Source: Chloroflexota bacterium
GTDB lineage: Bacteria; Chloroflexota; Anaerolineae; Anaerolineales; UBA11579
Direction of reading: 5' to 3'
DNA length: 64,000 nt
Assembly (NCBI GenBank): GCA_018662365.1
Contig: JABJGH010000053.1
Location: forward strand, 18,760-82,759
Shown here: one piece after another, positions 1 through 64,000 of the stretch
Position numbering within the stretch: position 1 is the stretch's first letter
How the letters are laid out: each line of letters opens with the position of its first letter
Notes under the pieces: model-generated
Told to the model about the DNA's origin: nothing
The model's database searches: none
What the model saw: only the letters and a program-made list of their open reading frames with translations
Translations under genes and position numbers: made by a program

Positions 1-680
1 GTTACTGCGTCTTCTCCCTGAATATCCTCTAATACTGTATCCCAAATATAGTTAATCTTCGGGTTTTTGGAGGCTCTTTTTTGAAGAATCGGACTCGCCC
101 GTAATTCATCTCGTCGATGCACAACAGTCACTTTCGTGGCAAAACGAGTCAAGAATAATCCTTCTTCAACGGCACTGTCCCCTCCCCCAACCACGACTAC
201 CTCTTTATCCTTAAAGAAAAATCCATCGCAGGTTCCACAATAGGAGACGCCTTTTCCAGTAAACTCCTCTTCACCTGGAATTTCCAAATGTCTAGGATTC
301 GCGCCAGTACTGATAATTATTGTGTCAGCATTATATTCAGCACCATACGTTTTAACCTTATAAGGCTTCGAGGAGAAATCCACTTCAATAGCAGTGTCGA
401 AAACTACTTCAGCACCAAATCTTTCTGCCTGCACTTTGAACAACTCTCCCAATTCTGCACCACCCAGACCTTCCGGGAATCCTGGGTAGTTCTCAATAAT
501 ATGGGTTAAAGAGGCTTGCCCTCCTAAAGTCATGCCGGTCAATACTATCGGTTTTAGGTCTGCTCGTGCTGCGTATAATGCCGCAGCCAAACCAGCAGGC
601 CCCGAGCCAATAATTAACACTTTTACATCTTTGGGTTCGCTCTTTTTTTGCGAATCTCCAGGATTAATGCTCATTTCCAT
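1..680 (-). CDS. trxB: Thioredoxin reductase, C-terminus truncated by window edge
   Basis: Minus-strand translation from ATG at 680 gives [49 protein letters not shown]...[49 protein letters not shown] GxGxxG, CxxC (CGTC) and second Rossmann motif. Absent from the ORF track because it is open at the edge. Confidence 0.95.
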
Positions 681-861
681 TTTTCTTTTACCTTTTTATT
701 CCGTAAATTTTTATTAGTACTAATTATGACATTCTTTGTATAAGAGATTTTACCTCATCTGAATTTATGTGCCCGAAATCCTTAATAATAAAAGGGAATC
801 TAAATCTTAAATTTTTTCAATACATAGAAATTAAAATTTCAAAAATGATATAATTTGCCAT

Positions 862-1749
862 GTGGTTAACAAAAAAATAATCATCCTCTTAATCCTCTTA
901 TTTACACTCCCAGGTTGTTCAGGGAGCAATTCAAATTCCCCTTCCTCAAATTCATCTGAATCTCAAATTTATATAGAAAATAAAGGCTCAGACACTATAG
1001 TGAATCTTGCCTTAGCATGGGCTGAAGAATATCAAAACATTCACCCAAATATTTCTTTATCCGTCACTGGGGGTGGATCTGGGACTGGGATTGCGGCTCT
1101 GATCAACAACACAGTGGACATTGCCAATGCTTCCAGAAGTATAAAGGATAAAGAAATTGAAAATGCGAATGAGAATAATGTAGAGCCGTTAGAATTTGTG
1201 ATTGCTCGAGATGCGATCGCCGTAATCATTAACCCTGAAAATCCTGTAGAAAAATTATCTCTTCAACAAATCTCCGATATCTATTCAGGGAAATTTACCA
1301 ATTGGTCTGAGGTTGGCGGAGAAGATCGTCCCATTGTACGGCTATCTCGAGAAACAAATTCAGGGACGCATGTATATTTCCTTGAGCAGGTATTGCGATT
1401 AGGGGACAAGGAAAACCCCACCTTTTTTAGCCCCCTTACCTTATTACTTCCCTCTTCCGAGGGAATCATCTCAGAAGTAAGCCAAAATCCTAATGCCATT
1501 GGTTACGATGGACTTGGGTATATTACGGATGAAGTAAAAGTTGTTGGCGTTTCCCAGGTGGGTTCCACTGAATACATCTATCCCTCAGTGGCAACTGTAA
1601 ATAGTGGTGAATATCCAATCGCCAGGGATTTGTATATGTACACAAATGGACAACCCGTGGGCGAAATTGAGGAATATCTAAATTGGATTTTTTCAGAGGC
1701 TGCCCAAGAGATTGTAGCTGAACTCGGTTTCGTACCGATAATAAAATAG
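862..1749 (+). CDS. pstS: Phosphate ABC transporter substrate-binding lipoprotein
   Basis: Lipobox-like LPGCSGS; KGSDTIVNLALAWAEEYQNIHP..SVTGGGSGTGIAALINNTVDIANASR typical of PstS; followed by pstCAB. GTG start. Confidence 0.95.
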   Translation: MVNKKIIILLILLFTLPGCSGSNSNSPSSNSSESQIYIENKGSDTIVNLALAWAEEYQNIHPNISLSVTGGGSGTGIAALINNTVDIANASRSIKDKEIENANENNVEPLEFVIARDAIAVIINPENPVEKLSLQQISDIYSGKFTNWSEVGGEDRPIVRLSRETNSGTHVYFLEQVLRLGDKENPTFFSPLTLLLPSSEGIISEVSQNPNAIGYDGLGYITDEVKVVGVSQVGSTEYIYPSVATVNSGEYPIARDLYMYTNGQPVGEIEEYLNWIFSEAAQEIVAELGFVPIIK

Positions 1750-1761
1750 TACAGGAATAAA

Positions 1762-2658
1762 ATGGAAAGAAAAGAAGCCTTCCAAACATTTCTCATAACC
1801 ACCTTTATCAGAATCTCCGGATACTCAACGATCTTTTTTGTTGGCATGATCTTGGTCTTCATTCTCGGACAGGGATTGCCAGCTTTAAAAGAAGTTGAAT
1901 TGAGTAGTTTGTTTAGCACCCGTTGGTATCCAATTGAAGGTTTTTTTGGCATACTGCCATTAATTGGTGGGTCCATTGTGGTGACGATTGGGGCGACTTT
2001 AATTGCAGTCCCATTTGGAATTGGCACTGCAATTTATATTTCTGAGATTGCCCCCCGATGGGCAAGAGAATTATTAAAACCCTTAGTGGAAGTTTTGGCA
2101 GGATTACCCTCTGTGGTGCTTGGTTTTATCGGTATTGTTTCCCTTTCTCCATTCATACGTGAATTTTTCAACTTACCCACCGGGCTTTCTGCACTAACCG
2201 GCTCCCTGTTATTGGGAGCAATCGCAATTCCCACAATCGTATCTGTTGCGGAGGATGCCCTTGATTCCGTTCCCAAAGAATATAGAGACGGTGCTTTTGC
2301 CTTGGGAGCCACCAAGTGGCAAACGATCTGGACGGTCACATTGCCCGCTGCGAAGTCGGGCGTATTGACGGCAATCATGCTCGGGATTGCGAGATCGATT
2401 GGGGAGACGATGACTGTCATGATGGTCACAGGAAATGCTCCAGTATTACCTACCGGTTTAGAAGCAATTGTTTCTCCCATTAGAACAATGACGGCAACTA
2501 TTGCCGCTGAAATGGGTGAAGTGGCAAATGGTGGCAGCCATTACGCAGTGCTATTTTTCATCGCAATTGTATTATTCCTAATTTCTCTAGTAATTAATAT
2601 TGCCGCATCTGCGGTTGTTTTCAGGGAGACTAAACGATCGGAGAAAATTTTATCGTGA
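1762..2658 (+). CDS. pstC: Phosphate ABC transporter permease PstC
   Basis: Multi-TM permease, LGATKWQTIWTVTLPAAKSGVLTAIMLGIARSIGETMTVMMVTGN; operon position. Confidence 0.95.
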   Translation: MERKEAFQTFLITTFIRISGYSTIFFVGMILVFILGQGLPALKEVELSSLFSTRWYPIEGFFGILPLIGGSIVVTIGATLIAVPFGIGTAIYISEIAPRWARELLKPLVEVLAGLPSVVLGFIGIVSLSPFIREFFNLPTGLSALTGSLLLGAIAIPTIVSVAEDALDSVPKEYRDGAFALGATKWQTIWTVTLPAAKSGVLTAIMLGIARSIGETMTVMMVTGNAPVLPTGLEAIVSPIRTMTATIAAEMGEVANGGSHYAVLFFIAIVLFLISLVINIAASAVVFRETKRSEKILS

Positions 2659-3521
2659 AATCTTCAAATCACTTAATTAGAGCAAAAAGAATTGAAAAGA
2701 TTGGTATTTCATTCTTAACTGGGATTACAACTTTAACCATAATACCCATCATATTGATCGTTGGGTATATCGTTTATAAAGGTTTCCCTGCACTTTCATG
2801 GGATTTCATTAGTGATTTTCCCCAAAATGGTATGCGCGATGGCGGAATTTTACCAGCAATTGTTGGGACAATATATTTGACTCTAGGGACTGCCCTATTT
2901 GCGGTGCCGATTGGTATTGGCGCTGCGATATATTTATCGGAATACGCAAATGATAATTTTTGGACCCGCGCAATAAGAATTGCGATCATTAATTTGGCTG
3001 GCATTCCCTCAGTAGTATACGGCCTTTTTGGTTTGGGATTATTTGTCTACTTTTTAAATTTTGGGACCAGCATATTGGCCGGATCCTTGACCCTGGCAAT
3101 CATGACGATCCCAGTAATCATCAGCACAGCTGAAGAGGCAATCCGTGCCGTACCGCAATCTTTTCGAATTGTAAGTGTCTCCCTAGGTGGCACAAAATGG
3201 CAGACAATCCGTAGAGTTGTTTTGCCCCAAGCACTTCCCGGTATCCTGACTGGAGTGATTTTAGGCTTAGAAAGAGCGGCAGGGGAAACTGCACCAATTT
3301 TGTTTACTGTTGCCGCATTTTTCCTTCCGCGATTACCCTCAGGTATTTTTGATGCCACTATGGCATTGCCCTACCACCTTTTTGTAATATCTACTCAAGT
3401 CCCTGGAATGCCAATAAAAATTCAATATGGCACAGCCTTAGTCCTGCTCATTTTTGTCCTCGGTATGAATTTTGCGGCAACAATTGTGAGATCAAGAGCC
3501 AGAGCCAAACGAGAATGGTAA
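2655..3521 (+). CDS. pstA: Phosphate ABC transporter permease PstA
   Basis: LGGTKWQTIRRVVLPQALPGILTGVILGLERAAGETAPILFT; overlaps pstC by 4 nt. Confidence 0.95.
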   Translation: MKSSNHLIRAKRIEKIGISFLTGITTLTIIPIILIVGYIVYKGFPALSWDFISDFPQNGMRDGGILPAIVGTIYLTLGTALFAVPIGIGAAIYLSEYANDNFWTRAIRIAIINLAGIPSVVYGLFGLGLFVYFLNFGTSILAGSLTLAIMTIPVIISTAEEAIRAVPQSFRIVSVSLGGTKWQTIRRVVLPQALPGILTGVILGLERAAGETAPILFTVAAFFLPRLPSGIFDATMALPYHLFVISTQVPGMPIKIQYGTALVLLIFVLGMNFAATIVRSRARAKREW

Positions 3522-3545
3522 TTTAATTTTAGAAATAAAAAACTT

Positions 3546-4316
3546 ATGGAATTAACTGAAAAACATAAAATTTTTGTAGACAATGTCAGCTTGAGATATT
3601 CTGATGGTATTGAATCTCTCAATAATGTGACGATGCCTGTCATCGCAAATAAAATCAATGTGATGTTGGGTCCTTCGGGCGGCGGGAAATCCTCTTTACT
3701 GAGACTATTTAATCGATTAAATGACCTCGCGGACGTAGATTTCGTTGAAGGAAGGGTCCTTCTTGATGGTGTCGATGTGCTCAACCCAGAAACCAATGTG
3801 ATCGAATTACGGCGTAAGGTCGGAATGGTTTTTTCTCGTGCCGTTGTGCTTCCAATGAGTATCAAAGAAAATCTCATATATGGTTTAGAATTGGCAGGAA
3901 TAAAAGATCCTAAAAAACTTGAGGAGACGATTGAAACCAGTTTGATCCAATCTGCCCTTTGGGATGAAGTAAAAGATCGATTAGACGATTCTGCATTTGC
4001 GCTTTCTGGCGGGCAAAAACAAAGATTATGCCTAGCCAGAGTATTAGCAAATGAACCAGAAGTAATTTTATTAGATGAACCCACTTCAGGCCTTGACCCT
4101 ATCTCTACTTTAAAAGTAGAGGAATCCCTCCAAACATTGAAGGAAACTTATACTATTGTGCTTGTCCCCCATTCGGTTAACCAAGCCGGTAGAACTGCCG
4201 ACCATTGTGCATTTTTCTTACAGGGTGAGCTAGTAGAATATTCTTCCGGGAAAAAAATATTTACCAATCCCGAGGACCAGCGAACGGGGGATTATATTGA
4301 AGGAAGATTCGGATAA
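3546..4316 (+). CDS. pstB: Phosphate ABC transporter ATP-binding protein
   Basis: Walker A GPSGGGKSS, signature SGGQKQR, Walker B VILLDEP, PstB-like C-terminus IFTNPEDQRTGDYIEGRFG. Q-loop Gln replaced by Ser. Confidence 0.9.
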   Translation: MELTEKHKIFVDNVSLRYSDGIESLNNVTMPVIANKINVMLGPSGGGKSSLLRLFNRLNDLADVDFVEGRVLLDGVDVLNPETNVIELRRKVGMVFSRAVVLPMSIKENLIYGLELAGIKDPKKLEETIETSLIQSALWDEVKDRLDDSAFALSGGQKQRLCLARVLANEPEVILLDEPTSGLDPISTLKVEESLQTLKETYTIVLVPHSVNQAGRTADHCAFFLQGELVEYSSGKKIFTNPEDQRTGDYIEGRFG

Positions 4317-4330
4317 AAATCCGAAAATGA

Positions 4331-4376
4331 AAAACGCCCCCCTGCATACAATTTATCGCAAGGGGGCGTTTATTTT
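4331..4376. terminator. Bidirectional Rho-independent terminator between pstB and pckA
   Basis: aaaacgcccccctgcatacaatttatcgcaagggggcgtttatttt: inverted repeat AAACGCCCCC/GGGGGCGTTT with A and T tracts, between convergent genes. Confidence 0.85.
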
Positions 4377-4392
4377 AAACTTTATGGATCTT

Positions 4393-5994
4393 TTATTGAG
4401 GTCCAGCCCCAATAATTTCTGCCGATAACCCATCTGAAAATTCCCCGATATTTTTCTTGAACAAATCAACTAGATTTTTTGCTGATGCATCAAATGCATT
4501 TTTATCATCCCAAGTTTCTCTTGGATTTAATATTTCATTTGGTACATTCGGGACATTTTCGGGGACAAATAAGCCAAAGTACTTATCTTGACTCAATTTA
4601 CATTCGTCCAATTCCCCATTAAGAGCTGCAGTAATCATTGCCCTGGTGTAAGGCAAACTCATCCTCTCACCAACCCCATAGGGTCCCCCGGACCAGCCAG
4701 TGTTCACCAACCAAACCTGTGATTTATTTTCGGTAATTTTTTCCATTAGCAGGTCCCCATAAATTTTTGGATGCAGAGGTAAAAATGGAGCACCAAAACA
4801 TGCTGAAAATGTGGCCAAAGGTTCTTTCCCCAGCCCCTTCTCGGTTCCACCTAATTTGGATGTGTACCCAGAAATGAAATAATATATCGCTTGCTCGGGT
4901 GTTAATTTTGAAATTGGGGGAAGCACGCCAAAGGCGTCGGCTGTTAGAAAGAAAACGTGATTTGGATGTCCAGCTTTCCCGGATGGGACACTGTTTGGCA
5001 AAAAACCAACCGGATAAGAAGAGCGGGCGTTTTCTGTAAGAGAACCATCATCAAAATCTACCCTCCTTGTGATTGGATCAAACACAACATTTTCCAATAT
5101 CGTTCCAAATCTTTGAGATGCATCGTAAATTAGAGGCTCTAATTTTGGGTCTAATCGAATAGTCTTTGCATAACATCCCCCTTCGAAATTGAAGATTCCG
5201 TCCTTCCCCCATCCATGTTCATCATCACCGACTAATAGACGATCAGGATCTGAGGATAATGTCGTTTTCCCAGTGCCAGATAATCCAAAAAATAACGCTG
5301 TCTCCCCATCCATTGATACATTTGCAGAGCAATGCATAGGTAGGATATCTTTCTTAGGGAGCAAATAGTTCAAGACACTAAATATGGATTTTTTGATCTC
5401 CCCAGAAAAACATGTTCCACCGATCAATACTAGCCTTTTCTCAAAATTGATTACGATAAAGGTTTCAGAATTTGTGCCCTCTTCTGAGGGAATCGCATGA
5501 AAACCTGGTGCTTGAAGAACCGTAAAATCTGGCACGTGATCTGCTAATTCACTGTCCGGTTTTCGAATAAACATATTTCGGGCGAATAAACTATGGGCTG
5601 CCTCAGCAGTGATGATTCTTACATTCAATTTGTGATCTGCATGCGCCCCTGCTGTTGTGTCTTGCACAAACACATCTCTTCCTTGGAAATAAGCCGTCAG
5701 CCGCAAATATAATCGATCGAAATTTTCAGGTGAAATAGGTTTATTGATTTCTCCCCACCAGATATCGTCTCCTGTACTTTCCTCTTTAACTACAAATTTA
5801 TCATTTACCGACCGTCCAGTATGCTGCCCAGAATTAACTACAATGCTGCCCTCATGTGTCAGCATTCCCTCCCTGCGAGAAATCACTCTTTCAATTAATG
5901 CTGGTGTTGGCAAAGTCCAATAGATCATATTCAGGTTTCGTAGTCCATTGTTCTCTAGACCATATTTACTGGGGGTTCCCATTTGATTAACCAT
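4393..5994 (-). CDS. pckA: Phosphoenolpyruvate carboxykinase (ATP)
   Basis: FGLSGTGKTTLSSD kinase loop, MHCSANV, NTGWSGGPYGVGERM motifs; SD GGAGAAAATAAATG. Confidence 0.97.
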   Translation of the reverse strand: MVNQMGTPSKYGLENNGLRNLNMIYWTLPTPALIERVISRREGMLTHEGSIVVNSGQHTGRSVNDKFVVKEESTGDDIWWGEINKPISPENFDRLYLRLTAYFQGRDVFVQDTTAGAHADHKLNVRIITAEAAHSLFARNMFIRKPDSELADHVPDFTVLQAPGFHAIPSEEGTNSETFIVINFEKRLVLIGGTCFSGEIKKSIFSVLNYLLPKKDILPMHCSANVSMDGETALFFGLSGTGKTTLSSDPDRLLVGDDEHGWGKDGIFNFEGGCYAKTIRLDPKLEPLIYDASQRFGTILENVVFDPITRRVDFDDGSLTENARSSYPVGFLPNSVPSGKAGHPNHVFFLTADAFGVLPPISKLTPEQAIYYFISGYTSKLGGTEKGLGKEPLATFSACFGAPFLPLHPKIYGDLLMEKITENKSQVWLVNTGWSGGPYGVGERMSLPYTRAMITAALNGELDECKLSQDKYFGLFVPENVPNVPNEILNPRETWDDKNAFDASAKNLVDLFKKNIGEFSDGLSAEIIGAGPQ

Positions 5995-6150
5995 TTATTT
6001 TCTCCATTGAAATCGAACTAAATAATATTCGTAAATTTCACTAATTATACACCTAACAAAAATAATATAAAATAAATTATTAATAATATTAAAAAAACAA
6101 ACGTGTTAAAATTTTCATATTCTAATAATTATTAAATAAGGATTAAGGAA

Positions 6151-6600
6151 ATGTATAATTTTATTCTTGGATTCCACAATTTGTTTCGTTGGGTTGCAGC
6201 AATCTTATTGGTTTATGCTCTTTTTAGAGTTTACAAAGGCGTGTTCGCGAAATCCTCCTGGAGTGAGGCGGACAAAAAAGCTGGATTATTTTTAACCATT
6301 GGATTAGATATTCAATTTTTACTTGGACTTCTTCTTTATTTTGTTTATAGTCCGATCACAAAAATCTTTTTCAATAATATGGGTGACGCGATGAACTCTA
6401 CAGAATTGCGTTTTTATGGCATTGAACATATATTTTATATGCTCCTTACCATTGTTTTTGCCCATATCGGTTCAGCAATTGGGAAGAAGGATATTGCTGA
6501 TTCAAAAAAATTCAAAAGAGTTGCCTTGTGGTTTAGTTTAGCTTTGGTCACAATTTTATTGGGCATGCCTTGGGCACGGCCTTTCTTACCCACTTTTTAG
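6151..6600 (+). CDS. Small multi-TM membrane protein, unknown function
   Basis: ORF 149 aa with about four hydrophobic segments (FHNLFRWVAAILLVYALF...). Confidence 0.75.
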   Translation: MYNFILGFHNLFRWVAAILLVYALFRVYKGVFAKSSWSEADKKAGLFLTIGLDIQFLLGLLLYFVYSPITKIFFNNMGDAMNSTELRFYGIEHIFYMLLTIVFAHIGSAIGKKDIADSKKFKRVALWFSLALVTILLGMPWARPFLPTF

Positions 6601-6615
6601 AAATATTAATCACCT

Positions 6616-7530
6616 GTGAGATCAGAAAGAACCACCCCATACCTAAAACTCCTTTTTGCAGTTTTTGCCTGGGGTGGTTCTTTTATTGCTACAAAAACTG
6701 CAGTTGTCCAAATCTCCCCTAATACCCTAATATGGATGAGGTTTGCAATAGGGTTAGTTATCATTGGTTTGATCGTAAAGCAAAGAAACGAATTTAAAAT
6801 TATTCCCAAAAAGGACCTAGTTCAATTTGCCATCTTAGGCTTCATCGGGATAACATTTCATCAATATCTACAATCCACTGGTTTACTCACATCTGATGCA
6901 AGCACAACGGCTTGGATCGTGGCATTGACACCGATCTTCATCGCGATATTGGGATGGCTTGTCCTAAAAGAAAAACTTAAGTGGTTTGCGATATTTGGAA
7001 TAATTTTTGCTGCCATTGGTGTAATTTTAGTAGTCACAAAAGGAAATATATCTCAAATAAGTTCAGCAGCAAGTTATACTGAAGGGGATTTTTTAATTCT
7101 ACTTAGCGCGATAAATTGGGCAGTATTTTCAATCCTTGCGAGACGGTTATTAAAGAAATACGAGTCCTCCCTTGCTCTGTTTTATATTATGGGGTTTGGA
7201 TGGTTTTTCACATCCATATCCTTTATTTATAACAAAGGGTTTTTGGAACTAACAAATCTTGACCAAAATGGCTGGACCAGTGTGCTCTTCTTAGGAATTG
7301 GAGCAACGGGGTTGGCTTATATTGCATGGTTCGATGGCTTGAAAGTGGTTCCCGCCGCTGTAGCTGGCTCATTCATTTATCTTGAACCACTATTTGCCGC
7401 TTTTTTGGCTAGCATTTTTTTGGATGAACGAATTACAAAATCTTCGATTTTAGGTGGGTTGTTAATCTTGTTTGGGGTTTGGATTGTTACATACCGTAAG
7501 AAAGATATAATAAAAACGCCAATAAATTAG
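6616..7530 (+). CDS. EamA/DMT-superfamily transporter
   Basis: About 10 TM segments in two EamA repeats (FAWGGSFIATKTAV; INWAVFSILARRLL); GTG start. Confidence 0.9.
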   Translation: MRSERTTPYLKLLFAVFAWGGSFIATKTAVVQISPNTLIWMRFAIGLVIIGLIVKQRNEFKIIPKKDLVQFAILGFIGITFHQYLQSTGLLTSDASTTAWIVALTPIFIAILGWLVLKEKLKWFAIFGIIFAAIGVILVVTKGNISQISSAASYTEGDFLILLSAINWAVFSILARRLLKKYESSLALFYIMGFGWFFTSISFIYNKGFLELTNLDQNGWTSVLFLGIGATGLAYIAWFDGLKVVPAAVAGSFIYLEPLFAAFLASIFLDERITKSSILGGLLILFGVWIVTYRKKDIIKTPIN

Positions 7531-7551
7531 AAAATAATTAAGGTTTGAATT

Positions 7552-8508
7552 ATGACAGCAAAATACAATTTAGCAAAAGAAAACCTCACTTATTATCACC
7601 AAAAGGACGTGGGGATATTAAAAATTTCGGGAGAAGACAGAATTGATTTTCTTCACCGTCAATCTACCAATGACATTAACAAAGTAGATGGGAACAATAT
7701 CATTACTAGTGTTTTGACAACACCAAATGCAAGAATAATCGATGTACTCACGATATTTCAACACAAAGAAAGTTTAATTTGCATTACCTTGCCATTCCGC
7801 GGTCAATCCACGTACGAATACTTGTCTGGAAAAATATTTTTCATGGATAAGGTTGAAATCAATAATTTTAGCGATGAATTTAAAATTATTGATATTGAAG
7901 GAATTACATCAACTAGCTCTCTGGCTAATGTATTCACCCAGATTCCCGATTTAGATAAATTCACCATTCTTGAAAAATATAATGGAGGATACATTGGGGG
8001 ACAAAAGGGAATTATTAATGAACTTAGTTACCTCATCATGGTCAACAAAAATGGTTTTTCTGAACTAATTGAAGATCTTACCAATCAGTCAATTTATGAA
8101 TTAGGCTCTAAGACAAGAGAAATATTTAGAATTGAGGCAAAAGTTCCTGGGTTTGAAAATGAACTGATTGGAGATTTTACACCCCTAGAAAATAAATTAA
8201 ATTATGCGATTTCAAATAATAAAGGTTGTTACACCGGTCAAGAAATTATCGCAAGACAGGTAAATTACGACAAAATTACAAAAAATTTAGCACAGATCCA
8301 ATTGGATCAAATTGTACCCATTGGTTCAAAAATTTCTGCAAATGGGAAGAATGCTGGTTTGATCACTTCAATCATCGATTCCCCGAAATTCGATGTTATC
8401 GCACTAGCGATATTAAAACGCCCATATTTTGAAATTGATACTGAATTACAAATAGCAGAAAACAATAATCACGTTTCTGGCAAGGTTGTAAATATTTCGA
8501 AACATTAG
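7552..8508 (+). CDS. ygfZ: YgfZ/GcvT-like folate-binding protein
   Basis: Diagnostic K-G-C-Y-T-G-Q-E motif (NNKGCYTGQEIIARQ). Confidence 0.88.
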   Translation: MTAKYNLAKENLTYYHQKDVGILKISGEDRIDFLHRQSTNDINKVDGNNIITSVLTTPNARIIDVLTIFQHKESLICITLPFRGQSTYEYLSGKIFFMDKVEINNFSDEFKIIDIEGITSTSSLANVFTQIPDLDKFTILEKYNGGYIGGQKGIINELSYLIMVNKNGFSELIEDLTNQSIYELGSKTREIFRIEAKVPGFENELIGDFTPLENKLNYAISNNKGCYTGQEIIARQVNYDKITKNLAQIQLDQIVPIGSKISANGKNAGLITSIIDSPKFDVIALAILKRPYFEIDTELQIAENNNHVSGKVVNISKH

Positions 8509-8596
8509 TAATAATATAATTTAAGCAAAAATTTCAATATTTATGGGGAAAAATGAAGTTTTTCAATACTGATATTAGAATAATTAAATAATTTAC

Positions 8597-8624
8597 TTGA
8601 CATTTTCAATTTAATCCCTATAAT
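8597..8624 (+). promoter_or_regulatory. Consensus sigma70-type promoter
   Basis: TTGACA (8597-8602) - 16 nt - TATAAT (8619-8624), upstream of the 8675-12315 gene cluster. Confidence 0.75.
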
Positions 8625-8674
8625 CTTTAGATATTAGCAGGTTGTTTTTACCTTTTATAAGGTTAGGATTAAAA

Positions 8675-8872
8675 ATGTTTACTCAAAAACCATTATTCTT
8701 TAGGATCATCGGCACAAAACCCTTTGCGGTTTTAGATCAGGGAAATCTCTTAGTAAAAGAATTATCTAGTTTTATTCCTCAACTTGCTAAAAAACTCATA
8801 AAGAAATATATGCATGCCCCCACCAGACCATATCGGCAATTCTATATGGGTCATTGGGACGAAGATTGTTAG
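8675..8872 (+). CDS. Small conserved-looking protein, unknown function
   Basis: 65 aa MFTQKPLFFRIIGTKPFAVLDQGNLLVKELSSFIPQLAKKLIKKYMHAPTRPYRQFYMGHWDEDC; first gene after a consensus promoter. ORF-track start moved to ATG 8675. Confidence 0.6.
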   Translation: MFTQKPLFFRIIGTKPFAVLDQGNLLVKELSSFIPQLAKKLIKKYMHAPTRPYRQFYMGHWDEDC

Positions 8873-8884
8873 GAGTTTATCAAT

Positions 8885-9271
8885 ATGTATCCAGTAATCA
8901 ATGAATGCCCAGTCTGTGATGGAGAATTAATCATTACAAACCTTGAGTGCAGAGAATGTGACACAAATATCAAAGGTCGATTTATTTCTGGACCTTTTGG
9001 TGAATTAACAAATGCTCAAATTGCTTTTGTTGAACTCTTCGTACAAAGTGAAGGAAAGATCAATCGCATGGAAGAAAAGATGGACCTCTCCTATCCGACG
9101 ATCCGAAACCGTTTGAATGAAATTATTCGGGCTCTAGGTTATGAACCTGGGCAAGAAATTTACCAAGGTCTTACGGAAGATGAACACAAAAGCATTCTTG
9201 AAGATCTAGAACTTGGCAAAATTGACTATCAGGAAGCAATGAATTTACTAAAAGAAAGTGAGGAAAAATAA
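8885..9271 (+). CDS. DUF2089-like zinc-ribbon/HTH protein
   Basis: N-terminal CPVC...CREC, then HTH-like LSYPTIRNRLNEIIRALG; C-terminal SHOCT-like helical motif. Confidence 0.8.
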   Translation: MYPVINECPVCDGELIITNLECRECDTNIKGRFISGPFGELTNAQIAFVELFVQSEGKINRMEEKMDLSYPTIRNRLNEIIRALGYEPGQEIYQGLTEDEHKSILEDLELGKIDYQEAMNLLKESEEK

Positions 9272-9272
9272 T

Positions 9273-10574
9273 ATGGAGCGATTCTTATTTGAAACATCAG
9301 AATTCCCAAAAATCGTAGCTGAAAATATTAATGGAAGTTTGAGAATTAAGGGATGGGACCGAAACACTTTCCGAATTGATACAGATTCTCCCAACTCAGC
9401 TAACGTGGATCAGGACGGGAATACATTTAACGTTAATTCAAAGTCTGGATGTTTGTTTAGGGTTCCTTTAGAAAGTGAGATCATCGTTGAAAATGTAAGC
9501 GGGGATCTGACTATTAAATCAATTGAAAATTCATTAAACCTCGAAAACATAAATGGCCAAGTAATCCTCAAGAGTGTTGGATCCACTACATTAGAAAAAG
9601 TAAAAGGGAATTTCTCTTCTAAGCATATTGAAGGTGATCTCAAAATTGAATCCGCAAATGGCAATGTGATGATCCGAGATGTGGAAGGGAAAATTATCCT
9701 TGAAGATGGAAAGGGGAACTTTAATTTCAGCGGCATTAGCGGGGACGTTGATATAAAAACAAAAGGGAATGCAAATGTTACCCTTGAACTCGATTTTGAT
9801 GGCACATACAACATTGAAGCGGGTGGCAACATTGTCTGCCAAATTGAATCTACGATTAATGCAAACGTAAAATTTAGCAGCAAGGCAAATTCAATTCGAA
9901 TTGATACAAGGGATCAAAACGAAATTTTTGCAAATAAAGAATTCGAAATAAATCCTGAAGATGGAGACTGCAAGATTCAATTGACTGCAGTTGGAAAGAT
10001 CGAATATATCGAACTGGGAAAACACGATCATACTTCGAGCTCATTTGGTTTTGAACATTTAGATAACTTAAATAATGTTGGGGAAAACCTTAATTCTCTT
10101 GCTGACGGTATTACCCAACAGGTTTCTGAGAACTTGGGGAAATCGATAAATTCCATTACCGACCAGATCAGTTTGATTATGGACAATATTGGCAAGAATA
10201 AAACGGTCACAGAAAATGCACGCAAAACATTAAAAATAAAACAACGAGAATTGCGCGAATTGACCAAAGCACAACGGGATGTACTTAGGAAATCCAGAAA
10301 GGAGACTGGTTCGGACAAAAAAGGATCTAGGCATCGTAGGGATATTAGATTTCACGCATTTCACCAAGAGGAAAAAAATGTAGATCCAGTAAGTGACGAA
10401 GAAAGACAATTTATTTTACAAATGCTTCAAGACAAAAAGATTGATATTAATCAGGCTGAGGAACTGCTGGCAGCGCTAGAAGGAAAAGTACCAGAAATAC
10501 TAGAATCTGCGAAGAGTGAAAGTACCGCTGAGGGGCAAGACAACCCTGAAGAAACAAATGATGAAAGCAAATAA
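9273..10574 (+). CDS. DUF4097-like beta-repeat protein with C-terminal SHOCT-like motif
   Basis: Repeating NINGSLRIKGW../NVSGDLTIKSI../NINGQVILKSV/KGNFSSKHIEGDLKIESANGNVMIRDVEGKI solenoid; C-term ILQMLQDKKIDINQAEELLAALEG. Confidence 0.8.
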   Translation: MERFLFETSEFPKIVAENINGSLRIKGWDRNTFRIDTDSPNSANVDQDGNTFNVNSKSGCLFRVPLESEIIVENVSGDLTIKSIENSLNLENINGQVILKSVGSTTLEKVKGNFSSKHIEGDLKIESANGNVMIRDVEGKIILEDGKGNFNFSGISGDVDIKTKGNANVTLELDFDGTYNIEAGGNIVCQIESTINANVKFSSKANSIRIDTRDQNEIFANKEFEINPEDGDCKIQLTAVGKIEYIELGKHDHTSSSFGFEHLDNLNNVGENLNSLADGITQQVSENLGKSINSITDQISLIMDNIGKNKTVTENARKTLKIKQRELRELTKAQRDVLRKSRKETGSDKKGSRHRRDIRFHAFHQEEKNVDPVSDEERQFILQMLQDKKIDINQAEELLAALEGKVPEILESAKSESTAEGQDNPEETNDESK

Positions 10575-10599
10575 ACCCGCCAGGATATTGGAGATATAA

Positions 10600-11361
10600 A
10601 TGTCAGATTTTATAAATATTCTCGAAAAAATCGAATCTGGAGAAATAACCGCCGACGAAGGCGCCAGACTTATGCTAGAAACAAAGAATATGGAGAATAG
10701 TCAATCCTCTGATTCTAAGGTTATTAAAGATATTGAAATATTGGATCTCATCGAAAAGGGAGAATTATCAATTGAAGAAGGGTTGGAAAAATTTAGCAAC
10801 CTAGAAGGATCAACTATATCCAATAGTCCTATGGATATTTCCTCAGATGAGAAGGGAAAGAGCGAAAATCAATCCAGCCATCAGTCCATGCCAATCACCG
10901 ATATTGAAATACGGAAATGGCAAAATTGGTGGACCATCCCAGTCTTTCTCGGCTTCTCATTTGCAACCCTTTCTGCATATTGGATGAATTCAATTTATGA
11001 AAATTCGGGTACTACTTTTTGGTTCTATTTTTCGTGGATCCCCCTATTCCTGGGCATTGCCATCATGGCATTTTCATGGCCAAGTCCGAACAGAACTTGG
11101 GTCCATATTAGGGTAAAACAAGCATATGGACAAAAACCTGAAAAGATTTCAATTAGTTTACCTATTCCACTAAAATTTGTTTCTTGGGCAATAAGAATAG
11201 CAAAAACATATGGTCCAGAAAAACAATTAGCCATGATCGATGAAGTGGCGATTGATGAATTATTATCGGGGTTTAGCAAATCTGCAAACAAAGGTACACC
11301 ATTTTTTGTAGAAGTTGCTGAGGGTGATAATGGTGAAAGAGTAGAAATATACGTTGGATAG
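10600..11361 (+). CDS. Membrane protein with two SHOCT-like motifs and about two TM segments
   Basis: NILEKIESGEITADEGARLM and EILDLIEKGELSIEEGLEKF; two hydrophobic segments (WTIPVFLGFSFATLSAYW, FYFSWIPLFLGIAIMAFSW). Confidence 0.7.
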   Translation: MSDFINILEKIESGEITADEGARLMLETKNMENSQSSDSKVIKDIEILDLIEKGELSIEEGLEKFSNLEGSTISNSPMDISSDEKGKSENQSSHQSMPITDIEIRKWQNWWTIPVFLGFSFATLSAYWMNSIYENSGTTFWFYFSWIPLFLGIAIMAFSWPSPNRTWVHIRVKQAYGQKPEKISISLPIPLKFVSWAIRIAKTYGPEKQLAMIDEVAIDELLSGFSKSANKGTPFFVEVAEGDNGERVEIYVG

Positions 11362-11381
11362 TATATATAGGAGAAGTAATT

Positions 11382-11759
11382 ATGGCAACCACAGAAGAAA
11401 GAATGAAAATATTGCAAATGATCCAGGATGAAAAAGTTTCAGCCGAAGATGGCGCAAAATTATTAGCCGCCCTTTCTGAAAGTAAAAGTCGTAGGTCTCA
11501 AAACATTAACCGCAATACCGAAGGACGCTATATGCGAGTTCGTGTTACCGACATGTCCACCGGGAAAACCAAGGTGAGCGTTAATTTGCCTCTTTCATTG
11601 GTAGATGCCGGATTAAATATCGCTTCAAATTTCATTCCTGACATGAATGGCGACAGCATGGAAGGTGTTTCAGAAGCAATTCGAAACGGAATGACTGGAT
11701 TAGTTGTAGACGTTGAAGACCTTGAGGATGGAGAACACATTCAAGTTTTCATTGAATGA
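11382..11759 (+). CDS. SHOCT-like domain protein
   Basis: RMKILQMIQDEKVSAEDGAKLLAAL plus a C-terminal domain resembling that of the preceding gene. Confidence 0.7.
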   Translation: MATTEERMKILQMIQDEKVSAEDGAKLLAALSESKSRRSQNINRNTEGRYMRVRVTDMSTGKTKVSVNLPLSLVDAGLNIASNFIPDMNGDSMEGVSEAIRNGMTGLVVDVEDLEDGEHIQVFIE

Positions 11760-11772
11760 TCCTGGAGAAATT

Positions 11773-12315
11773 ATGCCACAAGTAGTAATTGAAAATACCT
11801 CAACAATAAAATCTGAGCGGAAGGTGACCATTACCAGCACAATTGGGGAAATGAACCATTCCCCTTCCGATTCTGACCATATCAACATTAAAGTAATTAA
11901 TCAATCTGGGTCAGTTCAACTCATTTTCGATTCCCCTCTTAAAACAATCGTAGAAACTGGCGATCATAATTCAAGGATAAATTTATTAGGATCGAATGCT
12001 GAAATTATATTAAATGATAATGGTGATAAGATCACTATTTCAAAAATATCAGGAAAAATAATTGCAAAAATCCGTGAGTTTGAGATCAATGATCAGGGAG
12101 TTGATCATTCCATCCAAAAACATTCAGCATCAGACCATATTAATATTCAATTCGACAAAACTGCAAGAAGTCAAACCTCGCCAATTGTTGTTCTAGTTCA
12201 AGCGAAATGGAACTTGTTTACAGAATGGTTGAGAAAATATCGAAATCTAATTACCCCAAAAGCAGACTTACATCATGGGGCTTCAAATATTTATCTTGAT
12301 AGATTTAATTTCTAG
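11773..12315 (+). CDS. Hypothetical protein, last gene of DUF2089/DUF4097 cluster
   Basis: ATG 11773 with SD GGAGAAA, in frame with the track ORF 11713-12315; MPQVVIENTSTIKSERKVTITSTIGEMNH... Confidence 0.65.
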   Translation: MPQVVIENTSTIKSERKVTITSTIGEMNHSPSDSDHINIKVINQSGSVQLIFDSPLKTIVETGDHNSRINLLGSNAEIILNDNGDKITISKISGKIIAKIREFEINDQGVDHSIQKHSASDHINIQFDKTARSQTSPIVVLVQAKWNLFTEWLRKYRNLITPKADLHHGASNIYLDRFNF

Positions 12316-12366
12316 ATCTGAAAAATTGTTTTTCACAATATGAATATAAGATTCATTATCAAAAAA

Positions 12367-12391
12367 AATGCCCAATTTTGGGCTTTTTTTA
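12367..12391. terminator. Rho-independent terminator between convergent genes
   Basis: aaaatgcccaattttgggcttttttt: GCCCA/TGGGC stem with T-tract. Confidence 0.8.
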
Positions 12392-13135
12392 TACATCCAA
12401 TCTATAACCAATTCCTCGAATTGTTGTGAGTAATTTTGGCTTTTTAGGGTCTTTTTCAATGGCCTCTCTTAGCCAACTAATGTGAACATCTAAAGTTCTC
12501 GTATCCCCCGTATAATTTGTACGCCAGACTTTTTTAAATAGATCATCTCGTTTCACAACTTCCCCCTGAAACTCCAATAACATTTTCAGTAGTCTCATCA
12601 ATCTTGGCGTCAGAGATGTTTTCTTGCCGTAACAAGTCACTTGCTTTCGGTCACTATTTATCTTTATGGGTCCTGCAACAACTATTTTTTTCTCATCGGC
12701 GGGCAACATCGGCTCAATCCGGTTGACCAATTTTCTCGAAGTAAAGGGCAGGACTAAATTTGTATTTGCACAATTATCGTTTCGAATATTTTTTTCTGGA
12801 TCAGAAATCATCATGATTGGCAAACCATTAGCCATTTCACGAATTGAATTACATATTCTTTTGCCACTGGTTCTCATCGATGCGGCATCAATTATCACCA
12901 AAGCAGGTTCCTCACTATCAATATAATCCAATGCCGCCTTTCCATTGGAAACAATATCCACAAAAAATCCTTTTTTGCGTAAAGAGGGAATAAAAATAGG
13001 ATCGCTTGTCCAGCGACCTTCTACCCATAATATTTTTGCTTCATTTGTCTTCTTGGATTTTTTTGGCATTCTGATATTATTTACCTTGTTTATCTTAAAA
13101 TATTGGTGAATTACCTTAAAATTTTCAAATCCCAT
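12389..13135 (-). CDS. OmpR-type winged-helix response regulator with atypical receiver
   Basis: C-terminal Trans_reg_C: VTCYGKKTSLTPRLMRLLKMLLEFQGEVVKRDDLFKKVWRTNYTGDTRTLDVHISWLREAIEKDPKKPKLLTTIRGIGYRL; N-terminal receiver fold lacks some canonical residues. Confidence 0.85.
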   Translation of the reverse strand: MGFENFKVIHQYFKINKVNNIRMPKKSKKTNEAKILWVEGRWTSDPIFIPSLRKKGFFVDIVSNGKAALDYIDSEEPALVIIDAASMRTSGKRICNSIREMANGLPIMMISDPEKNIRNDNCANTNLVLPFTSRKLVNRIEPMLPADEKKIVVAGPIKINSDRKQVTCYGKKTSLTPRLMRLLKMLLEFQGEVVKRDDLFKKVWRTNYTGDTRTLDVHISWLREAIEKDPKKPKLLTTIRGIGYRLDV

Positions 13136-13335
13136 AGTGGAAAGATTATACTAGAAAATTTTCCAATTTACAAACAAATTTATATTTATTCATTCATTGA
13201 CCTTTCTTTTTTTTAAAATTCCCATATTTTTTTGTAATTAGTTGCATCAGTTCTGCAACCCATGCTAAAATAATAAGCTAGATAAAACCTTCAATTATTC
13301 AAATTACCATCCATAATTGGAATGGAGCAAAAAAA

Positions 13336-13932
13336 ATGTCCGACATGATCGAAGTTGTAATTGACAGCATCCGAGTAGGGTTGATGTCTCAACAAAGAGT
13401 GGTGATTTTAAGGGAAAAAACTGACGAAAGATACCTAGCAATTTGGATTGATCCTTATATGGCGGAACAAATTACTTTCGCCCTTCAAGAAGTTGAAGTT
13501 GCACGCCCAATGTCTCATGATCTGATGAGAAACCTTTTACAATCCCTGGACGCAAGAGTTGTTAGAGTAGAAATAAACTCCCTCTCTGGTGAAGTTTTCT
13601 ATGGAAACATCATCGTAGAACAAACCGGGGGGCATCAACTTAATATTGACTCCCGTCCTTCCGATGCTTTAGCGCTTGCAGTTCGAAGTAATGTCCCTAT
13701 ATACATTTCTAAAGATGTTTTAGATGAAGCAGGAATCACTCCAGAGGAAGACATTGCAGACGAAACAATTTCCATGGAGACGACATCTCAAGGAGACTTT
13801 GCAGATTCTAAACAAAGGGATGATGCTTCTAAAGTAGAGGAAGACCCAAGTCGGCTTTCAATATTTCAAGATTTCCTAGACGACATAGGCCCCCCTCCTC
13901 CTGAAGATGGGGATGAGAAAAAAGACGATTAA
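13336..13932 (+). CDS. Bifunctional nuclease family protein (DUF151)
   Basis: MIEVVIDSIRVGL...ILREKTDERYLAIWIDPYMAEQI...HDLMRNLLQSLDARVVRVEI...IDSRPSDALALAVRSNVPIYISKDVLDEAGI. Confidence 0.9.
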   Translation: MSDMIEVVIDSIRVGLMSQQRVVILREKTDERYLAIWIDPYMAEQITFALQEVEVARPMSHDLMRNLLQSLDARVVRVEINSLSGEVFYGNIIVEQTGGHQLNIDSRPSDALALAVRSNVPIYISKDVLDEAGITPEEDIADETISMETTSQGDFADSKQRDDASKVEEDPSRLSIFQDFLDDIGPPPPEDGDEKKDD

Positions 13933-13950
13933 AATATCGGAATATATTAA

Positions 13951-15327
13951 ATGAGTGACAATTTTTCATCTCAAACAGAAGACCAACCTACCACCCAGGT
14001 TGTTCCCCATAGCCGTGAAGCAGAGGAAGCGGTAATTGGCGCTATCCTAATTAATCCTGATGCCTATTACGATGTGGCTGAATTTTTAAATGGAGCTGAT
14101 TTTTACATCCATCGCCATAGATGGATTTGGGAAACTTTCACTCGGCTACACGAACAAAGAACTCCTATCGATTTCCTCACCGTTTCTGAGGAACTAGATC
14201 AGTTAAGCCAACTTGCTGAAATTGGCGGTCCTGCCTATCTAACGACCCTTATTAACAATGTACCTACATCCCTCCATGCTGAAGCCTATGGCAGATTGGT
14301 TGAGCAAACCGCAACACGTAGGCGAATGATAGAAGCTGCAAATAAAATTGCCAAAATTGCTTATCAAGAAGACATCACCGTTGACACCGCTTTGGACCAG
14401 GCTGAAAAAGCAGTCTTTGGTGTTAGCGAGCACCGTCTTTCAACCGACCTTCAACCTATTCAAAAAGTTCTTAGTGATTACTTTGACCAGGTCAGTGATA
14501 TGGCGGACCGTGGGGAAGACGTTTTAGGAGTGCCATCCGGTTTTACACATATTGACCGACTCTTAGGTGGTCTACAACCCTCAGATCTTTTGATCATTGC
14601 GGGTCGACCCGGGCAGGGCAAAACCAGTTTTATGCTTTCCCTCGCAAAAAATGCAGCCAGAACAAGTAAAAAACATATTGCAATATTCTCAATGGAAATG
14701 TCCAACGAACAGGTTGTACAACGTTTAATTTCACAAGAAACAGGGATTGATTCTCAAAGACTGCGGTTAGGAAAGTTAACTGAACATGAATGGGAATTGT
14801 TCACTGAGGCAGTGGATTCATTTAGTCGTACAAGGATCTTTCTAGATGATACCCCAGCAATTTCTCCAACCCAAATGCGTGCAAAATGTCGGCGCTTGCA
14901 CCTCGAACACCGTTTAGATCTTGTCATCGTTGACTATTTGCAATTAATGCGCGGGGATCAGTATAACGATAATCGTGTGCAAGAAGTATCAAATATTTCT
15001 AGAAACTTAAAAGTCCTTGCCCGCGAACTCAATGTACCTGTCTTGGCAGCTGCACAGCTCTCCCGTGCGGTCGAGCAAAGAGCCGATAAAAAACCAATTC
15101 TTTCAGATCTTCGTGAATCTGGCTCACTTGAGCAGGACGCCGATATTGTGATGTTTATCTATCGAGAAGACAAGGACAATCCTGATAGTCCAATGAAGAA
15201 TGTGACCGAAATCATCATATCTAAACATCGAAATGGACCCACCGGAAGTGCCAAGCTTGTGTTTAGAGAAGAACTTGCTCAATTTGTGGATGCAGAAATG
15301 CGATATACCGATGTATCCGAGATCTAA
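13951..15327 (+). CDS. dnaB: Replicative DNA helicase
   Basis: N-term PHSREAEEAVIGAILINPDAY; Walker A AGRPGQGKTSF; LVIVDYLQLM; LSDLRESGSLEQDADIVMFIYRED. Confidence 0.97.
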   Translation: MSDNFSSQTEDQPTTQVVPHSREAEEAVIGAILINPDAYYDVAEFLNGADFYIHRHRWIWETFTRLHEQRTPIDFLTVSEELDQLSQLAEIGGPAYLTTLINNVPTSLHAEAYGRLVEQTATRRRMIEAANKIAKIAYQEDITVDTALDQAEKAVFGVSEHRLSTDLQPIQKVLSDYFDQVSDMADRGEDVLGVPSGFTHIDRLLGGLQPSDLLIIAGRPGQGKTSFMLSLAKNAARTSKKHIAIFSMEMSNEQVVQRLISQETGIDSQRLRLGKLTEHEWELFTEAVDSFSRTRIFLDDTPAISPTQMRAKCRRLHLEHRLDLVIVDYLQLMRGDQYNDNRVQEVSNISRNLKVLARELNVPVLAAAQLSRAVEQRADKKPILSDLRESGSLEQDADIVMFIYREDKDNPDSPMKNVTEIIISKHRNGPTGSAKLVFREELAQFVDAEMRYTDVSEI

Positions 15328-15341
15328 GAAAAGTATTCAAG

Positions 15342-16010
15342 ATGAAAAAATTTGAAGGTTTTCCAGTTCATTTCAATTTCACCAGAGTACCTTCCCCCTT
15401 TGTTACTGAAATTCTCCCAGAAATAGAACATCTTGGGGAGCTAATAATTTCACTTTATTATTTTTGGCGAATCGAACAAATGGAAGGGGATTTTAGATAC
15501 GTCAGAAAAAAAGATATTTTCCAAGATGAAAAACTAATTTCAAAAATAGGTATTGAGGAATTAGAAATTGGATTAAATAAAGCAGTGGATCGAGGTACTT
15601 TATTAATTTGCCAGATCGAAATTGATGGAGTAATAACTGACCTGATATTCGTGAATACCGAACGAGGGAAAAATGCTATAACGGCAATAGCAGATGGGCT
15701 TTGGACGCCAACCGGGGACCCTGAAGTGCCAATTTCGTTAGACATGGATAGACCAAATATTTTTCGGCTATACGAAGAAAATATTGGTCCCCTGACCCCA
15801 CTTATTGGGGATGCACTAAAAGATGCAGAGAAAATTTTTCCGTCTGATTGGATCATGGAAGCTATCGGAAAATCTGTCGAAAATAATGCCAGAAGTTGGC
15901 GATATGTTTTAGCAATTCTAGAAAGATGGCAAGAAGAAGGTAAAAATGTCCAAACCCAAGAAAATCGAAGAAGTTCTGAAAAAGACCGCAAAAAATATAC
16001 CGAATGGTAA
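15342..16010 (+). CDS. DnaD-domain primosome/replication-initiation protein
   Basis: C-terminal FRLYEENIGPLTPLIGDALKDAEKIFPSDWIMEAIGKSVENNARSWRYVLAILERWQEEG is DnaD-like; sits between dnaB and a dnaC-like gene. Confidence 0.85.
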   Translation: MKKFEGFPVHFNFTRVPSPFVTEILPEIEHLGELIISLYYFWRIEQMEGDFRYVRKKDIFQDEKLISKIGIEELEIGLNKAVDRGTLLICQIEIDGVITDLIFVNTERGKNAITAIADGLWTPTGDPEVPISLDMDRPNIFRLYEENIGPLTPLIGDALKDAEKIFPSDWIMEAIGKSVENNARSWRYVLAILERWQEEGKNVQTQENRRSSEKDRKKYTEW

Positions 16011-17316
16011 GTTTGCAGATTCTCCAATTCCAATTAAATCTGTAGGCGACCCTGATTGCCCACATTGCAAAGGCTTAGGTTATTTGGGCATGGATCATCC
16101 CGTGGGTCACCCGAACTTTGGGGAAGTGGAAATTTGCTCCTGCCGCGCAGAAGAAATTTCAGAATTAAACCAAAATCGTCTTTATGCTTTAAGTAATTTA
16201 AAAGAATTAAGAGAATTAACTTTCGAAAATTTCAATCCGAGAGGAAGGGTTGGGCTCAGACCCGTTCAGGCTGAATCCCTAGAATTAGCTCATACCCATG
16301 CCAAACAATTTGCTGGCAACATGAACGGTTGGTTGGTCTTACAAGGCATTTATGGTTCGGGAAAAACTCATCTAGCCGCTGCCATTTCCAATTTTGTCGT
16401 AGACTTGGGAATTCAATCCATTTTCCTAACCGTTCCCGATCTTTTGGACACCTTAAGATTTACGTATGACAACCCAAATGAATCCTTTGAAAATAAGTTT
16501 GATGAAATTAGAAATACACCCCTCCTGATATTAGATGATTTTGGGACCCAAAATGCAACAGAATGGGCTCAGGAAAAATTATTCCAGATCATAAACTTTC
16601 GTTATATCAATAAATTACCTTTGGTTATTACAACCAATCTAGACATGAAAGATATTGAAGGGCGAATAAGATCAAGATTAGAAGATCCTGAACTAGTCAC
16701 AAAGGTAAATATTCAGGCGCCAGACTATCGAAATCCCATGGATGACCGAGGGGATAATCGACTTTCTACATTACACCTCCATGGCGATCAAACCTTTGCA
16801 AATTTTCAATCTAGAAAAAATAAGGGGCTTCCTAAAGAACATTTAACCAATTTGCAGGAAGCTATAGATCAAGCCACAAAATATGCCGAATCTCCTAATG
16901 GATGGATTGTTTTCACTGGTACATATGGTTCTGGAAAAACCCATCTCGCCGCCGCGATTGCAAATTATCAATTAGACTTAGGTTTCTCACCCTCCTTTAT
17001 TGTTGTACCAGACTTATTAGATCATTTAAGGGCCACGTTCAATCCCAAAAGTTCTGTTAGTTATGACAGATTATTCGATGACATAAAGAAAACTAAATTA
17101 TTGATACTGGATGATCTAGGTACCCAATCTGCCACCCCTTGGGCGAAAGAAAAACTATATCAATTATTCAATCACCGTTATGCAGCTAAGCTCGCAACAG
17201 TGATAACAACATCAGATTATATTAAGGAAATTGATCCAAGAATAGAAAGCCGGATGCAAGATAATAGATTATGCAAGATTGTACCAATTACAGCCCCGGG
17301 GTTCACCGGGAAATAA
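15946..17316 (+). CDS. DnaC/IstB-like AAA+ helicase-loader protein with two tandem AAA+ modules
   Basis: Two Walker A (GIYGSGKTHLAAA; GTYGSGKTHLAAA), two Walker B (LLILDDFGT; LLILDDLGT), N-terminal Cys cluster CPHC...CSC. Confidence 0.9.
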   Translation: MSKPKKIEEVLKKTAKNIPNGKFADSPIPIKSVGDPDCPHCKGLGYLGMDHPVGHPNFGEVEICSCRAEEISELNQNRLYALSNLKELRELTFENFNPRGRVGLRPVQAESLELAHTHAKQFAGNMNGWLVLQGIYGSGKTHLAAAISNFVVDLGIQSIFLTVPDLLDTLRFTYDNPNESFENKFDEIRNTPLLILDDFGTQNATEWAQEKLFQIINFRYINKLPLVITTNLDMKDIEGRIRSRLEDPELVTKVNIQAPDYRNPMDDRGDNRLSTLHLHGDQTFANFQSRKNKGLPKEHLTNLQEAIDQATKYAESPNGWIVFTGTYGSGKTHLAAAIANYQLDLGFSPSFIVVPDLLDHLRATFNPKSSVSYDRLFDDIKKTKLLILDDLGTQSATPWAKEKLYQLFNHRYAAKLATVITTSDYIKEIDPRIESRMQDNRLCKIVPITAPGFTGK

Positions 17317-17363
17317 TTTAAAGGTTTTCTTCACTTCTCCTAAATTAATAGGTTAATTAACCC

Positions 17364-18974
17364 ATGCTCCGTCTAACTGATATTCGTTTACCTCTCAACC
17401 ATCCAGAAATTGCAATAAAAAACGCAATTCTGAAAAGAATTAATATCTCTGAAAAAGATTTGGTTCAGTTTAAAATATTCAAAAGAGGATATGACGCCCG
17501 CAAACACAATGATATTAGGTTGGTATATACAATTGACATAGAAGCAAAAAACGAAAAAGGGATTTTGTATAAGTTCCGAAAAAACAATCAAATAAAAATA
17601 AAACCAGATACCCAATATAAATTAGTTGCAAAAGCTGACCCAAATGTACAGGAAAGACCAATAATCATCGGCACCGGCCCATGCGGTATTTTTGCCGGTT
17701 TGGTTTTGGCTCAAATGGGATTTAATCCTATCCTTCTCGAAAGAGGGAAAAAGGTGAAGGAAAGGACTGAAGACACCTTTGGTTTTTGGCGGAAAGGAGA
17801 GTTAAATCCAGAATCTAATGTGCAATTTGGCGAGGGCGGTGCTGGCACATTTTCAGACGGAAAATTGCATACTCAAACCAAAGATAAGAATAACCGAGGC
17901 AGAAAAGTTCTTGAGGAATTTGTTGCCGCTGGCGCACCAAATGAAATTCTTTATATTAGCAAACCCCATATAGGTACTCTAAAATTAGTTAAGATCGTTA
18001 AAAATATGAGGAACAAGATCATTGATCTAGGTGGTGAGGTGCGCTTCCAATCTAGAGTCGATGATTTGATAATTAAGGATAGTCAGGTACTTGGAGTCGT
18101 ATTAAGCAACGGAGAAGAAATTCTAAGTAAGCATGTCATCTTGGCCATTGGTCATAGTGCCAGGGATACCTTTGAAATGCTTCTTAAGAAAGATATCAAT
18201 ATTGAAGCAAAATCCTTTTCAATTGGTCTTCGCATCGAACACCCCCAGGGTCTTATTGATACTTGTCAATTTGGAGAAAATGCGGGTAACCCAATCCTCG
18301 GTGCCGCAGATTATAAATTGGTGCACCATGGCAGCAATGGCAGGTCTGTTTATACCTTTTGTATGTGCCCCGGGGGAACCGTACTTGCTTCTTCCTCAGA
18401 ACCAAATTCGATCGTCACAAATGGCATGAGTCAATATTCAAGAAATGAGGGCAATGCGAACAGTGCTATTGTCGTGGAAGTATCTCCCAAAGATTTCCCC
18501 GGGAATCCTCTTGCAGGAATTGATTTTCAAAGAAAGTGGGAAAAAGCTGCCTTTATATTAGGCGGTGAGAATTATGATGCACCGGGGCAATTACTTGGAG
18601 ATTTTATGGCAAACCGCCCTTCGAAAAATTTCGGAGATGTAATGCCTTCCTATAAACCGGGTGTAAAACTTGGGAGTTTAGATTCTTGCCTTCCCGACTA
18701 TGTACTAACTTCAATCCGAGAAGCCCTCCCCTTCTTTAATAAAAAGATCAAAGGGTTTTTATTGGACGATGCAATTCTTACTGGCGTTGAAACCCGAACG
18801 TCATCTCCCATTCGAATCATAAGAGATAAAAGCCATCAAAGTATTTCCCTAAAGGGTCTTTATCCTTCAGGAGAAGGTGCGGGCTATGCAGGGGGAATAT
18901 TATCTTCAGCCGTAGATGGAATAAAAGCCGCAGAAGCTGTTGCCTTTAATATACTAAACCTCGATATTTCCTAA
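17364..18974 (+). CDS. FAD-dependent dehydrogenase/oxidoreductase (COG2509-like)
   Basis: IIGTGPCGIFAGLVLAQMGFNPILLERGKKVKERTEDTFGFWRKGELNPESNVQFGEGGAGTFSDGKL; C-terminal PSGEGAGYAGGILSSAVDGIKAAEA. Confidence 0.88.
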   Translation: MLRLTDIRLPLNHPEIAIKNAILKRINISEKDLVQFKIFKRGYDARKHNDIRLVYTIDIEAKNEKGILYKFRKNNQIKIKPDTQYKLVAKADPNVQERPIIIGTGPCGIFAGLVLAQMGFNPILLERGKKVKERTEDTFGFWRKGELNPESNVQFGEGGAGTFSDGKLHTQTKDKNNRGRKVLEEFVAAGAPNEILYISKPHIGTLKLVKIVKNMRNKIIDLGGEVRFQSRVDDLIIKDSQVLGVVLSNGEEILSKHVILAIGHSARDTFEMLLKKDINIEAKSFSIGLRIEHPQGLIDTCQFGENAGNPILGAADYKLVHHGSNGRSVYTFCMCPGGTVLASSSEPNSIVTNGMSQYSRNEGNANSAIVVEVSPKDFPGNPLAGIDFQRKWEKAAFILGGENYDAPGQLLGDFMANRPSKNFGDVMPSYKPGVKLGSLDSCLPDYVLTSIREALPFFNKKIKGFLLDDAILTGVETRTSSPIRIIRDKSHQSISLKGLYPSGEGAGYAGGILSSAVDGIKAAEAVAFNILNLDIS

Positions 18975-19181
18975 TAACCAAAATCCATTTCCTCATTTAA
19001 TACTTATGATTTTATTGATATTTATTATCCAATTTGTTATAATTCAAATTATATTGATTAATTTCTAAAACTTTTAAGTTTAGGGAAATAAAAAAAATTA
19101 TAAATCCAAATTTCCTATTTAAAAATTAGAAATTTAGTTACAACTTATTCTTGTTATAAAAAATACATTGGAGAAATTACT

Positions 19182-20246
19182 TTGAAATATCTATACGTTA
19201 TTTTTACAAAATTGCCGAAAACTCTTCGTAACTCATTTAAAATATTTCCCCTCCTACTAATTTTCACTTTTCAAGTTTTCCTTTCTTCTTGTGTTTCCAA
19301 TGATATCGAAACTCAGGAGAGCCTGATTATATACTCTGGTCGGAGTGAAAGCCTAGTGGGACCAATTATTGAAAGTTTTATTGAATCGACCGGCATTCAG
19401 GTGGATGTGCGCTATGGCGGCACGGCAGAGCTAGCAGCAACGCTATTGGAAGAAGGAGATTCTTCCCCCGCCGACCTCTTTTTTGCTCAAGACCCCGGCG
19501 GTTTGGGAGCTGTTGCTGAACAAGGGATGTTATCTGCCTTACCTGAGGATATGCTAAGTTTAGTCGATCCAAGGTTTATTGATCCCTCTGGCAATTGGGT
19601 GGGCATCTCTGGTAGGGCTAGAGTCATTGTGTACAACACCGATACTCTTTCACCGGAGGATTTACCCACCGATCTTCAGGGATTCACCGATCCAAAATGG
19701 AAAGGGAAAATTGGGCTCCCCCCCACGAATACATCCTTTCAAACAATGCTCACCGGAATGCGAGAAATTTGGGGCGAAGCCGAAACTAAACTTTGGCTGG
19801 AGGGTATTTTAGAAAATGATCCGGTTTATTATGAAAAGAATACCCCTACCGTTGCAGCCGTTGCCGCGGGAGAGGTAGAAGTCGGATTTGTAAATCATTA
19901 TTACTTATATCGATTTTTAGCAGAAGAAGGGGAAAGTTTTTCCGCCCGTAATTACTTTTTGCCTTCAGGCGGTCCAGGTTCTTTGATTTTAGTATCAGCA
20001 ATTGGTGTTATTGAAAGTTCTGATAATTTCGAAAATGCAGAAAAATTTATTCAATTTTTACTTTCAAATGAAGCCCAGCAATATTTTGCTAACGAGACCT
20101 TTGAATATCCATTAATCGAGGGTATTTCTATCCCGGCAAACCTCCCTCCAATTGAAAACTTAAATTCGGTCAATATTTCCCTGGGAGACCTAGTAGATCT
20201 TGATGGCACGATAAAAATGCTTCAAGAAGTGGAAATGTTACCCTAA
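19182..20246 (+). CDS. Iron(III)-type ABC transporter substrate-binding lipoprotein
   Basis: LSSCVSN lipobox; LIIYSGRSESLVGPIIESFIESTGIQVDVRYGGTAELAATLLEEG typical of FbpA/FutA-like proteins; TTG start with upstream GGAGA. Confidence 0.88.
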   Translation: MKYLYVIFTKLPKTLRNSFKIFPLLLIFTFQVFLSSCVSNDIETQESLIIYSGRSESLVGPIIESFIESTGIQVDVRYGGTAELAATLLEEGDSSPADLFFAQDPGGLGAVAEQGMLSALPEDMLSLVDPRFIDPSGNWVGISGRARVIVYNTDTLSPEDLPTDLQGFTDPKWKGKIGLPPTNTSFQTMLTGMREIWGEAETKLWLEGILENDPVYYEKNTPTVAAVAAGEVEVGFVNHYYLYRFLAEEGESFSARNYFLPSGGPGSLILVSAIGVIESSDNFENAEKFIQFLLSNEAQQYFANETFEYPLIEGISIPANLPPIENLNSVNISLGDLVDLDGTIKMLQEVEMLP

Positions 20247-20247
20247 T

Positions 20248-21837
20248 TTGATGAAAACCAAACGACCGAGCTTAAAATCCGTTTTTGTTTTATGGATTCC
20301 CTCAATCTTGATTACTCTCGGAATTTTGCTTCCCTTGATATATCTGGTTATTCGGGCATATGATGCAAATATCGACGCGTGGTCTTTGTTATTAAAATCA
20401 AGCACAATTAAAACTTTGGGAAGAACTGTATGGCTGGCAGTTTGGGTTACCCTTTTCTCAATATTGGTAGCTTTGCCACTTGCTTGGCTAACCACCAGAA
20501 GTGATATTCCCTTTAAAAGAATGTGGGCAATTTTAACCCCCCTCCCCCTAGTCATTCCCAGTTATGTGGGCGCCTATTTACTAGTGTCCATGCTAGGACC
20601 AAGGGGAATGGTCCAACAATGGTTAGAAGGAAGCCTAGGCATTTCTAGATTACCAGAAATCTACGGTTTCCCCGGGGCTTTATATATTCTCACTGTGCTA
20701 AGTTTTCCCTTTATTTTACTGAGTATAAGATCCTCTTTACAGCGCGTAGACCCAAGCTTAGAAGAAGCTTCAAGAAGTTTAGGGAACAATGCCTGGCAAA
20801 CCTTTTGGAAAGTAATTTTTCCTCAATTAAAACCTGCCATCCTAACCGGAAGCCTTTTGGTCGTCCTGTATGTACTACGAGATTTTGGCGCAGTTTCGAT
20901 AATGAGATATAACACCTTTACCCGCGTGATTTATATCCAATACCAATCTTCATTTGACAGAAGTACGGCTGCGATCCTTTCTCTAGTACTTGTCAGCTTG
21001 ACAATAATTATTCTAATAATTAAACAAGTTAGCCAAAACAGGGCAATTATCGAAAGAAGCGATTCTAAAAACACCCGTCCCCCCCCAATTATCCCCTTAG
21101 GAAAATGGCGATGGCCAGCGTTAATTTTTTGCTCCTCAATAGTTATCGTGACTCTCATTATTCCCGGTTCTAATTTGATTTACTGGGTCCTTCGCGGCGT
21201 TCAGGCTGGAGAAAAGATCGGCAATTTATGGGAAGCTACTCAAAATTCAATACTTGCTTCAGGTTTGGCAGCAGTCCTCATTTTAATCGCCGCAATTCCA
21301 ATTGCAATTATTTCGGTCCGCTATCCAAACAAATTGAGTGGAATGATCGAGAGAACTACGTATTTATCCTTTGCCTTACCCGGCATTGTAGTAGCATTAG
21401 CCCTGGTCTTTTTCGGTTCAAATTACGTAAGCGCTCTTTATCAAAGTCTCCCTCTTCTTCTTTTTGCTTATCTCGTATTATTTCTTCCAGAGGCAGTAGG
21501 CTCCGTAAAAACTTCCTTACAACAAATTAACCCAAATTTAGAAGAAGCGGCAAGAAGCCTAGGCAGTCAACCATTTCGAGTATTTCAAAAGATCACATTC
21601 CCCCTTGTCAGGCCCGGGTTGGTGGCTGGTTTTGGCCTTGTATTCCTAACTACTATGAAAGAACTTTCCGCGACCCTGATCCTATCCCCCATCGGGTATA
21701 AAACATTAGCCATCGGAGTTTGGGACGCAGTTTCTGAAGCATTTTTTGCGAGGGCCGCAGCCCCTGCATTATTGATCATCTTAATCTCCTCAGTGCCATT
21801 AGCATTAATGACATTTAGAAAAGAAAGGAAATACTAA
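20248..21837 (+). CDS. Iron ABC transporter permease (fused two-repeat FbpB-like)
   Basis: Two EAA loops (EEASRSLGNNAWQTFWKVIFPQLKPAIL; EEAARSLGSQPFRVFQKITFPLVRPGL). Confidence 0.9.
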   Translation: MMKTKRPSLKSVFVLWIPSILITLGILLPLIYLVIRAYDANIDAWSLLLKSSTIKTLGRTVWLAVWVTLFSILVALPLAWLTTRSDIPFKRMWAILTPLPLVIPSYVGAYLLVSMLGPRGMVQQWLEGSLGISRLPEIYGFPGALYILTVLSFPFILLSIRSSLQRVDPSLEEASRSLGNNAWQTFWKVIFPQLKPAILTGSLLVVLYVLRDFGAVSIMRYNTFTRVIYIQYQSSFDRSTAAILSLVLVSLTIIILIIKQVSQNRAIIERSDSKNTRPPPIIPLGKWRWPALIFCSSIVIVTLIIPGSNLIYWVLRGVQAGEKIGNLWEATQNSILASGLAAVLILIAAIPIAIISVRYPNKLSGMIERTTYLSFALPGIVVALALVFFGSNYVSALYQSLPLLLFAYLVLFLPEAVGSVKTSLQQINPNLEEAARSLGSQPFRVFQKITFPLVRPGLVAGFGLVFLTTMKELSATLILSPIGYKTLAIGVWDAVSEAFFARAAAPALLIILISSVPLALMTFRKERKY

Positions 21838-21847
21838 AAAGGTTTTT

Positions 21848-22900
21848 ATGCAACAATATTCGGTCATCACAGAAAATTTAAATAAATCTTTCGATGTGGA
21901 TTCTGTATTAAAAAATCTTGATCTGAAGATTATAAAGGGTGAGATCATGGCCATTGTAGGACCAAGTGGTTGTGGAAAAACAACAACTCTCAGATTAATC
22001 GCCGGATTTGAACAACCTGACAAAGGAAAAATTATCTTGGGAGATACCATTGTCGCCGATGAGAAAACCTTTCTTCCTCCTGAAAAAAGAGGGGTTGGCA
22101 TGGTATTTCAAGATTTTGCCCTTTTCCCCCACTTAACCGTTGCGGAAAACATCTCTTTTGGTATTAAGTCTAAAGATAAAGAAAAAATAAGAGAAGAAGT
22201 AGACTCCCTACTGGAATTGGTAGCTCTAAATAATCTGGGAGATAGATTTCCCCATGAATTATCAGGTGGGCAACGTCAAAGAGTATCGTTGGCACGTGCT
22301 TTAGCACCCAAACCTGACCTAATATTAATGGACGAACCTTTTAGTAATATTGATGCCGATACACGGCTCATAATACGGGAAGAAGTAAGGAAAATACTCA
22401 AGAAATTAAAAACTACTGCAATTTTTGTGACCCATGATCAAGAAGAAGCTCTCTTTATGGGAGATCGACTCGCGGTTATGAATGAGGGAGAACTGGAACA
22501 AATAGGAACTCCAGAAAATGTATTTCAACAACCAAAATCTCGCTTTGTGGCTGAGTTTATGGGCAACACCGATTTTATTCCTGGGGTTATTTCCAAAAAA
22601 GGAATAAAAACCGAAATCGGAGAACTTGAACAAAGAATTAATCTACCGATCGGAACAAAAATTGATATAGCCGTCCGGTTTGACGATCTAAAATTAAAAA
22701 AATCAAAAAAACCAAACGCAATTGTTCTAGCTCGTCACTTTAAGGGGTCGATGAATATTTACCGATTACAACTTCCCTCAGGAAATATATTGCATGCCTA
22801 TGCCAAACATACAAAAACTATCGAACTAGGTAAATTCGTAAAGGTTAAACTAGATCCCGGTCACGATCTCGCCTGTTTCATAGGCGAAAAAGCATTATAG
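21848..22900 (+). CDS. Iron ABC transporter ATP-binding protein (FbpC-like)
   Basis: GPSGCGKTTTLRLIAGFEQP, VGMVFQDFALFPHLTV, LSGGQRQRVSLARAL, LILMDEPFSNID; C-terminal TOBE-like domain. Confidence 0.93.
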   Translation: MQQYSVITENLNKSFDVDSVLKNLDLKIIKGEIMAIVGPSGCGKTTTLRLIAGFEQPDKGKIILGDTIVADEKTFLPPEKRGVGMVFQDFALFPHLTVAENISFGIKSKDKEKIREEVDSLLELVALNNLGDRFPHELSGGQRQRVSLARALAPKPDLILMDEPFSNIDADTRLIIREEVRKILKKLKTTAIFVTHDQEEALFMGDRLAVMNEGELEQIGTPENVFQQPKSRFVAEFMGNTDFIPGVISKKGIKTEIGELEQRINLPIGTKIDIAVRFDDLKLKKSKKPNAIVLARHFKGSMNIYRLQLPSGNILHAYAKHTKTIELGKFVKVKLDPGHDLACFIGEKAL

Positions 22901-23000
22901 AAAGAAATCTTGCATTTATTAATTCATATTATCAAAGCATATTCTCAATCATTCGCAGAATATTTCATTCCGATGTATAATTTGGAAAAGTGAGGTTTAA

Positions 23001-23663
23001 ATGTCCAGAGAAACATTAGAACGCAAAGAAGAAGAATTATTAGATGAGATATTAATTCTTGGAAAAATGGTTGAAACCGCGATGTTAGATGCTGTCGAGG
23101 CTTTGCGTACCCGTGACATGGAAGCCTCCAAAAAGGTTTTGGAGCTTGACAAGGAAATCAATTTAAAAAGGTTTGATATTGAAAAAGAAACCTTGATCAC
23201 GATTGCCACCCAACAACCCATGGCTACTGATTTGCGAATATTGGCCTCAGTCTTTGAAGTCAGTACTGAGCTTGAAAGAATGGGTGATTATGCAAAAGGT
23301 ATCGCCAAGATTAATATTCGAATGGGTACTGAAGCTCTCTTAAAACCTCTTATTGATATTCCAAAAATGGCAAAAATTGCCCTTTCAATGCTCAATAAAT
23401 CCTTAACCGCTTTTGTTGAAGGGGACGAAAAAGCTGCTAGAATAATTTACCTTGAAGATGATAAAGTAGACGCCCTTTACGAGAAGATCTACCGTGAATT
23501 GATCGGAATTGCAGCTAAAGATCCAGAATTGGTGGATAAGGCAAATAATCTTCTTTGGGCTTGCCATAATATTGAACGTTTAGCAGACCGGGTAACAAAT
23601 ATTTGCGAAAGAACAATTTTTGTAGTCACCGGCGAACTTGTCGAATTGGCAGATGCATTTTAA
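23001..23663 (+). CDS. phoU: Phosphate transport regulator PhoU
   Basis: Two three-helix PhoU repeats; LERMGDYAKGIAKI and IERLADRVTNICERTIFVVTGEL. Confidence 0.93.
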   Translation: MSRETLERKEEELLDEILILGKMVETAMLDAVEALRTRDMEASKKVLELDKEINLKRFDIEKETLITIATQQPMATDLRILASVFEVSTELERMGDYAKGIAKINIRMGTEALLKPLIDIPKMAKIALSMLNKSLTAFVEGDEKAARIIYLEDDKVDALYEKIYRELIGIAAKDPELVDKANNLLWACHNIERLADRVTNICERTIFVVTGELVELADAF

Positions 23664-23737
23664 AAAATAATAATTTCTTCAAGTTATTATAAATTTGAAT
23701 TTTCACCTGCTATCCCACTGAAAAGGAGGTGTTGCTA

Positions 23738-23797
23738 ATGATTAGTTTCTGTACCAAAACAGGCACTGTGGCAACCCTTCTTCTCTCAGATAATTAG
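23738..23797 (+). CDS. Putative 19-aa leader peptide / uORF MISFCTKTGTVATLLLSDN
   Basis: Strong SD AAAAGGAGGTG about 8 nt before ATG 23738; TAG stop at 23795-23797; lies across one arm of a 10-bp hairpin followed by an intrinsic terminator. Confidence 0.45.
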   Translation: MISFCTKTGTVATLLLSDN

Positions 23798-23812
23798 GGA
23801 AACCACAGTGCC
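23762..23812 (+). ncRNA. Structured leader-like RNA hairpin
   Basis: GGCACTGTGG (23762-23771) perfectly complementary to CCACAGTGCC (23803-23812); inner CCCT/AGGG pairing possible. Confidence 0.55.
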
Positions 23813-23817
23813 GAATT

Positions 23818-23848
23818 GAGTGTCGCCCATGGCGGCACTCGTTTTTTA
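23818..23848 (+). terminator. Rho-independent terminator upstream of flavoprotein gene
   Basis: GAGTGTCGCC-CAT-GGCGGCACTC followed by GTTTTTT. Confidence 0.8.
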
Positions 23849-23872
23849 TTAACAAAGAATACACATAAAATT

Positions 23873-25117
23873 ATGGATAATTTCGATCTAGTAGTCATTG
23901 GTGGAGGAGCGGCCGGCTTTTTCGCAGCAGTCTCAGCTAAAACAAAGAATTCTAATCTCAATATTTTGATCATTGAGAAAAGCAATAAATTACTATCAAA
24001 AGTATTGGTTTCAGGTGGTGGAAGATGCAATTTAACCCACGCATGTTATGAGCCTGCAAAATTAGTCGAAAATTATCCCCGGGGCTCAAAGGAATTGCTA
24101 GGCCCCTTTTTTCAATTTCAACCTGCCGATACGATTGAATGGTTTGACGGCCATGGCGTTAAAACGAAGGTCGAAAAAGACGGGCGTGTTTTCCCTGCGT
24201 CGGATAAATCCTCAACAATCGCAAATTGTCTCATGGATCAGGCTACTAAACTCAATATCAGAGTCTACGAAAATTCTCATGCGAATTCCATAAATTATCA
24301 AAGCAAAAAATTCGAGATTCATTTATCCAATAATTCCGTAATTTCCGCCAACAAGGTTTTGATAGCTACCGGGGGAATATCAAAAAATGCTCATGAATTA
24401 ATTGATAATTTTGGACATACCATTATCCCCCCCGTTCCATCATTATTTACTTTTAATATTCAAGATCCACGAATTGAAGGCCTTCTTGGCATATCGGTTC
24501 CTGAAGTAGAATTAAAGATTAGTTTCATTTCCACGAAAAATAAATCAAAGGAATTTATATCTAAGGGACCCTTACTGATTACTCATTGGGGGATTAGTGG
24601 CCCAGCAGTATTAAAACTTTCAGCCCTAGCCGCAAGATATTTGCATGAAGAAAACTACAAGTCCACGGTAAGTATCGATTGGATTCCCCAGATTCCTAAA
24701 ACTGAAGTATTAAACTACCTATATGAAGAAAAGAAGATCCATCCCAAGAAGAAAGCCGAAAGCACCAATATCAATGGTTGGATGCCCTCCCGATTATGGA
24801 AAAGACTTATCCATGCAACAGGAATTCAGGCAGATCAAACTTGGGGAGAAATATCTAACACCAAATTACAAAAATTTTCAGAGCAACTGAAAAACGGGAT
24901 ATTTAATATATCAGGTAAGGGAATATTTAAAGAGGAGTTTGTAACCTGTGGTGGGGTGAAACTAAGTGAAGTGAATTTTAAAACTATGGAAAGCAAAATC
25001 CAGCCAGGATTATACTTTGCTGGAGAAATTTTAGATATTGATGGATTAACCGGGGGTTTCAATTTCCAATCTGCCTGGACGACCGCTTGGATTGCTGCTC
25101 AATCAATAGGAAATTAG
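23873..25117 (+). CDS. HI0933-like NAD(P)/FAD-dependent flavoprotein
   Basis: MDNFDLVVIGGGAAGFFAAVSAKTKN..., SGGGRCNLTHA, CGGVKLSEVNFKTMESKIQPGLYFAGEILDIDGLTGGFNFQSAWTTAW. Start moved from the track's 23816 to ATG 23873 because 23816 lies within the terminator. Confidence 0.9.
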   Translation: MDNFDLVVIGGGAAGFFAAVSAKTKNSNLNILIIEKSNKLLSKVLVSGGGRCNLTHACYEPAKLVENYPRGSKELLGPFFQFQPADTIEWFDGHGVKTKVEKDGRVFPASDKSSTIANCLMDQATKLNIRVYENSHANSINYQSKKFEIHLSNNSVISANKVLIATGGISKNAHELIDNFGHTIIPPVPSLFTFNIQDPRIEGLLGISVPEVELKISFISTKNKSKEFISKGPLLITHWGISGPAVLKLSALAARYLHEENYKSTVSIDWIPQIPKTEVLNYLYEEKKIHPKKKAESTNINGWMPSRLWKRLIHATGIQADQTWGEISNTKLQKFSEQLKNGIFNISGKGIFKEEFVTCGGVKLSEVNFKTMESKIQPGLYFAGEILDIDGLTGGFNFQSAWTTAWIAAQSIGN

Positions 25118-25174
25118 CCAATCTGATTTCGACTATAATTATTCGAATAGAATAAAATAACAGAAAGGAAATTT

Positions 25175-25735
25175 ATGAATTTAAAAATTAAGAAATGGGA
25201 AATTGCCGGAATTATATTTATTATTGGGTTTGGCACAACCCTACACTTTTGGTTTGAATGGACAAATTATTGGCGCCCGATGGCCTTAATTGCCGCTGTA
25301 AATGAGAGCACTTGGGAGCATTTTAAAATGGCCTTTTGGCCAAGCATATTTTTTGGAATAGTTGAATATTTCTGTCTAAAAATAAATGCAAATAAATTTC
25401 TGTTCGGTAAATTATTAGGATTAATCACGATGCCTATTGTTACCTTCGTATTGTTTTACAGCTATACGACGATTACCGGACATCATTACCTTTGGGTTGA
25501 CGTGATTATTTTTATGCTATCGGTAATCGCCGGGCAATATGTCAGCTATAAAATATTGGTAAATGAAAAGACATATCCTTCCTCAACTGGCCAGTTAGCC
25601 ATGGTGGGTATTGTCGTCATGATCGCTGCATTTTCATTATTAAGTTATTACCCGATGAAAAACTTCATTTTCGAACATCCAGACGGACATGGAGAATATG
25701 GCATTCTTGATCATTACGGTGATCACGATCACTAA
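25175..25735 (+). CDS. Small multi-TM membrane protein (possibly DUF6512-like)
   Basis: 186 aa, GTTLHFWFEWTNYWRPMALIAAVNESTWEHFKMAFWPSIFF, His-rich C-terminus HGEYGILDHYGDHDH. Confidence 0.65.
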   Translation: MNLKIKKWEIAGIIFIIGFGTTLHFWFEWTNYWRPMALIAAVNESTWEHFKMAFWPSIFFGIVEYFCLKINANKFLFGKLLGLITMPIVTFVLFYSYTTITGHHYLWVDVIIFMLSVIAGQYVSYKILVNEKTYPSSTGQLAMVGIVVMIAAFSLLSYYPMKNFIFEHPDGHGEYGILDHYGDHDH

Positions 25736-25804
25736 TATTCTCAATAATTAACAGAAACTATTTTAAAAATATAGTCATAGACAAAATATATTTGAGGATC
25801 TAAC

Positions 25805-26695
25805 TTGGTATCGTTTAAGACTACAAAAATTAGTTCATGGTGGATGGCTATCCGCCCTCACACTCTTCCAGCTGCGATTTCCCCTGTTATTGTGGCTTGG
25901 AGTATCACCTATCAGCAAAAATCATTTTCTTTGCTGCCCGCACTCGCTGCTATGTTTTCTGCATTAATGATCCAGATCATTAGCAATTTAGTGAATGACG
26001 TAATGGATTTTAATAAAGGGGCGGATACAGAACAGCGGCAGGGTTTTAAACGAGTCACCCAATCAGGCTTATTATCCCAAAAGGAAGTTTGGGGCGGGGT
26101 TGTCCTCGCCATTATTCTTGCATTTTTGGCAGGGAGTTATTTAATTTGGCTTAGGGGATATTGGGTTTTATTGATAGGTGTTATTTCGATCCTTTCGTCT
26201 ATCGCCTATACCGCTGGTCCATTCCCCTTAGCCTATAACGGATTTGGAGATCTATTTGTCTTAATATTCTTTGGATTTGTAAACCTTTGTGGATCTGTTT
26301 TCGTGATCATGTCCACAATCCCAAGTATAAGTTGGGTAATGGCCTTTAATATGGGGGCTTTGATCACAGCTATCTTAGTAGTCAATAATATTCGAGATAT
26401 TGAGAGCGATCGGAAAGCAGGTCGGCGTAATATTCCGATCGTTTATGGATTGAAGGTGGCATTTTGGGAATACCGAGCTTTGATAATCCTTCCCTATATT
26501 TTGTTATTGTTCACAGCGATTTTTTCTCGACAATTTTTCCTATTAATGCCCTTTTTATCGTTTCCCTTTGCCATCCAACTTTTACGGGACTTGCCTAAAA
26601 CCAAGGGGGCACAGTTAAACAAAATATTAGGCCAAACCGCCCAACTTGTTCTTCGTTATGGAGTCTTACTCGCGATAGGTTTTTTACTCAGCTAA
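25805..26695 (+). CDS. menA: 1,4-dihydroxy-2-naphthoate polyprenyltransferase
   Basis: UbiA-type NDVMDFNKGADTEQR and NIRDIESDRKAGRRNIPI motifs; WWMAIRPHTLPAAISPV N-terminus; adjacent ubiE/menG. Confidence 0.92.
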   Translation: MVSFKTTKISSWWMAIRPHTLPAAISPVIVAWSITYQQKSFSLLPALAAMFSALMIQIISNLVNDVMDFNKGADTEQRQGFKRVTQSGLLSQKEVWGGVVLAIILAFLAGSYLIWLRGYWVLLIGVISILSSIAYTAGPFPLAYNGFGDLFVLIFFGFVNLCGSVFVIMSTIPSISWVMAFNMGALITAILVVNNIRDIESDRKAGRRNIPIVYGLKVAFWEYRALIILPYILLLFTAIFSRQFFLLMPFLSFPFAIQLLRDLPKTKGAQLNKILGQTAQLVLRYGVLLAIGFLLS

Positions 26696-27394
26696 TTTGT
26701 TTCCCCAATGAATTGCCATTGTTTTAAACATTTTCTTCCAATACCCCACTTCCACAAATCCCGCTAATTCAATTTTTTCACTTAGTTTGTCCGCGTCCAA
26801 AAATTCCTGAGTTGAATCAGACAAATATTTATACGCAAACGAATCTCCCACGATCAAACGTCCCATAAGAGGAATAATCATATTGAGATAAATATTAATA
26901 AATGGGGCCAGCCAATTTCGTTCTGGGGGAGTGGTGTCCAACGAGGCCAACTTAGCCTTCTTTCGCCCCACTCTAAATTGTTCCACCAAAGTTTTCTCAA
27001 TACTTGGAACATTTCGAAGTAAAAACCCACTTATAACTGCATCGAAGGACTCTTTTTTAAATGGCAATTTTTGAGCATCTGCGATACACCAGTGAATATC
27101 TGGGTCTTCGGTTTCGCTCGCCCCCAAGAAAACCATTTCAGGTGTAAAGTCAGCGGCAAATACTACAGAGTCCGGGTGCTGTCTTCGAACTTCTCGGGAG
27201 AGGTCCCCAGTCCCACATCCTATATCTAAAACCACCGGATTAGTATTAAGGGATATTTTTTTTACTAAAATCTTTCTCCACCGAATATCCTGCCCAAAGG
27301 TCATTACACGATTGAGTAAATCGTATCGAGGAGCGATTTTGCCAAACATTTCCTTTACATGCTTTTTATCTTTTGGGTTTTCGTTGCCTTTCAT
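26684..27394 (-). CDS. ubiE: Demethylmenaquinone methyltransferase UbiE/MenG
   Basis: MFGKIAPRYDLLNRVMTFGQDIRWR, LDIGCGTGDLSREV, VISGFLLRNV. Overlaps menA 3' end by 12 nt. Confidence 0.93.
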   Translation of the reverse strand: MKGNENPKDKKHVKEMFGKIAPRYDLLNRVMTFGQDIRWRKILVKKISLNTNPVVLDIGCGTGDLSREVRRQHPDSVVFAADFTPEMVFLGASETEDPDIHWCIADAQKLPFKKESFDAVISGFLLRNVPSIEKTLVEQFRVGRKKAKLASLDTTPPERNWLAPFINIYLNMIIPLMGRLIVGDSFAYKYLSDSTQEFLDADKLSEKIELAGFVEVGYWKKMFKTMAIHWGNKLAE

Positions 27395-27666
27395 CTAAGA
27401 TCCTTATCATCCACAAATTGCCAGGGGCAAAGTTTTCTTTGTAAAATATCTATCATCAGATATAAACCAAGTCCCATGACTGCCATCATCACCACTCCTG
27501 CAAACATATTCGGATAATTGAACATTGTGCTACCTTGAATATAAATATAATACCCAAGACCCACCTGGGTAGCAATCAATTCTGTGATGTATAACACTGC
27601 CACTGCTGTCCCCACAGATTGGCGTAAAGCTGTCAAAATTCCAGGGAGGCTCATTGGCAAAATCAT
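27391..27666 (-). pseudogene. 5'-truncated ABC transporter permease remnant (SsuC/TauC-like C-terminus)
   Basis: 91 aa ILPMSLPGILTALRQSVGTAVAVLYITELIATQVGLGYYIYIQGSTMFNYPNMFAGVVMMAVMGLGLYLMIDILQRKLCPW begins just after where the EAA motif should be; in-frame TAA immediately upstream of the ATG. Confidence 0.75.
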
Positions 27667-27714
27667 TTATTCATATTTAACGCAAATATTATTTTTGTTT
27701 GAAGGCTATTTCCA

Positions 27715-29046
27715 TTACCCATCGACAGCAAAATCGAATTGATCAGGGTAACAGAGGTCCACCTTTAACTCTTTTAATTCCAGACCATCTTCATTTGGAT
27801 GCATAATAAAAGAAGAAATGCCCACTTCGATATCCATTCCCTTTAGCTCTTTGATCTTATGCACCTGGAATTCAAGATAATCTTGTTCTTCATTAATTTT
27901 AAATTTTGCCCCCTTAGACTGCCGAAGCTTCTTTTGAACAAGGGGGATATCCTCTCCAAAGACTTTTGCTGATTTCAAAAAATAATCATTTTTTGAAAAA
28001 TAATTGATCTCGGGATACCCCTCCGTTTTATTCTGTTGGTAGATCTGTGCAGTTTGCTTATTTTCAAGGGAGCAGTAATGCACGCCTATGCTTAATCCCT
28101 CGTCAAGCGCAAACTCAACAAGTTTCAAACAATCCAATTCGCTCTGGCTGACTGGCAGCCCCCCCGCATACCAATAATTGTATAACACCCTAAAAGGATG
28201 TTTTTTTATTTTGAAGTTTCTTTCATTAAAAATTTCAGAATTGAAATAAGGGTAACAAAATTCCAAGAGATTGATAGAAAATATCTCCAATTGATTCAGT
28301 TCTCTTAATACATCCTTCATCCTCTCTAATTCGTAGGGAACAACCGGCATTTCTACCATCACGAAGGGGATGAATTTTTTTGCCAATTTTATGCGGTCTA
28401 ATGTATGCTTGATCCCCTGCTCTTGGTCGTGTAATCGAACACTGAATCGAATTTCATCGAGACCGGCATCTTTCAATTCCTGAAGCAGTTCTTCATTGAT
28501 ATGATCTCCAGAAGTATATAACCTCGTATACCCATCTGGATACAATTTTTTCGCATGATTGAAAAATTCTACTGCCTCTTCTTTATACAACAAAGGTTCT
28601 CCCCCGGTTAGTGCAATGTGACGGAGTTCTGAGCCTCTATCTTTCGCATTATTTAATTCCGATATCAAATTTCGTTCGTTCTTGGGCTGTGAAAAATGGT
28701 CAAAACCATCTTGATTTGGATTAAAGCAATAAAAACACTTTCGGTGGCATCGCAAAGAAATGAAATAAGTCATACTTCCTTTTCCTGTTTGGCAGGCAAT
28801 ACAGGAAGGGGAAATAGAATTAGCACAAATACTATTAGACCTATTTCGGAGGATCGCTCCTTTTTGATCTGCCCGTTTTATGATCTCTTTACATTCTTCT
28901 TCAAAACTCTCTGAATCGATCTCAATGCCAGATTTTTTGACAAACGCCAAAAATTCATCATAATAATTTACAAAATCTGCGGCATATTTTCGAAATACTG
29001 GATTTTTAATTTCATCTAGCTTATCTGAATTAATATTTATAATCAT
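27715..29046 (-). CDS. Radical SAM protein, unknown substrate
   Basis: CHRKCFYC (CxxxCxxC), TGGEPLL motif, extra upstream cysteines CANSISPSCIAC. Confidence 0.85.
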   Translation of the reverse strand: MIININSDKLDEIKNPVFRKYAADFVNYYDEFLAFVKKSGIEIDSESFEEECKEIIKRADQKGAILRNRSNSICANSISPSCIACQTGKGSMTYFISLRCHRKCFYCFNPNQDGFDHFSQPKNERNLISELNNAKDRGSELRHIALTGGEPLLYKEEAVEFFNHAKKLYPDGYTRLYTSGDHINEELLQELKDAGLDEIRFSVRLHDQEQGIKHTLDRIKLAKKFIPFVMVEMPVVPYELERMKDVLRELNQLEIFSINLLEFCYPYFNSEIFNERNFKIKKHPFRVLYNYWYAGGLPVSQSELDCLKLVEFALDEGLSIGVHYCSLENKQTAQIYQQNKTEGYPEINYFSKNDYFLKSAKVFGEDIPLVQKKLRQSKGAKFKINEEQDYLEFQVHKIKELKGMDIEVGISSFIMHPNEDGLELKELKVDLCYPDQFDFAVDG

Positions 29047-29405
29047 CTATTTATTCTCGTTTTTTCAATTTTTTCCGTGGAAGGAATTTTACTTGAAAAA
29101 TGATAATCCTGCCTAAATCCGATGATCCCCTTGCGAAACAAAAGCCCAAATTTCCACATGATAATATTAAGAATTTGAACATCCAGATTTTTCCTTCAAA
29201 TGGAGGTTATGCGTTCAACTCGTATCTGGGCGAATAGCTTCAATAAACGATTTTTTCAATGCATTGATCCAAGCTGGACTATACTATATTGTAAGGTTCA
29301 GAAATGCTATTTTGGTTAAAATAATAGAATAGTAGAAAAGAAAATAGTTCGACCCGCAAATTGAAGAAGGATTTTAAATATACAAAATATGGAAGAATTG
29401 AACCA

Positions 29406-31148
29406 ATGACTTTTTCTCATACGCCTCACAGCCAGACTCAGTCATCTCTAATACAAAAGATAAAAGATCTCGTTTTACGTTCAGCTGAACCTAATGTGAG
29501 AGTGTCCAGCAAAGACTACTACAAATTCCAGTTACTCACATATTTGTTGATGACCTTGATTCCTTTAGGTGGAATAGCATTCGGACTAACCTTGCTAGAT
29601 CAGTTGCAAAACAATAATCCTGATAGCAAAATACTCCTATATTTAGTCCTGGTTGCAGTGCTTTTTCTTAGCTTAGCATACATTATAAGCCGGACGAAAT
29701 ACTATCACCTGACATCCTCAGTCGTTGTAGGAGTTATTGTAGGGGCTGTTCTAGCAACCTCATGGATACAGGGCAGCACCACTGACTTGCAGTATCTCGC
29801 TGTTGGCATCTTAGTCAGCAGTCTTTTTCAATCAACTGGCGGCACATTATCATGGTTGGGGGTAATTATGGCCGGGACGTTTTTGTTATCCTTTTCTATC
29901 CCGAATTTAAGTTCGTATGTATTGCTTGAAAATGTATTTTTTACGCTAACGATCGGTGCGATTGCCGTAGTTTACACATCGATCCAAAGACGCTATCTAA
30001 ACCTAATTGAGGAAAGGTCCAATGTTTTGGCGGCAAGTGAGCAGGCCTTACGCGAGACGCGAGACCATCTTGAAATGCGCGTGGCAGAGCGCACCATCGA
30101 ACTGGAAGAGGTCAATAGCAAGTTGCAAACCTCGGTTGGAACTCTAGAGAAACAAAATCTGCAAAAAGGATTATTAGCCGAATTAGGGGAACTGCTTCAG
30201 GCTTGTAAGAACACAGGAGAAGCTAACAAGGCTATTGAACAGATGATCCCGCAGCTCTTCCAAAATATCTCCGGTGTGCTTCTTTTACTTAATTCATCTC
30301 GCGACAACATGGAGAGCATCATCAGCTGGGGGAATCTAGATATAGAGCTGAACCAATTGAAATTTGATCCAGAACAATGCTGGGCGCTGCGGCGTGGTCG
30401 TCCACATCGGACGGAAGGGCTTTGTACGGGTACTTTGTGTAAAATTTTGCCTAAATCACACGGTTTTATATGTGTGCCCCTGGTGGCTCATGGCGAGATG
30501 ATGGGTGTGCTTCATTTGAGAACTGAGGTAGCCGAAGATAACTCGCCCGAATATGAAATATTGAATGAGCCCTTAGCTATTACCACTGCCGAAAACATTT
30601 CCCTGGCGCTGGCTAACCTCAAATTAAGCGAGACATTGCGGCACCAATCCATCCGAGATCCACTCACGGATCTTTACAACAGACGTTTCATGGAGGAGAC
30701 TCTGAGCCGCGAGATCCAACGGGCTGCACGCTCTAAGATGCCTTTAGGGGTTATCATGCTTGATATTGATCATTTCAAAAATTTCAACGATATGTTCGGT
30801 CACGATGCAGGGGATGCGGTATTGCGGGAACTTGGAGTATTTCTAAAAAGTCATACACGCGGTAGCGATATTGCCTGCCGGTACGGTGGAGAAGAGTTTA
30901 TTTTGATCTTGCCTGAGACACAGTTGGAAGTCGTACATGAGCGTGCCGAAACGATACGTTCTCAAGTGAAAAACATATCTATACACCACCGGGGACAATC
31001 GTTGAAGTCAATATCCCTCTCACTAGGTGTTGGTGTTTTCCCCGAACATGAGACAAACACAGACTCTTTAATTCGTTGTGTGGACCAAGCCCTTTATCAA
31101 GCCAAAAAGACTGGCCGTGATAAAGTAGTCGTTGCTAAATGCGTTTGA
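29406..31148 (+). CDS. Membrane-anchored GAF-GGDEF diguanylate cyclase
   Basis: N-terminal TM segments, coiled-coil, GAF-like region, DPLTDLYNRRFMEETL, YGGEEF active site with RGSD I-site five residues upstream. Start moved to ATG 29406. Confidence 0.92.
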   Translation: MTFSHTPHSQTQSSLIQKIKDLVLRSAEPNVRVSSKDYYKFQLLTYLLMTLIPLGGIAFGLTLLDQLQNNNPDSKILLYLVLVAVLFLSLAYIISRTKYYHLTSSVVVGVIVGAVLATSWIQGSTTDLQYLAVGILVSSLFQSTGGTLSWLGVIMAGTFLLSFSIPNLSSYVLLENVFFTLTIGAIAVVYTSIQRRYLNLIEERSNVLAASEQALRETRDHLEMRVAERTIELEEVNSKLQTSVGTLEKQNLQKGLLAELGELLQACKNTGEANKAIEQMIPQLFQNISGVLLLLNSSRDNMESIISWGNLDIELNQLKFDPEQCWALRRGRPHRTEGLCTGTLCKILPKSHGFICVPLVAHGEMMGVLHLRTEVAEDNSPEYEILNEPLAITTAENISLALANLKLSETLRHQSIRDPLTDLYNRRFMEETLSREIQRAARSKMPLGVIMLDIDHFKNFNDMFGHDAGDAVLRELGVFLKSHTRGSDIACRYGGEEFILILPETQLEVVHERAETIRSQVKNISIHHRGQSLKSISLSLGVGVFPEHETNTDSLIRCVDQALYQAKKTGRDKVVVAKCV

Positions 31149-31310
31149 TTTTTACGGAAAAGGCAGCATAAGTTAGGTAAAATTCCTAAACGCTTAGTTT
31201 TAAACTCAATTGATGATTAATTTATTTTGGGCTAAATCGCTTATCTACTGATTTCAAAGCGCGGTCTAGGTATTCATTGAAAAAGTCGATCTCTACCAGC
31301 CAAACTTAGC

Positions 31311-31463
31311 CTATCTTTTTACCACAAGACGGCCCATCCGTAAAAACCGCCGAATATCTTGCATGCTATGCTCAAAACGAAGCAATTCCAAGAACCGCTC
31401 AACACCAATCTGCTGTCCTTCGGGATGGATTTCAGCTGTTATCCCCAAGTGTCGAAAGTAGAA
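31311..31463 (-). pseudogene. C-terminal remnant of an unidentified ORF
   Basis: Minus-strand open frame FYFRHLGITAEIHPEGQQIGVERFLELLRFEHSMQDIRRFLRMGRLVVKR ending in TAG; no start codon, in-frame TAA directly upstream, abuts the repeat copy at 31473. Confidence 0.45.
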
Positions 31464-31472
31464 TTAATAATG

Positions 31473-31545
31473 ATAGAGTTTCCGAAGCAAACTCTTAAAC
31501 GCAAAACCTGCTAATAGCAGGTTTTCTGTAGTACCCCTAAGGTGA
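31473..31545. repeat. Displaced copy of the tRNA-Glu-associated repeat unit
   Basis: gatagagtttccgaagcaaactcttaaacgcaaaacctgctaatagcaggttttctgtagtacccctaaggt nearly matches the unit at 32984-33055. Confidence 0.8.
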
Positions 31546-31617
31546 CAAACTCCAAACCACACCCTTCCCTAACATCAGGGGGAAATATTTGCGTGTTTTG
31601 TTCAACCAATGCTGTAA

Positions 31618-32553
31618 TTAACTAATCCGGTATAAATCCGTGCTGAGGTATTTCAACCCAGAGTCAATCATGAGTGTAACAACAGTCGCACCCTGACCAA
31701 GTTTTTCAGCTACTCTCAAGGCTGCCACGACATTCGCTCCGGAAGATGTACCTGCAAATAGAGCTTCCTCGCTAGCAAGACGTCTGGCCATTGCCTTGGC
31801 TTCCTCTGTAGTTACGCATAGGACCTCATCAACACTATTCGCATCCCATAGTGGAGGTGTAAACCCAATACCTATACCTTCGATATTGTGAGCTCCTGTT
31901 CCACCTCCAGATAGTATTGCGGACTCTGCTGGCTCAACAGCAAAGATCCTCGCAGATGGTTTTTTTTCTTTTAAGACTTTAGAGATGCCTCGGATCGAAG
32001 CAGCAGTACCTACACTTTGCACAAATGCATCCACCTGACCGTCAGTTTGCTTCCAGATCTCCTCCCCCAATGAATGATATCCGGCGATATGGTCATAATT
32101 ATTAAGTTGATCAGTCCAGTATGTATTGGTTTCATTGCTCATCCTGCGAGCGACCTCGATCATCTCCTTGATTAGCTTCTCTGTCGTTCCCCCACCCTCA
32201 CTTGGTACTAGCGTCAGTTCAGCCCCAAGGGCTTTCATGTGGTCGCGTTTTTCTATACTGAATGCATCAGAAGTCACGATTTTTAGTCTATAACCCTTAG
32301 CTGCACAAATAAGTCCAAGCGAAGTGCCTGTGCTTCCGCCAGTGTATTCGACCACTGTACCTCCAGGCGGCAGCCGTCCATCTTCTTCCGCTCGATAAAT
32401 CATCGATTGCGCCATTCTGTCTTTCATACTACCTGTAGGATTTGACCACTCTAGTTTGACGAATATGTTGGCCGAATTAGGAGGAACTACTTTCCGCAGT
32501 TGAATAATGGGTGTATTCCCTATTGCATGAAGAATGTCGTTTGCCACCAACAT
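31618..32553 (-). CDS. Cysteine synthase / PLP-dependent beta-family enzyme
   Basis: MLVANDILHAIGNTPIIQLRKV, NPTGSMKDRMA, EYTGGSTGTSLG, GIGIGFTPPLWD, GTSSGANVVAAL; start moved to internal ATG at 32553. Confidence 0.9.
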   Translation of the reverse strand: MLVANDILHAIGNTPIIQLRKVVPPNSANIFVKLEWSNPTGSMKDRMAQSMIYRAEEDGRLPPGGTVVEYTGGSTGTSLGLICAAKGYRLKIVTSDAFSIEKRDHMKALGAELTLVPSEGGGTTEKLIKEMIEVARRMSNETNTYWTDQLNNYDHIAGYHSLGEEIWKQTDGQVDAFVQSVGTAASIRGISKVLKEKKPSARIFAVEPAESAILSGGGTGAHNIEGIGIGFTPPLWDANSVDEVLCVTTEEAKAMARRLASEEALFAGTSSGANVVAALRVAEKLGQGATVVTLMIDSGLKYLSTDLYRIS

Positions 32554-32776
32554 TTGAAATCTCCTCTTGGTCAAGTTTGGTATATGCTAATAAAATTCCT
32601 AAACGCACCACTTGATGCTAAGCAACAGAATTACAAGATTTTCACCATTTTTTAAAAATTATACAGTAAATGCACCTGATAATATTACTGCTCTATTAGC
32701 AAACCGTCCAGTTTCCCTTTCTGATCAAAACTTATCATAGTAAAAAACCGCTCAATGATAATGAGCAGTTCCAGTT

Positions 32777-33044
32777 GTACCCTCACAGGTCACAAATCTA
32801 ACTAATAAAGATAGAGTTTCCGAAGCAAACTCTTAAAAAACCTGTTTTTTGTAAGTTTTATGCTGTACCCTCATGGGTCGCAAATCTAACTAATAAAGAC
32901 AGAGTTTCCGAAGCAAACTCTTAAAAAACCTGCTTTTTGCAAGTTTTATGCAGTACCCCCACAGGTCGCAAATCTAACTAATAAAGACAGAGTTTCCAAA
33001 GGAAACTCTTAAACAGAAAACCTGCTAATAGCAGGTTTTCTGTA
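32777..33044. repeat. Three tandem repeats (88, 88, 92 bp), each beginning with a tRNA-Glu 3'-end-like sequence
   Basis: Units at 32777-32864, 32865-32952, 32953-33044 start gtaccctcacaggtc / gtaccctcatgggtc / gtacccccacaggtc and share caaatctaactaataaagaYagagtttcc..aaactcttaaa; the next such sequence is the tRNA itself (gtacccccacggggagtcg, from 33045). Confidence 0.9.
33014..33042 (-). terminator. Intrinsic terminator-like hairpin downstream of tRNA-Glu
   Basis: Perfect 13-bp inverted repeat CAGAAAACCTGCT-AAT-AGCAGGTTTTCTG immediately 3' of the minus-strand tRNA. Confidence 0.65.
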
Positions 33045-33045
33045 G

Positions 33046-33118
33046 TACCCCCACGGGGAGTCGAACCCCGGTTTCAGCCTTGAGAGGGCTGCGTCCTAGG
33101 CCACTAGACGATGAGGGC
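33046..33118 (-). tRNA. tRNA-Glu (anticodon CTC)
   Basis: Reverse complement GCCCTCATCGTCTAGTGGCCTAGGACGCAGCCCTCTCAAGGCTGAAACCGGGGTTCGACTCCCCGTGGGGGTA folds as a cloverleaf: acceptor GCCCTCA/TGGGGGT, anticodon loop CTCTCAA, T-loop GTTCGAC; no encoded CCA. Confidence 0.95.
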
Positions 33119-33287
33119 AATCTACTTCTCTATCCTCTACTCTTGTCGATGGTCCGCGTACTGAGTTCTTTCAAGACAGTTTCAAGAAATGCGTTCTTGG
33201 TTGATCAAAAAAGTCATCAGTTAACCAAAAAACACAACGTTTCACATTATAAATCATCATCACATTAAATACCAGAATTTTATATTT

Positions 33288-36200
33288 TTACATAATTATT
33301 TCAAAGAACGCGTCAACCACCTCAGGGTCAAAATGTTTGCCAGATTGTTCCCTCAAATGATCTAAAACTTTCTCCTTTGGCCACGCATCACGGTAAGGAC
33401 GATTTGACATTAATGCGTCCCAAACATCGATAATTGCAAAGATCCTAGCTGCTATAGGAATTTCTTTTCCACTCAGGCCTTCCGGATACCCTGACCCATC
33501 CCATTTTTCATGGTGGCGATGTGGAATATCCAATGCTGGTTTTAAGAATTCAATGGGGGCAAGAAGCTTGTAGGCCAAAACTGGATGTTCTTTCATTTGC
33601 TTCCATTCTTCATCATCCAGATCTCCTGGTTTATGCAAAATCTTATCGGGTATTGCCATTTTCCCAATATCATGCAGTAAAGCCCCCCGACGAATATGGT
33701 CAAGTTCTATGCCATCGATTCCCATTAATTGAGCTAATTTGACGGTCATGTCAGTTACACGTTCCGAATGACCCCGAATTTCATAATCACGCATTTCTAA
33801 TGCACGCGACCAGCCTTCAATCGTTTTATCATAAGCCAACTTGAGTTCTTCATTGGATTTTTTAATCCCCGTAATTAAATAACTGTTCTCAATGGCTCTA
33901 GCGGCTTGGCTGGTGATTGTTTCTAAAAAGGCGAGCCATTCAGGATTAGGGCTTAGAAAGGATCTAGAATACACCTCAATCACTCCAAAAATATTTTCTT
34001 TAGTGATTATCGGTAACCCAATGAAAGAAACGAAATTTTCTTCACGGAGCATTTTCCTGAATCCGGTAAACCGCTTTTTGGGCGGGAAATTTTTTGATTG
34101 GATGGTTCTTTTTTCATTATAAACTGTTCCAGCAAAACTTTTTCCTAATTTCATATTTGTTTCTACTACCGCTGAAAGAGAATAAAAACCACCCCCTGCG
34201 GCAAATTTCAATTTGTTTTGCCCTTCATCCTTTAATAATATAACCACACCGTCTACATCCAATAGGGAAAGAACCTGGGCAACAAGGATTTCAAAAATAT
34301 TTTGTAATTCAAGATTGCTGGTGGCGGCTAATTCAATAGTTTGTAATGTATCCATTTGCTCTTTATTTTTTTCTTGATCAGTGATGTCTTGCATAATACC
34401 TATCATGCGAGTCGGCATCTTATTTTTGAAACCAAGAAATTTCCCTTTTATGAATACCCATTTCAGCGTTTTATCCACACATATAATTCTGAGTTTTATT
34501 GAGAAATCGGAATGATGTTTAGTCGCTTGTTCTAATTGATAATCATAGTTTTCTATATCTTCAGGATGAACATGTGATCTGACTAATTCATAAGACCTCC
34601 CAACATTATCGGGGCTATACCCTAATATTCTACACATCTCAACTGACCAGAAAAACTTTCTTGTAACCCTATCCCACTCCCAGCTGCCCATTTTTGCCAC
34701 AGTTTGTGCTTCCCTCAATCGGGATTGAGAACTAATTAATTCTTCTTGAAACTTCAATATTTCTTTTTCTTTATTTATTCTCTCGCTTACATCTTCATGG
34801 GTGATGACGATATTTGTTACTTTTCCATCTTCATCTTTTAGAGGATATATTCGGGTTGATAACCACCGGATTCGGCCTTTTCCTTGCGCTTCTGTTTCCC
34901 CCCTTGGGTCATATTCATATTCGGGAACAACCACCGATTCCCCTAAATAGGCTCTTTTGATATACTCAATCAGCCCAGATTTCACAACTTCCTGACTTTT
35001 GAGCACATTGAATTTTCCGACTGTATGGCTCGCTGGAAACCCCCATAAATCTTCATAAGCCTTATTCACACTCACTTGTACACCATCCAAATCATATACC
35101 TCATAAATAGAAGGAGAGTTATTAATGGTTAATTGGAATCTTTCCTCTGTTTTTAGAAGTGCTTCCTCTCTCAGTTTTCTTTCTGTAATATCTTGGATTG
35201 TGCCGTAAAGTTTATTAGACTTTCCATTAAGCGGTCCTGTTTTTCCGATTGTACGAATCCAAATATTTTTGCCCTTCGCAGTAATAAATGGCAGCTCTAG
35301 ATCATAGGGAATATTATTTTCAAATGCATTTATTACAGCCTCAGAGATGATGGGGCGGGCCTCAGGAGCATAAAACTCAATCCCTTTTTCTAAAAGCGGA
35401 GGATCCTCATAAGGCAATTCATATATATCCAAAGTGCCATCCGTAAAATTAGTTTCTAAAGTATTGAGGTCTATTTCCCATCCCCCAAATTTAGCAAGCT
35501 GTTCGGCTTCGCGTAGAATTAAATTGGTCCTTTTGATTTCATCTTCAGCCTGTTTCTGTTCTGTGATGTCAATTACTGTTCCGAGAGACCTGACCGGTTT
35601 TCCAAGATCATCATAATACGTTTCACATTGTTCTTGAACGATTCGTACTTCTCCGTTAGGTCTGGTAATTCGGTGAACAATGTTGTAGGGTGTTTTATTC
35701 TTAACAGAGTCCCCAAAAGCTTTACTGACCCATACTCTATCTTCAGTGTGAATTGTCGCCAGAAAAGCATCGAGATTGGCTTCAAAGCTGCCGGGGTCTA
35801 AACCAAAAATATGAAATATCTGCTCAGACCAAATCAATTCATCTTTTAACAGATCCAATTCCCAATGACCTAAATTAGCAATTCTTTGGGCTTCTTTTAG
35901 CTTCTCATTATTTTCTCGGAGTGTTTCCTCAGCCTCTATTCGATCAGTAATATCAATAATTATGGCTGTTTTTAACAACTCCTCCCCATCAATATTCGAA
36001 CTTAAATAAACTTCAGCACTAAATTTACTCCCATCTTTTCTACATCCAATAATTTCATGGGGATCAGTTAAACTACCTGAATGTTCATCCAGGTCTCTTC
36101 CCAACAATTCATCTGTTTGTAAGACCCGTTGTAAAGCTAATCCATAAAACTCTATCTTTGAATAGCCAAAGGTTTTTTCTGCTTGTTCATTTGTGAATGT

Positions 36201-37079
36201 AATATTCTTGTGCTGATCAAAGACAATCACACTGCTGGGGGCAGCATAGAATAAAGCCTGAAACCGCTCTTCACTCATCAAACGAGCTTGCTCTGATTGC
36301 CGAAACAATACAAAGATATCTACCATTGTGCCGGATAATATCAACAAATAACTAGCAATTTTCATTAGATGGGAAAGATTATACATAGGATCGAAAAGCT
36401 GCTTTGAAAATGGCATGAATAAACTATGGATAGCTGTACTGATGATTAAGGCCATCACCAATCTGTGTTCGAAAGCATCCACTTTCCACAGCCCTTTTCT
36501 AAGATATAAGATCAAGGCGGACAAGAAAAAAATACCGGGTAAAAATTCCCTTGGTCTGGGGATCAAACTATCAGGTTGAATTATTTTAGGTAAAGGAGCC
36601 AACGTGAAGAACAAGATAGTGGCTAATGTGGCGATAAAAATAAATCCAAAGACTAGCTTGTCTGTAACTTTCTTAACCACTGTCTCATTTAGCGGATGCC
36701 CACTAATTAATAAAAGACCGGATAAAAAAACCCGGGGCACAAACCAACTCCAAGTCGAAATGGAAGTGGGCACGGAATGAAAATTGGTGACAAAGTAACT
36801 GGATGTAAATAGTAGGTGATATCCTTCTAATATAAAGGTGCCTACAAACGCACTCCCAAGAAAGAGAAAAGAAGCATTCTTTTTACTGTAATAACGAATT
36901 AGGATTATTACCCCAATGAACAAAGCCGAGATCATCGATATAACTTCTATGACTGTATGAAACTCTGGGGTACTTTGCCAGTCAATTTCTCGAAAAGAAA
37001 AAGACAAAAGTATGAGAAACAAAAATATAGCTATGTATATTAATCCCCGCCGTTTCGTTTTTGAAAAATCTATTGTCAT
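33288..37079 (-). CDS. Large multi-PAS / GAF / HD-GYP signalling protein (1263 aa)
   Basis: N-terminal multi-TM sensor region, several PAS/PAC segments, GAF, C-terminal HDIGK...HHEKWDGSGYPEGLSGKEIPIAARIFAIIDVWDAL. Confidence 0.92.
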   Translation of the reverse strand: MTIDFSKTKRRGLIYIAIFLFLILLSFSFREIDWQSTPEFHTVIEVISMISALFIGVIILIRYYSKKNASFLFLGSAFVGTFILEGYHLLFTSSYFVTNFHSVPTSISTWSWFVPRVFLSGLLLISGHPLNETVVKKVTDKLVFGFIFIATLATILFFTLAPLPKIIQPDSLIPRPREFLPGIFFLSALILYLRKGLWKVDAFEHRLVMALIISTAIHSLFMPFSKQLFDPMYNLSHLMKIASYLLILSGTMVDIFVLFRQSEQARLMSEERFQALFYAAPSSVIVFDQHKNITFTNEQAEKTFGYSKIEFYGLALQRVLQTDELLGRDLDEHSGSLTDPHEIIGCRKDGSKFSAEVYLSSNIDGEELLKTAIIIDITDRIEAEETLRENNEKLKEAQRIANLGHWELDLLKDELIWSEQIFHIFGLDPGSFEANLDAFLATIHTEDRVWVSKAFGDSVKNKTPYNIVHRITRPNGEVRIVQEQCETYYDDLGKPVRSLGTVIDITEQKQAEDEIKRTNLILREAEQLAKFGGWEIDLNTLETNFTDGTLDIYELPYEDPPLLEKGIEFYAPEARPIISEAVINAFENNIPYDLELPFITAKGKNIWIRTIGKTGPLNGKSNKLYGTIQDITERKLREEALLKTEERFQLTINNSPSIYEVYDLDGVQVSVNKAYEDLWGFPASHTVGKFNVLKSQEVVKSGLIEYIKRAYLGESVVVPEYEYDPRGETEAQGKGRIRWLSTRIYPLKDEDGKVTNIVITHEDVSERINKEKEILKFQEELISSQSRLREAQTVAKMGSWEWDRVTRKFFWSVEMCRILGYSPDNVGRSYELVRSHVHPEDIENYDYQLEQATKHHSDFSIKLRIICVDKTLKWVFIKGKFLGFKNKMPTRMIGIMQDITDQEKNKEQMDTLQTIELAATSNLELQNIFEILVAQVLSLLDVDGVVILLKDEGQNKLKFAAGGGFYSLSAVVETNMKLGKSFAGTVYNEKRTIQSKNFPPKKRFTGFRKMLREENFVSFIGLPIITKENIFGVIEVYSRSFLSPNPEWLAFLETITSQAARAIENSYLITGIKKSNEELKLAYDKTIEGWSRALEMRDYEIRGHSERVTDMTVKLAQLMGIDGIELDHIRRGALLHDIGKMAIPDKILHKPGDLDDEEWKQMKEHPVLAYKLLAPIEFLKPALDIPHRHHEKWDGSGYPEGLSGKEIPIAARIFAIIDVWDALMSNRPYRDAWPKEKVLDHLREQSGKHFDPEVVDAFFEIIM

Positions 37080-37960
37080 CGTATTGCTCCAGTATCACTA
37101 ATCTAGAGGTAAGGAATTGTTTATTGGTGATCCTCAATAGAGGACGGCAATTAAATCTCCAGTATCAGTCTTGGTAAAACCACATATCTGAGATTTCTCT
37201 TTCCTAACTTTGGACAGTAGAATTGTATGAGTGTATTGATTTGATAAGGTCAATAATAGTTAAACCCTGTTTCCAGATATTTCTATCTCTTAAATCAGGA
37301 TTCAAATTTTAAATATCCTAAGGAACTAGTTTTGCTTTTTAAAAAATTAAAATTCCTTAAATCTTTTTCAGCGATTTAATTGTTTATTTTACTCTGATAT
37401 ATCCATTTGGAAATTCCAGAAGATTCTTTAAACTTAATGGATACTATTAATATTATCCATATTATATAAATAAACAATAAAAATTATTTAAATTTCCCTT
37501 CAGCAGTTTTTTGTAAAGTTTACTTTCTTTTAATTTAGAATAGCCTGGAATTTGAGTAAAACATTGGTAATGAGCAGAAATTATTATGATTTAAGTCGCA
37601 CAACCTTTCAGGCTGTTGAAAAAACATATTTCAAGACCAAAGATGAAGATAGAGATAGGTGGCTGTCATAAAAAGCAACAATATCCCCCGATTCGTTCAT
37701 AACTATGTTCAGAGGCTTTAGGTATCATCATAATAAGAACGTTAACTAAAGAGATCTTGGAAACCAGAACAATTATTCTAAGAAACATAGTGACGAAACT
37801 TATTGGAAGCAATGATATTGATTTTATTATGTTCGAAAATAATTATTGTTTACCTGTAATATCAGTTAAACAAAGTCTTTAGGCTTAGACCCTAGCAAGG
37901 ACCCCCAAAATTGCTGTCATCCTACTCAAGGGGAGTAATGAATAGTTCATTCGAAGTGAA

Positions 37961-39973
37961 GTGATGAAAAAATCTTTTGCTGTCCCAGGTACTTTTAAAA
38001 CCATTAGTATCAGTTTGGTTATTTTTTACGGGCTGTATCTGACTAGCTTATACAATTACCTTCTTTTCCACAATATAGCTGAGCTGTCCAGCATAGTCAT
38101 TGCCGTTGGTGTGTTTATACTTGCGTGGAACACCAGGCATTTGTTGGATAGTCATTATCTCCTAGTTCTGGGAATTAGCTTTCTTTTTACAGGGAGCTTA
38201 GATTTGGTCCACACAATGGCCTATAAAGGCATGAACATATTTCCAGGATATGATGCTAATTTACCAACCCAGCTTTGGATCGCTGCCCGATATCTACAAA
38301 GCATATCTTTTCTGATTGCTCCCATATTTCTTCGCCGAAAGTTAAAAATAAACCTCACATTTATTGGATACTCTGGAGTCTTTTTCTTCATTCTTGTATC
38401 AACTCTTTATTGGGAAAATTTCCCGGTATGTTTTGTCCAAGGGGTTGGATTAACCTCGTTCAAGGTAATTAGCGAGTACATCATATCCCTGATCCTTGTA
38501 GGCTCTATTGTCCTACTATATCTGAACCGCGATGAATTCGATACAGATATATTACGATTGCTGGTCTTATCTATCGTTATGGGAATTGGTACTGAATTGG
38601 CGTTCACCTTTTATATTGACGTATACGGCCTATCTAATCTGGTCGGACACTTCTTTAAAATTCTTTCTTTCTATTTAATTTATCAAGCCATAATTCAAAC
38701 AGGCATTAAAAACCCCTTTGACTTACTTTTTAGAAATCTAAAGAAAAGTGAGGAGGCTTTACGTAAATCGCACAGCGAATTAGAGAGGCGAGTTCAAGAG
38801 CGGACAACTGAATTATCGGATGCTAATACAATGCTGCAAAACGAAAATATCCAGCGGAAAAAGGCAGAGGAAATGCTTCAGTATCAACTAAAGAATTTGG
38901 CCGCTTTGCGTGAAATTGATATGGCGATTACAGCTAGCCTTGATTTGAGAGTCACTTTAAAAGTCATCTTGAATCAAGTTACTTCGAGATTGAAAGTAGA
39001 TGCGGCGAGCATTTTATTATTAAACCAACATACCCAGGTTCTCGAATTCTCTGAAGGGAGGGGCTTTCGAACTGAAGTTATCGAACAAACCTCTCTTCGG
39101 ATTGGAGAAGGAGAAGCTGGCCGCAGCCTCCTTAAGCGAAAGAACATTGATATCCTTAGGTTGGATGAAACGATGCCTCCTTTTGCCCGAACATCATTGC
39201 TGAAGGAGGAAGGCTTCATTAGTTATCATTGCGTTCCACTAATCGCAAAAGGCAAGGGGATTGGAGTGCTTGAAGTTTATCATCGCTCACCTCTTGATCG
39301 TAATAAGGAGTGGAAAGATTTCCGAGATGCGTTGGCGGGACAAACAGCAATTGCGATAGAAAATGCCGGTCTTTTTAATGATCTACAGGAATCTAACGTT
39401 GAATTGAGGTTGGCTTATGACAGAACCCTCGAGGGTTGGGTGCGGGCCTTGGCTTACAAAGATGAGGAAACCGAAGAACATTCCCATCGGGTCACTGACA
39501 TGACTTTACGTTTGGCAAAAAGGATGGGAGTTAGTGATGATTTCCTTGTTCATGTGAATCGCGGAGCTTTACTTCATGATATCGGAAAAATGGGAATTTC
39601 AGAGAGTATCTTGCTAAAACCCGGGAAATTAACTGCCGAGGAACGAAAGATCATTGAAAAACACCCTGTGTATGCCTATGAATGGCTTTCCCCAATTGAA
39701 TATTTGGGGCCAGCCTTGGAAATCCCATACTGCCACCATGAAAAGTGGGACGGCACGGGATACCCCAGGGGTCTTAAGGGAGAAGCAATTCCACTGTCAG
39801 CTCGAATATTCTCGGTAATTGATGTGTGGGATGCACTGAGTTCTGACCGTCCTTATCGTAAAGCCTGGGCAAAGAAAAAAGTGCTTGACTATATCAAAGA
39901 ACAAAGTGAGAAATATTTTGATCCAAAGGTAGTAGGGGAATTTCTTAGTTTGCTTTCCCAGGCAGATGAATGA
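37961..39973 (+). CDS. MASE3-like / GAF / HD-GYP signalling protein
   Basis: N-term LDLVHTMAYKGMNIFPGYDANLPTQLWIAARYLQSISFLIAP; GAF; HDIGKMGISESILLKPG...HHEKWDGTGYPRGLKGEAIPLSARIFSVIDVWDAL. Confidence 0.92.
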   Translation: MMKKSFAVPGTFKTISISLVIFYGLYLTSLYNYLLFHNIAELSSIVIAVGVFILAWNTRHLLDSHYLLVLGISFLFTGSLDLVHTMAYKGMNIFPGYDANLPTQLWIAARYLQSISFLIAPIFLRRKLKINLTFIGYSGVFFFILVSTLYWENFPVCFVQGVGLTSFKVISEYIISLILVGSIVLLYLNRDEFDTDILRLLVLSIVMGIGTELAFTFYIDVYGLSNLVGHFFKILSFYLIYQAIIQTGIKNPFDLLFRNLKKSEEALRKSHSELERRVQERTTELSDANTMLQNENIQRKKAEEMLQYQLKNLAALREIDMAITASLDLRVTLKVILNQVTSRLKVDAASILLLNQHTQVLEFSEGRGFRTEVIEQTSLRIGEGEAGRSLLKRKNIDILRLDETMPPFARTSLLKEEGFISYHCVPLIAKGKGIGVLEVYHRSPLDRNKEWKDFRDALAGQTAIAIENAGLFNDLQESNVELRLAYDRTLEGWVRALAYKDEETEEHSHRVTDMTLRLAKRMGVSDDFLVHVNRGALLHDIGKMGISESILLKPGKLTAEERKIIEKHPVYAYEWLSPIEYLGPALEIPYCHHEKWDGTGYPRGLKGEAIPLSARIFSVIDVWDALSSDRPYRKAWAKKKVLDYIKEQSEKYFDPKVVGEFLSLLSQADE

Positions 39974-40549
39974 TAGATGAACTGAATGCGAAATATATTC
40001 AGCGATTTGTTCCTTTTGGTCTCATAATATACAATAATCCACCTGTTTAGAACATTGTAATTACAAAAACTTACTAATAAACATTGTGTTTGATGGAATA
40101 CAAAAAAGACCGATTTCGTGGGCCGTGTGTTGTTCAACTAAAAATGCAAATCTGTTTTTAGTGAACATATTCCTATCTTGGACAGAATGAATTCACTCAA
40201 TTTGGGGGGCTATAAACTACGTTGAACCGATCTGTGATCGAAAGAAAATTGCTCAAATCAACTCTTGCTTTATTAGAACACCTGTGCTACAATAGCCTTG
40301 TCGGGGAATAATTTCATGGGTGGTTTTATAGATATATTATTGAGCACTGAAGGATACCATCCAAAAATATTTCATTTATTTTAGGCTACAAAGGCGGAAT
40401 TTCAAGCCTCTCATATTTGAGGAAAACCAATGGCATTTCAAACTAGTCCAGCAATTACAAAGATTCTAGTCATTTTTATTGCAATATTAAGCAATGTTAT
40501 AATTTTTAAAAAGTTACACACCCCAAATACTCATCAATGGAGAATATGG

Positions 40550-42232
40550 ATGTTTGATAGTAAAAAACTCGACGAGATCAAAACTAACAAAAATAAGTGG
40601 GAAGAAACAACGCTAAAAGAGAATCTATCCCGTTTCCCCGAACGAAAAGAAAAATTTATCACCACCTCCTCAGAAGAAATTAATCGGCTGTACACCCCAG
40701 CAGATATCCCAAACCTTGACTACACGCAAGACCTCGGTCTCCCCGGTGAGTACCCCTATACCCGTGGTGTGCACCCCACCCTGCACCGCGGCAAACTCTG
40801 GACAATGAGAATGTTCGCCGGGTTTGGCATGGCAGAGGAAACAAATCAGCGGTTTAAATACCTATTAGAACAAGGTCAAACCGGTCTATCGATCGCCTTC
40901 GACCTCCCCACACTCATGGGCTACGATTCAGATGCACCTGAAGCCCTGGGGGAATTCGGTAAATGCGGGGTCGCGATTTCCTCACTCAAAGACATGGAAG
41001 TCCTCCTCTCCGATATTCCATTAGACAAAGTATCCACCAGCATGACCATCAATTCTCCTGCGTCTATCATCTGGGCAATGTACATCGTTGCAGCCGAAAA
41101 ACAAGGCATCCGCCCTGATCAATTACGGGGTACCACCCAAAATGACATTCTCAAAGAATTCATTGCCCAAAAAGAATATATTTTCCCCCCAGAACCTTCC
41201 ATGCGTCTGGTCACCGACACCATCGAATTTGGTACCCATAATTTACCCCAATGGAACACCATCAGCATTTCTGGATACCATATCCGCGAAGCCGGATCCA
41301 CCGCTGCCCAAGAATTAGCCTTCACCCTCATTGATGGTCTAGAATATGTGCGCTGGGCAGTAGATCGTGGTCTAGATATCGATGATTTTGCGCCCCGACT
41401 TTCATTCTTTTTCAATGCCCATAACGACTTTTTCGAAGAGATCGCCAAATATCGGGCAGCCCGAAGAATTTGGGCACGAGAAATGAAGGAAACATTTGGG
41501 GCCAAAAATCCCCGCTCCTGGCTAATGCGTACCCACTCCCAAACAGCCGGGGCATCTCTTACCGCTCAACAGCCCGAAAACAATGTCGTCAGAGTAGCTA
41601 TCCAAGCCCTGGCCGCGGTTTTAGGGGGCACACAATCATTACATACCAATAGCCTCGATGAAGCCCTGGCATTGCCATCTGAAGATGCTGTGACGATTGC
41701 GCTCAGAACCCAACAGATCATCGCCGAAGAATCTGGCGTCACAAATACGATCGATCCTTTGGGTGGTTCATATTTTATTGAATCTTTAACCAACCAGATC
41801 GAAGAACAGGCCCTGGCATATTTTAGAAGAATAGAAGAAATTGGCGGGGTTTTACCGGCGATTGAAAAAGGCTTCTTCCAAGGTGAAATCGCTGATGCGG
41901 CTTACAGATATCAAATAGAAATTGACAAAGAAGACCGTTATATTGTAGGTTTAAATAAATATGTGCACGCAGACGAAAAAATCAAGATCCCGATCCTCAA
42001 AATGGATCCGGAAGGATTTAAAAAACAGGTGGAACGTCTTGAAAAAGTTCGATCTGAAAGAGATAATGCAGCTGTTGGACAAAAACTAGATCAATTGAGA
42101 ATTGCCTGCCAAGGCACTGAGAACACAATGCCTTATATTATGGACGCTGTTAGGGCATACGCCACCCTGGGTGAAATTACCGACATCATGAGAGAAGTCT
42201 TTAGCACCTATGAAGAAAGAACAATTATTTAA
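40550..42232 (+). CDS. Methylmalonyl-CoA mutase large (catalytic) subunit
   Basis: [99 protein letters not shown]; no C-terminal B12-binding domain. Start moved to ATG 40550 with nearby GGAG. Confidence 0.93.
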
Positions 42233-42266
42233 TTTTATCCATTAAGATAAAGATGGAGATGGAATT

Positions 42267-43424
42267 ATGAGAATTGGAATATTAACCGGTGGGGGAGATG
42301 TACCTGGATTAAACCCTTGTATTAAGGCTTTGGTATACCGCGCCATCGATGAAGGGCATGAGGTCATCGGTTTCAAACGAGGATGGTGGGGACCACTCAA
42401 TTACAATTCGGATGACCCTGAAAGTCTTGAAAAATGTACGATCAAATTAGACAAAATAAATACAAGAACAATTGACCGATCTGGGGGAACATTTTTACAT
42501 ACGAGTCGGACAAATCCAGGAAAAGTAAAAGAGGATGCAATTCCCCCACACCTTAACTCTTCAGATTTCGAGAACAGTGGAGAAGGATTATTCGATACGA
42601 CCAGCCAAGTATTAAAAAACCTTGAAGCCTTAGAAATAGATGTCCTTATCCCAATTGGCGGGGATGATACCTTAGGGTATGGAGCTCGAATCTACGAAGA
42701 AAACTTTCCAATAGTTTCAATTCCAAAAACAATGGATAATGACGTTTATGGTACAGATTATTGCCTGGGGTTTTCCACGGCTGTCACGCGGAGTGTTCAA
42801 TTTATTCATCAACTAAGAACTTCAATTGGATCTCATGAACGTCTTGCTGTAATTGAATTGTTTGGCAGATATTCGGGGCAAACCGCGCTCATCTCGGCTT
42901 ACCTCGCCGGGGTAGACCGTTGTATCATTTCTGAAGTCCCCTTCGATGTAAACAAATTAGCTAATTTTATGATCGAAGATCGGGCATCCAACCCAAGCAA
43001 TTACGCCATTTGTGTGATTTCCGAAGGGGCGCAATTCATTGATGGGGAAGTCGTTCAAACAGGCCAGGAAGATGCCTTTGGACATAAAAAGCTGGGGGGC
43101 ATCGGGGTTATGACTGGGGAAAGACTGAAAGAAATAACCGGGGCGAATATCATTAATCAAAGAATTGCCTATCTAATGAGAAGTGGCGCTCCAGACTCTC
43201 TGGATCTAATGGCAGCCAATACCTTTGCAAATATGGCAATGGATCTAATCTTAAGGGGAAATTTTGGAAATATGATTGCTTTGCAAGATGGTTTATATAC
43301 CTATGTGCCAGCTGATATTGTGAGAAATGGTGCTCGCCAGGTTGACATTGACGAACTTTATGATGTGGAAACCTACCGACCAAAAATCCGCAAGGCCCGT
43401 GGAAAACCAATGTTCCTTTATTAA
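42267..43424 (+). CDS. Phosphofructokinase family, PPi-type active-site residues
   Basis: [48 protein letters not shown]. Confidence 0.88.
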
Positions 43425-43428
43425 ACAC

Positions 43429-43465
43429 CAAACGCCCAATTAATAGTCAATTGGGCGTTTTTTTT
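43429..43465. terminator. Bidirectional terminator between the two PFK genes
   Basis: aaacgcccaattaatagtcaattgggcgttttttttatt inverted repeat ACGCCCAATT/AATTGGGCGT plus T-tract. Confidence 0.85.
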
Positions 43466-43473
43466 ATTCTTTA

Positions 43474-44454
43474 CTAAAATGCAAGCATTCGCGCCATTTC
43501 ATAATATTCTAAATTGACTGTTCGGTTCTTTGAGACAACTTTCTCTAATGGCACTAACTCGATCTTGCTGCCCCTCAAACCGACCATCTCGCCAGATATC
43601 CCTTCAGCAAGGGATTCAACAGCCTTTACCCCTAGCCGAGTAGCCAAAAGACGATCAAAGGCAGTGGGTCTCCCCCCTCTCTGAATATGCCCCAAAATAG
43701 TGACTCTGGTTCTAAAGCCCACATCCATTTCATCTAATTTCATTTTTAGATCTTGGGCACCTATCTCAGCACCTTCTGCGATCACAATAATTGAATGATT
43801 TTTTCCTCGAGTATATGCAGCTTCAATCACACCAGCGGCTTCCTCCACAGATGTATCCACTTCTGGAAGCAAAATCATTTCCGCCCCACCAATGATTCCT
43901 GCCATTGCAGCTAAATACCCACATCCTCTTCCCATTACCTCAACCAAAAAGGCACGATTATGGGAAGACGCGGTATCGCGCAAATTATCAATTGCCACAA
44001 GAATAGTGTTTAGGGCAGTATCCACCCCAATTGACATATTCGTTCCCCAAATATCATTGTCAATTGAAGCTGGAACGCCAATCACTTTTACATTTTTATT
44101 TGCCAATGCATGCGCACCATGTAAAGAACCATCCCCCCCTATGACAATCAATCCTTCAATCTCTTTCTCATTCATTTGGCGAATTGCTTCCCGTTGCCCC
44201 TTGTCAGTACGAAAATAATCACTCCGCGCGGTTTGTAAAATTGTGCCCCCCCGTTGCAAAATGCCGCCCACACTCCGCGGGGTTAATTCACGCATATCCC
44301 CGCGAATCAATCCTTCATAACCCTCGCTAATTCCCGCTACTTCCACCCCATAATGGCTGGCAGTTCTAACTACTGCCCGTATGCAAGGGTTCATTCCTGG
44401 GGAATCTCCACCAGAAGTCAATAAACCGATTTTTTTAACTTTACTTTTTTCCAA
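43474..44454 (-). CDS. pfkA: 6-phosphofructokinase, ATP-type active-site residues
   Basis: GLLTSGGDSPGMNPCIRAVVR, VIGGDGSLHGAHAL, PASIDNDIWGTNMSIGVDTALNTI. Confidence 0.92.
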   Translation of the reverse strand: MEKSKVKKIGLLTSGGDSPGMNPCIRAVVRTASHYGVEVAGISEGYEGLIRGDMRELTPRSVGGILQRGGTILQTARSDYFRTDKGQREAIRQMNEKEIEGLIVIGGDGSLHGAHALANKNVKVIGVPASIDNDIWGTNMSIGVDTALNTILVAIDNLRDTASSHNRAFLVEVMGRGCGYLAAMAGIIGGAEMILLPEVDTSVEEAAGVIEAAYTRGKNHSIIVIAEGAEIGAQDLKMKLDEMDVGFRTRVTILGHIQRGGRPTAFDRLLATRLGVKAVESLAEGISGEMVGLRGSKIELVPLEKVVSKNRTVNLEYYEMARMLAF

Positions 44455-44614
44455 TTTTCACTTCCATAAAACACTCTATCCGACTCTCTGCGTGTTATAA
44501 ATTTAATCCATAAAGCTCTAATCAAAAATGATACAACGAAATAAACACAATAACAAGGTTATTTTGAAATATACCTTCTCGCCACTTTGGTTTTATTTAC
44601 ATAATTACGATTTA

Positions 44615-44671
44615 TTGACAATCTCGGTATCAACGAGATACAATACAGATAATATTTAGGTATGCCTAATT
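44615..44671 (+). promoter_or_regulatory. Promoter with DtxR-like operator upstream of the dtxR-family gene
   Basis: TTGACA (44615-44620), dyad ATCTCG..CGAGAT (44621-44639), TACAAT (44639-44644), then TTAGGTATGCCTAA (44656-44669). Confidence 0.65.
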
Positions 44672-44682
44672 AAGAAAAATTT

Positions 44683-45360
44683 ATGAAAAATCAAACTTCA
44701 CAATCTATAGAAGATTATTTAAAAGCTATCTATGAACTTTCCATAAAGGATGGCCGGGTAGCTACTACTCACCTGGCAAAACACCTTGGCATCTCCCCAG
44801 CCTCTGTCACCGGGATGATAAAAAAATTATCCCAAATGGAACCCCCCTATTTAAATTATCAGAAACACCAAGGAGTTTTCCTTACCGAAGCTGGAGAAAG
44901 AATCGCCTTGGAAACGTTGAGACATCATCGATTATTAGAAGTATTTCTCCACGAAATTTTAGGTTTTCCATGGGATGAAGTTCACGAAGAAGCGGATAAA
45001 CTTGAACATGTAATTTCAGAAAAATTTGAAGAGCGGATGGCTTTTGTCCTGGGGAATCCCGAGCATGACCCGCATGGAGATCCCATTCCGAATAAAGAGT
45101 TAAACGTACCCAAAGCGACAATGATATGCCTAAGTGACCTAAGGCCTCACCAAAAAGCTATTATTAAGCGGGTAAGAGACAAAGACCCAAAGTTACTCAG
45201 GTTTCTAAGTGATCTCGGCTTAATCCCAAATGCAGAAATCGAAATCAATGATTATTCTGAATTTGATGGGAACATACACTTAGCTGTAAAAAATTCATCA
45301 AAAAATGTAGTCCTCGGGCCGAGAATTACAGATCAAATTCATGTTTCAATCCTAAATTGA
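44683..45360 (+). CDS. DtxR/MntR-family metal-dependent transcriptional regulator
   Basis: SIEDYLKAIYELSIKDGRVATTHLAKHLGISPASVTGMIKKLSQ; HRLLEVFLHEILGFPWDEVHEEADKLEHVISEKFEERM; C-terminal FeoA/SH3-like domain. Confidence 0.93.
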   Translation: MKNQTSQSIEDYLKAIYELSIKDGRVATTHLAKHLGISPASVTGMIKKLSQMEPPYLNYQKHQGVFLTEAGERIALETLRHHRLLEVFLHEILGFPWDEVHEEADKLEHVISEKFEERMAFVLGNPEHDPHGDPIPNKELNVPKATMICLSDLRPHQKAIIKRVRDKDPKLLRFLSDLGLIPNAEIEINDYSEFDGNIHLAVKNSSKNVVLGPRITDQIHVSILN

Positions 45361-45510
45361 TTGAATATTTTTCTTATTTTTCTCTATAATTCTCTATTCC
45401 TTTTCAATGATATACTCACTGTTTAGCCAAGAAAATAATATCAAAATTATTATTTCGGGATGTTTTAAACGGAAATTTCTTCTTTCGAAAATAAATAATA
45501 GGTATCAATA

Positions 45511-46701
45511 ATGACCACTAGATTTAGAAATTATATTTTTGTAATATTACTTATTGTAATTCTGTCTATTTCTGCTTGCGGGGGTGGAAATTCTCCAGGT
45601 CAAGAACTGGAAAGTCAAAATAATTCAATTTTCGAGAGTGAAATAAATGTAGTAAGCGCTACCGGCAAGGTTGTACCAGAAACCTGGGTAACGATCAGTT
45701 CACCATCTGCTGGAATTGTTGTTGACCTGCCGATCGCTGAAAATCAAATTGTTAATGAGGGAGAAACACTTCTTAAACTAAGTGGATCAGAGCAAATTTC
45801 TGCCTTGGTCAGCGGCGCAAAATTAGAACTTCTCCAAGCTGAACAAGTTTTATCAGATTTTCTAGAAATTGCTCCAATAGTTACCGCCCAGGCGCAACAA
45901 AAATTGGCGGACTCAAAAAATATTTTAAATACTGCAGAACTTACTCTTGACTATTTGATAAATGGTGCAAAACAATCCACGATTGATCAAGCGGAAGCCA
46001 ATAAGATCCTTCGTCAAGATCAGCTAGAAAAAGCCCAAGAAAACTTTGAGAAGTATGAAGATAGGCCAAAAGATGATCTGGTAAGAGCAAATTTACAGTC
46101 ACTTTTAGGTCAGGCTCAAGCAGATTATGACAATGCCTTAAGGTATTACAATAATTTAATCTCAAACTCAAATGCTATTGAACTAGCTCAAGGTGAGGCA
46201 GATTTAGCGCTCGCCCAAGCTGGTGTGAATCTGGCTCAAATTGAATACAATAAGGTCGCAAATGGCCCCGATAAAGATACCCTTATTCTTTTAGAGGCAA
46301 GAATTGAAAATGCAAAGGCTCAGTTAAATGCTGCTCAAACCGCTCTAGAAGATCTCTCCTTAACCGCCCCATTTTCAGGTACTGTGAGCCACCTATATAT
46401 CCATCAAAATGAATGGGTTAACCCAAGCCAACCCATTTTGGTCATTGGGGATCTCGTCAATCTTCAGATTGAGACGACCGATCTAAATGAAATTGATGTG
46501 TCCTTCATTGAAATCGGTCAAAAGGCTACGGTAATATTTGACGCCTTAAAAGATGTTGAGGTATCGGCTATGGTGGTCGATATCTCCTCTAAGGCCTCTT
46601 TAGGAACAGGGGTGAATTACAAAGTAACACTCGCATTAGATGAAATCCCAACCGGTCTTTTTTGGGACATGACAGCATTCATCGATATTAATATTAATTA
46701 A
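45511..46701 (+). CDS. HlyD/RND-type efflux periplasmic adaptor lipoprotein
   Basis: Lipobox SISACGGG; biotin-lipoyl-like segments flanking a long coiled coil; TAPFSGTVSHLYIHQNEWVNPSQPILVIGDL. Confidence 0.88.
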   Translation: MTTRFRNYIFVILLIVILSISACGGGNSPGQELESQNNSIFESEINVVSATGKVVPETWVTISSPSAGIVVDLPIAENQIVNEGETLLKLSGSEQISALVSGAKLELLQAEQVLSDFLEIAPIVTAQAQQKLADSKNILNTAELTLDYLINGAKQSTIDQAEANKILRQDQLEKAQENFEKYEDRPKDDLVRANLQSLLGQAQADYDNALRYYNNLISNSNAIELAQGEADLALAQAGVNLAQIEYNKVANGPDKDTLILLEARIENAKAQLNAAQTALEDLSLTAPFSGTVSHLYIHQNEWVNPSQPILVIGDLVNLQIETTDLNEIDVSFIEIGQKATVIFDALKDVEVSAMVVDISSKASLGTGVNYKVTLALDEIPTGLFWDMTAFIDININ

Positions 46702-46718
46702 TCTTCCAAAAAGGCATT

Positions 46719-47366
46719 ATGAAAATTACAACTATCTTTTTCGATCTCGATGGCACCTTATATCCTCACAATAATGGCGTGTGGGGCGCCATTGCAGAAA
46801 ATATGGATCGATATATCGTTGATAATTTTGGTATTAATGAAGATAAAGTTGCTAAGCTAAAACAAGATTATTTTATCGAGTATGGCACAACATTACGAGG
46901 ATTACAAAAGAATTTCGAAGTAGATACGTTAGATTATTTAGCTCATGTCCATGATATTCCATTAGAAAAATATTTAAAACCTAATTCTAAACTAAATGAT
47001 ATTTTGACACAATTGCCTCAAAAAAAATGGATTTTAACGAATTCTGATTACCCACATAGTGAGAGAGTTCTAAATCAGTTGGGTATTAAACAGCACTTTG
47101 AGGGGATTATCGATGTATGGACCACAAAATTTTTACCCAAACCTGACCCCTTTGCGTTCAACAAGGCTTTAGAAATAGCAGGCCACTTGAATTCGTCTGA
47201 TTGTTTATTTGTAGATGATATTCCAAAAAATATTGAAGGAGCAAAAACACTTGGGTTTAAAACTGTTTTGGTAAGCGACATTAAAACAGAGGTAAGCCCA
47301 GACTTTCAGATTTCTCAAATTCATGATCTTTTGATCGAAATTCCAGAATTAGCGACTAATAATTAG
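46719..47366 (+). CDS. HAD-family hydrolase (pyrimidine 5'-nucleotidase-like)
   Basis: FFDLDGTLYP, KWILTNSDYPHSERVLNQLGI, FVDDIPKNIEGAKTLGFKTVLV. Confidence 0.9.
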   Translation: MKITTIFFDLDGTLYPHNNGVWGAIAENMDRYIVDNFGINEDKVAKLKQDYFIEYGTTLRGLQKNFEVDTLDYLAHVHDIPLEKYLKPNSKLNDILTQLPQKKWILTNSDYPHSERVLNQLGIKQHFEGIIDVWTTKFLPKPDPFAFNKALEIAGHLNSSDCLFVDDIPKNIEGAKTLGFKTVLVSDIKTEVSPDFQISQIHDLLIEIPELATNN

Positions 47367-47374
47367 GAAAGGTA

Positions 47375-47614
47375 ATGGAAAATTCAAGTTCAACTATATG
47401 GATAATTGGAATTATTTTAGGATTGGTAATTTTCTTTAATTTTGCAGCAATTTTTATGGCAAAAAATAACCAGGAAAAACTTAATAAAAGATTTGATAAT
47501 TATGGCAAAGTATTCAATGGTATTAGGAATCCTTATAAAAAAGAAGAGAAAGATTTTGAAAAATTGGCGAGTCTAGTTAACAAAATAAGGGAAGAAAATG
47601 AAGATGAAAAATAA
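47375..47614 (+). CDS. Small single-TM protein, unknown
   Basis: 79 aa, TM IWIIGIILGLVIFFNFAAIFMA followed by a charged tail; colinear with neighbours. Confidence 0.6.
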   Translation: MENSSSTIWIIGIILGLVIFFNFAAIFMAKNNQEKLNKRFDNYGKVFNGIRNPYKKEEKDFEKLASLVNKIREENEDEK

Positions 47615-47652
47615 CAGCCTTCTCATTTCTAGTCCCCCTCATTGGAGATTTA

Positions 47653-49149
47653 ATGGATAACAACAGCGCACCTCGAAACCGAAGCTTACTGTACATCATT
47701 CTTGGAATTTCAATTACACTCGTAATTTGTGTGGGCGTATTTGCCTTTGCAGGATTTGGATTGTCTCAATGGTTTGATAAATCGAGTATTGATCTCAATA
47801 ACCTAGCAGAAATTATTGAAAACCCAGTAGATATTCTACAGGAAAATTCCTCACAAGAATCTGCAGAGTTAGATCTCGAAAATATATTTATTCCATTCTG
47901 GGAAAGTTATGAGCATCTTCATCACTTTTTTATTGATCAACCGATTAACGATAGCATGTTATCTGATGGAGCCATTGAAGGTGTTCTAGCCTATCTGGAT
48001 GAGGAAAATATCGACATTGATTTAATTATTGTTCCAGAAGATGCCCCTAGTCCAGGATCTTTATCAAAACAGGCAAAAACGCCCAAGGATGCTAAGGATG
48101 CATTTTTATCTTTTTGGGAAGTTTGGCAAAAATTATTATACGCGGATATAGAAGATAATTTATCTTACGACTTCGTAATGCAATATGCCTTAAGTTATAT
48201 GGCATTAGCCTTAGACGATCCATACACCTCTTATTTAGACCCGGTTCAATATCATATGAACCAGGAAGTTTTAGACCCTGCTGGTTATGAGGGAATTGGT
48301 GCCTGGGTCGATACCACAACCGAATATATTACGATTATCAGCCCAATGGATGACTCTCCTGCTGAAAAGGCAGGGCTTCGTCCGGATGATAAGATCATTG
48401 CGATTGACGGGGAAGACATGACCGGTGTGGATGGAAGTTTAGCCCTAAGAAAAGTATTGGGCCCAGCGGGTTCGATCGTCACTTTGAGAATCCTCAGGGC
48501 TGACCTAGATCCATTTGATGTTGAGATTAAAAGAGCTAATATTCAAACTCCTGCGATTCGCAGCGAAATACTTGAAAATGATATTGCTTACTTAAGAATT
48601 TTTTCCTTTTCTGTCAATAGTCCTGAAGAGGTTCGGGCTACTTTAGAAGATTTGCTTGCAAATGATCCTAAAGGATTAATTTTGGATGTTCGATTTAATC
48701 CTGGTGGTTATGTCAATCAAGTCATCCAAATTACATCCGAATTTTTGACCTCCGGGAATGTATTGTTTGAGCAATATGGGGATGGAGCGAAAGATACATT
48801 TGAAGTGCTTCCAGGAGGGATTGCTCAAGATATCCCCATGGTTTTATTGGTAAACGAAGGGTCTGCCTCAGCCTCAGAAATTTTAGCTGGCGCCTTGCAA
48901 GATCAAAATCGAGCGATACTTGTCGGAGAAACCACTTTTGGGAAAGGCTCAGTTTTGGTCAACGTGCCGTTGTCCAATGAACAGGGGTCCATAAGCATTA
49001 CCGTAGCAGATTGGCTTTCCCCAAATGGCCGACATATTCAAGATGTCGGTATCGATCCTGATTATTTTGTTGAATTTACTCAAGAAGATGCAGATGCTGG
49101 GATTGATCCCCAACTAGACAAAGCAATTGAGTTACTTAGTACACCTTAA
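47653..49149 (+). CDS. S41-family C-terminal processing peptidase
   Basis: PDZ AGLRPDDKIIAIDGEDM; catalytic NEGSASASEILAGALQDQNRAILVGETTFGKGSV. Confidence 0.93.
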   Translation: MDNNSAPRNRSLLYIILGISITLVICVGVFAFAGFGLSQWFDKSSIDLNNLAEIIENPVDILQENSSQESAELDLENIFIPFWESYEHLHHFFIDQPINDSMLSDGAIEGVLAYLDEENIDIDLIIVPEDAPSPGSLSKQAKTPKDAKDAFLSFWEVWQKLLYADIEDNLSYDFVMQYALSYMALALDDPYTSYLDPVQYHMNQEVLDPAGYEGIGAWVDTTTEYITIISPMDDSPAEKAGLRPDDKIIAIDGEDMTGVDGSLALRKVLGPAGSIVTLRILRADLDPFDVEIKRANIQTPAIRSEILENDIAYLRIFSFSVNSPEEVRATLEDLLANDPKGLILDVRFNPGGYVNQVIQITSEFLTSGNVLFEQYGDGAKDTFEVLPGGIAQDIPMVLLVNEGSASASEILAGALQDQNRAILVGETTFGKGSVLVNVPLSNEQGSISITVADWLSPNGRHIQDVGIDPDYFVEFTQEDADAGIDPQLDKAIELLSTP

Positions 49150-49177
49150 TATTATTGACTAATATATGGAGATAAAC

Positions 49178-49864
49178 ATGTTTTTCAGTTTTAATTATTG
49201 GCTTTTTATGCTTCCAGCAATGATCCTTATGTTTGCGACCCAATGGTATGTAAATTCTACCTATAAAAAATGGAACAAAGTGAAGAATTATCGCGGTGTC
49301 TCAGGGATGGAAGCTGTCCAGCAGATGATTCGATCTGCAGGCCTTTACGATATTTCGGTAGAAGAAGTTGGGGGGAAATTATCTGATCATTATGATCCCA
49401 GAAAGAAGGTCCTAAGACTTTCTTCTGGTGTTTCCCAAGGAAACTCAGTTGCTTCTTTGGCTATTGCTGCTCACGAATTAGGGCATGCACAACAAGATCA
49501 GGAAGAATACTTACCCTTAAAATTACGAGCAGCAATGGTGCCGATGGTCAATATTGGGTCTTACCTCGGTTGGATTTTAATTTTTGCAGGACTATTATTG
49601 AATTTCCTAAATTTATCTTATTTGGGATTGCTAATTTTTGCGGGTGGTGCGGCATTCGCTTTACTCACATTGCCCGTTGAATTAAATGCGTCATCTCGTG
49701 CAAGAAAAATCCTCACAGATTCTGGATTAGCGGTCGATGACGAAGAACTTCGGGGCGTGGGAAGTGTGCTCAATGCCGCCGCCCTAACTTATGTAGCTGG
49801 ATTAATTACCGCAATTCTTCAATTACTATATTATGCGTCCCTAATTTCAGGTAGACGACGATAA
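49178..49864 (+). CDS. Zinc metallopeptidase, YugP family
   Basis: AAHELGHAQQ (HExxH), TM segments; start at second Met (49178) with SD GGAGAT inside the longer ORF. Confidence 0.9.
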   Translation: MFFSFNYWLFMLPAMILMFATQWYVNSTYKKWNKVKNYRGVSGMEAVQQMIRSAGLYDISVEEVGGKLSDHYDPRKKVLRLSSGVSQGNSVASLAIAAHELGHAQQDQEEYLPLKLRAAMVPMVNIGSYLGWILIFAGLLLNFLNLSYLGLLIFAGGAAFALLTLPVELNASSRARKILTDSGLAVDDEELRGVGSVLNAAALTYVAGLITAILQLLYYASLISGRRR

Positions 49865-49879
49865 AAAGGGAGTGGACTC

Positions 49880-50215
49880 ATGACAATATTATCATTGACA
49901 GAATATCAACAATTTGCAGCTAGAACTGCTGGGGCTGGAAAAAGTGGGGACGAACGTTTGATCATTGCAGCCTTAGGGTTGGCGGGTGAAGCTGGAGAAT
50001 TTGCAAACCTCATCAAAAAGAAAACGGCTCACGGCCATGATATTAAAAATGAAGAAATAGCTGAGGAACTAGGAGATGTACTCTGGTATTTAGCAGAAGC
50101 GGCCACCTCATGCGGATTAGATTTGTCAGAGATAGCCCAAAACAACGTGGAAAAATTAAAATCTCGCTACCCAGATGGCTTTTCTCAAGAGCGTAGTATA
50201 AATAGGGAAAAATAA
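49880..50215 (+). CDS. MazG-like nucleotide pyrophosphohydrolase
   Basis: AALGLAGEAGEFANLIKKKTAHGHDIKNEEIAEELGDVLWYLAEAA (ExxE...ExxD). Confidence 0.9.
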   Translation: MTILSLTEYQQFAARTAGAGKSGDERLIIAALGLAGEAGEFANLIKKKTAHGHDIKNEEIAEELGDVLWYLAEAATSCGLDLSEIAQNNVEKLKSRYPDGFSQERSINREK

Positions 50216-50253
50216 TAGCCATTAAATATAATTACATTGAAATTTTTGGGGGA

Positions 50254-50631
50254 TTATTCTGCGTGAATCTTTTCAACCAAGCGCAACGTATCAAGCAACT
50301 GTTCGGGGGCAATTTTCTTTTCCAAAATAAATTTTATTCCAATTCTAGAAAGAGCCAGTTCTGTTGCAGCATCCACAACTGCTGCCAACACAATGATGAT
50401 CATGGAGGGCAATAATTCTTGGAGAGCAGCCAAACTATCGATGCAAAGATTCCCATTGACATATGGATCAATTAATAAGATTTCGGGTTTACACAATAGA
50501 ACATGACTCTTAGCCTTGTCGAGGGTAACAGCTTTACAAAGCTCAAAATCAGTTTCCTGAACTAATAAATTTTCTATTTGTTGAAGAACACCTTGGTGAT
50601 CATCGACAATTAATACATGTGTTTTTCGCAT
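50254..50631 (-). CDS. Single-domain response regulator receiver protein
   Basis: VLIVDDHQG, ILLIDPYVNG, FILEKKI; 125 aa, no output domain. Confidence 0.85.
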   Translation of the reverse strand: MRKTHVLIVDDHQGVLQQIENLLVQETDFELCKAVTLDKAKSHVLLCKPEILLIDPYVNGNLCIDSLAALQELLPSMIIIVLAAVVDAATELALSRIGIKFILEKKIAPEQLLDTLRLVEKIHAE

Positions 50632-50757
50632 ATATTGTTTGACTTCTAAAAATTATTTTATGAGTATATCTTTTAAAAAGTATAGCTACTCCCCATGAAA
50701 TTTCTATAGAGGCAGATGTCCTTAGTGAGAGGGGACAAACATCCTGATAAATAAATA

Positions 50758-52113
50758 TTATTTTATTGGAATATTGAGATAAACTTCTGTTCCCCCACCC
50801 TCGAACTGACCCACACTAATTTCCCCATTTAATATTGAAGCCCGTTCAGACATATTTTTCAAACCATTTCCACTTGAATTTCTCAAAGCATCTTCGTGTA
50901 TCGAGACGCCATTATCTCTAATCCGCATTTCAAATCTGCCATTATTATTTTCGAGGGAGATATCGAGGCTGGAAGCCCGAGCATGCTTTTGAACATTGGT
51001 TAATGCTTCCTGAGCAATTTGCAAGATTTCGATAGTTTGCTCCGAGGATAATTTTTCTGGATCGATTTCATCAATATCCACATCAACGTTCATGAAGGTA
51101 TTTGCTCGCAAAGCCCTAGCTAACTCTTCAATTCCCTGAACTACATTTCTACCTTGAAAATGCTGGGGTCGAAGATCTAAAATATAATTTCTAATATCGC
51201 TAATTGCATTATTTAATGAAATGATAGACTGCGTAATTTTTTCCTTGGAACTTTCAGGCTCAGAAACTAAACGCCTTTTCACATCCTCCAATATTAATCC
51301 GACCGCATAGATCGATTGGATGGTGCCATCATGCAGGTCCATGCCAAATCTTTCACGTTCCTCGAGCACCGCTAAGTCTTGAATTTGGCGGTATAACCTC
51401 GCATTTTCAATGGCGATAGCCGCTTGAGTTGCAAACATTTCCAATACTTGCTGATCTTCCTGAGTATAGGGGATTACTTTAGGGTTTTTTGAATAGGCAT
51501 CGTCCAGTTTTTCAGAAAGATACAGATCCCCGATCACTTTCCCTTTTATCCTCACTGGCACACCTACCAGGTTATCCATTTTAGGGTGAGCTTCTGGAAA
51601 TCCAGAATGTTTTTCGTGGGAAACAATATCGTCTACTAAAAGAGGTTTCCCTTCTTGCATTAAAACCTTAAACAATCCTTTTCCATGGGGAGGTTCTCCG
51701 ATGGTGTTTTTTTCATCTAAGGAAATACCAGAGGTGATAAATTGTTCAAAATATGTCCCATCTTCATTCAAAACACCCAGGGCACAATATCGAGAATTAA
51801 TTAATCCTCGGCTAATATCTACGACTTTTTGCAATACTAGACTGAGATCCAATTCGGTGGTTAGGGCCAATGAGGCTGAATTTAAAGCTTCTAATTGTTT
51901 TGCTCTTCTTCTGATTTCCTCTTCACGGTTATCAATAAATCCGAAAACCCAGGTTGAGAATACTCCTGCACCGAGAGAAATCACGAGTAAAGCTGATAAT
52001 ATCCCCCAAAATGAAAAATAACCTTTAAAAAAATAGTCAATTGTTGATAGAAGAGCGACAAAAAAACCAACGGGCAAAACAATGGTCAACCATCTCAATA
52101 GACGTTTATTCAT
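50758..52113 (-). CDS. Sensor histidine kinase, TM-GAF-HisKA_3-HATPase (NarL/LiaS type)
   Basis: RERFGMDLHDGTIQSIYAVGLILEDVKRRL; IRDNGVSIHEDALRNSSGNGLKNMSERASILNGEI. Confidence 0.93.
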   Translation of the reverse strand: MNKRLLRWLTIVLPVGFFVALLSTIDYFFKGYFSFWGILSALLVISLGAGVFSTWVFGFIDNREEEIRRRAKQLEALNSASLALTTELDLSLVLQKVVDISRGLINSRYCALGVLNEDGTYFEQFITSGISLDEKNTIGEPPHGKGLFKVLMQEGKPLLVDDIVSHEKHSGFPEAHPKMDNLVGVPVRIKGKVIGDLYLSEKLDDAYSKNPKVIPYTQEDQQVLEMFATQAAIAIENARLYRQIQDLAVLEERERFGMDLHDGTIQSIYAVGLILEDVKRRLVSEPESSKEKITQSIISLNNAISDIRNYILDLRPQHFQGRNVVQGIEELARALRANTFMNVDVDIDEIDPEKLSSEQTIEILQIAQEALTNVQKHARASSLDISLENNNGRFEMRIRDNGVSIHEDALRNSSGNGLKNMSERASILNGEISVGQFEGGGTEVYLNIPIK

Positions 52114-52204
52114 TCAAATTCCAATTAATAATCATTTAATGCTATAATCCAATTCGGACAAATTATAGCGTCTTAATCCTATCAGGTCAAACAAAACATA
52201 AAAA

Positions 52205-52873
52205 ATGCTAAAAATACTACTAGTTGATGATCACGAAGTCGTAAGGTTAGGCTTGAATGCATTACTTTCAAATTATCCCGGATTTGAAGTTGTAGCGGAA
52301 GCAGCTAACGCTGACGAGGCCTTAGAAAAAGCTGAAGAATACAAGCCAGATGTCATCATTATGGATGTGCGGTTACCTGGAAAAAACGGAATTGAGGCAA
52401 CTAAAAATATTTTAAAGGTACTCCCCGATACCAAGGTGATCATGCTCACTTCGTTTGCTGAAGATGAACTTTTATTCGATGCAATTAACGCGGGTGCATA
52501 TGGGTATGTATTGAAGCAAATTGGCAGTGATGATCTAATTAGGTCTTTAGAAGCAATTGGACGGGGTGAAGCTTTGATTGACCCCGCTATGACCCAAAAG
52601 GTCTTTAAACGTGTGCGTGAGGCCTCTAGAAGGGCAACGGATGAGGCTTTTTCATCCTTAAGCGATCAAGAAATACGAATTCTTGCCCTTATCTCAAAAG
52701 GACATACAAATAAAGAAATAGCCGCCCAGATTTTCTTAAGTGAAAAAACTGTAAGAAACTATGTGAGTTCAATTCTTTCAAAACTCAATCTTAGGACTAG
52801 GTCTGAAGCTGCGGCTTATGCGGTCACGCACGATATTGCCGATCACTTACCCCCGACTATTCAAAAAAGTTAA
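52205..52873 (+). CDS. NarL/LuxR-family response regulator
   Basis: [85 protein letters not shown]. Confidence 0.95.
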
Positions 52874-52879
52874 TTTCTA

Positions 52880-52907
52880 AAAAGACTACCTTCGGTAGTC
52901 TTTTTTC
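52880..52907. terminator. Terminator between convergent genes
   Basis: aaaagactaccttcggtagtctttttt. Confidence 0.85.
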
Positions 52908-52908
52908 A

Positions 52909-53334
52909 TTAATCTTCAAAAGTTTCAAGAATTACCTTAAAAATATCAGAAACAGTAATAATTCCCACAAGTTCTCCATCATCTACAACTGGCACCCCCC
53001 CGATCTTCCTGACCAACATTAATTCAGCCAACTTTCGAATAGTATCCCCAGAAGAAACTGTGACTGGTTCATTTGTCATCACATCAGAAACCTTCAAACC
53101 AGATAATAAAAAATCTGTCTCATATTTTCCAAGGGAACTTACATCCGAGGGTCCGGCTTCGCGAATATCTCCATCGGTAACAATTCCTATCAATTTTCCA
53201 TCTTCTACAACAGGAAGACGCCGGATATCAGATTCCTTCATTAAAATTTCTGCCATCGATAAATGCATGCTTGGGTTGGCTGAATATGGGTTTGGTGTCA
53301 TCCAGTCTTTTACAAATACATTTTTCCTACCCAT
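52909..53334 (-). CDS. Tandem CBS-domain protein
   Basis: VKDWMTPNPYSANPSMHLSMAEILMKESDIRRLPVVEDGKLIGIVTDGDI and VSDVMTNEPVTVSSGDTIRKLAELMLVRKIGGVPVVDDGELVGIITVSDIF. Confidence 0.93.
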   Translation of the reverse strand: MGRKNVFVKDWMTPNPYSANPSMHLSMAEILMKESDIRRLPVVEDGKLIGIVTDGDIREAGPSDVSSLGKYETDFLLSGLKVSDVMTNEPVTVSSGDTIRKLAELMLVRKIGGVPVVDDGELVGIITVSDIFKVILETFED

Positions 53335-53434
53335 CCTACAACTCCTAAAAAAAACACTTCAAAAAATATATACAAATTAGTACACAATGATGTTTTGCTT
53401 ATATATATCACAATCAGACAAGCTGAACAAATAA

Positions 53435-53470
53435 AAAGACCTTATGAAATTCATCTCATAAGGTCTTTTA
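53435..53470 (-). terminator. Terminator of the TenA/CADD-like gene
   Basis: aaagaccttatgaaattcatctcataaggtctttt: stem AAAGACCTTATGA/TCATAAGGTCTTT. Confidence 0.8.
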
Positions 53471-53487
53471 CTAAATATTCTTATATA

Positions 53488-54081
53488 TTAATGAAGAATT
53501 TGTTCCTCGTCGATACCGGTTAAACCATCCCAGAGTGCTTTGCTCATCTCTTCACATGCCATAATGGCTTTTTCTTGGTCTTCTTTGGATAAACTTTCCA
53601 TAAGATTGATCAATTTTTCGGCCTCATGGTGGTTATGAGTATGTTCAATAAAATATTCATCTGCTTCACTAGATAAGTCATAGAATTTCCTTAACCCATC
53701 TAGTTTTGAAGTAGCAGTTTCTGGTTGTTGAACTTCAAATGCATACAATGCGCCAATGGCCGTCTCGGGAGAATTAAATAATTTATTTGTAGAATCGATA
53801 AGACTTTGGATTTCATTGATTTTCGATACCCCGATCTTGGTACCTAATGAATTTGCAAATTTTTCCCAAAGTTCAATGTGTTCTTCTTCTTCCTCTACCG
53901 TATGATGGTCATTTAATGTTTTCCAGCCCATTGGCATTAAACTTATAAATGCACCATATTCTTCTGCATATCTCTTTAACTTCTCAACAGGCATTTTACC
54001 CTCACTCCATTTTTCATAAAAGGGATGTGACAAAATGCGATATTGGTCAACCTTTTGGTCTAATTTTTCTTGAATTGACAT
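53488..54081 (-). CDS. TenA/PqqC/CADD-like heme-oxygenase-fold protein
   Basis: ALYAFEVQQPETATSKLDGLRKFYDLSSEADEYFIEHTHNHHEAEKL resembles the helical TenA/CADD superfamily; start ATG 54081 behind GGAGG. Confidence 0.7.
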   Translation of the reverse strand: MSIQEKLDQKVDQYRILSHPFYEKWSEGKMPVEKLKRYAEEYGAFISLMPMGWKTLNDHHTVEEEEEHIELWEKFANSLGTKIGVSKINEIQSLIDSTNKLFNSPETAIGALYAFEVQQPETATSKLDGLRKFYDLSSEADEYFIEHTHNHHEAEKLINLMESLSKEDQEKAIMACEEMSKALWDGLTGIDEEQILH

Positions 54082-54165
54082 GTCATCCTCCAACAGTTTT
54101 AGTTTTTGATGGGTTAATATTACCAAATTTGTCCGAATTATCAATGGAATCAAGTCTTTGTTAAA

Positions 54166-54191
54166 TAAAAAAAGCTCAATTCTTTGAGCTA
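54166..54191 (-). terminator. Terminator downstream of the polyprenyl synthase gene
   Basis: Minus strand GCTCAA-AGAA-TTGAGC-TTTTTTT. Confidence 0.75.
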
Positions 54192-54217
54192 TTGGTAATA
54201 TTTTTTTATTAAATTAA

Positions 54218-55282
54218 TTAAAAATCTCGGTCGACGATATACCTAGCTAAATCCTCTAATGCTTTACGCTCTTCGCTCATCGGTAATTCGTTGAGAGAAG
54301 CTAAGCCTCGACTTACATATTTTTTAGCTTGACTTAGGGATTTTTCAACTGCCCCACTTTCCCTGATCGAACTGACCAAACGAGTCATTAGCGCATCATC
54401 CCCGTTTCCACCATTCAGCGCTCGCATAAAATCTTCATCATTGGGGTTTTCTTCAATATATATTAAGGCTGGCAAAGTCACTAGTCCCTGCCGTAAATCT
54501 GAGGCAACAGGTTTTCCCACATTTGCTTGAGCGCCGGTGAAATCTAAAATATCATCCACGATCTGGAAAGCCATACCAATTTCATAACCAAAGGTTTTCA
54601 TAATTGATGATAATTCATCTTTGCCTTCACTCAGGTATATTGGGGCTACCGTTGCTAATTCAAACATTGAAGCAGTCTTGGCATATATCCTTTCAAAATA
54701 ATCATCCCGGCTTACCAAACCACGGCTTTTGAACATCTGAGTAATTTCACCATTCACAATATCCGAAAGGGTTTGAGCAAATAAATTCATTACTTCGATC
54801 GAGTCGGTTTCAGCCGCTAACTTTGCTGCCCGTGCAAAAATAAAGTCACCCGTTAAGATGGTTGCCGCTGGGGACCATTTTGAATTAAGCGTAGGATTAC
54901 CTCTTCGCAATAAAGCCCCATCGATCATGTCATCATGCACCAGAGTTGCAGTATGGAGCATTTCAACGGCTGCAGCTAAGGTGATCGTTCTTTGTAAATC
55001 TGACCCTAGCATTTCGCCAGCTAATAAACATAATATCGGGCGGACTCTTTTTCCGCCGGAAGCCAATAAGTGTTCAACTGCGGATTTTAGGTCGGGATGA
55101 TGTCCCACAGATTGATCGCGCATTCTTTCTTCCACTTGCGGAAGATATTGTTGGACTGGGGTTTTAAAATTGATCGTTGTCAAAGAATTAATTCCAATTA
55201 AATAGTTTTTCAGCATTCTCGGCTGTTTTATTGGCAACTTCCTCGATAGAAAGCTCCCTAATTTCTGATATTTTGTTCGCAA
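54218..55282 (-). CDS. Polyprenyl (trans-isoprenyl) diphosphate synthase
   Basis: GGKRVRPILCLL, LVHDDMIDGALLRRG (DDxxD), FQIVDDILDF. Start uncertain: the track start overlaps tatD; the real start is probably near 55183-55216. Confidence 0.92.
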   Translation of the reverse strand: MRTKYQKLGSFLSRKLPIKQPRMLKNYLIGINSLTTINFKTPVQQYLPQVEERMRDQSVGHHPDLKSAVEHLLASGGKRVRPILCLLAGEMLGSDLQRTITLAAAVEMLHTATLVHDDMIDGALLRRGNPTLNSKWSPAATILTGDFIFARAAKLAAETDSIEVMNLFAQTLSDIVNGEITQMFKSRGLVSRDDYFERIYAKTASMFELATVAPIYLSEGKDELSSIMKTFGYEIGMAFQIVDDILDFTGAQANVGKPVASDLRQGLVTLPALIYIEENPNDEDFMRALNGGNGDDALMTRLVSSIRESGAVEKSLSQAKKYVSRGLASLNELPMSEERKALEDLARYIVDRDF

Positions 55283-55985
55283 TAAAACTTACATAGCTGG
55301 GTTCGTTTCGTTGACCTCGAAAACGCTGCGGTGTAAGATACGGCGAATCTGTTTCAATTAATAATTTTTCAATGTCACATCTTGCAACAACTTCTCTAAG
55401 AATTTTAGCATTTTTATAAGTTACTGGGCCAGAAATGCTTAGAAAAAAGTTTATTTCATTCGCCTGTTTTGCATCCTCAACATTTCCAGAAAAGGAGTGA
55501 AGTACTCCTGGTCTCGAAACCAGGTCGGATTCAGATTCGGTCAGTTTTGCAAACCATCGCTTTAGCATGGCCAATGTATCCTCTGTAGCTTCTCGATTAT
55601 GGATTACAACGGGTAGATCCATTTCCATCGCAAGCTCCAACTGCTGAAAGAAAATCTTGGCTTGTTTTTCTTTGGGAGTTTTGTCCCAATAGTAATCAAG
55701 ACCAATTTCTCCAATCGCAACCACTTTAGGATGCGAAGCCATTTCTTCTACTTCTTTTAAAGTTCTGTTTGTCCATCCCATCCCACTGTTGGGTTGCACC
55801 CCTACTGCTACAAAAATTTGAGGATACTTATCTGCCAATTCCAACGCCGATCGACTTGTTTCAATATCAATCCCAGGAATTAAAAACCTTTCAACCCCAA
55901 CATCAAATCCTCTTAAAATTACTTCCTCACGATCCTTATCAAATTGATCTAGGTTTAGATGACAATGCGTATCAGTTAACCGCAT
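55188..55985 (-). CDS. tatD: TatD-family metal-dependent hydrolase
   Basis: MRLTDTHCHLNLDQFDKDRE, AIGEIGLDYYW, VIHNREA, HSFSGN, IETDSPYLTPQRFRG. Confidence 0.95.
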   Translation of the reverse strand: MRLTDTHCHLNLDQFDKDREEVILRGFDVGVERFLIPGIDIETSRSALELADKYPQIFVAVGVQPNSGMGWTNRTLKEVEEMASHPKVVAIGEIGLDYYWDKTPKEKQAKIFFQQLELAMEMDLPVVIHNREATEDTLAMLKRWFAKLTESESDLVSRPGVLHSFSGNVEDAKQANEINFFLSISGPVTYKNAKILREVVARCDIEKLLIETDSPYLTPQRFRGQRNEPSYVSFIANKISEIRELSIEEVANKTAENAEKLFNWN

Positions 55986-55989
55986 TGAT

Positions 55990-57411
55990 CTATTTTAAAC
56001 CTGCTATGCGCAATCCATCTTCAAGGATAGCTTGAACCAAATCCCCATGGGTCGTTTCACAATATACTCGTAATTTTGGCTCCGTACCAGAGAATCTGAT
56101 CAGCAGCCATCCACCATCTTCCAAATAATATTGGAAGCCATCGGTATCATTCAAACTTGTTACCTTCAGTCCACCAATTGTTTCTGGTTTCGCATTTTTC
56201 ACTGTGTTTCTAATTTCTTCGCGATCGCCACTAAATAGGGTGTCAATGCGATCATAATAATGTTCGCCAACCTTGCTGAATAATACATCTAATAATTCGG
56301 TTGGTTTCATTTTCATTTTGACCATCATATCTAAGAAATACAGACCACCCAAAATACCATCTCTCTCTGGCACGTTCCCCCTAAAAGCATAACCACCAGA
56401 TTCTTCCCCACCAATTAAGGCATCGGTTTCGATCATTTTTGGTGCCACATATTTGAAGCCAACACCGGTTTCGTGTACTGGTACATCGTAAATCTCACCA
56501 AGTTTATTAAGCATTTTCGTGGTCGAAAGAGTTTTAACAATCGGTCCTCGCTCTCCACGTACCTCGAGCATATAATATGCGAGCAACCCAAAAACTCGTA
56601 ATTGATTTACAAAGTTACCTTTTTCATCCCCAATGCCCACACGGTCTGCGTCGCCATCCAAGATCAAGACTACATCACCTTGATTAGCTTTCGAAAATTT
56701 CAACCCCGCATCCACGTTTGGGGGAATCGGCTCTGGTCTCAACATTTCAGGAAATGATGGGTTTCGTTCATTATGAATTTCTAATACTTTCGTTCTTCCA
56801 CCCTTCAACAATCTCGTAAACCAGCCTGCGCCATTACCCCACATTGAATCGACCACCACCATTAAACCAGCTTCTTTAATGGGACCTAGATCAATTAATT
56901 TTTTTATGTGTTTTATATAGTCGATAGAGGCATCAAATTTTTCGATCAATCTCTGAAGATCAGCATCCTCATATGAAAGAAACTTTATGTCTTCAACAAG
57001 ATCTGGTATAGCGGCTTCAATTTCCTTCAACCCATCCGGATCGACCGCTCCCCCCATTTCATCGCGAACTTTGAAACCATTATCCTGAGGTGGATTATGG
57101 GAAGCTGTAATATTAATCGCCCCTATTGCCCGCTTAGCTACAACTGCGTATGAGATCACCGGGGTCGGCGTAGCTGTCTCTGTTAGGAATACTTTGAATC
57201 CATTTCCTGCAAGCACCTCAGCAACCGAGGTCGCAAATTTTTCACCTAAAAAGCGCTTGTCATATCCAACTACGATTGCTCTCCCCTTATTTCCTTTATT
57301 CAAATGATAGGTCGCAAAACCTTGCGCACATCGTTTTAAATTTTCAAATGTATATTCTCTGGCGATCATTCCTCGCCATCCATCCGTACCAAAAATTATT
57401 TTATAAACCAT
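55990..57411 (-). CDS. Phosphoglucomutase/phosphomannomutase family protein
   Basis: [63 protein letters not shown]. Confidence 0.95.
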
Positions 57412-57546
57412 TAAAACTCCAAAAAATCAGATAAATATCTGTGATATTTAGAACGAAATTTATTATATCAGGAATTGATAATTTATTCGAAAAAAATATT
57501 TCATTCAGGGGTCAAATCTATAAAAACAGTTATAATCGGTGTGATG

Positions 57547-58716
57547 ATGTCTAAAAACCCTAAAACATACCTAGATTATGCTGCAACCACCCCATTGGAT
57601 CCCAGAGTTTTTGACGTAATGGGGCCCTTCTTTACCTCGAAATATGGCAATCCATCCTCAGTTCACACCTTTGGGCAACAAGCGGAAGCAGCCGTTGAAA
57701 CCGCCAGAGAATCTCTTGCTGAATTTCTAAATTGTTCTCCAATGGAGGTCGTTTTTACCTCTTGCGGATCAGAAAGTGATAATTTAGCTTTACGCGGTGC
57801 GGCTTTTGCCGCCCGACAAATTCGAAAAGCTAATCATATCCTGATTAGTCTAGTGGAGCATCACGCTATATCTCACACAGCCGAACAGTTATCAAATGTT
57901 TTTGGTTTTGATTTGGAGTATTTACCCGTAAATGAATATGGTCAAGTAACGGGAGAGTCCGTAAAAGAAAGACTTAGAGAAGATACTGCAGTCGTTTCAA
58001 TAATGTTTGCCAATAATGAAATTGGGTCAATTAATCCTATTCGCGAAATTGGAGAAATTTGCCGAGGAAAAAACATTCCCTTTCATACGGATGCAGTCCA
58101 AGCCGCGGCTCATCTGGCTATTGACACCAGCACATTGAATGTCGATTTGTTGTCTCTCGGTGCCCATAAACTTTATGGTCCAAAAGGGATTGGTGCGCTA
58201 TATATTCGCCAGGGGACGCCTATTTTGACAACTCAAACTGGGGGTGGGCAAGAAAATAATTTTCGGGCTGGGACTTCCAATGTTGCATTTATTGTCGGGC
58301 AGGCTGAAGCATTTCGTCTATCCAAAGAAGAGCAACTAAATAATCATGCACATCTTATTCCTCTTCGAGATAGGCTGATCAAGGAAGTTCTCCAAATTAT
58401 TCCCGACGTTAAATTAACTGGTCATCCAACAGATCGCCTTCCAAATCATGCCAGTTTTGTATTTAAAAATGTGGGTGGCAATGAACTATTGATGATGCTT
58501 GATAACGCAGGATTCGCCTGCTCATCAGGATCTGCATGTAAAACAGGAAACCCTGAACCCTCGGAAGTATTAAATGCGATTGGATTATCAAGAGATTGGG
58601 GTCTGGGTTCCCTCCGTGTGACTCTAGGTAAATACACAAAAGATGAAGACATATCCCGATTTATAGAGATTCTCCCTCAATTGATCTCTGATAACCGAAA
58701 AATGAGGGGCTTTTAA
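57547..58716 (+). CDS. iscS: Cysteine desulfurase (IscS/NifS family)
   Basis: TYLDYAATTPLDPRV, GNPSSVHTFG, FTSCGSESDNLAL, DAVQAAAHL, SLGAHKLYGPKGIGALYI, GFACSSGSACKTGNPEPSEVL. Start moved to ATG 57547 (ATG 57544 also possible). Confidence 0.95.
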   Translation: MSKNPKTYLDYAATTPLDPRVFDVMGPFFTSKYGNPSSVHTFGQQAEAAVETARESLAEFLNCSPMEVVFTSCGSESDNLALRGAAFAARQIRKANHILISLVEHHAISHTAEQLSNVFGFDLEYLPVNEYGQVTGESVKERLREDTAVVSIMFANNEIGSINPIREIGEICRGKNIPFHTDAVQAAAHLAIDTSTLNVDLLSLGAHKLYGPKGIGALYIRQGTPILTTQTGGGQENNFRAGTSNVAFIVGQAEAFRLSKEEQLNNHAHLIPLRDRLIKEVLQIIPDVKLTGHPTDRLPNHASFVFKNVGGNELLMMLDNAGFACSSGSACKTGNPEPSEVLNAIGLSRDWGLGSLRVTLGKYTKDEDISRFIEILPQLISDNRKMRGF

Positions 58717-58718
58717 TC

Positions 58719-59843
58719 GTGAGTACAAAGGGAAAAAAAGTAGTTATTGCCATGAGCGGCGGTGTAGATAGCTCGGTTGCTGCGGCGATGCTGGTTGAAC
58801 AGGGTTACGAAGTCGTGGGCATGATGCTGAGACTTTGGAGTGATCCAGGCTCAGAAGTTTACAACCGCTGTTGTACACCTGCTTCTATGTCCATGGCGCG
58901 TAGAATTGCAGCTCAACTTGAAATTCCGTTTTATGCCGTCGATGCAAAAAATGTATTTAAAGATCAGGTGGTTGATTACTTTATCGAGGGTTATTCCCAG
59001 GGTGTCACGCCAAATCCTTGTTTAATGTGCAACCGACATATTCGTTGGGAATTTTTATTAAATAAGGCATTATCTCTAGATGCTGAATATATGGCCACAG
59101 GACATTATGCAAGAGTAATTCATGAAGAAGGGCAACCGGTTCAGTTGTTAAAGGGAATTGATGAAAGCAAAGATCAATCTTATGTCCTGAGTGTATTGAA
59201 TCAAAGTCAATTATCCCGAGCTTTATTTCCACTCGGCGAATTCACCAAAACTGAAATTCGAGAAATGGCAGAAAGTTATAAATTACCCGTTGCAAAAACT
59301 AAAGATAGTCAAGACCTTTGTTTTTTGGGGGGAAGTAATTATGCATCTTTCTTGGAAAAATATGCACCTAATACCTCCACCCCAGGGCAAATAATTCAAA
59401 AAGATGGGAACCAACTCGGAGAACATAATGGCCTTGCTTTTTACACGATTGGACAAAGAAAAGGTTTAGGATTATCCTCTCCTGTTCCCCTTTATGTGAT
59501 CGAGAAAGATATTCAAAATAACCAGATCATTGTCGGTCCGATGGAAGAATTAGGCCGATCAGAACTCTCAGCGGGAGCAGTAAACTGGGTAACGGGTGAT
59601 GTTCCGGATTCTCCTTTTGCAGGCGAAATCAAGATCAGGTATCAGGCGAGTAATTCTACAGGCGTGGTTACTCCGATAGATAGCGATAAGTTTAATATTG
59701 CCTTTGACCAACCTCTTCGCGATATTACCCCTGGGCAAGCTGCTGTCGTATATCAGGGGGAGGAAGTGATCGCAAATGGAATCATTGAAGGTGAAAATGA
59801 ATTGGCAAGGGATATTATTCCCGTTGAACTAGTGAGTAAATAA
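58719..59843 (+). CDS. mnmA: tRNA-specific 2-thiouridylase
   Basis: VVIAMSGGVDSSVAAAMLVEQGYEVVGMMLRLW; GVTPNPCLMCNRHIRW; SKDQSYVLSVL; GSNYASFL; GLAFYTIGQRKGLG. Confidence 0.96.
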   Translation: MSTKGKKVVIAMSGGVDSSVAAAMLVEQGYEVVGMMLRLWSDPGSEVYNRCCTPASMSMARRIAAQLEIPFYAVDAKNVFKDQVVDYFIEGYSQGVTPNPCLMCNRHIRWEFLLNKALSLDAEYMATGHYARVIHEEGQPVQLLKGIDESKDQSYVLSVLNQSQLSRALFPLGEFTKTEIREMAESYKLPVAKTKDSQDLCFLGGSNYASFLEKYAPNTSTPGQIIQKDGNQLGEHNGLAFYTIGQRKGLGLSSPVPLYVIEKDIQNNQIIVGPMEELGRSELSAGAVNWVTGDVPDSPFAGEIKIRYQASNSTGVVTPIDSDKFNIAFDQPLRDITPGQAAVVYQGEEVIANGIIEGENELARDIIPVELVSK

Positions 59844-59845
59844 AA

Positions 59846-60121
59846 ATGACAATTCCAGGTATCTTATTTGGGTTTTTAATATCAAGTTTTTATGGGTTAA
59901 TTTTTCACTTTTGGCGCGGGGGAAATGGTGGTCGCTTATTTTTATATTTGATCTTTTCTTGGATTGGGTTTTGGATCGGTCATACATTAGGTAATTCCTT
60001 CGGATGGACCTTCTATTCTTTTGGAGTTCTTAGGGTGGGCATGGCCACTATTGGGAGTATTGTTTCTCTAGCCCTTGGCTATTATCTGAGTCTTATTGAT
60101 ACAGGGGAAATTAGTTCATGA
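59846..60121 (+). CDS. Small multi-TM protein, unknown
   Basis: 91 aa, three hydrophobic segments, overlaps the next gene by 4 nt. Confidence 0.7.
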   Translation: MTIPGILFGFLISSFYGLIFHFWRGGNGGRLFLYLIFSWIGFWIGHTLGNSFGWTFYSFGVLRVGMATIGSIVSLALGYYLSLIDTGEISS

Positions 60122-60942
60122 CCATTAAACTTCAACAAAATTCATCAAAATTAAAAATTGGTGACCTTGTTCATCTCGTTGGAGAAAAAAACCGCGGATA
60201 TGTAATTTCTTTGACTCCGGGAAAAGAGATGCAATCCCATTTAGGAATCATCTGCCATGATGATCTGGTAGGACTCACCTGGGGAGAACGAGTTCAAACC
60301 CATCTGGGCAGTGTATTCATGATTCTCCAACCTGCTCTGGACGATCTATTAAGAGATATCAAACGTCAAACTCAGATCATGTACCCTAAAGATATTGCGT
60401 ACATCCTAGTGACAATGGGGATAGGTGCTGGAAGCGTGATATTAGAATGCGGCACAGGTTCGGGGGCTTTCACCACTGCTCTTGCTTTTACAGTTGGCAA
60501 AGAGGGCAAGATATATTCGTATGAAAACAGAGAACAAAATCAAAATACTGCAAAAAAAAATCTTGAACTTTTTGGTCTATCAGAACAGGTTGAATTCAAG
60601 GTTGGGGATGCAATCGATGGTTTTCAGGAAAGAAATATTCCAGCGATATTTTTAGACTTGCCGGATGCCCACAAATATATCCCCCAGGTCAGGGAGTCCT
60701 TAATTCCTGGTGGATTTTTTGGTTGTCTTCTACCCACCACTAATCAAGTATCAGAAATGATTACTGCCTTGAAAAAACAAAATTTTGCATTTATTGAAGT
60801 TTCTGAAATCTTACACCGTTATTACAAACCAAGTGCAACAAGATTAAGACCGGCAGATAAAATGGTTGGGCATACTGGATTTCTAGTTTTTGCAAGACGA
60901 ATTACGCATTATCATGAAAACAATAAGGATTTCGATTTTTAA
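60118..60942 (+). CDS. trmI: tRNA (adenine-N1)-methyltransferase, TrmI family
   Basis: YPKDIAYILVTMGIGAGSVILECGTGSGAFTTALAFTVG; LDLPDAHKYIPQVRESLIPGGFFGCLLPTTNQV. Confidence 0.92.
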   Translation: MTIKLQQNSSKLKIGDLVHLVGEKNRGYVISLTPGKEMQSHLGIICHDDLVGLTWGERVQTHLGSVFMILQPALDDLLRDIKRQTQIMYPKDIAYILVTMGIGAGSVILECGTGSGAFTTALAFTVGKEGKIYSYENREQNQNTAKKNLELFGLSEQVEFKVGDAIDGFQERNIPAIFLDLPDAHKYIPQVRESLIPGGFFGCLLPTTNQVSEMITALKKQNFAFIEVSEILHRYYKPSATRLRPADKMVGHTGFLVFARRITHYHENNKDFDF

Positions 60943-60959
60943 GCTATTAATCAAACATT

Positions 60960-61574
60960 ATGGTCGATATTGAAAATTTAACCCCGAGCAATATTAGCAA
61001 GAATTTAAACGCCAATTTAAATGGATCCTCAGCGATTGTAGATTTTCCCAAAGAACTACTAGAGGGGAGTCCTAGAAAGGCATCTGTTTTAATTCCCCTC
61101 CAACACAAAGAGGATGGATGGCATGTACTCTTCATTCGGCGGACTTCCATTCCGGGAGATTTTCACAGTGGACAGGTTGCTTTTCCTGGAGGATCCGAAG
61201 ACCCAGAGGATAAAAACCCCATCGATACCGCTCTCAGGGAAACATGTGAAGAAATTGGGATTGAACAGGAAAATATTGAGGTATTGGGAGAAATGAATAA
61301 ATTTCTTACGATCTCAAATTTTTTGGTTACGCCAATCGTTGGCATCATCCCCTGGCCAGCTAAATTTATTCCTTCGGAAGATGAAGTAGATCGGATTTTC
61401 ACCATTCCCCTATCATGGTTATTTGATAAAAATAATCAAGAAAAAAAAGATCGAAAATTGCCAAATGGCATTAAGTTATCGGTTACATATTTTGAGGAAT
61501 ATGATGGGGAAGTCCTCTGGGGAGCTAGTGCAAAAATCTTAGAAGTATTCATGGAAGTTATCAATATCTTTTGA
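60960..61574 (+). CDS. NUDIX hydrolase, CoA pyrophosphatase-like
   Basis: GQVAFPGGSEDPEDKNPIDTALRETCEEIGIEQENIEVLGEM Nudix box. Confidence 0.93.
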   Translation: MVDIENLTPSNISKNLNANLNGSSAIVDFPKELLEGSPRKASVLIPLQHKEDGWHVLFIRRTSIPGDFHSGQVAFPGGSEDPEDKNPIDTALRETCEEIGIEQENIEVLGEMNKFLTISNFLVTPIVGIIPWPAKFIPSEDEVDRIFTIPLSWLFDKNNQEKKDRKLPNGIKLSVTYFEEYDGEVLWGASAKILEVFMEVINIF

Positions 61575-61660
61575 GAACACATTTCCTTTATCAGATTATA
61601 AAATTATTGTACAAATCCGTATTTTGCAGAAAAATTATATCCAGTGGAATCCTTCTATAC

Positions 61661-61698
61661 AAAAAAAGCTCTGTTGAAAAATCAACAGAGCTTTTTAT
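61661..61698. terminator. Terminator between convergent NUDIX and L25 genes
   Basis: aaaaaagctctgttgaaaaatcaacagagcttttt. Confidence 0.85.
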
Positions 61699-61723
61699 AT
61701 TTAGATAATGTATTTTGGGAAGA

Positions 61724-62383
61724 TTATTCTTCTTCTTCTCCCTTCCCTTTCTCAATCACTTCTGGTTCAGCATCCCCATCCAATTCTTCTTCACCTTCAA
61801 GGAGTTCTTCCTCTTCCTCTTCCTCAATGATGACAGGTGCTGTAGCCACAACCAACATATCATTGGTTTCAACCAGACATTCGACACCCTCGGGCATCAC
61901 AAGATCAGAGACATTAATGCTATCCCCAATTTTCCCAAGAATTGAAACATCTAATTCGATACTATCTATTAAATTTGAAGGCAACGCTTCAATTTCAATT
62001 TCAGTTAAACCTGTCATTAAGACAGCCTCAAATTCCTCAATTGCAGGAGCCACACCAACCATTACCAAAGAAACCATGGTACGAACTGTTTCTTTGAGGT
62101 TTAGAGCAAGAAAGTCAAGATGCAAATATTGTCCGCGGATTACATCACGTTGTACATCACGTAAAAGGACTGCTATTTCTTCTCCATCAAGATCGAGAAA
62201 AATCATCGTTGAAGATCCAACCCCCCGCATAATCTTAGTGGTCTCACTTAAACTCATTGTGATTGGAATGGGTGTGTCCACATTTCCATAAATTACCGCA
62301 GGGAGTTTTCCCTCTGCTCGAAGATATTTTACTTTTTTCCCCACTACATCCCTTTTTGATATATTTAAAACAATTTTATCCAT
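61724..62383 (-). CDS. rplY: 50S ribosomal protein L25/general stress protein Ctc
   Basis: LNISKRDVVGKKVKYLRAEGKLPAVIYGNVDTPIPI; RDVIRGQYLHLDFLALNLKETVRT; acidic C-terminal tail. Confidence 0.94.
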   Translation of the reverse strand: MDKIVLNISKRDVVGKKVKYLRAEGKLPAVIYGNVDTPIPITMSLSETTKIMRGVGSSTMIFLDLDGEEIAVLLRDVQRDVIRGQYLHLDFLALNLKETVRTMVSLVMVGVAPAIEEFEAVLMTGLTEIEIEALPSNLIDSIELDVSILGKIGDSINVSDLVMPEGVECLVETNDMLVVATAPVIIEEEEEEELLEGEEELDGDAEPEVIEKGKGEEEE

Positions 62384-62616
62384 AATTATCTTCCCTTGGA
62401 ACGTCTCTCACCATTATTTTATGGTTACCCTCGTTCCTCTAGATTTTTTCCGGGTTTTCCCAGACGACACGCTATTTTACTCGTCTAAACCAAATTTGCC
62501 AAGGATTTGACTGCCCCTATATCTCTATTTACAAAAATCCATTGACATTTTTATAGTTTTTTCAAAATTCCTTATTTAGGCATACATCTTGCAATGTAAA
62601 AGGTACACGTACTCTT

Positions 62617-62961
62617 TTGAGGATTGGAGAAAATATGAATACATTACAAAGACCAGATATTTTTTTACTAATGATCACCGCTTTTTTCTTTTTAGGCATC
62701 ACTACCTTTGTGATGGGAATTTTTGTCTTGGTTGGAAGGGCAATAATGAGTAAAGATATTCGAACCCTCACCAAGCAAACTGCCCATATCGCCCAAAAAG
62801 GGATTAGTGGAAATATGTCAGGACTTGTTGGAAACGCATCAGCAATCATTGAAGCGTTAATTCAAATGGTAAGGACAACTGCAGGAATTGGAATTTTCCT
62901 TTCATTGGTCGGTTTAATAATGATGGGCGCCTCCTATTGGTTACTACTCCAAGTTAGCTAA
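62617..62961 (+). CDS. Two-TM membrane protein, unknown
   Basis: 114 aa with N- and C-terminal TM segments; SD GGAG. Confidence 0.7.
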   Translation: MRIGENMNTLQRPDIFLLMITAFFFLGITTFVMGIFVLVGRAIMSKDIRTLTKQTAHIAQKGISGNMSGLVGNASAIIEALIQMVRTTAGIGIFLSLVGLIMMGASYWLLLQVS

Positions 62962-62976
62962 TCAAAAAGAGGAACT

Positions 62977-64000
62977 ATGAATAACAATCTAATTATTAAG
63001 TTAAAGAATTGCCTGCCAGAAGCGTCCCTGCCTACAGTTATTAGCTCCCTGAGACAAGATAAATTAATTTGGAAAAAACTGCAAGACGAAGAATTTTCCA
63101 AAACTGCGATCAATAAATTAGGCGAGGCCCCCCTCTATTGGACACCGATAAATATTTGTCTGCTCGATACTGTCTATGCGCAATTCATTTTCGAGAAAAA
63201 TTCTCCCCTTCAAATCAGCGAAGAAGGACAAGTCTCCGCAAATGAGGCTTTTGAAAATTTCTCAAAAGATTATGACGGCATTCAAATTCTCACACTTGAA
63301 AAAGCGGCCTTCTTTGCAGTTGCTCTAAAAAACAAACACAATAAATCTGGAAATTGGGAATTTTTAAATGAGCAAATAAATTTTGCACAAACTTCCATGT
63401 GGCTGCCAGTATTTGCATGTCTTTTTGGACTTTCAGAAAATCCCGAAAGTTTGCTCGATTATCTCCTCACCCAAAATAAAGAAGATATGTATGTTGATCT
63501 TGGTTTACATGGTCTATTATCCAATCAATTCGAATTGGACGACCAAGTAAATTTAATAGATCAAATCCTTTTGAATATCCCTCTCTCTACTCAGGTAAAC
63601 ATCCTTCAAATAATCGCCAAAAGATATTCTTTATTATCGAAATCAATTGCAATGAAATTACTCGATCAGATTGAGAATGACGGTGAATCCCAATTTGTAG
63701 CGAATGAAAAAATTGAAGATTTAATTAATATTTCGGAAATATACAAAATTAGTGGCGACACCTCAAAATCGATCCCCCTATTAGATGCAGCCTGGAATCT
63801 CACAAGGAAATATCAGATCAACTTGGCGACTGAACTGGCGAATGCTTCAGTGGTTAATAATGATATTTCTACAGCTAGAACAGCTATGAAAAGGGCTGCA
63901 GAACTAAATCCAAAATTTGAAAAGTCACAAGCTGAATTTGCATTAGGTCAATATCAATCAGGAAAATTAGATCCAAAACATTTTAAACATACAAATGAAA
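62977..64000 (+). CDS. Helical-repeat (TPR-like) protein, truncated by window edge
   Basis: Open frame from ATG 62977 (SD AAAGAGG): MNNNLIIKLKNCLPEASLPTVISSLRQDKLIWKKLQDEEF...DAAWNLTRKYQINLATELANASVVNNDISTARTAMKRAAELNPKFEKSQAEFALGQYQSGKLDPKHF; no stop before 64000. Confidence 0.75.
   Translation, partial: MNNNLIIKLKNCLPEASLPTVISSLRQDKLIWKKLQDEEFSKTAINKLGEAPLYWTPINICLLDTVYAQFIFEKNSPLQISEEGQVSANEAFENFSKDYDGIQILTLEKAAFFAVALKNKHNKSGNWEFLNEQINFAQTSMWLPVFACLFGLSENPESLLDYLLTQNKEDMYVDLGLHGLLSNQFELDDQVNLIDQILLNIPLSTQVNILQIIAKRYSLLSKSIAMKLLDQIENDGESQFVANEKIEDLINISEIYKISGDTSKSIPLLDAAWNLTRKYQINLATELANASVVNNDISTARTAMKRAAELNPKFEKSQAEFALGQYQSGKLDPKHFKHTNE

Follow-up and report, generated by a model that had tools for sequence, protein, structure and literature searches.

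Tandem arrays of tRNA ends are known mainly from one locus of Escherichia coli, and in tycheposons and further tRNA-targeting elements that lack a local integrase, cargo is flanked by partial tRNA 3' ends. At the E. coli locus, tyrT/tyrV-rttR (rtT RNA, tpr), 3.1 units of 178 bp follow the tRNA in tandem and start inside its end; the comparison with this locus is based on the annotated E. coli record. Likeness to the array described here is also found in the ssrA islands of Dehalococcoides, in which the 3' end of a tRNA-like gene is repeated downstream and islands accrete in tandem, some of them without an integration module; a CcrB-like serine recombinase is described for these islands (PMC3146451). 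REP/BIME elements (PMC3733652), finally, are paired palindromes that are intergenic and often located just after genes.

The window, that is, the whole stretch of 64,000 nucleotides that was analysed, contains an array of related layout next to a tRNA-Glu(CUC) gene. Its components are as follows:

33045..33118, minus strand: intact tRNA-Glu, anticodon CTC (ARAGORN; Rfam RF00005, 57.5 bits).
32953..33044, minus strand: unit U1, 92 bp, with hairpin 1 at 33013-33043, a TTTA linker, hairpin 2 at 32989-33009 and a tail ending GTGGGGGTAC.
32865..32952, minus strand: unit U2, 88 bp, of the same layout as U1, with a tail ending ATGAGGGTAC (TRF, alignment).
32777..32864, minus strand: unit U3, 88 bp, 93% identical to U2, with a decayed hairpin 1 (repeat search).
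31440..31531, minus strand: unit U4, a diverged fourth copy past a cysK-like gene (repeat search, alignment).

U1 to U3 lie on the strand of the tRNA, directly 3' of it, and are contiguous from 33044 to 32777. The starts given for them in the earlier note (32777, 32865, 32953 and, last, 33045) were confirmed when the coordinates were checked, and TRF returns the same 88-bp period (32776-33013, 2.7 copies, 92% matches, score 406) for what is the sole TRF array of the 64-kb window. As in the E. coli tyrT control, the direct repeats start at the tRNA 3' end or within it, judged by TRF and coordinates. U4 was absent from the list of units in that note, and the more degraded end that it placed in front of the first unit (about 32743-32770) turned out to be a different hairpin (ACTGCTCA..TGAGCGGTTTTTT) and no unit. 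Each unit is composed, in this order, of hairpin 1, a TTTA-containing linker, hairpin 2 (AGAGTTT..AAACTCT), about 20 AT-rich nucleotides and an acceptor-stem-like tail. Hairpin 2 was considered as an integron attC-like site and set aside by eye. The mean column identity of the U1-U4 alignment is 87%; a 4-nt deletion in hairpin 1 is common to U2 and U3, and the hairpin-1 core is identical in U1 and U4, with the cysK-like gene between them. The dyad and hairpin described previously are real, U1 folding with a z-score of -5.6 against shuffles, and over U1-U3 the hairpin structure weakens with distance from the tRNA (U2, -2.35; U3, -0.65); for U4 the value is -2.62. U1 likely still yields a strong double-hairpin trailer, with U2 and U3 as passengers. 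In an Rfam scan of the array, the tRNA was the only match above the cut-off.

The tails were earlier read as a decayed tRNA terminus at the start of each unit. Resemblance to the tRNA acceptor end is confined to the last 10-12 nt; the T-arm part is weak, and the tails do not separate tRNA-Glu from tRNA-Arg. Shuffled tails that equalled the match to tRNA-Glu numbered, per 2000, 1 for U1, 8 for U2, 27 for U3 and 17 for U4, in tests that are not independent of each other because the units are homologous. For most tails, the match to tRNA-Arg genes of this genome is as good as that to tRNA-Glu or better. Derivation of the tails from tRNA-Glu is thus plausible by position, with a sequence that would fit tRNA-Arg equally.

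Judged by these comparisons, the array is closest in form to E. coli tyrT-rttR and closest in integration history to the Dehalococcoides ssrA islands. From the former it differs in that the unit sequence is unrelated, the tRNA part comprises 10-12 nt only, the units are two-hairpin modules for which a product is not annotated, and the cysK-like gene divides the array. In the ssrA islands the repeats are spaced by gene-bearing islands, whereas those of the window measure 88-92 bp on a contig without a recombinase. Unlike REP/BIME, the module showed no conserved GTAG/CGTC tag, hairpin 1 is not conserved, copy number is low, a RAYT is not linked, and in the sister genus g9 the module is strongly associated with tRNAs. 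From tycheposons the window is set apart by the lack of a linked tyrosine recombinase or replication genes and by far smaller repeats. On these grounds, the array is regarded as a variant of a known phenomenon and not as a new system.

Beyond U3, the array is interrupted by a segment that bears on the integration history of the locus. The following features were found there:

32591..32606, strand not assigned: copy 2 of an exact 16-bp direct repeat (TAAAATTCCTAAACGC), lying immediately upstream of the cysK-like gene (repeat search).
31618..32574, minus strand: cysteine-synthase-like gene (PALP), between U3 and U4 (Pfam PF00291, 4e-71; NCBIfam cysKM below cut-off).
31531..31554, minus strand: tRNA-end-like tail (..CCTTAGGGGTAC) closing the cysK segment (1 of 2000 shuffles equals its tRNA-Glu match).
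31227..31367, minus strand: broken excisionase-type HTH gene remnant, beyond the distal tail of U4 (DNA homology to an intact ORF after tRNA-Arg(CCT)).
31178..31193, strand not assigned: exact 16-bp direct repeat TAAAATTCCTAAACGC, copy 1 (repeat search).

U4 and the cysK-like gene lie between the two direct repeats. A hint from the repeat search that the stretches after U3 and after U4 are homologous was rejected on testing, save for one exact 16-mer. The cysK-like segment is flanked by short tRNA-like tails of the same type as those of the units, and the best relatives of the gene in other genomes of the family are about 41% identical. Its G+C content is 46%, compared with 39% for the window; composition says little, since one neighbouring gene also reaches 44%. 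The HTH remnant aligns at the DNA level with the ORF after tRNA-Arg(CCT) of the same genome (score 105, shuffle maximum 61.5), and this ORF is excisionase-like (TIGR01764, E 0.00026, below curated cut-offs). An integrase beside the array was not found on the contig, and all five PF00589 genes of the genome lie on other contigs. The remnant past U4, together with its relative at tRNA-Arg(CCU), points to an old integration site; the array locus thus appears to have been used for integration in the past, and the cysK-like gene was probably left by elements inserted at the tRNA end. The tRNA-Arg(CCT) gene itself (locus L247, contig C51, 815-5287) is followed by the excisionase-like ORF and then by cysC, cysD and cysN; the genome that carries the cysK-like gene of the window probably has a second island linked to a tRNA here, with genes of sulfur assimilation.

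Among the 47 tRNAs listed for this genome, the one for Glu(CUC) is alone in being adjoined by a TRF array; the tRNA-Tyr gene has a single hairpin pair of the same layout, and the hairpin occurs in the array and at one other site only. In relatives, arrays are present at other tRNA loci. The same array at every tRNA-Glu, which that note named as evidence against its reading, was not encountered: with strict matching, a search of 397 genomes of the class found the repeated tRNA-Glu end in 2, G048 and the present one. Arrays at tRNA-Glu are sporadic, and conservation of the window's array in relatives was not seen. Within 148 distinct tRNA loci, a sample biased by the fact that part of it was found via the hairpin, eight tRNAs have a TRF array with a period of at least 30 at no more than 50 nt from their end. 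Four further arrays, more distant from tRNAs, all lie within open frames; of the near ones, L111 and L133 are also open.

Where arrays do occur in relatives, their units may be of quite different sequence. In genome G005, of the same family, tRNA-Glu(CTC) is followed by six units of 125 bp, next to which come the gene of a membrane protein and then a 64-nt truncated tRNA-Glu, the latter 2.6 kb from the intact gene. In G048, of another family, the units after tRNA-Glu(TTC) measure 119-120 bp and include as much as 33 nt of clear tRNA end, and in G022 two 97-bp units follow tRNA-Glu(TTC). The units of G005 and G048 are unrelated in sequence to those of the window. In G048 (L035, 6600-7436), the T-loop TTCGAAT is changed to CCATGGT in most copies with the stem kept, and a second, older-looking scrap of a tRNA end lies inside every unit. 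The tRNA-Glu loci of G022 and G009 were tried as an occupied/empty pair and rejected, the downstream sequence being different. In G039, the ORF next to tRNA-Glu codes for a clear excisionase (TIGR01764, 1.3e-11), and about 6 kb on lies a large serine recombinase that is CcrB-like, as in the Dehalococcoides islands. On this evidence, tRNA-Glu is an integration site in this order.

In g9, the hairpin module alone was used for a search. A tRNA lies within about 115 nt of 24 of the 30 matches, the expectation from our own arithmetic being that less than 1% of the genome is so near a tRNA. Two-hairpin modules are located within a few nucleotides of tRNA-Glu, -Arg and -Leu genes, sometimes in tandem, and inverted modules adjoin tRNA 5' ends; in G017 the latter lie directly upstream of several tRNAs as a mirror of the downstream ones. 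G017 and G019 differ at the orthologous locus of tRNA-Glu(CTC), with one module in the former and two in the latter. By eye, the layout also occurs away from tRNAs in G006, G008 and G014, at several places directly after the stop codon of a protein gene. At three tRNA-Arg loci of g9 (L131, L139 and L133), TRF arrays with periods of 74, 79 and 36 bp, respectively, start 0-50 nt past the tRNA.

With slightly better than even confidence, the array is seen as a tandemly duplicated, decaying pre-tRNA trailer at an integration hotspot. The trailer of tRNA-Glu(CUC) would originally have held the two-hairpin module, which this family puts after tRNAs and some protein genes, and the segment from the last tRNA bases through the module would have been duplicated repeatedly, presumably as the short repeats of the tRNA end recombined or slipped during replication with assistance of the hairpins. 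An element with an excisionase-type gene would have inserted at the locus, where the cysK-like gene now divides the array between U3 and U4. Two processes appear to be superposed, namely the insertion of elements at the tRNA end and a separate tandem duplication of the trailer. The sequences show the anatomy of the array, the homology of its repeats, the excisionase-type remnant and the return of such arrays at tRNA ends in relatives and at E. coli tyrT; how the units were duplicated, in which order this happened and whether the cysK-like gene arrived as cargo is what we infer. Duplication is the preferred origin of the units: adjacent ones are nearly identical, lack genes and have a deletion in common, copy number differs between congeners, and E. 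coli tyrT is built on the same plan. The unrelated-unit arrays at tRNA-Glu of G005 (six of 125 bp), G048 and G022 (two of 97 bp) also count in its favour, as do the intact proximal hairpins, the outward decay over U1-U3, the position of the g9 modules at tRNAs and, for the overall reading, the excisionase-type remnant. A duplicated tRNA terminator or trailer, which the earlier note had offered as an alternative, fits the units better than the repeated integration it had put first. Its integration reading stands as far as the site is concerned, on the evidence of the excisionase-type remnant, the cysK tails, G039 and the truncated copy in G005; one integration per 88-bp unit is at odds with gene-free units, with PF00589 genes on other contigs, and with U2 and U3 as near-identical neighbours. 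Counted against duplication are the tails that fit tRNA-Arg as well as tRNA-Glu, the hairpin-1 core shared by U1 and U4 across the cysK segment, the unit-type tails that bound this segment, and the position of every unit edge at a tRNA end, which site-specific integration would predict and random duplication would not.

The same edges and tails would be explained by accretion at an att site, in which every tail is a scar from an integration event of its own at the tRNA 3' end; the empty units would have lost their cargo, with the cysK-like gene as the one survivor. Deposition of each unit by an integrase is possible, and the excisionase-type pseudogene past U4, the tails around the cysK-like gene, the truncated tRNA-Glu with a cargo gene in G005, the recombination genes after tRNA-Glu in G039 and the tandem accretion of Dehalococcoides ssrA islands, some without integration modules (PMC3146451), all agree with it. 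Accretion as the origin of the array is nevertheless rather unlikely: the units have no coding content, neighbours are near-identical, the contig is without an integrase, and whole islands would have to shed their cargo at identical positions every time. Insertion of the two-hairpin unit several times as a small REP- or MITE-like mobile element targeting tRNA gene ends would account for the frequency of tRNAs near the g9 matches, for the inverted modules at tRNA 5' ends and for one tail being common to different tRNAs in g9. It is rated improbable, given that this genome has the hairpin only in the array and at one other site, that the sequence of hairpin 1 varies freely, unlike a transposon end, and that a transposase is not linked, the one Y1 gene of the genome being on another contig. 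Of similarly low probability is a minimal mobile cassette placed at tRNA ends by a trans-acting recombinase. Entering at the tRNA end time after time, cassettes with and without a gene would line up into arrays like those of integrons, the cysK segment being one that has a gene. Retention of the array for a function, as small RNAs or tandem terminators in the manner of rttR, is given hardly any credence; the units are on the strand of the tRNA, the U1 fold is strong and the small RNA RttR is annotated at the E. coli locus, which has this layout too, but the structure is decayed in U2 and U3, relatives have not conserved the array, and the tRNA alone exceeds the Rfam cut-off.

Arrays of tRNA ends thus recur in several lineages with unrelated units, and the two-hairpin module of one family adjoins tRNAs on both sides. 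Comparing close strains thereby becomes a way to test how such arrays originate. Were the units shown to be mobile, cassettes of about 90 bp would have their point of entry at tRNA ends.

Several tRNA ends are directly followed by small ORFs, for which an identity as integrase C-termini reading across att was considered; the one ORF run gave no Pfam match. In several relatives (L011, L108, L028 and L047), translation in frame through the end of tRNA-Glu gives GAPxK.. immediately past it, and this stretch is possibly a shared att-flanking sequence.
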